DNA of 35,711 nt from the NCBI GenBank assembly GCA_013298075.1, contig JAAFJG010000048.1, positions 1 to 35,711 on the forward strand. The letters are read 5' to 3'. This DNA is from Cytophagales bacterium (GTDB lineage Bacteria > Bacteroidota > Bacteroidia > Cytophagales > Microscillaceae). The notes under the pieces were generated by a model, which ran no database searches, was not told where the DNA came from, and was given only the letters and a program-made list of their open reading frames with translations. Shown one piece after another: positions 1 through 35,711 of the stretch (position 1 is the first letter of the stretch; each line of letters starts with the position of its first letter). The position numbers and the translations under genes are program-made.

Positions 1-25
1 CTTATCATCGAATTTAATTTGTAAA

Positions 26-300
26 ATGGAAAAATTTATTAATCTTTTTACAGATTTTGGTTTCAAAAGAATTTTTGGCACAGAATCGAATAGCGACTTA
101 TTGATAGATTTTTTGAATACTATTTTGGATAGAACTAAGGGGCTTCTAAAAAATATAATACCCATTTAAAAGCGTTTTTTATCGGAAAAATTCCTTCAAG
201 GTTTTTAAAACCTTAAAGGAATCGTACTCGGTGGGTATATTATTTGCTACTTAGCCCCTAACAATCCTATTGTGAGTATTTCTTATAGTAATGTTGAATT
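26..300 (+). pseudogene. Rpn-family nuclease gene, N-terminal part, disrupted by a MITE
   Basis: The first 36 codons (ATG at 26) read MEKFINLFTDFGFKRIFG and onward through SDLLIDFLNTILDRT, the typical start of Rpn (PD-(D/E)XK recombination-promoting nuclease / putative transposase) proteins. The frame then enters a 120-bp inserted element and stops at 167-169. If the element and one copy of its TAA duplication are removed, the frame rejoins as RTNNPIVSISYSNVELL, which resembles the next segment of the family. Rpn similarity fades after about position 300, where an opposite-strand gene occupies the DNA, so the rest of the nuclease is missing. The identity rests on remembered family patterns; the rejoined frame is visible directly. 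Confidence 0.7.
139..258. mobile_element. 120-bp MITE with imperfect terminal inverted repeats and TAA target duplication
   Basis: The left end starts GGGGCTTCTAAAAAATATAA and the right end, read on the other strand, starts GGGGCTAAGTAGCAAATAAT; both continue to TACCCA. TAA stands immediately outside each end (136-138 and 259-261), and excision restores the Rpn reading frame. The core holds a second palindrome (ATTCCTT..AAGGTTTT / AAAACCTT..AAGGAAT, about 190-222). There is no coding capacity, so mobility would need a transposase from elsewhere. IS5-type elements make TNA target duplications, so that family is one guess for the partner. Confidence 0.8.
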
Positions 301-548
301 ATTAGATTCTCCCTTATATTTTTTTGGTATAAATCTAATTTTGTCATTTCAAATAAATTATATTCAAAATTCCACGGCTTATTTTTTACCAAAAAATCAA
401 TTACTTCCTGAAATTCTTTTGCCTCAAAATCAAAATAATTTTTAAATTCTACTTTGTAATTTTGTAACAATGTAAGTCCCAAACGAAAATTATCTATGTT
501 TTCGCTTTCTAATAAAGTCAAAAGTTTTTTAAACTCTGTGTTTTCCAT
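267..548 (-). CDS. Small hypothetical protein
   Basis: The 93-residue reading from ATG 548 starts MENTEFKKLLTLLESENIDN and is rich in Leu, Asn, Glu and Lys, predicted helical, with no signal peptide or membrane segment. The open frame extends upstream to 638, but the extra 30 residues look like translated leader; a start at 576-578 (MIISKN) is also possible. The 3' end lies against the interrupted Rpn gene, so the C-terminus may be natural or cut by rearrangement. I do not recognise the family. It is convergent with the Rpn remnant and separate from the T9SS gene by a hairpin. Confidence 0.5.
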   Translation of the reverse strand: MENTEFKKLLTLLESENIDNFRLGLTLLQNYKVEFKNYFDFEAKEFQEVIDFLVKNKPWNFEYNLFEMTKLDLYQKNIRENLIIQHYYKKYSQ

Positions 549-684
549 GTTTTGTTGAGTTTTGTTTTTGGAAATAATCATATTTTTAGATGTTTCGAAA
601 GTAAATATTTTTTTTGTAAAAATAAGATTTTTGAACATTTTTTTAGTAATCCGAGATGGTATTATTTCATAAATTTTAAAATAA

Positions 685-728
685 TAAAGAGTTTATCAAT
701 GTATTTTTACACCTTGACAAACTCTTTA
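685..728 (-). terminator. Hairpin downstream of the T9SS cargo gene
   Basis: TAAAGAGTTTATCAA (685-699) pairs with TTGACAAACTCTTTA (714-728) across a 14-nt loop, with one mismatch. It lies 43 bp past the stop codon of the large minus-strand gene, so it probably ends that transcript; the U-run is weak. Confidence 0.5.
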
Positions 729-770
729 TAAAATTTTACAGAAATAATTCTACATCTAACAACCAAAAAA

Positions 771-3700
771 CTAATTCACTTTATATACTTTTTTGGTTTT
801 ACCACCTTGCGCAGTTTGCACCACGATTACATACATATCAGCCGAATAATTTTTCATATTCAAAGAAGTATTATCTATTAATTCTGATAAAGTTTGTTCA
901 TTGACTAAAGTGCCTTTTGCGTCAAAAATTTTAATATTCGCATTGGTAAATCTTTTATTGTTGGTTTTAACAGCAAAATCTTTGTAATTAGTATTAAAAA
1001 TAATATCCAATTCACCTATATTACCTACATTCAAAATCGTAGGCGGCACCACCAAAGGAGCAGTCGTAAATGACCACGTATTATTTCCTAAAAATCCTGC
1101 ATAATTATTATTATCAATATCTTTCAAGGCTACATTATCAACTTCCACATAATAAGAAGTAAGATAATTTAACGTAATTCCTGTCATTGTTACCACATTA
1201 TTAGTAATATTTGTACTGCTTGAATTGACATCAATCGTTTGTACAACAGAATTGCCAGACGTTTTTTTAATGGTAATATTTCCTATACCTTTTTGCATAT
1301 CTTTACTAAAAGTCATAATCAAATCAGTATTAATAGAAACATTTGTACTCAAATGAGGTGGACTTAATGTTAGTAATTGATTAGGAATATTGGCAATAGT
1401 CGTAAATGACCACGTATTATTTCCCAAAAATCCTGCATAATTATTGTTATTAACATCTTTCAATGCCCCATTTTGTACCTCCACATAATACGAAGTACTA
1501 TAATCTAAACCACTTTGTATGATGGTAACTACATTTGAAGCAATCGTAACATTGGCAGTACTTACATTGATTGTTTGTATAATTGAGTTATCAGATGATT
1601 TTTTGATGGTGATATTTCCTATGCCTTTTTGCATATTTTTATCAAAAGTCATCACTAAATTTCTGTTTCTTAGCACATCAATACTTAAATTTGCTGGGCT
1701 TAGAGTCAATAATTGTGTAGGTAAATTTAACCCTGTAATGATAAAATCATCAATGGCACAACCTGCTTCTGCTGTATTGTCATCAGATTTAAAAACAAAT
1801 CTAAAAGCTACATTAGCATTGCCTGATAAAAAATCGATAGAAATAGTTTTTGTTTCAAAACCATTCGTTGAGTTAGTAAAAAATGGAGTATTAGTAAGAA
1901 AACCACCTGAATTTAATTTATTACCATTATACCAATTGGCTGCTACTGCATTGCCTAATTGCGTCCATGAATTACCTTTATTAGTAGAATATTCAACAAT
2001 ATATCCATCATAATTTGATTCAAAAGCGTGTTTTGTTTTAAATGAAAGTGTATAAGTCGTGGCTGCACTCAAATTAAAATTAGGCGTATAAAGCCTTGCT
2101 TCTGCCAAATCTGGATAAACTGCCTCTGTAGGATTTAAAACCCATGCAAAACTACCACTTGCCGTACCATTTTTTCCATTAATAGATGAGTTTCCTCTTA
2201 CAAATCTGGCAGGAGAAGAAATATCTTCATTCGCAAAATCATTGATATTTGTTTCAAAATCACCCCCATTTGGCAACGTATAAGAAGGATTGCGAGTGGG
2301 TAATATAGTAACTAAATCGGCTTTTGTAACCAATGTATTTACTAAATTATTGATAGATAATGAAGGCGATTTTTTGCCTTCTACTGAATATTGAATGGTA
2401 TGCGTACCTATTGTATTGGCGGTAGCAGGAGTAGCATTTGCTCCAAAATTCCAATTCCAAGCATTTGCGCCTATCGAATTGTTAGTAAAAATAACGTTAG
2501 TATTGATGTAAGATAGTTTTTTATCTACCGAAAAATTGGCTGCAGGTTGTCCAGCCGCTTGAAAAGCATTAGTCGTAAAAACTCCACGCCCATGCGTAGC
2601 CACTGCGACTAATTTATCAGCATTTCTTACTCTTAACATATCACAACGAACATTTGCCAAATTTTGATTAGTAGGTTCCCAACCTGGGTTTAAAGCAGTA
2701 ATATCTGTCGTACTCCAAACTCCTAAATCAGTCGCAATCATTACTTGTCTTCTATCATTTGGATTAAAAATCCCCCAATGAACAGGCATATCAGGCAAAC
2801 CATAACCAGCCAAATCTTTATTAACCCAAGAAGCGCCACCATCATTCGAGTAATAAACAGACGAAATTCCGTAGTTAGAAAGTGTTACTAATAATTCGTT
2901 GTCAGATGCGCCCACTTCTACAGATTTTACAGTCCCACCATTGATAGTTCCTGTGATATTAGTAACTATGGGCGCACCTGAGTTTGCATTATCAATTCTA
3001 TAAATTCGTCCCTGATACGTACCTATAAACAATCTATTAGCCGTATAAGTATTGGCTTTTACTGCGGATATTTTTGCGTTATTGATAGCAATAGGAGTTG
3101 TTACCTCAATAAAATTAACACCATTTAGATTAGCATATATTAATTGATTCTCATTTCCTCCATAATAAAGTATTTTAGAAGTATTATCATAATCTGTAGG
3201 ATTGATAAAACTTCCAGCGTTTCTAGATCCAAAACCGGTAAAGGTAGCACCACTATTTTTAGATACAAAATAAGCATTAAATACATAAGAAGTTACTTGA
3301 ATAACGGCATCATTTTGGTCAATAAAACAAAAAGCACCATCACCACCACTGGCTTTTGTAATGGCTTGACTACCACTTTCAGGGAATTTATGTGAGCCAT
3401 TATCTTGCGCTCCTGCCAACATATAATTAGAACCAACCACATTTTTCATAGCCACTGCATAATATTGTGTAACATTATAATTATTAACTCTATCATCAAA
3501 AGCAGGCGTAGCTGTTTCATCAAATACATTGGCAGAATAACTCAAACCACCATCTTGTGCAAAAACTGCCTCATTTGGATTATTAGGTCTGATAATCATA
3601 CCATGCTGATCGGCATGCACATAATCACGACAAGCACCTGTCCAGTAAGAAACAGGATTCCAAGTTGTTCCACCATCTATGGTTCTATAAATATCTATTC

Positions 3701-5096
3701 CTCCCGCTAAAGCTGTGTTGGCATTGGTAGGATCAACTATTAAAATTAAATCATACCAAGCCTGACCACGTGTAAAATGATTGGTGCTGACCGTACAGTT
3801 CTGCTCCAAATACAAAGGAATTGGCATATCTGTCCAAGTTACTCCTTTATCAATAGACTTTTTAAAAAATCCAACATCTGTGCTACCATTTCCTGGTAAT
3901 GCTCCTGCTAAAGCATACACTACATTCGCATCAGAAGGAGCAGTGGCTAATTCAACTCTACGTCCTGTTGCAAATTGTGTTGAAGTCCAAGAACCATTAT
4001 TACCCGTATCAGAATATAAAATATAACCATTTTGCGTTGAACCAATATAAATTCGATTATCTGCTCCTATTTCTATATCTTTGGGAACAACGCCATTGGG
4101 AAGGAATATTTGAGCAAAGTTTGTACCACCATCAGTAGAACGCCATAAACCATTACTTGCTCCTACATACATTTCGACTGTAATGCCCACTTGTCTAAAT
4201 TTAATATCGTGAACTACGGTCATGGCTGTCGTATTCATCATTTGATTCCAAGTGGTGCCTGCATCATTAGAACGCCAAATTCCTGCTCCACGTACCACGC
4301 CCGCATCACTATCGCCCGTACCTGCATAAAAAATTTGTGTATTTGTGGGGTGAAAAGCCAAAGCCGAAACGCCTAAAGTTGCCCAAAAATCATTCACTTT
4401 TGTAAAAACAGCATTGGTTGTAATATCATTGGTAAACCAAACTCCACCTGACGAACTTCCTACCCATAGTTTTTTATTGGTAATATCATTGGGGTCAAAC
4501 ATCATGGCTCTGGTTCTTCCACCTATATTATTAGGTCCTCTTTCTATCCATTGTGCGTTTGGAATTGCCCCTTTTTGTCTAAAATATCCTTTCACCTGCT
4601 CACGCGCAATGGCTAATCTTTCGTAAGGAATTGTATTGGTTTGTGGGTCATGAGTCAATAAAAATTCGTGTTCTTTTGCCAAATCAGGTCTGTCTGTTTG
4701 TGGTTCTGGTTTTGGTTCTTTTTCGAAACCTTTTTTGGCTTTTCTTATTTTTGGGGCAATTTTTTTTCGATTGAAATGAGGTAAATTATTGATATGTTTT
4801 TCATATTCAATTCTTTCTTTGGTCATTACAATATTTTCTACCAATTCTTTTTTTTGTGGAATGATTATACTAGACTGCGAAAAATATTCATTCTCATTTT
4901 CTTTTTTGGGAAGGATATTTTCTTGCTCAGATTTTTTTTCATCTGATATTTTTGCTTTTTGTTTTGGAATACTACTTTTTTGTTCTACAAATTTTTCTTT
5001 CTCTTGGGTAGATATTTTTGTAGCATTATAATAGAATGTGATGGTTATTGTTGTAATCAACAACAAAGCAGCCATTAGAAGATAATTTTTTTTCAT
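771..5096 (-). CDS. Large exported T9SS cargo protein: beta-propeller, PKD, jelly-roll, twin Ig-like repeats, sorting domain
   Basis: A 1441-aa cell-surface or secreted protein. Residues 1-22 form a signal peptide (Lys-Lys then LLMAALLLITTITITF). A Lys/Glu-rich linker runs to about 180. Residues about 180-850 carry repeated GIWRSNDAGTTW, GLWRSTDGGTNF and VYYSNDGGASW motifs, the Asp-box style of BNR/sortilin-type beta-propellers. A PKD-like unit follows (AWNWNFGANA, about 850-925), then a MAM/jelly-roll-like part, then two SbsA-type Ig-like repeats (about 1125-1345) ending NTWSFTT. The last 90 residues resemble a type A T9SS C-terminal domain (DFAVKTNNKRFTNANIKIFD ... KVYKVN). The protein would cross the inner membrane by Sec and the outer membrane by T9SS. 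No catalytic motif was recognised; adhesion or carbohydrate binding is inference. Confidence 0.85.
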   Translation of the reverse strand: MKKNYLLMAALLLITTITITFYYNATKISTQEKEKFVEQKSSIPKQKAKISDEKKSEQENILPKKENENEYFSQSSIIIPQKKELVENIVMTKERIEYEKHINNLPHFNRKKIAPKIRKAKKGFEKEPKPEPQTDRPDLAKEHEFLLTHDPQTNTIPYERLAIAREQVKGYFRQKGAIPNAQWIERGPNNIGGRTRAMMFDPNDITNKKLWVGSSSGGVWFTNDITTNAVFTKVNDFWATLGVSALAFHPTNTQIFYAGTGDSDAGVVRGAGIWRSNDAGTTWNQMMNTTAMTVVHDIKFRQVGITVEMYVGASNGLWRSTDGGTNFAQIFLPNGVVPKDIEIGADNRIYIGSTQNGYILYSDTGNNGSWTSTQFATGRRVELATAPSDANVVYALAGALPGNGSTDVGFFKKSIDKGVTWTDMPIPLYLEQNCTVSTNHFTRGQAWYDLILIVDPTNANTALAGGIDIYRTIDGGTTWNPVSYWTGACRDYVHADQHGMIIRPNNPNEAVFAQDGGLSYSANVFDETATPAFDDRVNNYNVTQYYAVAMKNVVGSNYMLAGAQDNGSHKFPESGSQAITKASGGDGAFCFIDQNDAVIQVTSYVFNAYFVSKNSGATFTGFGSRNAGSFINPTDYDNTSKILYYGGNENQLIYANLNGVNFIEVTTPIAINNAKISAVKANTYTANRLFIGTYQGRIYRIDNANSGAPIVTNITGTINGGTVKSVEVGASDNELLVTLSNYGISSVYYSNDGGASWVNKDLAGYGLPDMPVHWGIFNPNDRRQVMIATDLGVWSTTDITALNPGWEPTNQNLANVRCDMLRVRNADKLVAVATHGRGVFTTNAFQAAGQPAANFSVDKKLSYINTNVIFTNNSIGANAWNWNFGANATPATANTIGTHTIQYSVEGKKSPSLSINNLVNTLVTKADLVTILPTRNPSYTLPNGGDFETNINDFANEDISSPARFVRGNSSINGKNGTASGSFAWVLNPTEAVYPDLAEARLYTPNFNLSAATTYTLSFKTKHAFESNYDGYIVEYSTNKGNSWTQLGNAVAANWYNGNKLNSGGFLTNTPFFTNSTNGFETKTISIDFLSGNANVAFRFVFKSDDNTAEAGCAIDDFIITGLNLPTQLLTLSPANLSIDVLRNRNLVMTFDKNMQKGIGNITIKKSSDNSIIQTINVSTANVTIASNVVTIIQSGLDYSTSYYVEVQNGALKDVNNNNYAGFLGNNTWSFTTIANIPNQLLTLSPPHLSTNVSINTDLIMTFSKDMQKGIGNITIKKTSGNSVVQTIDVNSSSTNITNNVVTMTGITLNYLTSYYVEVDNVALKDIDNNNYAGFLGNNTWSFTTAPLVVPPTILNVGNIGELDIIFNTNYKDFAVKTNNKRFTNANIKIFDAKGTLVNEQTLSELIDNTSLNMKNYSADMYVIVVQTAQGGKTKKVYKVN
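1063..1725. repeat. Intragenic tandem duplication, 336-bp unit
   Basis: Two consecutive units (1063-1398 and 1399-about 1725) encode the two SbsA-type Ig-like domains of the T9SS protein. Long stretches such as GTCGTAAATGACCACGTATT are identical at the start of both units, which points to recent duplication or gene conversion. Confidence 0.85.
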
Positions 5097-5125
5097 ATTC
5101 GGGTTTTTCTTTATTTAATTTAGTG

Positions 5126-5157
5126 CAAAAATAAATAAAAAAAAAGGAAAACTCAAA
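5126..5157 (-). promoter_or_regulatory. Promoter of the T9SS cargo gene
   Basis: On the minus strand TTTG (5157-5154), a 20-nt spacer and TATTTTTG (5133-5126) match the Bacteroidota primary-sigma consensus TTTG-N19/20-TAnnTTTG. The start codon is 30 nt downstream, consistent with the ATG at 5096. Confidence 0.7.
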
Positions 5158-5304
5158 ATTATTAGTTGTATTTTTTTATTAAAATTATTTATAGTAATAC
5201 TTTTTAATGGTTGTCTAACATTTTTTGTGAAAAACCTAAAATTAGTAATTTTTGTTTTTCATTTTGTAAAAACAAACTTTCTCTTTTATCAGAAGAAGCT
5301 TTAT

Positions 5305-5856
5305 CTAATTCAGGAAAAAATTCAAAAAACAATTTTCGAAAATTTCGTATTGATTTTCTAAAATAGCGATAGATTGTGTGAGATCGGGAGCGTATTTGGC
5401 TCTGCGTGTAATTCCTTGTAAAGATTTGTGCAAGCCATCAAAATCTGCATATCTAACCAACCAATTTTGGCTTATCATATAGGGCAACATTTCTTGGAGT
5501 TTTTCGGGAAATATCAATATTTTTTTTTGGAATAAAATATACATTTTTTCTGCAAATATTTCTATTTTTTCGGAGTGATATTTCGAGAAATTTTTAGATA
5601 AAAAATGGTCAAAAAATACATCTACAATTACGCCACTGTATCTTCCAAAGTCGGTTTTTAACAACTCACAAGCCTTTTTTGTTTCTATGTGTGTGTCTGT
5701 AAAATCATCAATAAAATAATGCAATTCGAAACCTTTTTGTACATCAGATTGATAAGAAAGTTTTTGTTTGCCTTTCACAAAATCGGCACTAAAATTTCCC
5801 AATAAAATATCTTCATTTTCATTTCCTGAAAGATATAAATGTGCTAAAAAATTCAT
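5305..5856 (-). CDS. acpH: Acyl carrier protein phosphodiesterase family protein
   Basis: A 183-residue protein of the DUF479/AcpH family, which removes the phosphopantetheine arm of holo-acyl carrier protein. The N-terminus MNFLAHLYLSGN followed by GNFSADFVKG is the family hallmark, and HYFIDDFTDTH plus VDVFFDHFLSKNF supply the metal-binding His and Asp residues expected of this HD-like fold. The length is close to E. coli AcpH (193 aa). It starts 37 nt after the nuoH stop on the same strand and is probably co-transcribed. Family assignment is firm; the reaction is inferred from the E. coli homologue. Confidence 0.82.
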   Translation of the reverse strand: MNFLAHLYLSGNENEDILLGNFSADFVKGKQKLSYQSDVQKGFELHYFIDDFTDTHIETKKACELLKTDFGRYSGVIVDVFFDHFLSKNFSKYHSEKIEIFAEKMYILFQKKILIFPEKLQEMLPYMISQNWLVRYADFDGLHKSLQGITRRAKYAPDLTQSIAILENQYEIFENCFLNFFLN

Positions 5857-5892
5857 TTTTTTGTTTTTATTTTAATTGAGTTTTACAAAAAA

Positions 5893-6993
5893 TTACATCA
5901 AAATTCGCCAAATACCACACAAAATTATCATCAATATACTAAAAGGAACTAACACTTTCCAGCATAAATAAATGAGTTGGTCTGCACGCAAACGCGGATA
6001 CGTCCACCTTGCCCACATCTGTATAAAAACTAAAATAAATGTTTTGATAAATAACCAAAAAAATGCAGTGATTGTTCCAAAAATTGTATCAGGCTTGCCA
6101 CTTGTCCAATTTGCCAATTCTATAAAACCCAAATTAGGAAAAGGTGTATTCCAGCCACCAAAAAATAAAATAACGCCCAATAAACTCACTAATAGCATCA
6201 TTCCATATTCTGCCAACATCATAAATGCCCATCTCAAACCTGAATATTCGGTGTGATAACCACCAATTAATTCGGATTCTGCTTCGGGAATATCAAAAGG
6301 TGCGCGATTACATTCTGCCAAAGATGCCACAAAAAATATCAAAAAAGAAATAAAAAGCAACGGCATTCTAAAAACATTCCACGTCAAAAAACCGCCTACG
6401 TAAGTAATATTTATATCCAAACTTCGTAAACCAAACAAATAATTTTCTGTATTTTCTAAATTGATATAATAATGAATCCAAATACCTTGTTGATAACAAA
6501 TATTTTGTAAATCTAAACTTTGAGAAATCATAACCACCGTCAAAATTGCCATTCCTGTCGGAATTTCATACGCCAAAATTTGTGAAACCGCCCGCATTGC
6601 ACCCAACAGAGGAAATTTGCTATTCGATGCCCAACCTGCCATCAAAATTCCTATCACATCTAAAGAAATAATTGCCAACAAATAAAAAACTCCTACGCTC
6701 GCTCCTGAGCCTATCCACGTGGGCGTGAGTGGAATAACAGCAAAACCAGCAAAAATAGCCACAAAAATAACCAAAGGTGCTACCTGAAAAAGCCTTTTAT
6801 CTGCTTTAATAGGAATAATATCTTCTTTTGTTAATAATTTGATAATGTCCGCAATGGTTTGTAAAAATCCAAATTTTCCTACTTCATTCGGACCTACTCT
6901 ATCTTGAATATACGCCGAAACTTTGCGTTCTGCATATACGCCAATCAAAGCAAATAAAGGTACAAAGAGTAAAAAAAATAGAAGCGTTATCAT
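5893..6993 (-). CDS. nuoH: NADH-quinone oxidoreductase subunit H
   Basis: A 366-aa polytopic membrane protein, the ND1/NuoH subunit that forms much of the quinone-binding site of respiratory complex I. The signature AERKVSAYIQDRVGPNEVGK lies near the N-terminus, followed by DIIKLLTKEDIIP; AEYGMMLLVSLLGVILFFGG and the acidic loop FDIPEAESELIGGY are further family landmarks. About eight hydrophobic segments can be seen and the length is normal. The gene is unusual here because no other nuo gene flanks it: acpH follows and a small ORF with its own terminator precedes it. No clear TAnnTTTG promoter was found. Confidence 0.95.
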   Translation of the reverse strand: MITLLFFLLFVPLFALIGVYAERKVSAYIQDRVGPNEVGKFGFLQTIADIIKLLTKEDIIPIKADKRLFQVAPLVIFVAIFAGFAVIPLTPTWIGSGASVGVFYLLAIISLDVIGILMAGWASNSKFPLLGAMRAVSQILAYEIPTGMAILTVVMISQSLDLQNICYQQGIWIHYYINLENTENYLFGLRSLDINITYVGGFLTWNVFRMPLLFISFLIFFVASLAECNRAPFDIPEAESELIGGYHTEYSGLRWAFMMLAEYGMMLLVSLLGVILFFGGWNTPFPNLGFIELANWTSGKPDTIFGTITAFFWLFIKTFILVFIQMWARWTYPRLRADQLIYLCWKVLVPFSILMIILCGIWRILM

Positions 6994-7001
6994 TTTTTAT
7001 G

Positions 7002-7038
7002 AAAAAAAACAAGCCCTTGACTTTTGGTTTTGGGGCTT
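7002..7038 (-). terminator. Rho-independent terminator between the small ORF and nuoH
   Basis: On the minus strand AAGCCC (7038-7033) pairs with GGGCTT (7016-7011) and is followed by a run of eight T (GTTTTTTTTC). It sits directly downstream of the 7068-7298 ORF and upstream of nuoH, so it separates the two units. Confidence 0.6.
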
Positions 7039-7067
7039 AATTTTTGTGTTTTTTGTATTTTTTTAGC

Positions 7068-7298
7068 TTAGCGTAAAGGTGGGGCAACTGCCGCCTTTAT
7101 TTGACATTTGTGATGCCATTTTTTTTGCATTTCACCCAACAGACAAAATTTTTCGTCTGCTGAGAGTTTTCCATCAGCATAAACAAGCTGATTGAATTTT
7201 GACATATATCCTTGTTTTTCACTTATTATAACTGAATCAATGACAGCTAAATAAAATTCGAACATAGATTCGGTCTGGGGTTGTGGACTTCGTTCCAA
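7068..7298 (-). CDS. Small hypothetical protein
   Basis: An open frame of 76 codons ending KAAVAPPLR, followed by a good terminator, which supports a real transcript. The likelier start is MFEFYLAVIDSV (ATG 7263-7265, 65 aa), because the preceding residues MERSPQPQTES look like translated leader. The middle (FNQLVYADGKLSADEKFCLL) is reminiscent of TerB/acidic-helix proteins but too short to assign. It could also be a remnant of a longer gene. No signal peptide. Confidence 0.4.
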   Translation of the reverse strand: MERSPQPQTESMFEFYLAVIDSVIISEKQGYMSKFNQLVYADGKLSADEKFCLLGEMQKKWHHKCQIKAAVAPPLR

Positions 7299-7325
7299 AG
7301 CACTTTTATTTTAATGAAACCATCA

Positions 7326-7359
7326 TCAATTTATTGTTTTCTAAATTACAATAAATTGA
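7326..7359. other. Perfect 12-bp hairpin in a 229-bp gap
   Basis: TCAATTTATTGT (7326-7337) pairs perfectly with ACAATAAATTGA (7348-7359) over a 10-nt loop. It lies between the stop of the lipoprotein gene and the start of the small ORF. It may be a second terminator or a protein-binding palindrome; there is no U-run to decide. The rest of the gap holds only AT-rich sequence. Confidence 0.4.
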
Positions 7360-7491
7360 CTTATTTTGTATAAATATATAATAAATTTCTAATTTACGAT
7401 TTAAAAAAATGAACAACGATACAAAGGTCTTAATCTTTTTTGAAATTACAAAGTCTATGTAAGTTTTTTTTATTTTCTTGTTAATATTTTT

Positions 7492-7525
7492 ATTGATAAT
7501 TATTTTTAAAGCCTAAATTATCAAT
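7492..7525 (-). terminator. Hairpin after the lipoprotein gene
   Basis: ATTGATAATT (7492-7501) pairs with AATTATCAAT (7516-7525). It abuts the stop codon of the minus-strand lipoprotein gene and is followed on that strand by A/T-rich sequence. Confidence 0.5.
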
Positions 7526-7527
7526 GA

Positions 7528-8970
7528 TTAGTTTAAAAAACTCATTACATTTTCCCAAAAATATTCTTTTTTATCTATTTTTGTAACTTGTTTAAAATCA
7601 AAAATCTCTTGTTTGATAGGCATAATATACCAATAAATAGGATTTTTTTGGTTTGATTTTTCTATATTTGGAATATACAAAGAACTTTCAGGATTGATAA
7701 AACCCCAATTTGAGACATTTTGAGGAATTTCAATATTTTTATTTGTTGAGAATGATTGATTTTTTTGTAAAATAGTAATCAGTTGGGGAGAAATAGTTGC
7801 CCAAATTGATTTTTCATTGATTACTAAATAATATTTTGTTTTTTTCCAAAAATAAATATTTTTTTTATTTTTTACTTTTTCAATTTGATTTTCTTTTTCT
7901 AATTGTTTGATAACAATATCTAAAAGTGCTTTATTTTTGATGACCAGACCCCAAGCCGTTTGCGGAATAGTTTGTTTGCTTTGTCTTTCAAAATAAATTC
8001 CTTCGCCTGTGATGATGCTAAACCATTTTTGATAATTAAAACCTTGAATAGACAAAGTTTTTTCCCACCATTGATTGCTCTGCCAAGTTTTTTGTATATT
8101 TTCCCAACCTTTTTGATTAAAATTCCAATTCCAAACGCCCAACAGAGAATCTTGTGGAATTTGTTTGACTAAATTTTTTTGTAAATTATTATTAAATAAA
8201 TCATCAAAACTTGCCAAAGAGCGAACTTCAGGATAAATTTTTATATTCGTTTCTAATTTTTGAAGGCTATCTAATTGCCAATCCAACGTAATATAAGCAT
8301 CTTTTTTGTCAAAACTCATGCCTGTTGTTTGTTTCAAATACGTAACTAAATTATTATTTTGTTCCTCCCAATTCAACCAAATTCCTACGTGTAATTTTTG
8401 TTGAATAAGATTTTGAAAAGCAATATTTTTATGTTTAAGTGATTTGCTTGCGTGCATTTCTTTCCATTTTAATACTTGATTTTTGAGTTCTGTGGCAGTT
8501 TTTGGCGTTTCTCCTTTGATAATCCAAGCAATTTTATTTGCCCATAAAACCAACACATTTTCATTCAAATATGTATAATGTACTCCATTTCGGCTTTGGA
8601 TTCCGTAATTATTTTCGGGAATATTTCTCACAAAATTATCAAACTTTTTTTCATTGTCTATATGAAAAACCCAAGTGGTATAATTTTCATTTTTATTTTT
8701 TTGATGAGTGCCAAAACAATAAGCACGATAATTAAAACTTACGCCTGATTCTTTGTATTTTTCTGTAATATAGATTTGTAAAATGGCAGGAATATTTTGC
8801 CCCCAAATTTTTGAATAGATAGGAAATGATTTTTTATCTTGATTTTGTAAATTATTTATATCAAAAATATGTACAAAAGAAGCATTTTGAGGCACATATT
8901 TCGAAGGATCAACACGATAACCACAAGAAATGAAGAATGATAAAGCAAAAATAAGTAGAATTGAACGCAT
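7528..8970 (-). CDS. Lipoprotein, DUF4836-like
   Basis: A 480-aa protein with a lipoprotein signal: MRSILLIFALSFFISC followed by Gly, with Cys16 as the lipidated residue. The next segment, YVPQNASFVHIFDINNLQNQ, resembles the start of DUF4836-type Bacteroidota lipoproteins, which place a 'tolerable amounts of self' style Ile/Val-rich strand after Pro-x-Asn/Asp-Ala. The body alternates Trp-rich strands and helices with no catalytic motif. It is a single gene bracketed by hairpins on both sides. Its role is unknown; an outer-membrane or periplasmic lipoprotein is all that can be said. Confidence 0.7.
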   Translation of the reverse strand: MRSILLIFALSFFISCGYRVDPSKYVPQNASFVHIFDINNLQNQDKKSFPIYSKIWGQNIPAILQIYITEKYKESGVSFNYRAYCFGTHQKNKNENYTTWVFHIDNEKKFDNFVRNIPENNYGIQSRNGVHYTYLNENVLVLWANKIAWIIKGETPKTATELKNQVLKWKEMHASKSLKHKNIAFQNLIQQKLHVGIWLNWEEQNNNLVTYLKQTTGMSFDKKDAYITLDWQLDSLQKLETNIKIYPEVRSLASFDDLFNNNLQKNLVKQIPQDSLLGVWNWNFNQKGWENIQKTWQSNQWWEKTLSIQGFNYQKWFSIITGEGIYFERQSKQTIPQTAWGLVIKNKALLDIVIKQLEKENQIEKVKNKKNIYFWKKTKYYLVINEKSIWATISPQLITILQKNQSFSTNKNIEIPQNVSNWGFINPESSLYIPNIEKSNQKNPIYWYIMPIKQEIFDFKQVTKIDKKEYFWENVMSFLN

Positions 8971-8998
8971 TTTGAATGATTTGTTTTGTTAAATTAAG

Positions 8999-9040
8999 AT
9001 ATACCATAATTTTAATTTAACAATCAAAATTATGGTATAT
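8999..9040 (-). terminator. 15-bp perfect hairpin after the TPR gene
   Basis: ATATACCATAATTTT (8999-9013) pairs without mismatch with AAAATTATGGTATAT (9026-9040), 12-nt loop. It lies 31 bp past the stop of the exported TPR gene and just ahead of the lipoprotein gene, so it probably ends the TPR transcript. Confidence 0.6.
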
Positions 9041-9070
9041 TTAAAAAATTATTTGTCTTAAAAAAAAAGA

Positions 9071-10270
9071 TTATTTATCTAAAGCATCGATTTGTTTTGA
9101 AGCAATTTCTTTTTTGTCTTTCATACCCAATACGTCATATATTTGTATCAAAACAAGCAAAGTTTTTGATTGATTAGGTTTTACGCTATTCATTCTTTCG
9201 AAATAAGGCAATGCTTCTTTAAAAAATGCACCTGCTTTTATTTCTTCCGCTTTTCCTTTTTTATTATAGGTTGGCATATCCATTTCGCCTACTCCTTTCA
9301 TCACGGCTGCCCCTTTATTGAAATGAAACGCACCCAAACTATAATTAGCGTCAATATTATTAGGTTCTAACTGCACACATTTTTTATACGTTTCTAAGGC
9401 TTCTGCTTCTTTTCCTAATTTTTCATAGACAATTCCTAAATTTTGCCATGCTTTCAAATCTTTTGGATTGGTGTCTGTTTGTTTTTTGGCTGCCTCTAAG
9501 GCTGCATCATAATTTCCAGCCTTTCCGTACATTTCTAATAAAATAGATTGAATAGTTTTTTGTTCAGGAAATTCTTTTAAAGCAGCTTTACAAATTTCTT
9601 CTGTTCTTTTTGCATCTTTTTTAGTATCACGCACAAAAAACGCTAACTGTTCCCAATAATTTGCTTTTTTAAACTTTCCTTCTTCTTTTTGTTGTGCTTT
9701 GTTATATTCGTCATATTTAGCGACAGGCATAGCAGTCAATTTTGTTAGTCCTTCTTCATACAAAGCATCATCTTTATTGTCGAAAGCAAATTGGGTAGCA
9801 TACGCCAAAGGTTGTAATTCTGTTGGTTTAAGTTTATGAGCTGCCCAAAAACCTTTCATTGCCCCCATATTATCCTTTTTTTGATAACAAACAATCGCGA
9901 AACTCATAGCAGGCGTGTATAAATCCTCCAAACCTTTTTCAGATTCTTTATAATAACCTTTTTTAGCAGGCTCTAAATCCATTGCTTTTTTGAAAGATTC
10001 TTGTGCTTTTCCAATAGGGTCAGTGTCAAGCGAACTATAAACTCCCGTTTGGTCAGAAGCGATAGCGGTATAAATCAATCCACGATAATACCAAGATTTA
10101 GATTTAACGGCGTGTTTTGGATTAGCAATTACTTTTTCAATCGTTTCCTTTGCTTTGTCTAATTTTTTTGAATCGAGTTCAATTTTTGCTGATTCAGGTC
10201 CTTGTGCATAAACTTGCAAACTGAAAGCTGTAGAAATAGCAGCAGTCCATACAATATGATGTAATTTCAT
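9071..10270 (-). CDS. Exported tetratricopeptide-repeat protein
   Basis: 399 aa from ATG 10268-10270, chosen because it begins a clean signal peptide (MKLHHIVWTAAISTAFSLQVYAQ) and a TACTTTTG -10-type box lies 53 nt upstream; the open frame extends 22 codons further but inside the promoter. TPR units are clear: WQNLGIVYEKLGKEAEALET followed by YKKCVQLEPNNIDANYSLGA, and earlier units around NYDAALEAAKKQTDTNPKD. TPR arrays bind partner proteins; no enzymatic domain is seen. Periplasmic location is inferred from the signal peptide. It is monocistronic, ended by the 8999-9040 hairpin. Confidence 0.85.
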   Translation of the reverse strand: MKLHHIVWTAAISTAFSLQVYAQGPESAKIELDSKKLDKAKETIEKVIANPKHAVKSKSWYYRGLIYTAIASDQTGVYSSLDTDPIGKAQESFKKAMDLEPAKKGYYKESEKGLEDLYTPAMSFAIVCYQKKDNMGAMKGFWAAHKLKPTELQPLAYATQFAFDNKDDALYEEGLTKLTAMPVAKYDEYNKAQQKEEGKFKKANYWEQLAFFVRDTKKDAKRTEEICKAALKEFPEQKTIQSILLEMYGKAGNYDAALEAAKKQTDTNPKDLKAWQNLGIVYEKLGKEAEALETYKKCVQLEPNNIDANYSLGAFHFNKGAAVMKGVGEMDMPTYNKKGKAEEIKAGAFFKEALPYFERMNSVKPNQSKTLLVLIQIYDVLGMKDKKEIASKQIDALDK

Positions 10271-10322
10271 TGTTTTTTGAGTATTTTTTAATATTTTAAT
10301 GAAAAAATTTAGTTTAATAACG

Positions 10323-10330
10323 CAAAAGTA
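10323..10330 (-). promoter_or_regulatory. TAnnTTTG box upstream of the TPR gene
   Basis: TACTTTTG on the minus strand matches the Bacteroidota -7 element; no good TTTG is present at the -33 spacing. The 305-bp gap up to 10575 is otherwise AT-rich with no other recognisable element apart from a loose inverted repeat (AAACGC..AAAT near 10453, ATTTGCGTTT near 10508). Confidence 0.45.
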
Positions 10331-10575
10331 CAACAAAATTGTAATTTTTTAGTCTTAATTGAAATTATTTTTTTTTGATTGGATTTTTTTTATTAAAAAT
10401 AATATAATTTTATGATTTTAAAATATTGATTCTTAGAAAATTATTGATAAATAAACGCACAAATAAAACTAAAATAAATATAAGTTTTTTAAACATAAAT
10501 AAAAAATTTGCGTTTAAATAAACGGTGAGATTTAGTAAAACAACATCATAATAAAATCGATTTCATCATTAACAA

Positions 10576-11028
10576 ATGCAAATAATGGATACAATTTATT
10601 TTGCTTATGGTTCAAATATGAATTTTGAGCAATTAAAAAAAAGAGGCGTTCGTTTTGAGTTCTTGGGGACTGCCGTTCTCCCTAACTATGAACTAAAATT
10701 TAACAAAAAGGCTCACGGAATGATCGGAATTGGCTATGCTAACGTCGTTAAAAAACTTGACGAGTCTGTAGAAGGTCTTTTATTTGCCATTGATGATATT
10801 AAAAAGTTAGACGTATATGAAGGCTATCCATTCGATTATCAAAGGTATGAATTAGATGTAGTTTCTGATGGTAAAATCATAAAGGCATTTGTTTATACTG
10901 CGAATATTGAAAAAATAAACGACAACTTAAAACCTGAGGGAGCATACTTAGATAGATTATTAACCGCGGAAAAATATCTTTCTGAACAATACTTTGAAAA
11001 ATTAAAAAATACAGAAACGATAGATTAA
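10576..11028 (+). CDS. Gamma-glutamylcyclotransferase-like (AIG2/GGCT fold) protein
   Basis: A 150-aa cytoplasmic protein. IYFAYGSNMNFEQLKKRG (residues 7-24) is the YGSN substrate-binding loop of the gamma-glutamylcyclotransferase fold, and Glu82 in LDVYEGYPFDY stands where the catalytic Glu of the family lies. The family releases 5-oxoproline from gamma-glutamyl peptides or amines, but many bacterial members are untested. The start could equally be the in-frame ATG at 10585 (MDTIYF). It stands alone, divergent from the TPR gene and followed by repeat-rich DNA. Confidence 0.8.
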   Translation: MQIMDTIYFAYGSNMNFEQLKKRGVRFEFLGTAVLPNYELKFNKKAHGMIGIGYANVVKKLDESVEGLLFAIDDIKKLDVYEGYPFDYQRYELDVVSDGKIIKAFVYTANIEKINDNLKPEGAYLDRLLTAEKYLSEQYFEKLKNTETID

Positions 11029-11138
11029 ATTCGTTTGGTATTGTATTGATTTTTTTTCAGTATAAAAATACCTAAACGTTAAATTTTTGTTATTATTTGT
11101 AAAAAAATTTGCAATATTTAAAAAAATTGTTGCTGTAA

Positions 11139-11205
11139 AGGACTAAGTAGAAAATATTATACCCAAAAAAACTCCCTCACCTTGAGGGAAGGCTGGGGTC
11201 AGTGT
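11139..11205 (+). repeat. MITE-family left end with partial GC-rich arm
   Basis: AGGACTAAGTAGAAAATATT followed by ATACCCA matches the right end (reverse strand) of the 139-258 MITE at nearly every position. It continues into AAAAACTCCCTCACC and a degraded GC-rich arm (GGCTGGGGTC). Between it and the next fragment (11206-11358) is 150 bp of plain AT-rich DNA. Confidence 0.7.
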
Positions 11206-11358
11206 TGTTAAATTCTTTTCTTTTTAACAAATAAAATAGAAATTAACTTGTATAATATTCTGTAAAAAATCTATAATTTTTTGAAAATCTTATAAATTTG
11301 GTAAATTATATTTTGATTTGTAAAATAATTTACCTGACAAATATTAGAATTTAATAAC

Positions 11359-11476
11359 ACTGGGGCTGGGGTGGGGCATAATTTTAGCGGAAAGCCCCAC
11401 CCTAACTCTCCCCAACGGTGCGGGAACTAAAAATAGTTTTTTTTGAATGGTTAGTTTATTTTTTAGATACTCTCTT
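11359..11476 (+). repeat. GC-rich inverted-repeat element with MITE-like right end
   Basis: Contains CTGGGGTGGGGC and GCCCCACCC facing arms, then CCCCAACGGTGCGGGAACTA and a tail TTAGTTTATTTTTTAGA. The same arms and tail recur at 12302-12445 and, reversed, at 22426-22485. It is much more GC-rich than its surroundings. Confidence 0.75.
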
Positions 11477-11545
11477 ATCTTGAAAACGACCCTTCATGTA
11501 ATAAACAAAGGCGTTCATGTAATAAATAGGGGCGTTGGTGTAGTT

Positions 11546-11579
11546 TTTGATTTTGATAAAAAAACTCCGATTACCTTTG
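11546..11579 (+). promoter_or_regulatory. Candidate promoter of the first exported-protein gene
   Basis: TTTG (11546-11549), a 22-nt spacer and TACCTTTG (11572-11579) fit the Bacteroidota consensus, with slightly long spacing. It would leave a leader of roughly 95 nt before ATG 11681. Confidence 0.45.
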
Positions 11580-11680
11580 CATTACAATTTACAAATCTAA
11601 ATAAAATTCTTTCTGTGTTGAAAAACACAGGGAGAATTATTTTTTAAAACAATTTTTTCTTACTTAAAAAAAATAAAACA

Positions 11681-12298
11681 ATGAAAAAAGTAATCTTATT
11701 TGTAATTTTAATTACATTCATTTCTTTCCAATCTTTTGCACAAAAAACAATTACGTTTGCAAAAGTAACTAAAAAATTTGCTAAAAAATATGATTTTCTC
11801 GATTTACAAAGTTGGGAAGCGGCTAAAAAAGGTGTTTATTCGCCTACATTTTCAGAAACTTATTATGAAATTACGGCAACAGAAGTAATAGAGAATACTT
11901 ATATTTATTTTAAAACTGAAAATGTTTATAATGCAAGTACAATGGGCAAAATGACTTACACAGATAAAATGATATATAGTTATTATGTCGCAAAATATCC
12001 TTTAAGTGCTTTTGATGTTACAACAGAAGTGCCTACTATCAAAAAAGATGAAAATAAAGATACAGGAAGTAACGAAGTTACAAAAAAAATCTATCAAATA
12101 TACAAAAAACCCTTTTATAAAATTAGTGCTGATTTGAATTCAGAAGGAAAATATACTTTTAGTATTTATGGTGAAGAAGGCGATCCTGAAATCGAAACAA
12201 GAGAATATAATGGCGTGCCTATTTATTTTAAATTTAATAACGAAAAAGATGCAAAGGCTTTTTTAACTAAATTTTTGGCTGCTGTCAATAAAAAATAA
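11681..12298 (+). CDS. Small exported protein, paralogue A
   Basis: 205 aa with signal peptide MKKVILFVILITFISFQSFA-Q. The mature part is rich in Tyr, Lys and Thr and predicted mostly beta. Its end (YFKFNNEKDAKAFLTKFL) matches in pattern the ends of the proteins at 12509 and 13600 (aromatic-x-Phe ... Ala-x-x-Phe-Leu), so the three look like diverged paralogues. The leader DNA is almost identical to that of the 12509 gene. No known family was recognised. It is separated from the next gene by a GC-rich hairpin element, so may be transcribed alone. Confidence 0.75.
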   Translation: MKKVILFVILITFISFQSFAQKTITFAKVTKKFAKKYDFLDLQSWEAAKKGVYSPTFSETYYEITATEVIENTYIYFKTENVYNASTMGKMTYTDKMIYSYYVAKYPLSAFDVTTEVPTIKKDENKDTGSNEVTKKIYQIYKKPFYKISADLNSEGKYTFSIYGEEGDPEIETREYNGVPIYFKFNNEKDAKAFLTKFLAAVNKK

Positions 12299-12301
12299 AA
12301 T

Positions 12302-12445
12302 ACCTATAAAAACTCCCTCACCTTTGGGGAGGGCTGGGGTGGGGCAAAATTTTACAAAAAAGCCCCACCCTAACCCTCCCCAGCGGTGAGGGAACTAAAA
12401 ATAGTTTTTTAAGTGAGTTATTATTTTTTAGATTCTGTCTAAATT
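12302..12445 (+). repeat. Complete GC-rich inverted-repeat (MITE-like) element
   Basis: TCCCTCACC..GGGGTGGGGC (12314-12345) pairs with GCCCCACCC..GGTGAGGGA (12362-12392), about 31-bp arms with a few mismatches and a 16-nt AT-rich loop. Flanks (ATACCTATAAAAACT on the left; CTAAAAATAGTTTTTT then ATTTTTTAGA on the right) match the other copies. As RNA it would fold into a strong hairpin and could end the upstream transcript. Confidence 0.85.
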
Positions 12446-12508
12446 GCTTATCAAAATTACTAAAAATCGTTACACAAAACTATAAATAATCAAAAAAAAA
12501 TAAAGACA

Positions 12509-13060
12509 ATGAAAAAAATAATCTTATTTGTAATTTTAATTACATTCGTTTCTTTTCAGTCTTTTGCACAAAATAAATTATCAAAAAACAAAAAAAATAT
12601 GAGCGAAAAAAGTTATATTCGTTTTACTGATGAAGTAGAAAATATTCACGAATTTAAAGGACAAGAATTAGAAATTATAGGTGTGTTGCTTTCTGAAATA
12701 AAAGAAGGAGCAACCACTATGAAAGTTTATGCAGGATTTGATGAACAAGTAGGAAAAAAAGTAGTATATAATGCGTTATTTTTTAAAGATAAATTAATTT
12801 GTTTGAAAACATATTTATTTTTTCCTACTAATTTGGCAGAAAATAGTTTTAAAACTACAGAAACAAAAAATATGGCTGCTGATGCCGAAAAACCAACTTA
12901 TTTTAGTGTTGTTTTGTTTGCAAAAGTGGGACAAAAATTTTATAATGATGAAATAAATACCACAGAAATAAGTAAGGTTATTAATTTAGAAACGTATTTT
13001 TCTTTGCAATTTGATACGCAACAACAGGCAGAAAATTTCTTAAATTTTATCAAAGAATAA
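12509..13060 (+). CDS. Small exported protein, paralogue B
   Basis: 183 aa with signal peptide MKKIILFVILITFVSFQSFA-Q, a near copy of the 11681 leader. The mature region aligns by eye with the 13600 protein: RFTDEVENIHEFKGQELEII / LRDEAETPYKIVGKLVSEM, then MKVYAGFDE / SKVYMSFDE, and it ends YFSLQFDTQQQAENFLNFIK. This suggests a common fold of unknown function in the periplasm or outside the cell. It begins a tightly spaced set of four genes (41, 39 and 25 nt gaps) that is probably an operon. No promoter of TAnnTTTG type is obvious just upstream. Confidence 0.75.
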   Translation: MKKIILFVILITFVSFQSFAQNKLSKNKKNMSEKSYIRFTDEVENIHEFKGQELEIIGVLLSEIKEGATTMKVYAGFDEQVGKKVVYNALFFKDKLICLKTYLFFPTNLAENSFKTTETKNMAADAEKPTYFSVVLFAKVGQKFYNDEINTTEISKVINLETYFSLQFDTQQQAENFLNFIKE

Positions 13061-13101
13061 TTTATTAACAATCATTCAAAACTTAAAACTAAAAAAATAA
13101 A

Positions 13102-13560
13102 ATGGATATTATTGATTCTATATGCCAAAAAGGCACTTGGATTATCAACTTGGAAGAGTCTTTATTGCTCAGACGCAAAAGATTAGGACTTGATAGCCCT
13201 GATTTACTCGAAGATTTTTTTGCTGAAAAAATTTATAAAATGATAGATTCAAAAATTGCTTTCAATAGATTAGGAGAATATTTTAATCAAATTAAATTCG
13301 GCGACGCATATAGCACACTAAAACATTATTTTCAAGTAGATCTTGATTTAGATATTATGTTTGTTTATGATAATGCTCAATATGAACGCAAACCTTTGAT
13401 GACTTTTGACGTGTATCTATCCACAGAAAAACACCTACATCTTTTTATGAGAGAAGAAGAATTTTATCTTGTGTTTAATTTTGATAATAGCTCAGATAAT
13501 CTTCCAAAGGGCTATACTTATGTAGAAGAATTAGCCCCTAATGTTACTTTCTCATTTTAA
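13102..13560 (+). CDS. Hypothetical cytoplasmic protein within the exported-protein cluster
   Basis: 152 aa, MDIIDSICQKGTWIINLEES at the start, no signal peptide. Acidic overall with alternating aromatic residues (FQVDLDLDIMFVYDN, FMREEEFYLVFNFDN). It lies between two exported paralogues in the same direction and with short gaps. An immunity or chaperone role for its neighbours is conceivable from this arrangement, but nothing in the sequence shows it. Family not recognised. Confidence 0.65.
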   Translation: MDIIDSICQKGTWIINLEESLLLRRKRLGLDSPDLLEDFFAEKIYKMIDSKIAFNRLGEYFNQIKFGDAYSTLKHYFQVDLDLDIMFVYDNAQYERKPLMTFDVYLSTEKHLHLFMREEEFYLVFNFDNSSDNLPKGYTYVEELAPNVTFSF

Positions 13561-13599
13561 ATAAATAAATAAATTAAAAATTAAAATTAAAAAATCACA

Positions 13600-14115
13600 A
13601 TGAAAAAAATCATTTTTTCTCTTATTATTTCTCTCTTTATGTTGAACGAAATAAATGCACAAACCACTATAAAACTACGTGATGAGGCAGAAACACCTTA
13701 TAAAATTGTAGGAAAATTAGTTTCTGAAATGACAAATACAGACAAAGAAACAAGCAAAGTTTATATGTCTTTTGATGAAAAAAGCAAATCTTTTAGTTTT
13801 TCAGAATTAAAATTTGATAAACAAGGTTTGGTAGAACGAATTGAAATTACTACCTTACCTGTTGCCAAAATGAATTTTAAAACTGATGGATATGGCTCAC
13901 GTTCAGAAGAATCTGAAAACGATTATTATGGAAAAGGAAAAATTGCAAACGTTACTTTGCTTTGTCAAGGACAAGAATCTTGTTTTTCAAAACAAGAAGT
14001 AGATGCTTATGAAGTAGGTAAAATTGAAAGTAAAAATGTAACTTTTTTCAATTTTTATGTGAAAAATAAAAAGGAAGGAGATGCCATTTTGAAAGAAGTT
14101 ACTAGTAAAAAATAA
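13600..14115 (+). CDS. Small exported protein, paralogue C
   Basis: 171 aa with signal peptide MKKIIFSLIISLFMLNEINA-Q. The mature part aligns in pattern with the 12509 protein (see that entry) and ends FFNFYVKNKKEGDAILKEV. Two cysteines (LLCQGQESCF) could form a disulphide after export, which the paralogues lack. Function unknown. Only 25 nt separate it from the downstream TPR gene. Confidence 0.75.
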   Translation: MKKIIFSLIISLFMLNEINAQTTIKLRDEAETPYKIVGKLVSEMTNTDKETSKVYMSFDEKSKSFSFSELKFDKQGLVERIEITTLPVAKMNFKTDGYGSRSEESENDYYGKGKIANVTLLCQGQESCFSKQEVDAYEVGKIESKNVTFFNFYVKNKKEGDAILKEVTSKK

Positions 14116-14140
14116 TTCCAATTTTTAAAAAAATAAAAAT

Positions 14141-14899
14141 ATGTCAGTATCTCCAGAGGACTTATTAGAACAAGCAAAAGATGCTTACTTCAATCAAGAA
14201 AACAAAAAAGCCATTGCGTTGATTGATGACTTATTAAAAAAACACAAAGATTATGCACCTGCCTATTTTTTGAAAGCAAATATAATTTCGATGGATTTTG
14301 AAAATCGAAACGATTTATTGGCACTTGAATATTATACAAAAGCCATCGAAGCAGCCCCAACTTCTAAAGAATATCGTCTTATGCGTGCAGATGCGTACAT
14401 AATGACCCCTCAACATTTGGGAATAAATTTACCAGAACATTATCATTTTTACGATAAAGCGATGGAAGATTGTGATTATATTACCAATGAAATGGAAAGT
14501 GATAATTATCCTGAAGATTATATAGCCGCTGCATACGATAGAAAAGGTGATATATATATTCATAAAGGTGAACACGAAGAGGCTGTTAATCAATATAATA
14601 CTTCGAGGTCGATGTCAGAAAGTTTTATAACAACGTCATTTAATAAAATTGCTGTACTTAAACAAGGTTTAAATGATCATATAGGGGCTTTGGCTGCTTA
14701 TGATGAATTGATAGAAATTTATACTACTACAGATAGTATTTTTATTTCTGATACTGATAGAGCTGTTGCATTTTGGAACAGAGGGAGATTGAAAATAGAT
14801 TATCTCAACCAAAAAAATGAAGGTTTAGCAGACCTTAAAAAAGTATTAGAATATGATGATTCTGATTTTTATAAAGAAGAATACGAGAATGCAAAATAG
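14141..14899 (+). CDS. Tetratricopeptide-repeat protein
   Basis: 252 aa, no signal peptide, so probably cytoplasmic. TPR-like helical pairs: LEQAKDAYFNQENKKAIALI, then APAYFLKANIISMDFENR, ALEYYTKAIEAAPTSKEYRL, then AAYDRKGDIYIHKGEHEEAV. The ATG at 14141 begins MSVSPEDLLEQAKDAY directly before the first repeat. Last gene of the exported-protein cluster; a terminator follows at 14961. TPR proteins are scaffolds; the partner is not known. Confidence 0.8.
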   Translation: MSVSPEDLLEQAKDAYFNQENKKAIALIDDLLKKHKDYAPAYFLKANIISMDFENRNDLLALEYYTKAIEAAPTSKEYRLMRADAYIMTPQHLGINLPEHYHFYDKAMEDCDYITNEMESDNYPEDYIAAAYDRKGDIYIHKGEHEEAVNQYNTSRSMSESFITTSFNKIAVLKQGLNDHIGALAAYDELIEIYTTTDSIFISDTDRAVAFWNRGRLKIDYLNQKNEGLADLKKVLEYDDSDFYKEEYENAK

Positions 14900-14960
14900 A
14901 GTTTTTTTGTAATGAGACCAAATAGATAAAACTTTTTTGTTAAATTTAATAGGTGAGATG

Positions 14961-14993
14961 CTTACGAGAACTAAAATCTTGTAAGTATTTTTT
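14961..14993 (+). terminator. Terminator after the TPR gene
   Basis: CTTACGAGA (14961-14969) pairs with TCTTGTAAG (14977-14985; one G-U) and is followed by TATTTTTTTG. It ends the exported-protein/TPR cluster before the restriction module. Confidence 0.75.
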
Positions 14994-15041
14994 TGTTATA
15001 AACACAAAACTATATGCTAAAAACAAAGGTTTTTTATGGTA

Positions 15042-15079
15042 TTTATAATGTAATTTTTTTGGGTGAATAAATTGGTTTT
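15042..15079. repeat. 38-bp perfect direct repeat, left copy
   Basis: TTTATAATGTAATTTTTTTG followed by GGTGAATAAATTGGTTTT, identical in all 38 positions to 19389-19426. The two copies bracket the whole restriction-modification module. Confidence 0.9.
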
Positions 15080-15111
15080 GAGAATATATTTTTTTTAAAT
15101 AATTTCTGTTA

Positions 15112-15144
15112 TTGTATAATTTTATAATTTTTTGAGTAATTTTG
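15112..15144 (+). promoter_or_regulatory. Promoter of the restriction-modification module
   Basis: TTG (15112-15114), 22-nt spacer and TAATTTTG (15137-15144), matching the Bacteroidota consensus. Transcription would start near 15150, which excludes the upstream TTG at 15132 as start codon and supports ATG 15180. Confidence 0.6.
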
Positions 15145-15179
15145 CAAAAAATATCTATTTAATATTTAACATTAAAAAA

Positions 15180-17549
15180 ATGGAATCTTCAAAGATTATA
15201 ACAAAATACCAAAACAGCGGAAAAGAAATTTTTGCACCTTTAAAAGATAAATTTCTTATTGCTTCTCCCGAAGAAATTGTAAGACAAAATTTTATTTGTC
15301 ATCTTGTCAATGAATATGGTTATAATCTTAACCAAATGGAACAAGAAATGCAGGTTTCTAATTCTTCACGTGGACAAGGCAGGGCAAGGGCTGATATTGT
15401 GATTTGGAGAAATGAACAAGAACGCAAAGACAAAAAAAATGCTTTTATTGTAGTGGAATGTAAAGCAGAAAAAATAACCGTGAGAAAAGAAGATTATTTT
15501 CAAGGTTCTAATTATGCAACGTGGGCAAGAGCAAAGTTTTTTATTACAAGCAATGAAAAAGAAACTAAGTTTTTTAAAGTTTTAGAAGAAAAATTACCAC
15601 TTGATATTGAGGAAATCATAGATATTCCACAAGCAAAAGATGCTGAAAATGAAAAAGAAATTAATAAATTACTTGCTCAACTCAAAAAGTTTGAACGTGA
15701 TGAATTTCAAAAATTGCTTTTTGCTTGCCACGACATTATCCGAAATAATGATAAACTTTCGCCTGAAATGGCTTTTGATGAAATTTCAAAAGTACTTTTT
15801 ATGAAAATCCGTGAAGAACGCAAACAAAATAGCGTGTTTTCAAAAGATAGATTTTTGCAACTCAAAAAAACAAAAGAGGATTATGAAAATGATGTAATTG
15901 GTAAAAAAGATGATACCCCTTTTTATAAATATCTTTTTGAACAAACTAAAACCGAGTTTGCAAAAGATGAAATTTTTGTATCTACGGACACGCTCCGAAT
16001 TAGAGAAACAAGTTTTTTGCAAATCGTAGAAAAATTGCAAAAATATAACCTTTCTAATACTGATGATGATGTAAAAGGAATCGCATTTGAAGAGTTTTTA
16101 GGGAAAACTTTTAGAGGTGATTTAGGGCAATTTTTTACGCCTCGTACCCTTGTAGAATTTATAGTGGGTTTGTTGGATATTCAAGAAAATGAATTGGTTT
16201 GCGACCCTTGTTGTGGTACAGGTGGTTTTTTAATCAAGGCTTTTGAGTATGTGCGTGAGCAGATAGAAACAGATATTCAAAACGCCAAAGAAAACCTAAA
16301 AAATGAATTATTGCCTGATAATTTTGATGATTTATCCCAAAAAGAACAACAGAATATAAATGAAAAACTAAACAAAATTTTTGTAGAACTAAACAAAGAA
16401 TTAGAAAGCAACCAAAACGAAAGTAGGCTAAAACATTTGTCTTATAATTGTATTTTTGGCACTGACGCAGAACCTCGTTCTGCTCGCACTGCCAAAATGA
16501 ATATGATTATGCACGGTGATGGACATGGTGGCGTACATCATCATGATGGTCTAATAAATGTAAATGGTATTTTTGAAAATCGTTTTGATGTGATTATCAC
16601 CAATCCGCCTTTTGGCTCTTCTGTGTCCAAAGATTTGGAAATAATGGAACAAGATAAATTTACTGACCAAAATAAAATAGACTATTATATTCAACGTTAC
16701 GGAAACGACTATAATAATGCACTCAAACAAGTAAATGATAATATTGGTAAAAAAGTGCTTTCGTTGTTTGAAACTGGGGCAATGTCAGGACTTACCGAAG
16801 TCCTTTTTGTAGAACGTTGCCTTAATCTATTGCGACAAGGTGGAAGAATGGGCATTGTGTTGCCCGAAGGCTTTTTGAATGGTGCTAATCTTCAAAAAAT
16901 AAGGGACTTTGTGGAAAGCAAAGCCAAAATAATTGCTATTGTATCTGTACCGCAAGAAGTTTTTATCTCTGCTGGTGCAAGCGTAAAATCAAGTCTTGTT
17001 TTCTTAAAAAAATTTACACAAGAAGAAGAAACTAATTACAAACGAATCACCCAAAAAGTAACGCTTGAAATAAAAACTAAATATCAACCTGAAATCACAG
17101 AAAAAGAAAAAATACATTTGAATATTTGGCACGAAATCCAATACAAAAGAGATTATATCAAAGATGTAAAAAGCATAAAAGCCAATAAATTTGAAAAAGA
17201 TTTGCAAATATCTTCTACCAATGAGAAAATTGCAGAACTTCAAAAAGAACACAAAGAAGCAAAAATTTCTTTTGATATTTGGAAAAAAGAACTCGATGCA
17301 CAAATACAAACCGAAATAAAACAAGAAATCAAAAATAGATTTTCTTATGAATTTCCTATTATTCAGGCAGAAAGTGCGGGTATCAACAGCATAGGACAAA
17401 AATCACAAAATGATTTGTTGGAAGTAAAAAATGAATTTGCAGCATATAGAAAACTTAATAATCTCTGGACAAGTCATACCATAAAGTATGATTATACGCT
17501 TGACGAAAATCAAAACCTTGTAAAAACACACGAAAATATAAATTTTTAG
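15180..17549 (+). CDS. Fused PD-(D/E)XK nuclease / N6-adenine DNA methylase (R-M subunit)
   Basis: 789 aa from ATG 15180. Residues about 25-160 form an HsdR_N-like nuclease domain with Asp72 in RADIVIW and Glu93-x-Lys95 in IVVECKAEK, the PD-(D/E)XK arrangement. A helical linker follows, then an HsdM-type methylase: FTPRTLVEFIV, SAM-binding motif I at Asp342 (DPCCGTGGFL), and motif IV NPPF at 475-478, the pattern of N6-adenine methylases. A coiled-coil tail comes last. No DEAD/helicase translocase is present here or downstream, so the locus resembles BcgI-like or type IIG enzymes, where one chain cuts and methylates and a separate S chain gives specificity. The specificity frame begins past a suspected -1 frameshift site at the stop codon. 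Domain calls are from visible motifs; cleavage behaviour is inference. Confidence 0.88.
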   Translation: MESSKIITKYQNSGKEIFAPLKDKFLIASPEEIVRQNFICHLVNEYGYNLNQMEQEMQVSNSSRGQGRARADIVIWRNEQERKDKKNAFIVVECKAEKITVRKEDYFQGSNYATWARAKFFITSNEKETKFFKVLEEKLPLDIEEIIDIPQAKDAENEKEINKLLAQLKKFERDEFQKLLFACHDIIRNNDKLSPEMAFDEISKVLFMKIREERKQNSVFSKDRFLQLKKTKEDYENDVIGKKDDTPFYKYLFEQTKTEFAKDEIFVSTDTLRIRETSFLQIVEKLQKYNLSNTDDDVKGIAFEEFLGKTFRGDLGQFFTPRTLVEFIVGLLDIQENELVCDPCCGTGGFLIKAFEYVREQIETDIQNAKENLKNELLPDNFDDLSQKEQQNINEKLNKIFVELNKELESNQNESRLKHLSYNCIFGTDAEPRSARTAKMNMIMHGDGHGGVHHHDGLINVNGIFENRFDVIITNPPFGSSVSKDLEIMEQDKFTDQNKIDYYIQRYGNDYNNALKQVNDNIGKKVLSLFETGAMSGLTEVLFVERCLNLLRQGGRMGIVLPEGFLNGANLQKIRDFVESKAKIIAIVSVPQEVFISAGASVKSSLVFLKKFTQEEETNYKRITQKVTLEIKTKYQPEITEKEKIHLNIWHEIQYKRDYIKDVKSIKANKFEKDLQISSTNEKIAELQKEHKEAKISFDIWKKELDAQIQTEIKQEIKNRFSYEFPIIQAESAGINSIGQKSQNDLLEVKNEFAAYRKLNNLWTSHTIKYDYTLDENQNLVKTHENINF

Positions 17550-17586
17550 ATAGCCTTTCCGAACCAACTGCCACATACGGAAAGGC
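17540..17586 (+). promoter_or_regulatory. Candidate programmed -1 ribosomal frameshift site
   Basis: At the end of the methylase frame the heptamer A-AAT-TTT (17540-17546) immediately precedes TAG. After a 6-nt spacer, GCCTTTCCG (17553-17561) pairs perfectly with CGGAAAGGC (17578-17586) over a 16-nt loop. Slipping back one base continues into the specificity frame (F-LDSLSEPTATYGK...). Alternatively the hairpin is an attenuator or a chance structure. Confidence 0.45.
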
Positions 17587-17602
17587 ACTTTTATCAAAGT
17601 GG

Positions 17603-18940
17603 TTGAAGTTTGTTTTTTCAAAAGATTTATACAATTGGAGTGTGCATTATGTAAACAACAAAGAAAATAATTATTCTGAAAAATACGAACTTGTAAAAAT
17701 AGGTAGTTTTTTAAAAAGAAATAAAACATCTATTGAAGTACAAGATAATGAAACATACAAACGTGTTACTATTCGCATAAATGGAGGCGGAATAAGTGTA
17801 AGAGATACACTTTTAGGAAATGAAATAGGCACTAAAAATCAATTTAGAATTAGTAAAAACCAATTTTTGTTGTCAAAAATAGATGCTCGTAATGGTGCTT
17901 TTGGAGTTGTGCCTGAAAGTTGTGATAATGCCATTATTACAGGTAATTTTTGGACTTTTGATGTAGATTTTAACCAATTAAACTCTACTTATTTGATGCT
18001 TTTTACTTCTACAAAACATTTTCAACATATAAGCCAAACTGCAAGTACAGGAACAACTAATCGTAATTATTTGCAAGAAAATTTATTTTTGCAAATGCAA
18101 ATTCCCCTTCCATCTCTCAATATTCAAAACGAATTAGTAAGCGAATATCAACGCAAAATAAACCAAGCCCAAGAAGCAGAAAATAAAGCAAAAGAACTTG
18201 AAAAAGGTATAGAAACATACTTATTGGAAGCATTAGGCATAGAAATGCAAACCAAAGAAGAACCAAAACCAGATGCGAAATATAAGTATTTGAAAATGGT
18301 GAATTCTAAGGATATTTCAAGATGGGATATTGATTTTCTAATAAATGGTATGAATGAAGTTATTAGTAATAAATTTGAATCAAAAAAAATCATGCACATT
18401 TGTAAAATAGGAAGTGGTGGCACTCCTTCACGATTGAGACAAGATTATTTTGGTGGTAATATTCCTTGGGTAAAAACAGGGGAAGTAAGAGAAACTATTA
18501 TTTTTGACACAGAAGAAAAAATTACAGAAACAGGTTTACAAAATAGTAGTGCTAAAATTTTCCCTAATGGAAGTTTAATTATAGCAATGTATGGTGCAAC
18601 CGCAGGGAGAACAGCAAAATTAGGAATAAATGCAAGTACAAACCAAGCCTGTGCAGTTTTGCATGAAATTGATAATTTTCAGGTTGATACTAATTTTTTG
18701 TGGTTATATTTACAAAGCCAAGTTGAAAATTTTAAAAAAATCTCTGCTGGAAGCGCTCAACCGAATCTAAATGCACAAAAAGTTTCAAATTATAAAATTC
18801 CTTTACCACCTCTTTCTATTCAAAATGAAATAGTACATTATATTTCAGAACAAAAAATGGAGATAAAACGATTAAAAGAATTGGCTATTTCGTTGCGTAA
18901 TAGTGCAAAAGTGGATTTTGAAGTGGAAATATTTAATTAA
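17603..18940 (+). CDS. hsdS: DNA specificity subunit of the restriction-modification module
   Basis: Reads as 445 aa if translation starts at TTG 17603; there is no in-frame ATG before the middle of the first recognition domain, and the frame stays open upstream to 17504. Two target-recognition domains each end in a conserved helix: IPLPSLNIQNELVSEYQRKI (centre) and IPLPPLSIQNEIVHYISEQK (end). The second domain opens with CKIGSGGTPSR...GNIPWVKTGEV, a classic HsdS signature. Each domain reads half of a bipartite DNA site. It may be made as a fusion with the R-M subunit through the 17540-17586 signal (about 1250 aa in total) or from the TTG by coupling. Confidence 0.88.
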   Translation: MKFVFSKDLYNWSVHYVNNKENNYSEKYELVKIGSFLKRNKTSIEVQDNETYKRVTIRINGGGISVRDTLLGNEIGTKNQFRISKNQFLLSKIDARNGAFGVVPESCDNAIITGNFWTFDVDFNQLNSTYLMLFTSTKHFQHISQTASTGTTNRNYLQENLFLQMQIPLPSLNIQNELVSEYQRKINQAQEAENKAKELEKGIETYLLEALGIEMQTKEEPKPDAKYKYLKMVNSKDISRWDIDFLINGMNEVISNKFESKKIMHICKIGSGGTPSRLRQDYFGGNIPWVKTGEVRETIIFDTEEKITETGLQNSSAKIFPNGSLIIAMYGATAGRTAKLGINASTNQACAVLHEIDNFQVDTNFLWLYLQSQVENFKKISAGSAQPNLNAQKVSNYKIPLPPLSIQNEIVHYISEQKMEIKRLKELAISLRNSAKVDFEVEIFN

Positions 18941-18947
18941 AAAACTT

Positions 18948-19175
18948 ATGAACCAAAAAAGAAGAAGAGAAATCTCTAACATCATTCAAGAATTGGAAGA
19001 AATTAGAGATAGCGTAGAAAAATTGCAAACAGAAGAGGAAGAGTCTTTATCAAAACTACCTGATAGTTTGCAAGATTCAGAAAAAGGAATGATTATGCAA
19101 GAGTGTATTGAAGCAATAACATACGCTCTACATAATATAGAAGAAAGTATCCGTTATTTAGACAAAATTGATTAA
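18948..19175 (+). CDS. Small coiled-coil protein
   Basis: 75 aa from ATG 18948, 7 nt after the specificity stop. Charged heptad-like sequence (MNQKRRREISNIIQELEEI..., CIEAITYALHNIEESIRYL). It recalls a family of short acidic coiled-coil proteins often met in phages and plasmids (N-terminal KRRKEI, central 'MPENLQGSE'-like motif; here LPDSLQDSE). The role is unknown; co-transcription with the module is likely from the spacing. Confidence 0.7.
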   Translation: MNQKRRREISNIIQELEEIRDSVEKLQTEEEESLSKLPDSLQDSEKGMIMQECIEAITYALHNIEESIRYLDKID

Positions 19176-19179
19176 AATT

Positions 19180-19338
19180 ATGCGTATCACAAAACTTTGG
19201 ATAAAAGATTATAAAAATCTTAAAGATTTTACCAACTTCACAAAAAAAACCTTACCTGAATTTTCAGGAATGTTTTTGTATTTTATCAATGAACAAATAA
19301 GTAGAGCAGAACAATATATTAAAAACCAAAGTTCCTAA
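19180..19338 (+). pseudogene. Short ORF with ATPase-like N-terminus
   Basis: 52 codons starting MRITKLWIKDYKNLKDFT, which is how RecF/OLD-type AAA ATPases begin (first beta strand and Walker-A approach), but the frame ends at codon 53 with no P-loop. The remainder (EFSGMFLYFINEQISRAEQ) does not look like that family. It may be a deletion remnant of an ATPase gene or a genuine short peptide. The gap after the preceding gene is 4 nt. Confidence 0.45.
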
Positions 19339-19346
19339 AACTAAAA

Positions 19347-19378
19347 AAAAGCCTTTTTATTTTAGAAAGGCTTTTTTT
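19347..19378 (+). terminator. Terminator of the restriction-modification module
   Basis: AAAAGCCTTT (19347-19356) pairs with AAAGGCTTTT (19366-19375), followed by more T. It lies 8 bp after the last short ORF. Confidence 0.8.
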
Positions 19379-19388
19379 AATTTAAGTG

Positions 19389-19426
19389 TTTATAATGTAA
19401 TTTTTTTGGGTGAATAAATTGGTTTT
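19389..19426. repeat. 38-bp perfect direct repeat, right copy
   Basis: Identical to 15042-15079. It ends inside the stop codon of the convergent LRR gene, so the module boundary coincides with the 3' end of that gene. Confidence 0.9.
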
Positions 19427-20463
19427 TATTGATTTTCTAAATATGCTTTTACTTCTTTAAAGACATTTTGACCTTTATTAAAAATCTCTTCGGGAATGTT
19501 TTGAATTGGATTTTCGTATAACTGAAGATAATATAATTTTGGAAAATGATTTAGAAAATCCAGAGAAATATTTGAAATTTGATTTTTTCCTACTTCTAAA
19601 ATTCTAAAATTTGGTGAGAATTGTAAAGAAAAAGTATCTGAAATTTGATTATCTTCTAAACTCAAATATACTAAATTCGTTAAATTTTGTAAAAAAGAAA
19701 TATCTGAAATTTGATTATGTTCTAGATACAAATCTGTTAAATTCGTTAGGTTTTGTAAAAAAGAAATATCGAAAATCTGATTCTCGCCTAAATTCAAATA
19801 TGTTAAATTCATTAAATTTTGTAAAGGAGAAATATCTGATATTTGATTGCTACCTAAATACAAACGTGTTAAATTTTTTAAATCTTTTAAGAGAGAAATA
19901 TCTGATACTTGATTCCAACTTAAATCGAAACTTATTAAATTTTTTAAATATTTTAAACAAGAAATATCTGATACTTGATTAGAAGTTAAGCCTAAATTTG
20001 TCAATTTTATTAAATTTTTTAAGCAAGAAATATCTGAAATTTGATTATTCCATAAAAATAAAGTTTCTAAATTTTTCAAATCTTTTAAATAAGAAATATC
20101 TAAGACTTTATTAGTTCGCAAATCTAAAAGTATCAAATTTTTCAGGTCTTTTAAGCACGAAATATCTGAAATTTGATTATCCCATAAATGTAAATGTGTC
20201 AATTTTGTTAAATCTTTTAACCAAGAAATATCCGAAATTTGATTGGAAGTCAAATCTAAATGTGTCAATTTTGTTAAATCTTTCAACCAAGAAATATCCG
20301 AAATTTTACAATCACATAAATTCAGTCCAATAACATTATTTTGATTATCGAGTACATAAGTTTGACCGCTATACAAATTAAAAATATTATCAATATTATC
20401 GATTTCTACTAATCTAATATAGAATTTTTCTTGTAATGTAAGAATTTGTGAAGATTTAGACAT
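19426..20463 (-). CDS. Cytoplasmic leucine-rich-repeat protein, SDS22-like
   Basis: 345 aa with about twelve 22-residue repeats (pattern LTHLDLTSNQISDISWLKDL), residues about 45-310, capped by NIPEEIFNKGQNVFKEVKAY. The 22-residue period with DIS..L..L is the SDS22/internalin-type LRR, usually a protein-binding surface. There is no signal peptide (MSKSSQILTLQEKFYI), so it probably acts inside the cell. The repeats are also similar at DNA level (66-bp period), implying recent expansion. The partner is unknown. Confidence 0.85.
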   Translation of the reverse strand: MSKSSQILTLQEKFYIRLVEIDNIDNIFNLYSGQTYVLDNQNNVIGLNLCDCKISDISWLKDLTKLTHLDLTSNQISDISWLKDLTKLTHLHLWDNQISDISCLKDLKNLILLDLRTNKVLDISYLKDLKNLETLFLWNNQISDISCLKNLIKLTNLGLTSNQVSDISCLKYLKNLISFDLSWNQVSDISLLKDLKNLTRLYLGSNQISDISPLQNLMNLTYLNLGENQIFDISFLQNLTNLTDLYLEHNQISDISFLQNLTNLVYLSLEDNQISDTFSLQFSPNFRILEVGKNQISNISLDFLNHFPKLYYLQLYENPIQNIPEEIFNKGQNVFKEVKAYLENQ

Positions 20464-20498
20464 AATTTATTTATATATTTTGTTACTATAATTTTTCA

Positions 20499-20541
20499 TA
20501 TTCCATTTTATCAAATAATTTATATCTGATAAAATGGAATA
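20499..20541 (-). terminator. Perfect 15-bp hairpin after ettA
   Basis: TATTCCATTTTATCA (20499-20513) pairs with TGATAAAATGGAATA (20527-20541). It begins 13 bp past the ettA stop on the minus strand and separates it from the LRR gene. Confidence 0.65.
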
Positions 20542-20553
20542 AAAAATAAATAT

Positions 20554-22218
20554 TTAACTCAAACTTTTATATTTAATTCGAGTCGGAGCAACATCACCTA
20601 AACGTTTTTTGCGATTTTCTTCGTATTCTGAAAAATTTCCCTCAAACCAAAGTACTTGTGAATTGCCTTCAAAAGCCAAGATATGTGTACAAATTCTATC
20701 CAAAAACCATCTATCATGGGAAATAACAACCGCACAACCTGCAAAATTTTCTAAAGCTTCTTCCAAAGCACGCAAAGTATTAATATCTAAATCATTGGTT
20801 GGCTCATCTAATAAAATTAAATTGCCACCTTTTTTGAGTGCCATCGCCAAATGCACACGATTACGCTCACCACCCGAAAGCATTTTTATTTTTTTCTGTT
20901 GGTCTGTGCCGCTAAAATTAAATTTGCCTACATAAGCCCTCGCATTAATTTCTTTTCCACCTACTAACATCAAATCATTGCCCTCAGAAATGGCTTCATA
21001 AACCGATTGTTCGCCATTCAAATTGTCGTGTTCTTGATCCACATACGCCAATTCAACCGTTGAGCCGACCTCAAAAGTTCCTTTATCAGGCTGTAATTGT
21101 CCTGTAATCATTTTAAAAAGTGTGGTTTTTCCCGCTCCATTCGCACCAATCACGCCCACAATACCCGCAGGAGGTAACGCAAAACTTAAATTTTCATACA
21201 ATAATTTATCCCCAAAAGCCTTTGCAATATCGTGTGCTTCGATGACTTTATTGCCCAATCTCGCTCCATTTGGAATAAATAATTCTAATTTTTCTTCTTT
21301 TTGTTTTGCATCTTCGCCCAACATTTTTTCATACGCACCCAAACGAGCCTTCGATTTTGCTTGTCTTGCTTTTGCGCCCATTCTCACCCATTCTAATTCA
21401 CGTTGCAAAGTTTTTTGGCGTTTTGATGCTTCTTTTTCTTCTTTTGCTAATCTATTTTGTTTTTGTTCGAGCCAAGAAGAATAATTACCTTTCCAAGGAA
21501 TACCTTCTCCTCTGTCCAATTCCAAAATCCAACCTGCTACATTATCCAAGAAATATCTATCGTGTGTTACCGCAATGACCGTTCCTTCGTATTGTTGCAA
21601 ATGTTTTTCTAACCAATCCACACTTTCTGCGTCTAAATGATTGGTTGGTTCATCTAATAATAACACATCAGGTTTTTGTAAAAGCAATCTACACAAAGCC
21701 ACACGACGTTTTTCACCTCCAGAAAGTATCGATATTTTCGCATCTGCGGGAGGAGTTCGGAGTGCGTCCATCGCCCTTTCCAAACGATTGTCCAAAGTCC
21801 AAGCGTCTAATTGGTCTAATTTTTCTTGCACTTCTGCTTGTCTTGCAATTAGTTTATCAAAATCTGCATCAGGCTCGCCAAAGGCAATATTGATAGCATC
21901 AAATTCTTTTAATAAATCAACGACTTCTTGTACGCCTTCCTCGACAATTTCTCGGACTGTTTTTTCTTTGTCAAATTCAGGTTCTTGTGATAAATAACCG
22001 ACCGTATAATTAGGAGAAAAAACGACATCTCCTTGATATTCTTTATCTAAACCTGCGATAATTCGCAATAAAGATGATTTTCCAGAGCCGTTTAATCCTA
22101 AGACACCAATTTTTGCCCCATAGAAAAAAGACAAATAAATATTTTTTAAGACTTGTTTTTGTGGCGGATAGATTTTATTTAATCCTGCCATCGAAAAGAT
22201 AATAGTTTCTGCACTCAT
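20554..22218 (-). CDS. ettA: Energy-dependent translational throttle protein EttA (ABC-F ATPase)
   Basis: 554 aa, the usual EttA length. Two ABC cassettes: Walker A GLNGSGKSS and GANGAGKTT, signatures LSGGEKRR and LSGGERNR, Walker B LLLDEPTNHLD and ILLDEPTNDLD. Between them lies the charged P-site tRNA-interaction linker (WLEQKQNRLAKEEKEASKRQ). EttA binds the ribosomal E site and gates the first elongation step according to ATP/ADP. There are no membrane segments and no transporter partner. Start MSAETIIFSMAGLNK matches the family. Confidence 0.93.
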   Translation of the reverse strand: MSAETIIFSMAGLNKIYPPQKQVLKNIYLSFFYGAKIGVLGLNGSGKSSLLRIIAGLDKEYQGDVVFSPNYTVGYLSQEPEFDKEKTVREIVEEGVQEVVDLLKEFDAINIAFGEPDADFDKLIARQAEVQEKLDQLDAWTLDNRLERAMDALRTPPADAKISILSGGEKRRVALCRLLLQKPDVLLLDEPTNHLDAESVDWLEKHLQQYEGTVIAVTHDRYFLDNVAGWILELDRGEGIPWKGNYSSWLEQKQNRLAKEEKEASKRQKTLQRELEWVRMGAKARQAKSKARLGAYEKMLGEDAKQKEEKLELFIPNGARLGNKVIEAHDIAKAFGDKLLYENLSFALPPAGIVGVIGANGAGKTTLFKMITGQLQPDKGTFEVGSTVELAYVDQEHDNLNGEQSVYEAISEGNDLMLVGGKEINARAYVGKFNFSGTDQQKKIKMLSGGERNRVHLAMALKKGGNLILLDEPTNDLDINTLRALEEALENFAGCAVVISHDRWFLDRICTHILAFEGNSQVLWFEGNFSEYEENRKKRLGDVAPTRIKYKSLS

Positions 22219-22425
22219 TATTTTTGTAATTTTTAGGCAAATATCTTATTTTTTTTTGATATTTTTAGTAAAATTACAATATTTTTTTTTAGAAATAAAT
22301 AAACCAAAGAATAATTTTTATGTTTTGTGTTCATAAAAATTTATTCTATTCGTAAAACTTCGTGTGCTTCGGTGAGATGTGGCGGCTCAAATTTTTGATG
22401 AAATCTCAGAATAATATTGTTTTTT

Positions 22426-22485
22426 AGGGAGCCTCTAAAAAATAAACTACCCACTCAAAAAAACTATTTTTAGTTCCCTCACTGC
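22426..22485 (-). repeat. Truncated MITE-family end in the 362-bp gap before the peroxidase gene
   Basis: GGGAGCCTCTAAAAAATAAA followed by CTACCCACTC resembles the 139-258 left end, and AAACTATTTTTAGTTCCCTC is the reverse complement of the tail at 11420 and 12386. The rest of the element is absent. It ties the terminal repeat and the GC-rich hairpin element into one family. The remainder of the gap (22219-22425, 22486-22580) shows nothing else recognisable. Confidence 0.7.
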
Positions 22486-22580
22486 TACCCAAAAGGTTTT
22501 TTAAATTTTGAAACATTTTTAATGAAAATATTGTTTGGTTAGTATCAATTTTGATTATTTTTATTTTAATTATTATTTCA

Positions 22581-23153
22581 ATGAAATTATTTTTTATTTC
22601 ACTTTTGGCTTGCTCATTATTTGCTTGTGCTTCAAGCAATAATTCGTCTCGCCCCGAAACTGCAAAAAATATGAGTACAACAAAAAATTTATATGATTTT
22701 GAATTAAAATCATTAGACAACAAAAAAACCGTTAAATTTAGCGATTTCAAAGGCAAAAAAGTAATGCTCATCAATGTAGCTTCAAAATGCGGACTAACTG
22801 CACAATACGAAGACTTACAAAAATTGCACGAAAAAATGGGCGAGAAAGTAATTTTAGTTGGAATCCCAGCCAATAATTTTATGGGACAAGAACCGGGAAG
22901 CAATGAAGATATTGCTACATTTTGCAAAAAAAACTATGGCGTAACTTTCCAAATGACCGAAAAAATATCTGTCTTAGGCAACGACCAACACGCACTTTAT
23001 CAATGGCTAACAAAAAAAGACCAGAATGGTTGGAGTGATCAAGAACCGACTTGGAATTTTTCAAAATATTTGATTGATGAAAAAGGAAATTTAGTGAAAT
23101 ATTTTGCACCGCAAACTTCTGTATTGAGCGAAGAAGTTACAAAATCATTATAA
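22581..23153 (+). CDS. Exported glutathione peroxidase-family lipoprotein
   Basis: 190 aa from ATG 22581, chosen for the lipoprotein signal MKLFFISLLACSLFAC (Cys16). The mature part is a glutathione peroxidase/thioredoxin fold: peroxidatic Cys70 in NVASKCGLT, Gln103 in NNFMGQEPG, Trp158-Asn159 in PTWNFSKYL, completing the catalytic tetrad. Bacterial members usually use thioredoxin-like donors; here the enzyme would reduce peroxides in the periplasm. A terminator follows and gldF has its own promoter, so it is probably a single-gene unit. Confidence 0.9.
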   Translation: MKLFFISLLACSLFACASSNNSSRPETAKNMSTTKNLYDFELKSLDNKKTVKFSDFKGKKVMLINVASKCGLTAQYEDLQKLHEKMGEKVILVGIPANNFMGQEPGSNEDIATFCKKNYGVTFQMTEKISVLGNDQHALYQWLTKKDQNGWSDQEPTWNFSKYLIDEKGNLVKYFAPQTSVLSEEVTKSL

Positions 23154-23179
23154 TAATTCGAGAAGATATTGTTTTATTG

Positions 23180-23226
23180 CCATTTTTGAGTTTCGTTTTA
23201 AAAAAACTTCTCAAAAATGGTTTTTC
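23180..23226 (+). terminator. Terminator after the peroxidase gene
   Basis: CCATTTTTGAG (23180-23190) pairs with CTCAAAAATGG (23210-23220) and is followed by TTTTTC. Confidence 0.75.
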
Positions 23227-23230
23227 TTTA

Positions 23231-23262
23231 TTTGGATATTCAAATAAAAAAATATAATTTTG
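23231..23262 (+). promoter_or_regulatory. Promoter of gldF
   Basis: TTTG (23231-23234), 20-nt spacer, TAATTTTG (23255-23262): a full match to the Bacteroidota consensus, 23 nt ahead of ATG 23286. Confidence 0.75.
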
Positions 23263-23285
23263 CGTAATTATTTTTTCAAAATCAA

Positions 23286-24014
23286 ATGTTTACAATTTTT
23301 TACAAAGAAATTCAAAGTTTTTTTGGTTCGTTGGTTGCCTATATTGTTATGATTGTCTTTTTGACAGGAACAGGGCTTTTTATGTGGGTTTTTCCACAAA
23401 CAAACGTTTTAAAATATGGTTTTGCAGATATGGAAACTTTGTTTTCGTTGGCACCTTATTTATTTTTATTTTTGATTCCTGCTGTTACAATGCGTTCGTT
23501 TGCAGAGGAAAAAAAAACAGGCACAATAGAACTTTTATTTACGCGTCCTTTGACAGATTGGCAAATTATTTTAGGAAAATATTTGGCGTGTTGGGTATTG
23601 GTTTTGTTTGCTTTGTTGCCCACTTTGATTTATTATTATTCTGTTTATCAATTAGGAAGTACGGTTGGTAATATTGATTCGGCAGGAACGATGGGTTCAT
23701 ATTTTGGTTTAATTATGTTAGGAGCGGTTTTTACCTCGATAGGAATTTTTGCTTCTGCTATCACCAAAGACCAAATTGTCGCTTTTGTGTTTGCGTTTGT
23801 GTTATGTTTTTTATTTTTTCAAGGTTTTTCAGCCATTAGTAATGCGGATAATACAGATTGGTTTTCTTATATTATTGTGCAGTTAGGCATCGAATATCAT
23901 TATGCGTCTGTGCGAAAAGGTTTGATAGATTCGAGAAATGTAGTCTATTTTTTAAGCCTGATTTTTTTGATGTTATTGAGTACAAAATTGGCTTTGGGAA
24001 GTAGAAAATGGTAA
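23286..24014 (+). CDS. gldF: Gliding-motility ABC transporter permease GldF
   Basis: 242 aa with six hydrophobic segments (ABC-2 permease). The start MFTIFYKEIQSFFGSLVAYI and the cytoplasmic loop MRSFAEEKKTGTIELLFTRP are characteristic of GldF, which with GldG and the ATPase GldA forms a transporter required for gliding in Flavobacterium. gldG normally follows immediately; here ispF follows after 48 bp. The length agrees with F. johnsoniae GldF. The assignment to GldF rather than a generic ABC-2 permease rests on these motifs. Confidence 0.85.
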   Translation: MFTIFYKEIQSFFGSLVAYIVMIVFLTGTGLFMWVFPQTNVLKYGFADMETLFSLAPYLFLFLIPAVTMRSFAEEKKTGTIELLFTRPLTDWQIILGKYLACWVLVLFALLPTLIYYYSVYQLGSTVGNIDSAGTMGSYFGLIMLGAVFTSIGIFASAITKDQIVAFVFAFVLCFLFFQGFSAISNADNTDWFSYIIVQLGIEYHYASVRKGLIDSRNVVYFLSLIFLMLLSTKLALGSRKW

Positions 24015-24062
24015 TTTTTTTTGTGTTTTTTTTCAGTTTTTTATAATTTTTTTTAAAAATAA

Positions 24063-24542
24063 ATGAATATAAGAGTAGGACAAGGATTTGATGTGCATCG
24101 TTTAGAAGACGGAAAAGATTTTTGGTTAGGTGGAATAAAAGTGCCACATACAGCAGGTGCAATTGGTCATTCTGATGCCGATGTATTGATTCATAGCATT
24201 TGTGATGCTTTGTTGGGTGCGACAAATTTGCGTGATATTGGGTATCATTTTGCAGACACAGATATTGCTTACAAAGGAATTGATAGCAAAATTTTGCTCA
24301 AAAGAACGATTGATATGGTGAGAGAAAAAGGATATGAAATAGGAAATATTGACACCGTTTTATGTTTGCAAGCCCCCAAAATTGCCCCATTTATTTCAGA
24401 AATGCAACAATGTTTAGCAAATGTATTAGAAATTGAAGTGGATAATATTAGTATTAAAGCCACCACTACCGAAAAATTGGGTTTTGTAGGACGCAAAGAA
24501 GGAGTTTCTGCGTATGCAACGGTTTTGGTTTATAAAAAATAA
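24063..24542 (+). CDS. ispF: 2-C-methyl-D-erythritol 2,4-cyclodiphosphate synthase
   Basis: 159 aa, standard length. MNIRVGQGFDVHRL carries metal ligands Asp10 and His12; His44 in HSDADVLIHSICDAL is the third zinc ligand. ATTTEKLGFVGRKEG is the conserved C-terminal substrate loop. The enzyme makes the cyclic diphosphate of the MEP isoprenoid pathway. Together with gldF it may form a two-gene unit, since only 48 bp separate them and no terminator is seen. Confidence 0.96.
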   Translation: MNIRVGQGFDVHRLEDGKDFWLGGIKVPHTAGAIGHSDADVLIHSICDALLGATNLRDIGYHFADTDIAYKGIDSKILLKRTIDMVREKGYEIGNIDTVLCLQAPKIAPFISEMQQCLANVLEIEVDNISIKATTTEKLGFVGRKEGVSAYATVLVYKK

Positions 24543-24692
24543 AGGTTTTTAGGAACTTATTGGTACTATCCCAAATTCGGTGTAAATTTATTTTTATTTG
24601 TTGTAAAAAAGTATCATCAAAAAAAATATTTATTAAAAAGAACAAAAATAAATATTTTTTATTTAAAAAAAATATTCTAATGTTATAAGCAT

Positions 24693-24797
24693 TGCTATTT
24701 TTCGAATAGTGAAGTCGGAAACTTCAGAACTTGTAGATTTAAGTAACGTTTTGCTTAATACTTAAGCCATTTTCTTTTTTTATTTTATACTTAAACA
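24693..24797 (+). repeat. About 105-bp direct repeat R1, upstream of the Uma2 gene
   Basis: GAATAGTGAAGTC...GATTTAAGTAA...TTTAATACTTAA-type sequence, roughly 80 percent like 25840-25938 (R2). The 368-bp gap 24543-24910 holds this repeat, a Uma2 tail fragment and, at its left edge, a transposon-end-like motif near 24554. Confidence 0.7.
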
Positions 24798-24843
24798 GTT
24801 GGAGGATATATCATCTTTGTTTGAAAATACAAAAGAAGGGTAA
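24796..24843 (+). pseudogene. C-terminal remnant of a second Uma2 gene
   Basis: Reads QLEDISSLFENTKEG-stop, matching the end IDIESLFENTKER of the intact gene; the DNA match runs beyond the stop into TAATTTTTTTAAGAAC. It is the tail of a lost upstream copy. Confidence 0.75.
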
Positions 24844-24910
24844 TTTTTTTAAGAACGCAATATTTTTCTCATTTTTCGCTATATTTTTTATCTTATTTCA
24901 TAAAAAAACT

Positions 24911-25696
24911 ATGCAAAATCAACTTGTACTTACTTTTAATGATACAAAAAAAATGAAAGCTTTTTTGGCTTTTGTGGAAGATATAGAGTATATCGAAAAG
25001 GCTGAAATCATAAAATATAATCATTTTATTAGTAATACAACAGAGGAAAATATTATGATAATACCCATAAATCCTCCTCAAAATATTGATTATACCCCTG
25101 AAGAAATCATTGATTTTACGCATCAATTTCCTAAAAAATATAGTTGGAAAGCACAAGATATAGAAAAATATTTTCCAAAAAACTTAAAAGTTAGTGTTCA
25201 AATTATCCAAAACCAATTATTTATTATGGCTTCTCCTCATCTTAATCATCAGGTTATTTCTGAAGAATTAGGCTTTCAACTAAGTTCTTTTATACGTCAA
25301 AATAAATTGGGAAGATTGTTGTATGCTCCTTTGGATACAATTTTAGATGAAAATAATTTGGTGCAACCTGATATTTTGTTTATTGCTGTGAGCCGTTATC
25401 ATATCATTGAAAATGGAAAAATAAAAGGCTCACCTGATATAGTAGTCGAAATTTGGTCGCCTGCTAACAAGAAAAAAGAAAGGGAAGCAAAACATAATTT
25501 ATATGAAGAAAATAAAGTTATGGAGTATTGGCAAATATTCCCAAAAAAACAAAAAGTAACTATCGAAACGCTTAATGAAAAAGGAAAATATGAAACTTTT
25601 TCTAAGGCAAATAAAAAAGGAACTTTACGCTCAAAAGTTTTAGAAGGTTTTGAAATTGATATAGAATCTTTGTTTGAGAATACAAAAGAAAGATAA
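24911..25696 (+). CDS. Uma2-family PD-(D/E)XK endonuclease
   Basis: 261 aa from ATG 24911; the open frame continues upstream but into the remnant of the duplicated copy. Residues about 85-245 form the Uma2 (DUF820) domain: VQPDILFI supplies the catalytic Asp, SPDIVVEIWSPANKKKE the Glu, and REAKHNLYEENKVMEYWQIF the conserved Lys/Tyr helix. The first 80 residues (MQNQLVLTFNDTKKMKAFLA...) form an N-terminal extension of unclear role, perhaps antitoxin-like. Family biology is poorly known. It is monocistronic, between repeats R1 and R2. Confidence 0.85.
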   Translation: MQNQLVLTFNDTKKMKAFLAFVEDIEYIEKAEIIKYNHFISNTTEENIMIIPINPPQNIDYTPEEIIDFTHQFPKKYSWKAQDIEKYFPKNLKVSVQIIQNQLFIMASPHLNHQVISEELGFQLSSFIRQNKLGRLLYAPLDTILDENNLVQPDILFIAVSRYHIIENGKIKGSPDIVVEIWSPANKKKEREAKHNLYEENKVMEYWQIFPKKQKVTIETLNEKGKYETFSKANKKGTLRSKVLEGFEIDIESLFENTKER

Positions 25697-25754
25697 TTTT
25701 TTTAAGAACAGACTTTCTGACTTTCTGAAACCCCATGTTAGTTCAAATATATTT

Positions 25755-25787
25755 TTTGTATATTCAACAAAAAAAAAGATATATTTG
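25755..25787 (+). promoter_or_regulatory. Promoter-like element with no gene after it
   Basis: TTTG (25755-25758), 21-nt spacer and TATATTTG (25780-25787). It points into about 200 bp without a plus-strand ORF, which contains repeat R2. It may drive a small RNA or be left from a lost gene. Confidence 0.4.
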
Positions 25788-25839
25788 CATCAAAAAAATA
25801 GTAACTTTTTTTAGATAAACAACTTTATTAAGTCGCAGT

Positions 25840-25938
25840 GTTATTATTTTTTGAATAGTGAAGTCAAAAACTTTAAAAGTGATAAATTTAAGTAAAACTT
25901 CGTTTAATACTTAAACTATTTTTATTTTATACTTAAAC
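25840..25938 (+). repeat. About 100-bp direct repeat R2, downstream of the Uma2 gene
   Basis: Diverged copy of R1 (24693-24797) sharing GAATAGTGAAGTC, ATTTAAGTAA and TTATTTTATACTTAAAC blocks in the same order. Confidence 0.7.
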
Positions 25939-25951
25939 CAATTTTTTTTCA

Positions 25952-25980
25952 GTTGTCAATGTCGAAGACTTGATAACTAA
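25952..25980. other. 9-bp hairpin near the 3' end of the SWIM gene
   Basis: AGTTGTCAA pairs with TTGATAACT (one G-U) over a 10-nt loop just past the minus-strand stop. There is no U-run on either strand in the expected place, so terminator function is uncertain. Confidence 0.35.
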
Positions 25981-25986
25981 AAAAAC

Positions 25987-28074
25987 CTAAAAACCACTTT
26001 TATTAAGTTCTATAATAAAGTTTTTTCTACGCGTATATAGTACTCTTAATTTTGATGCTAAAGCAAATGCTGCTCCCGAATCCATTTCTTTTAAAGACAA
26101 AAGTGCTTCACAAATTTTAATGTAAGCATCTTTACTTACATCTTTTTCTGCGATTAGAATAACATTTTTATAATAATCTTTCGTTTCTTCACGATATTTT
26201 TCTCTGACAATTTTTTTCTTAAAAAAAGCATCTAAAAATTCATCTGCTTGATACGGATTTTGTGATTTAATGGCTGCTGAATTATTGACAACTGTTTCAT
26301 AATACAAATCCATTTGCTTTGTATTTTCTAAATAAATAGCATAATCAAGGGATTTTAATTGTTTAGAAACAATATTTTGAATTTTTGTGTCATAATCGGG
26401 CAGCATTTTTTTTAAATTGATATAATTATCTACCTTAAGCGAATATACATTTTTATCTGTAATTTTATCAAAAAATATTTTAATATTTTCCTGACTATCT
26501 TTTCCAATAAGGGCTAAAAGATACGCTTCTAAAAAATAAAAATCAATCGTTTTAAATTCTACAGACACAAAATATTCCTCACAAAAAACCGCTATCATCT
26601 CAAAATCTTTTGTTTTTTGGAGTGCTTTTAAATACGCAAGAAACAGAGCAGTAGAGAATGGTGGTAATTTTATTCTCTTAGCAGGATTACTATCTTTGTT
26701 AATTATTTTCTCTAAAAAATCAACCAATAAATGAGCATCTTCTTCAGTGTTAAATAATTGTGTATATTTTTCTAAAACATCTTTGTTTACACGAGTTAAA
26801 TCAGATGACTCCAAAAAACATTCATAAATACCTCTAATTTCTTTGATTTCTGTATTTATATCAAAAAATTCTATAAATTCTTTCAAATAACGCGCATCAG
26901 AAATGAATATTTTAGATAAAAAATCTTTTTTCTGTCCTTGGGTTATATTGTCTTTAATTTCAATATAGTAATTATACAATTCACTATGTTTATCACTATA
27001 ATTATTGGTATCTAATAACCAAAAACTATATTCAATCAAAATATCAATATTTTCTTTTTCGCTAAAAAAGGCTTTCTTTTTTTCACTGATTATGTTATAA
27101 AAATCACTTTGATATTTGATTTTTATATATTTAACAAACCAATCAAATAATTCTTGTTCATTTAATTTTGAAATTTGATTGACAATAAATTTAGAAAAAT
27201 CTGAACCATCAAATTCACCAGAACCACCATCATCATCGTCATAATTATCATATCCATAATCGTCATATCCATCTAATTCGCCATTTTCATAAGCTTCACC
27301 TATCGCAGATATAATATAAATCAACTCATCGCATACTTTCACAGCAAACCCTTTTTCTACTAATTCCTCCAAAGGTTTTAGGCGTTTTAATAGTTTGGTT
27401 TCAAAATTAGAGGGAACTCCATCAAACGCCATCAAACGATTGAAATCATCAACTACATTTTTTAATTTTTTTGTACATCTTTCTATTTCTTCGGCTGAAA
27501 GCATAGTTTTTTTTGGGGGAATAATGGTTTGTTTTTCTGATACTTTTTCTATTATTTTTTCGGCTGGATTTGGATATTTTGTTTCGTAAATAACTCTTAA
27601 AGTTGCCAAAATTTCTTTCATTTCGACTAATGAATAATTGCTAATTTTTTCAAAGTTTGTTTCTTTTAAAATGTCACAAATTTCTTCCAACATTTCTTCA
27701 TCTTCTACTATTTCACCGTCTTTTGCGTCCAGAAATATCTCTTTTAAATTCGCTTGTGCATACAAAATAACACCTACAATATGTTTGCATAAACCTGAAT
27801 CTTCGAAATATTTACATTCGCAATTTCCTGATAATATATTGTTTTTTAGGCGAATATTCACCTCATAATCACCATAATTACCTTGCACATAAGCAGCAAT
27901 ATAGTTAATATTTTTGGCTTCTATGTTGATAATTCCATCTGTATATCCGACTCCTCTTTGATAAATAGTATCTCCTACTATTTCTTTTAGTTCAGATATT
28001 TTTATGCGTTGGATAATGTCAGCAAGTTTATTACCTTTATCTGAACAATCCGAAATGATGTTATCGTATGACAT
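25987..28074 (-). CDS. SWIM zinc-finger protein
   Basis: 695 aa. Near the N-terminus Cys85-x-Cys87-x8-Cys96-x-His98 (CECKYFEDSGLCKH) is a SWIM zinc finger, preceded by the usual strand (YEVNIRLKNNILSGNCEC). The rest is long, alpha-helical and acidic, with an Asp/Gly-rich linker at about 275-295 (DDYGYDNYDDDDGG). SWIM domains bind DNA or protein; in bacteria they occur next to SNF2 helicases, but none is here. No signal peptide. Function unassigned. Confidence 0.85.
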   Translation of the reverse strand: MSYDNIISDCSDKGNKLADIIQRIKISELKEIVGDTIYQRGVGYTDGIINIEAKNINYIAAYVQGNYGDYEVNIRLKNNILSGNCECKYFEDSGLCKHIVGVILYAQANLKEIFLDAKDGEIVEDEEMLEEICDILKETNFEKISNYSLVEMKEILATLRVIYETKYPNPAEKIIEKVSEKQTIIPPKKTMLSAEEIERCTKKLKNVVDDFNRLMAFDGVPSNFETKLLKRLKPLEELVEKGFAVKVCDELIYIISAIGEAYENGELDGYDDYGYDNYDDDDGGSGEFDGSDFSKFIVNQISKLNEQELFDWFVKYIKIKYQSDFYNIISEKKKAFFSEKENIDILIEYSFWLLDTNNYSDKHSELYNYYIEIKDNITQGQKKDFLSKIFISDARYLKEFIEFFDINTEIKEIRGIYECFLESSDLTRVNKDVLEKYTQLFNTEEDAHLLVDFLEKIINKDSNPAKRIKLPPFSTALFLAYLKALQKTKDFEMIAVFCEEYFVSVEFKTIDFYFLEAYLLALIGKDSQENIKIFFDKITDKNVYSLKVDNYINLKKMLPDYDTKIQNIVSKQLKSLDYAIYLENTKQMDLYYETVVNNSAAIKSQNPYQADEFLDAFFKKKIVREKYREETKDYYKNVILIAEKDVSKDAYIKICEALLSLKEMDSGAAFALASKLRVLYTRRKNFIIELNKSGF

Positions 28075-28114
28075 AAACGAAATTAAAATGAATGAAATAA
28101 TATAATTTTGGTTG

Positions 28115-28145
28115 CAAAAATACTAAAACATTTTAAAAAAACAAA
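28115..28145 (-). promoter_or_regulatory. Promoter of the SWIM gene
   Basis: On the minus strand TTTG (28145-28142), 19-nt spacer, TATTTTTG (28122-28115), about 40 nt ahead of the start codon. Confidence 0.7.
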
Positions 28146-28183
28146 AAATGTTTTTTTTTGTGCTTAATTTTTTTGAAAATAAC

Positions 28184-29725
28184 CTACAAAATAATCAATA
28201 AAGTTGGATATTGTTGAGCAAGTCTTTGTTTTTCAGCATTAGAAATGGGATTTTCTGCTATATCAAATTTGTTTAGTTTTTTGAGTAAACTTAGATTGAT
28301 ATTTACTTTTTTTATTTTATTTTTTCTGACAATTATTTCTGAAAGTAAAACGCATTTTTCTAAACTTATTGGAAACATTTGTAATTGATTTTGTTGCAAA
28401 TACAACCGAGTTAATGAAGGCATTTCCCACAAATCATCAGGCAAACTCAACAATCGATTATTATCCAAATCTAATGAATTTAGTTTTTCCATTTGTTTCA
28501 TTTCATTAGGCAAATTGCTGATTTGATTATTTTTTAAAGTTAAATTTTTTAAAGTTTTAAGTGATAATAAACTCGTTGGAAAATTTGTAAATTGATTATC
28601 ACTCAAATCTAAAATATTAATTTCTATCCATTTATTGATTTCATTTGGAATAGTCGTAATTTGATTTCCGCTCAAAAAAACGATTTTAAGTTGGTCATTA
28701 TTTTCAATTTGTGGTGGAATTTTATTGATTTGATTAAACCTAATATCCAAATATTGTAAACGTTTCCAGCCTGTAATTGCCAAATTATATTCGGTTAATT
28801 TATTTTGTTGCAATTCTGCTTTAAAAATATTTTTCCACTCTCCCAATTTGATAGGAATTTCGGTTAATTCATTAAAACTTAGATTTATTCTTTCTAATTG
28901 TCCATCGGGCTGCCAATTTTCAGGCAATTTTTGTAGTTTATTTTGATGTAAATGTAGTATTTTTAAAGCAATCAAATTCCCAAAATTATCACACAAACTC
29001 ACTAATTGATTTTCTGAAAGATACAATTCTTCTAAGGTTTTTAATTCTCCAAAACTTGCAGGCAAATGAGTTAATTTATTTGTTTGGGCAACTATTTTTT
29101 TGATATTTTTAGCTTTTCCAATATTTTTAGGAAGTTGTTTTAATTGATTATTTTGAATAAATAATTCTTCAAGATGATGCCAATTCTCGATAAAGTCGCT
29201 TAAATTTACTAATTGATTATTTGAAAAATCTAATTTTTTCATCTGTGTAAGTCCTTGCCAATTATTCGGAATTTCTTTGAATTGATTAAAAGCCAAAGAT
29301 AAATTTTCTAACGGAACTGCCTTTCTAAACGAGGTTTCTAACGTATCTAATTGATTTCTGCTCAGGTCTAAATGTTTTAAAAATTTCAAAGAATCCCAAG
29401 GAATTGCTAACCGCTTAAATTTATTATTGCCTAAATTAACAGATTCTAAATTTTTTAAATTAATAATACTTGTAGGAATTTGATTGAGTTGATTATTACT
29501 CAAATTTAATTCTTGTAAATTTTCTAATTTCAAAATATCAGAAGGAAATTGGGTTAATTTTTTTCCTACCAAATTTAATTTATATGTTTTTTTTGGCTCT
29601 CTCAAAGCATCTTTCAAGTCCGTATATATAAATTCTTCCGCTAATTTTTGAGGAGTTAGCGGTAAATTTTGTGCATTTATCCAATGAGATAAAAAATAGA
29701 AAATAAAAAAATATATCTTTCTCAT
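28184..29725 (-). CDS. Exported leucine-rich-repeat protein
   Basis: 513 aa from ATG 29725, chosen because MRKIYFFIFYFLSHWINAQ is a signal peptide; the open frame extends 23 codons upstream without one. Roughly nineteen 23-residue LRRs (pattern LQELNLSNNQLNQIPTSIIN) fill residues about 50-500, the ribonuclease-inhibitor/plant-like 'L..LP..I..L' type, unlike the SDS22-type protein at 19426. No C-terminal sorting domain is visible, so the mature protein is probably periplasmic or surface-bound by other means. Its binding partner is unknown. Confidence 0.85.
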   Translation of the reverse strand: MRKIYFFIFYFLSHWINAQNLPLTPQKLAEEFIYTDLKDALREPKKTYKLNLVGKKLTQFPSDILKLENLQELNLSNNQLNQIPTSIINLKNLESVNLGNNKFKRLAIPWDSLKFLKHLDLSRNQLDTLETSFRKAVPLENLSLAFNQFKEIPNNWQGLTQMKKLDFSNNQLVNLSDFIENWHHLEELFIQNNQLKQLPKNIGKAKNIKKIVAQTNKLTHLPASFGELKTLEELYLSENQLVSLCDNFGNLIALKILHLHQNKLQKLPENWQPDGQLERINLSFNELTEIPIKLGEWKNIFKAELQQNKLTEYNLAITGWKRLQYLDIRFNQINKIPPQIENNDQLKIVFLSGNQITTIPNEINKWIEINILDLSDNQFTNFPTSLLSLKTLKNLTLKNNQISNLPNEMKQMEKLNSLDLDNNRLLSLPDDLWEMPSLTRLYLQQNQLQMFPISLEKCVLLSEIIVRKNKIKKVNINLSLLKKLNKFDIAENPISNAEKQRLAQQYPTLLIIL

Positions 29726-29880
29726 ATTTATATAGACAAGATAAATCAAAAATGTTGCCTTATTTTTGTTAAAATTATTTTTTATCAAATTCAAAGTTAC
29801 AAATTATGCTAAGATTTATATAATTTTAGAGATTTAAAAAATTGATTTACTTAATTTTCAAGAACTTATATTTCAAAAAA

Positions 29881-29912
29881 TTTGTATTTGTATTATTTAA
29901 GTCTTAGTTTTG
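29881..29912 (+). promoter_or_regulatory. Promoter of the TIGR04255 operon
   Basis: TTTG (29881-29884), 20-nt spacer, TAGTTTTG (29905-29912). It leaves a leader of about 130 nt before ATG 30050. In the 324-bp gap 29726-30049 the only other structure is the pair of GAATTGAAAC motifs. Confidence 0.65.
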
Positions 29913-29914
29913 CA

Positions 29915-30014
29915 ATGTTTTTAAGTGAATTTTTTTTATAGAATTGAAACGATTTTTTTCTAAATTTTAGATATATTTTCGTTTTTTTAATCGAACCATT
30001 TTTGGAATTGAAAC
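29915..30014 (+). repeat. Two degenerate CRISPR-like repeat ends in the leader
   Basis: GAATTGAAAC occurs at 29941-29950 and 30005-30014, 64 nt apart. Each is preceded by a G-T5+ stretch about 25 nt upstream, giving two roughly 35-nt units that agree only at their ends. GAATTGAAAC is a common 3' end of type I/III CRISPR repeats, but no cas gene is present. Confidence 0.25.
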
Positions 30015-30049
30015 ACAACAAATAGTGTTTTTACACAAAATAATATTTT

Positions 30050-30772
30050 ATGAACAAACTACCCACAAAAATATCACCCTGCCCAATCATGGAGGCAACC
30101 GTTGAACTTAAATTTAGTTCAGATTTGCCCAAAGGAGCTGTTTTTGGCATTTTATATAATTCATTAAAGGATACATTTGGAAATGTAGAAATGCTACCAC
30201 CCACAATGTCATCTATCGAAGCAATAGAAAATGACCCTAACCTGAAATATAAAGGACTATATAAACTCACTGACGGCACTTTTAATATACAAGTAGGTTA
30301 TGATGTAGTTACTTTTCATTCGCCTACTCAATATGTAGGTTGGAAAAATTTTTTAGAAAATTTAATTCTGTTTTTTGAAAAGGTAAAAAAGTCAGGTGTT
30401 GTTAATAAAATTGAAGATTTAGTTTTGAGATACTTAAATTTTTTTGAAATAGATATTTATGACCATATCCATCTTAAAATTGATTTACTTAATCAAGAAC
30501 ATATTAGCGAAAATTTGGTAATGAGAACAGAAATGAGAGATGGCGATTTTACAAAAATATTACAATTAGCCAACAATATAACTGTAACAGGTAGTTTTGG
30601 AGAAAAAACAGGCTCTTTGATTGATGTTACTTGCGTGTATAACGAACAAGATGCTTTACAATCTTTTGCTACGATAATTAATAAAGCACATAAAATAGAA
30701 AAAGAATTGTTTTTTGGACTTCTCAAACCTGAATTTCTTACCTCTTTAAATCCCGATTACGAAAATGAATAA
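30050..30772 (+). CDS. TIGR04255-family protein
   Basis: 240 aa. The start NKLPTKISPCPIMEATVELK (lysine/proline then 'SP.IMEA..E.KF') matches the sporadically distributed TIGR04255 family; later VGWKNFLENLILFFEKVKKS and IEDLVLRYLNFFEI fit its central part. No catalytic residues are assigned in the family. No signal peptide. It heads an operon whose next gene overlaps by 8 bp. The patchy distribution of the family and the linked gene set suggest an accessory, possibly defensive, function, which is inference. Confidence 0.75.
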   Translation: MNKLPTKISPCPIMEATVELKFSSDLPKGAVFGILYNSLKDTFGNVEMLPPTMSSIEAIENDPNLKYKGLYKLTDGTFNIQVGYDVVTFHSPTQYVGWKNFLENLILFFEKVKKSGVVNKIEDLVLRYLNFFEIDIYDHIHLKIDLLNQEHISENLVMRTEMRDGDFTKILQLANNITVTGSFGEKTGSLIDVTCVYNEQDALQSFATIINKAHKIEKELFFGLLKPEFLTSLNPDYENE

Positions 30773-31061
30773 TACTAATTTAAAAAAACCTGCGACTAAT
30801 TCTTTGGTTGCTTTTCCTATGTTATTTTCTGTGATATTAAGGCAACCTATTTATCAAAAAAATTTGATAGATAAAAAGTATAATGTCCAAATAGATACAT
30901 CTTTTAAACAATTACCCGATCAAAATATAGCACTTGAACAAAATCAAATGGATATATTGGTTTCTTTTGTTTCTAAATTAGTAAATGAAAGTAAAGATTT
31001 AGATGGTGAAATTGTTGATATGGTGAATAAAAATTTTAAAAAACTATTGCTGAAAATATGA
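30765..31061 (+). CDS. Hypothetical protein, middle gene of the TIGR04255 operon
   Basis: 98 aa beginning MNNTNLKKPATNSLVAFPML. Overlaps the upstream stop by 8 bp and the downstream start by 4 bp (ATGA), so translation is probably coupled across all three genes. A hydrophobic stretch (LVAFPMLFSVIL) near the N-terminus is short for a membrane span. No known family recognised. Confidence 0.7.
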   Translation: MNNTNLKKPATNSLVAFPMLFSVILRQPIYQKNLIDKKYNVQIDTSFKQLPDQNIALEQNQMDILVSFVSKLVNESKDLDGEIVDMVNKNFKKLLLKI

Positions 31062-31678
31062 TAGATTCAGAAAGCATTTTCGATGATATGCGAATATATT
31101 TACCAAAGTATCTTTCAGAAGAAGATGCCAAAAAATTATTTGAAGAACTCAAAAGTTTTCCAAATAATTTAGAAAGTAGATTTTATACAGACTATCTTAA
31201 TGCACAAGATGTTTTATATCAGGGAGATGGTTTACGTAATTTCACTGTGGTAAATCTTCCTAATAAAGAGTTTATACAAGCGGCTGTAATGAATTTTTCA
31301 AATACCTGTGATACAGATGAAGAAAATAGTAGATTATTTCCTTCTAATCTTGTTTATGCTCCAATATTTAGTTTAGAAATGTACAAACAAGAATTAATAC
31401 TTGAAGGAATAAAAAATGAAAAATCTATTAATAGCCATATAGAAGACATAAAAAAACAAAGAATTACTCAAATTTTGTATTTGCCTAAAGGTGCAAAGTT
31501 ACCTGAAGAGTGTATAATTTTTCTTGACAGAATTCTTCATTGTGATAATAAGTCTATACAAAGAAAAGGCATTTCAAATCAAAAAATATTTGTGTTAAGT
31601 AACTACGGTTTTTATCTTTTTTTAATCAAATTATCAATCCACTTCACACGTATTCAGGAAAAAGTAGATAGAAAATAA
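31058..31678 (+). CDS. Hypothetical protein with an N-T-C-D motif, third gene of the TIGR04255 operon
   Basis: 206 aa. The central block FSNTCDTDEENSR followed by VYAPIFSLE resembles the 'LSQTCD' block of a group of uncharacterised accessory proteins; the Cys-Asp pair may be catalytic or structural. The end GFYLFLIKLSIHFTRIQEKV is another conserved-looking segment. No signal peptide. Coupled to the upstream genes by overlapping start and stop. No biochemical function can be given. Confidence 0.7.
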   Translation: MIDSESIFDDMRIYLPKYLSEEDAKKLFEELKSFPNNLESRFYTDYLNAQDVLYQGDGLRNFTVVNLPNKEFIQAAVMNFSNTCDTDEENSRLFPSNLVYAPIFSLEMYKQELILEGIKNEKSINSHIEDIKKQRITQILYLPKGAKLPEECIIFLDRILHCDNKSIQRKGISNQKIFVLSNYGFYLFLIKLSIHFTRIQEKVDRK

Positions 31679-31800
31679 AAACATTACTTACTAAAATATA
31701 AAATAGTTGAAACACTTCAAGTAATCTTATTACTTCAAAAAAAGATATTTTCATTTTCAGTATAAATTTCCTAAAAAAGCAAAAATATTTAATATTTTAT

Positions 31801-31831
31801 TTTGATTATTCTTAGATTATTCCTATTTTTG
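31801..31831 (+). promoter_or_regulatory. Promoter of the acyl-CoA dehydrogenase gene
   Basis: TTTG (31801-31804), 19-nt spacer, TATTTTTG (31824-31831): perfect consensus, 26 nt before ATG 31858. Confidence 0.8.
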
Positions 31832-31857
31832 CTAAAAATAATTATATAAAAAAATAT

Positions 31858-33009
31858 ATGGAAGCTGAAATTTTAGAAAATAGAGCAGAAATTATTGCCG
31901 AAGTTGGTAAAAGTGCCAAAGAATTTGCTGAAAAGCACATAAAACCAAATATTATGGACTGGGACGAAGCACAAACGTTTCCGATAGATACCTTTCACGC
32001 CTTAGGAAATCTGGGTTTGATGGGGATTTTAGTACCCGAAAAATATCAAGGTTCAGGATTAGGATATAGAGAATATGTGCAGGCAATTGTAGAAATTTCA
32101 AAGGTTGATCCTTCTATTGGATTGTCTTTGGCTGCCCATAATTCATTGTGTACAAATCATATTTTGATGTTTGGAAATGACGCACAAAAGGAAAAATATT
32201 TACCTAAATTAGCCACAGGAGAATGGATTGGTGCTTGGGGTTTGACAGAGCCAAATACAGGGTCTGATGCAGGAAATATGAGAACGGTGGCAATAAAAGA
32301 TGGAGAATATTGGGTAATCAACGGCGCAAAAAACTTCATCACACACGGAAAATCAGGCAATGTCGCAGTCGTAATTGTACGCACAGGTGAGGTAGGCGAC
32401 TCGCACGGAATGACCGCTTTTGTGATTGAAAAAGGTACAAAAGGTTTTACAAGTGGAAGAAAAGAAAATAAATTAGGTATGCGTGCCTCTGAAACGGCAG
32501 AACTAATTTTTCAAGATTGTAGAATACACGAAAGCCAAATTTTAGGTAATGTTGGAGAAGGATTTATCCAATCCATGAAAATTTTAGATGGTGGTAGAAT
32601 TTCTATTGCAGCACTTTCTTTGGGAATCGCCAAAGGTGCTTATGAATGTGCGTTGCAATATTCGAAAGAAAGACAACAATTTAATCAATCTATTTCAAAA
32701 TTTCAGGCAATTGGTTTCAAATTGGCAGATATGGCAACCGAAATTGATGCCGCAGAATTATTGATTGATAGAGCTTGCGACCTCAAAGATGCCCATAAAC
32801 CTGTTACAAAAGAATCGGCAATGGCAAAATATTATGCGTCAGAAGTTTGTGTAAGAGTTGCCAATGAAGCAGTGCAAATTTTTGGTGGTTATGGATTTAC
32901 AAAAGATTTTCCTGTAGAAAAATTTTACCGAGATTGTAAATTATGTACGATTGGAGAAGGAACTTCTGAAATTCAAAAATTAGTTATTTCAAGAATAATT
33001 TTAAAATAA
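31858..33009 (+). CDS. Acyl-CoA dehydrogenase
   Basis: 383 aa, typical length. FAD-dependent alpha,beta-dehydrogenation of acyl-CoA. Visible landmarks: GAWGLTEPNTGSDAGNM (flavin/substrate loop), KNFITHGKSGNVAVV, KLGMRASETAELIFQDCRI, the RQQFNQSISKFQAIGFKLAD helix, and catalytic Glu367 in TIGEGTSEIQ, the position used by short/medium-chain enzymes. Chain-length preference cannot be read from sequence alone. It has its own promoter and shares a convergent terminator with the PARP gene. Beta-oxidation or branched-chain amino-acid breakdown are both possible. Confidence 0.93.
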   Translation: MEAEILENRAEIIAEVGKSAKEFAEKHIKPNIMDWDEAQTFPIDTFHALGNLGLMGILVPEKYQGSGLGYREYVQAIVEISKVDPSIGLSLAAHNSLCTNHILMFGNDAQKEKYLPKLATGEWIGAWGLTEPNTGSDAGNMRTVAIKDGEYWVINGAKNFITHGKSGNVAVVIVRTGEVGDSHGMTAFVIEKGTKGFTSGRKENKLGMRASETAELIFQDCRIHESQILGNVGEGFIQSMKILDGGRISIAALSLGIAKGAYECALQYSKERQQFNQSISKFQAIGFKLADMATEIDAAELLIDRACDLKDAHKPVTKESAMAKYYASEVCVRVANEAVQIFGGYGFTKDFPVEKFYRDCKLCTIGEGTSEIQKLVISRIILK

Positions 33010-33022
33010 ATTTATAAAAAGT

Positions 33023-33058
33023 AAACCTATGAAATGATACAATTTCATAGGTTTTTTT
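33023..33058. terminator. Bidirectional terminator between acyl-CoA dehydrogenase and PARP genes
   Basis: AAACCTATGAAAT (33023-33035) pairs with ATTTCATAGGTTT (33042-33054), followed by TTTTT on the plus strand; it lies between convergent genes. Confidence 0.8.
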
Positions 33059-33077
33059 ATTATTTTTATACGAAAAT

Positions 33078-34334
33078 TTATTTCACTTCTATCAAATATT
33101 TTACCGTACATTGTTCTTGTTCATAGACAATATATTCGTTATTTTTCAAATCTGCTCCACCTTCTGCAAACAAAGAATCATATTTTCCTTTTTTCAATAG
33201 ATTTTCTCTGTTCAATTCATAACACCAACTTTCGTGTTGTTTGATATGAAATTGTCCTCCTACGTGTACGTCAAACAACGCCAAAAAACCTACATTTGCC
33301 GTTCCTTTTGTCCAATAAGAACCTTGTAAAGAACTATAATTTAATGATTTTTGAAATTTATCTGCAAAATAAAGTCCATATCCAAACATTTTTCCTGTAA
33401 TCACTGCATTCGCAGGACGCAACACCAAACCTGTTTCCAAAATAGAAACCCAATTTTCGTTTCTGCTTCCGTGCCAAAAAAGTTCTATTTTTTTATTTTC
33501 TTTTGTTTCTAAATACGCATCAAAATGTTTTTGTGTTTTTTTGTTGATAACTTTGTATGCTTTTTGGAAATGTGTGGCGTGGTCTTGCATCAAATCTTTA
33601 ATTTGTTTGATGATTTTTTCGTCTGTAACCGTTTCGACTTGCAAACCCATTGCTTCCAAAATATCAATTTTTTCAGTTTTATTTGCCACTTGTTCTTCTA
33701 CTGCCTCTTTTTGTTTTTCGTTCACCTCCACCTGCCCACGCATTACATCAAGAGTTGCTTGTTCGTCTGATAATTTTCTTTCTAACGCTTCGAGTTCTTC
33801 TTTTGTCTGCACATTTGCAATTAAATGATCGCCTACGTGAGCCATTTTTCGAGGAATAATTTGATACAATTCTAATAAAACTTTGTTAAAAGTTTTTGTA
33901 TCTACATTCATTTTTACTTTTGAAACCAAATCATCTAAAATTCTTTGTGCTTCTCCGACTTGTTTTCTGGTAACTTGTTCGGCACTTACGTTATAATTGT
34001 TACTAATTGATTTTTTAGCAAATCTCATCAAATCATTGATTAAAGTTTCTACATTTTTATCTGCAATTTCTGCAAATTGTAGTTCTTCACTTGGTTTTAC
34101 TTCTGCAAATAAATGCGTTTGGTCTTTATAACCTTTGCTTACTTTTTCATTATATTTTTTTTTCCATTCTCTTGAAGAATAGCTTTGTTTGGTAGGATGT
34201 CCGCCAACTCTTCCGTATGTTACCGTAAAAGTACCATCTGCGTGTTCTACCATTTCATAATATTTATTATTGTTACCTTCCGTAACCATAATTAATTTCG
34301 CTGTGCGTAAACCTTGTTGTTCTTCCATATACAA
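33078..34334 (-). CDS. Poly(ADP-ribose) polymerase-like protein: WGR, helical and catalytic domains
   Basis: 418 aa with PARP1/2-like order. Residues 10-75 form a WGR domain with the motif as Tyr-Gly-Arg (TVTYGRVGGHPTKQSY). Residues about 83-173 are a PARP regulatory helical domain (NVETLINDLMRFAKKSI, FNKVLLELYQIIPRKMA), extended by a charged coiled coil (177-225). Residues 280-418 are the ADP-ribosyltransferase: His288 in FWHGSR, Tyr322 in GYGLYFADKF, and Glu400 in NEYIVY, which completes the H-Y-E triad of true polymerising PARPs. It uses NAD+ and would be activated by DNA breaks through the WGR domain, by analogy with eukaryotic PARP2. The start may be M1 or M3. Full-length PARPs are rare in bacteria. 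Confidence 0.93.
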   Translation of the reverse strand: MYMEEQQGLRTAKLIMVTEGNNNKYYEMVEHADGTFTVTYGRVGGHPTKQSYSSREWKKKYNEKVSKGYKDQTHLFAEVKPSEELQFAEIADKNVETLINDLMRFAKKSISNNYNVSAEQVTRKQVGEAQRILDDLVSKVKMNVDTKTFNKVLLELYQIIPRKMAHVGDHLIANVQTKEELEALERKLSDEQATLDVMRGQVEVNEKQKEAVEEQVANKTEKIDILEAMGLQVETVTDEKIIKQIKDLMQDHATHFQKAYKVINKKTQKHFDAYLETKENKKIELFWHGSRNENWVSILETGLVLRPANAVITGKMFGYGLYFADKFQKSLNYSSLQGSYWTKGTANVGFLALFDVHVGGQFHIKQHESWCYELNRENLLKKGKYDSLFAEGGADLKNNEYIVYEQEQCTVKYLIEVK

Positions 34335-34366
34335 ATAAAAATTATTTTTTTGATATTATTTGATAC

Positions 34367-34397
34367 AAAAATAAGTTATTTTTTTCTAAATTGCAAA
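34367..34397 (-). promoter_or_regulatory. Promoter of the PARP gene
   Basis: On the minus strand TTTG (34397-34394), 19-nt spacer, TATTTTTG (34374-34367), 33 nt before the ATG. Its -33 part overlaps AATTGCAAA (34389-34397), one base from the operator half-site AATTGCTAA found near the divergent regulator gene. Confidence 0.7.
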
Positions 34398-34453
34398 TAT
34401 TTTTAGATATTTTTTTGATTATTTTAGATATTTTTTATTTTTTTTGGATATTA

Positions 34454-34485
34454 TTTGGAGATAAAAAAAAGAATTGCTAATTTTG
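34454..34485 (+). promoter_or_regulatory. Promoter of the XRE regulator gene
   Basis: TTTG (34454-34457), 20-nt spacer, TAATTTTG (34478-34485). The -7 box sits inside the palindromic operator. Confidence 0.75.
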
Positions 34486-34513
34486 TTAGCAATTTGAAAA
34501 GAAAAATTGCTAA
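34472..34513. promoter_or_regulatory. Palindromic operator plus extra half-site
   Basis: AATTGCTAA (34472-34480) and TTAGCAATT (34486-34494) form a perfect 9-bp inverted repeat with a 5-bp centre; AATTGCTAA recurs at 34505-34513. This arrangement over the -7 box and start site suits autorepression by the downstream HTH protein. Confidence 0.65.
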
Positions 34514-34554
34514 TTAAATTTTAAAATATTCTTATAATACAAAAATTAAAGTAT

Positions 34555-35349
34555 ATGTTTTTGAGCAAAAATCTTAAATTCTTACGTGAATCGAATTCAC
34601 GTCAAAGCCAAGAAGCTTTAGCAAATGCACTTGGCGTAACCAGAAGTGCTATTTCTTCTTATGAAGATGGCAGAGCAGAGCCTAAATTAGTAGTCATGAA
34701 TCGAATTGCTAATTATTTTAATATTAATCTAGACCAATTATTAAATTCTGATTTGGCACGTTCTGGCAATGATACCACAGACATATCGAGAGAAATGCGA
34801 AAAATCGCACACGTAGGACAATCAGGGCGTGTTTTGACCGTTACGATTGATAAAAATAATCATCAAAATATCGAATATATTACTTCAAAATCTGCTTTGG
34901 GTTATATTCAAAGTTATGATAATGCTGATTTTTTGCGTGATTTACCCAAATATAATCTACCTTTTTTGTCAGAAAACAAAACTTATCGTGCTTTTGAAGT
35001 GCAAGATAGTGGTTTGCCTAATAATTCGGTGGTGATTGGGGAATATATACAAGATTGGGGAACTGTCAAAGATGATACGGTTTGTGTAATTATTTCTAAA
35101 ACTAAAAGTATTATTCTGAAAAGATTATTCAATAAAATCAACGAAAAAGGAATTGTAACTTTAAAATCTATTGGCATTGCACACGCTCCTTTTGAAATGA
35201 ACGCAGACGATATTGTTGAGATTTGGCGTTTTACTTCTTATATTAGTCGTGAATTTCCAGAAGATTCTACTTCTGTTCCTGAATTACGCACCGCTTTTTC
35301 TCGTTTAGAAGATGAAGTAAGAGATTTGAAAGTGAAACATGGTAAATAA
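34555..35349 (+). CDS. XRE-type regulator with S24/LexA-like C-terminal domain
   Basis: 264 aa. Residues 5-65 form a Cro/C1-type helix-turn-helix (RQSQEALANALGVTRSAISS ... DQLLNSDL). Residues about 110-235 resemble the S24 peptidase/phage-repressor dimerisation domain: Ser152 in FEVQDSGLPNNSVVIGEYI and Lys189 in SIILKRLF occupy the usual Ser/Lys positions, though 'DSGLP' replaces the common 'GDSMLP' and no Ala-Gly cleavage site is evident. Residues 245-264 are a short coiled coil. It probably binds the palindrome upstream of itself; the divergent PARP gene is a plausible second target. Self-cleavage ability is uncertain. Confidence 0.85.
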   Translation: MFLSKNLKFLRESNSRQSQEALANALGVTRSAISSYEDGRAEPKLVVMNRIANYFNINLDQLLNSDLARSGNDTTDISREMRKIAHVGQSGRVLTVTIDKNNHQNIEYITSKSALGYIQSYDNADFLRDLPKYNLPFLSENKTYRAFEVQDSGLPNNSVVIGEYIQDWGTVKDDTVCVIISKTKSIILKRLFNKINEKGIVTLKSIGIAHAPFEMNADDIVEIWRFTSYISREFPEDSTSVPELRTAFSRLEDEVRDLKVKHGK

Positions 35350-35368
35350 AAAAATAAATTATTCAAAA

Positions 35369-35405
35369 AAAAACCTATAAATTTTTTTAAGATTTATAGG
35401 TTTTT
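35369..35405. terminator. Bidirectional terminator between the regulator and Rpn genes
   Basis: AAAAACCTATAAAT (35369-35382) pairs with ATTTATAGGTTTTT (35392-35405); A-run on one side and T-run on the other serve both convergent genes. Confidence 0.8.
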
Positions 35406-35409
35406 ATAT

Positions 35410-35711
35410 TTATTTATTTTCAACAATTTGTTTGACATATTCAATATTTACATCAAAAAGTTCGGCAACTTCTTCGATTTTCATACCTTTTGAAATGGCT
35501 TTTAAAATTCCTTTTGCGATTCCGATTTCTTCACCTTTTGCGATTCCTTTTGCGATTCCGATTTCTTCACCTTGTTTTACGCCTTGTTTTATACCTTCTC
35601 GAAATCCTTCATCTTTGGCGGTTTCAGTTACAGCCAATTCAATTCTACGATTATTAATAAAACGTTCATACGCTTCTTTTTCTACATTTGGCATTTTTTC
35701 ATAACGCAATT
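35410..35711 (-). CDS. Rpn-family nuclease, C-terminal part (runs off the window)
   Basis: The visible 100 codons end an Rpn/PD-(D/E)XK transposase-like protein: EAYERFINNRRIELAVTETA is the connector helix after the nuclease core, followed by the typical Gly/Lys/Glu tail (REGIKQGVKQGEEIGIAKGI, repeated) and a terminal helix KGMKIEEVAELFDVNIEYVK. The frame is open at the window edge and the catalytic part lies outside, so intactness cannot be judged. The minus-strand start is not in the window. Confidence 0.8.
   Translation of the reverse strand, partial: LRYEKMPNVEKEAYERFINNRRIELAVTETAKDEGFREGIKQGVKQGEEIGIAKGIAKGEEIGIAKGILKAISKGMKIEEVAELFDVNIEYVKQIVENK
35510..35573. repeat. 36-bp-period tandem repeat in the Rpn tail
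   Basis: A 28-bp stretch at 35510-35537 recurs exactly at 35546-35573, a 36-bp period encoding 12-residue units (GEEIGIAKGIAK type). Such tails vary in copy number among Rpn genes. Confidence 0.8.

Follow-up and report, generated by a model that had tools for sequence, protein, structure and literature searches.

The question raised by this locus is how a specificity (S) subunit comes to be translated from a reading frame that has no ATG of its own. The window, by which we mean the whole stretch of 35,711 nucleotides that was analysed, contains an R-M gene (15132..17549, + strand) encoding an HSDR_N_2 nuclease and an N6 adenine methylase in one chain (Pfam HSDR_N_2 and N6_Mtase), which is 805 aa long from TTG 15132 or 789 aa from ATG 15180 and closes with the codons ATA AAT TTT TAG (stop at 17547-17549; chain end ...ENINF). 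The S reading frame (17546..18940, + strand, 464 aa) includes two Methylase_S stretches; by Pfam, a nuclease and an N6 methylase in one chain together with a two-TRD S make up the architecture of type IIB enzymes of the BcgI/BsaXI kind. This frame lies in -1 relative to R-M and, just as the original prediction had it, is open back through the methylase stop (from 17504) with no ATG near the junction; the first ATG/GTG/TTG, and the sole one near the junction able to start a free S, is TTG 17603..17605 (+ strand). We argue that programmed -1 ribosomal frameshifting very probably yields both R-M and R-M-S from one mRNA, a proposal of the original prediction that the conserved slip site and spacer, the covarying stem and the -1 position of S described below all support. 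Elsewhere in the window, S is followed only by an ORF of 90 aa (18903-19175) that matches no known family, and the minus strand beside the R-M locus (19426-20463) encodes a 345-aa protein with leucine-rich-repeat-like SDIS..LKNL units.

The three sequence parts of such a signal are found in the window exactly where they had been predicted. The slip site A_AAT_TTT (17540..17546, + strand, 0-frame codons AAT TTT) is followed by the 6-nt spacer TAGATA (17547..17552, +), which contains the R-M stop, and then by a stem (stem 1) whose 5' arm GCCTTTCCG (17553..17561, +) begins three bases 3' of TAG and forms nine Watson-Crick pairs with the 3' arm CGGAAAGGC (17578..17586, +) across a loop of 16 nt (17562..17577, +). 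Folded alone, this hairpin reaches -12.8 kcal/mol (z -4.4), its stem has a p of 0.001 against shuffles, and its pattern occurs as a single copy in the 4.7-Mb genome assembly to which the window belongs, so that it is not a dispersed repeat. According to the sections consulted of PMC4066793, the H_HH.U_UU.Y class, which includes AAATTTT, is among the most efficient slip motifs in E. coli, U_UU.U takes third place among the tetramers, stimulators as a rule begin 5-8 nt 3' of the slip site, and A_AA.U_UU.U is absent from the 18 motifs picked there for a gene search. Inspection by eye of the sequence 5' of the slip site in the window showed no Shine-Dalgarno-like stimulator. Membership in a known RNA family was rejected, given that the one Rfam match (E 0.88) falls far under its gathering score, and so was readthrough of the TAG, after which the 0 frame meets another stop within 18 codons.

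R-M/S junctions were compared in relatives drawn from a contig scan, of which the best 80 of 202 were kept, so that the counts of element-bearing loci below are not frequencies; whole genomes, viral contigs and two plasmid loci supplied the others. The 119 loci gave 109 distinct junctions once 10 duplicates were dropped (L063 and L014 are one locus, as are L128 and L082), and five later additions brought the number to 114. Those whose R-M is at least 45% identical to that of the window (98 of 114) entered the junction counts, and 93 of the 98 have a readable long downstream frame (L034, L042, L048, L056 and L069 were dropped). Eighty-six of these have an ordinary layout: in 85 the region -75..+60 around the R-M stop contains an ATG, and one (L086) has a GTG instead. 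A few of the 86 downstream frames are by eye evidently not S (for example L015, L040, L044, L074 and L094). Since the downstream frame of ordinary junctions is itself -1 in 43 cases (+1 in 28 and 0 in 15), the -1 frame alone is weak evidence. In the seven other loci (the window, L020, L014, L091, L082, L129 and L087), however, S lies in -1 and has no ATG, and every one of them carries TTTT, exactly 6 nt and a stem, an arrangement seen at none of the 90 other R-M stops tested. With a strong stem required, the same arrangement is seen at 7 of 97 R-M stops, compared with 33 of the 55,566 codon boundaries within R-M genes. Six of the seven were singled out by their starts before the junctions were read side by side, and L129 was added by a subsequent R-M search. 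The refuting case named in the original prediction, homologues whose S starts with ATG and which lack the heptamer, does exist, as the 85 ordinary junctions show, but theirs is a different layout, and all loci with a -1 S and no ATG carry the element. The concern that AT-rich DNA makes such heptamers easy to meet by chance was justified to the extent that other X_XXY_YYZ heptamers sit at the stops of five other junctions (L029, L038, L055, L080 and L098), though none of these has the spacer-and-stem arrangement. TTTTTA at the R-M stop occurs in 6 of the 98 junctions, namely five element loci and L056, which reads AAATTTT TAA in a contig that ends where the stem would form.

Among viral contigs, at least 14 loci were examined and the element was absent from those listed; an S-protein search of viral contigs gave no match. 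Plasmid records matched in 257 (R-M) and 992 (S) cases, two loci of which were examined, and 62 phage records matched. Six viral-contig R-M loci (L107, L108, L109, L110, L112 and L115) have a downstream frame in -1 that starts at -61, a long overlap with the R-M end that is unlike the layout in the window.

Conservation of heptamer, spacer and hairpin in homologous loci, which the original prediction had named as a check, turned out in its favour: six relatives found through R-M and one found through an RNA model (L138, see below) share the slip site, the 6-nt spacer, the stem and S in -1. AAATTTT is present in the window and in five of the seven relatives (L020, L014, L082, L129 and L138), as well as in L056, and L091 and L087 have the T_TTT tetramer only; slip motifs of programmed -1 frameshift signals, X_XXY_YYZ or Z_ZZN in the 0 frame, are found accordingly. 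The distance from TTTT to the stem is exactly 6 nt in 8 of 8 loci. As the stop is placed one codon later in L082, L129 and L138 and the heptamer still lies 6 nt from the stem, the distance that is kept is that from slip site to structure and not that from stop to structure, as would follow from a structure acting on ribosomes positioned at the slip site. In the alignment of the elements, the gaps between the stop and the conserved start of S are multiples of 3.

Stem 1 itself is found unaided by RNAalifold, which returns the same 9-bp stem from 7 sequences, and on four of five measures the values observed in these 7 were reached by 0 to 7 of 500 shuffles. With L138 included, 69 of 72 cells are paired (95.8%), compensatory changes are seen in 6 of 9 pairs, and none of 500 shuffles was as high on four measures, as against 128 of 500 on the fifth (further pair types); partners slid out of register scored lower than the true ones on all measures. 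A covarying structure at 6 nt falls within the 5-8 nt downstream at which such signals place theirs. Single hairpins have folding z values of -2.3 to -4.4, and, scored as perfect helices, the element stems rank 1, 2, 4, 5, 8 and 22 among 108 junctions, the last being the weakest stem, that of L082 (9 bp with one mismatch; shuffle p 0.12).

A covariance model of the element, run without protein information, gave eight rows at E <=7e-8 over 96 loci (936 kb), the next best being at E 3.1; these eight are the duplicate L063 and the seven loci used to build the model, whose match follows from that. L056 gave no match with this model. Over 177 genomes of the order it returned the window, L014 and one new site, L138 (G047:C306:1885-1958, E 1.2e-4), which lies exactly between a diverged methylase-like gene (433 aa, lacking the nuclease domain and with NPPF replaced by APPF) and a -1 S gene. 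The junction there reads GAAAATTTTCATTGA, then GCCTTTCTG...CAGAAAGGC, and a TTG that overlaps the TGA is a possible S start. In 171 genomes of the class, the window was retrieved together with two weak sites, L139 (E 0.0077) and L140 (E 0.07), both rejected because they are not at R-M genes and such values are expected by chance in 171 genomes. In the same contig as L138, an AAA_15/AAA_21 ATPase gene follows the methylase-like gene and the S joined to it by the element (L141:598-4543). It is surprising that a frameshift element should persist on a methylase that may be inactive.

The structure was originally described as a hairpin. Stem 1 is indeed kept in the relatives, but a second pairing that gives a pseudoknot instead is likely. 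In the window, its 5' arm would be CCAC (17571-17574) or CAACTGC (17565-17571) in the loop of stem 1, and its 3' arm would be GTGGTTG (17599..17605) in the K-W-L codons, all on the + strand, so that the latter overlaps TTG 17603. In 8 of 8 loci, pairing is possible between the stem 1 loop and a stretch starting 4-12 nt 3' of the stem (5 to 7 pairs), and it is perfect in L138 (GCCACTT/AAGTGGC), with a combined p of 1.7e-6 against shuffles and single p values of 0.002 to 0.19. The motif G[TC]GG occupies the place of the 3' arm in 6 of 6 scored element loci as against 1 of 77 others, a comparison open to composition bias because the equivalent position of ordinary genes is close to their start codon; L091 escaped the motif filter and was instead read by eye. 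When the arms of stem 2 were swapped between 7 loci, the swapped arms paired equally well (p 0.62), a negative outcome that counts against the second pairing.

The main alternative holds that S is a separate protein reinitiated at TTG 17603 or at another non-ATG codon, with the hairpin doing no more than tuning the coupling. Coupled translation of M and S is, after all, the rule at the ordinary junctions, a start at TTG 17603 would retain most of the window's conserved S start, and a TTG is also near in L129 (+38/+41), L091 (-28/+41) and L138 (overlapping the stop), so that non-ATG start candidates remain in four loci. ATG is nevertheless absent near the junction in all seven element-bearing -1 loci, in which the conserved coding frame with the S domains has no such start of its own, and the first ATG/GTG/TTG of L082 (+74), L020 (+83), L087 (+155) and L014 (+161) would cut into or past the conserved start of S. 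Between the stop and the conserved [WY]LK, the -1 frames of the window and L087 are devoid of ATG, GTG, TTG, CTG, ATA, ATC and ATT, save for TTG 17603 inside [WY]LK itself. The position of a start is not conserved, whereas that of TTTT, 6 nt and stem is. Furthermore, a strong stem immediately before or over a start codon would hinder initiation. We consider reinitiation unlikely for these reasons, though several observations do weigh against frameshifting: the slip site is reduced to the tetramer in L091 and L087, A_AA.U_UU.U is not among the 18 motifs mentioned above, rival starts exist in the window, L129, L091 and L138, the stem of L082 has a p of only 0.12, the element-bearing R-M proteins do not form one clade, and L014 is without the nuclease motif and has an S frame of only 185 codons.

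The other alternatives appear far less probable. That the change of frame is a fresh mutation, a pseudogene or an assembly error would be in keeping with the fragmented assemblies from which the window and some relatives come and with the decay of L014, and yet the -1 layout and the covarying stem recur in seven loci plus L138, in different genomes, and S is full-length in the window, L020, L091, L082, L129 and L138; we regard this as very improbable. Much the same standing, in our opinion, belongs to slippage of RNA polymerase, rather than of the ribosome, on the run of 4-5 T: L082, L129 and L138 have only 4 T, the cases of polymerase slippage known to us need longer runs than that, and the conserved 6-nt distance to a downstream stem better fits a ribosome. 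Finally, the inverted repeat could be a DNA element (a recombination site, a dispersed palindrome or a terminator) and not an mRNA signal, for which one may cite the exchange of junctions implied by element-bearing R-M proteins that are not one clade. This we find hardly credible, in that the repeat is a single copy in its own genome, varies in sequence with its pairing kept, holds a position fixed to the slip site and has no T run 3' of the stem.

Programmed frameshifting would operate as follows. Ribosomes ending the R-M chain would read AAT TTT just 5' of the TAG and be stalled at the slip site by the downstream structure (hairpin or pseudoknot, at 6 nt); a fraction of them would have their tRNAs re-pair one base back (AAA TTT) and would proceed with translation in the S frame (TTA GAT AGC ..., with TTA 17546-17548 as the first new codon). 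The predicted products are free R-M (...ENINF) of 789 (805) aa and, beside it, R-M-S (...ENINF-LDSLSEPTATYGK...), with the junction ...ENINF-LDSLSEPTATYGKALLSK-S and a length of 1253 aa from ATG 15180 or 1269 aa from TTG 15132. The size of about 1250 aa foreseen by the original prediction is thereby borne out on paper, though the domain layout points to type IIB (BcgI, BsaXI, TstI/AloI) and not, as had been suggested, to type IIG in general. AlphaFold prediction of S from 4 sequences gave pLDDT <50 for residues 1-42 and is therefore uninformative on the linker. Most likely, one R-M-S would join one free R-M, so that the complex would hold a single S for two R-M, as in the (RM)2S of type IIB enzymes; one mRNA may plausibly supply this ratio for type IIB-like enzymes.

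The element-bearing R-M proteins are spread over the tree (5 label changes), and a single vertical origin among R-M proteins was rejected (AU p 7.7e-12; 8 rows, L056 included, among 53) for a group that was named before that tree but after a first tree had been seen. Such a distribution would be compatible with joint exchange of the element and the S end, or with repeated loss. The ECK motif, which we take to be the nuclease motif, is present in 5 of 6 aligned element-bearing R-M proteins and lost in L014, where the S frame stops at 185 codons, close to the end of the contig (L014:1480-4289); this copy may be decaying. In L091 (4914-7658) the R-M chain contains an inserted DUF559 domain, and next to it is a peptide, LTPNPSPQAERG, that resembles a translated palindromic repeat. 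The Spirosomaceae-type element loci (L082:8682-10797 and L142:1345-3545) have two more genes after S, the first of which in L082 encodes an AAA_21 ATPase.

To our knowledge, few cellular genes of bacteria have a conserved frameshift signal (dnaX, prfB and copA are examples). The -1 signals of bacterial dnaX and of IS1/IS3-family transposases are alike in having a slip motif, a spacer of about 6 nt, a hairpin or pseudoknot and two products per mRNA (PMC4066793 and PMC3711429, in the sections consulted), but the signal described here sits between a restriction-methylase and its specificity subunit, with AAATTTT or T_TTT as slip motif and the stop at it or one codon after. RM.BsaXI is a sequence match (E 6e-21), and BcgI and BsaXI likewise have nuclease and N6 methylase in one chain and a two-TRD S, BsaXI assembling as (RM)2S (PMC11997821, consulted in part); their S, however, is a separate chain, whereas here S would seem to be joined to part of the R-M chains. 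TstI and AloI carry R, M and S in a single chain of about 1250 aa (PMC4027205, consulted in part), but all of their chains are fused, TstI being a homotetramer, whereas free R-M is expected here beside R-M-S; in the window a stop and a change of frame separate R-M from S, and no R-M open frame in 110 loci exceeds 919 aa, the length of the longest. In the engineered EcoKI HsdM-HsdS fusion ('Type IMS'), M is joined to S and the enzyme restricts in vivo, yet in vitro it still needed free HsdM, suggesting one M and one MS; that fusion is laboratory-made, and natural EcoKI has a 1-nt overlap, coupled initiation and a separate HsdR (PMC3510504, consulted in part). The MADS defence system (MAD2/MAD5) was rejected as a match, at 297 bits against a cut-off of 720 and 57.8 against 400 (NCBIfam).

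Nor did full-text searches of the literature, whose scope excluded supplements and most subscription journals, find a frameshift signal between R-M and S, in agreement with the earlier statement that no example was known. Word searches found none in the consulted text of PMC3711429, PMC5009743 (first 300,000 of 475,107 characters), PMC10885494, PMC4066793, PMC3510504 and PMC6158711. The 146 recoding clusters of PMC3711429 are given in its supplements, outside this search, and PMC10885494, in its consulted part, lists methyltransferases among the phage genes with a known frameshift but gives no detail.

We give even weight, for and against, to the broader idea that these loci represent a restriction enzyme family in which frameshifting sets the subunit ratio. 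S would then exist only covalently joined to R-M, each R-M-S would recruit one free R-M, the slip rate would fix the fraction of enzyme that recognises DNA, and the element would travel with S between diverged R-M lineages, even to the methylase-like gene of L138 (APPF). Gene callers are likely to mis-start such S genes or to call them broken, and we infer that these systems may be under-counted. If frameshifting does take place, it would constitute a new means of coordinating S, R-M and the ratio between them. It would also supply a naturally occurring form that is intermediate between restriction enzymes of two chains and those of one, a stage that was engineered in EcoKI (PMC3510504, in the part consulted).
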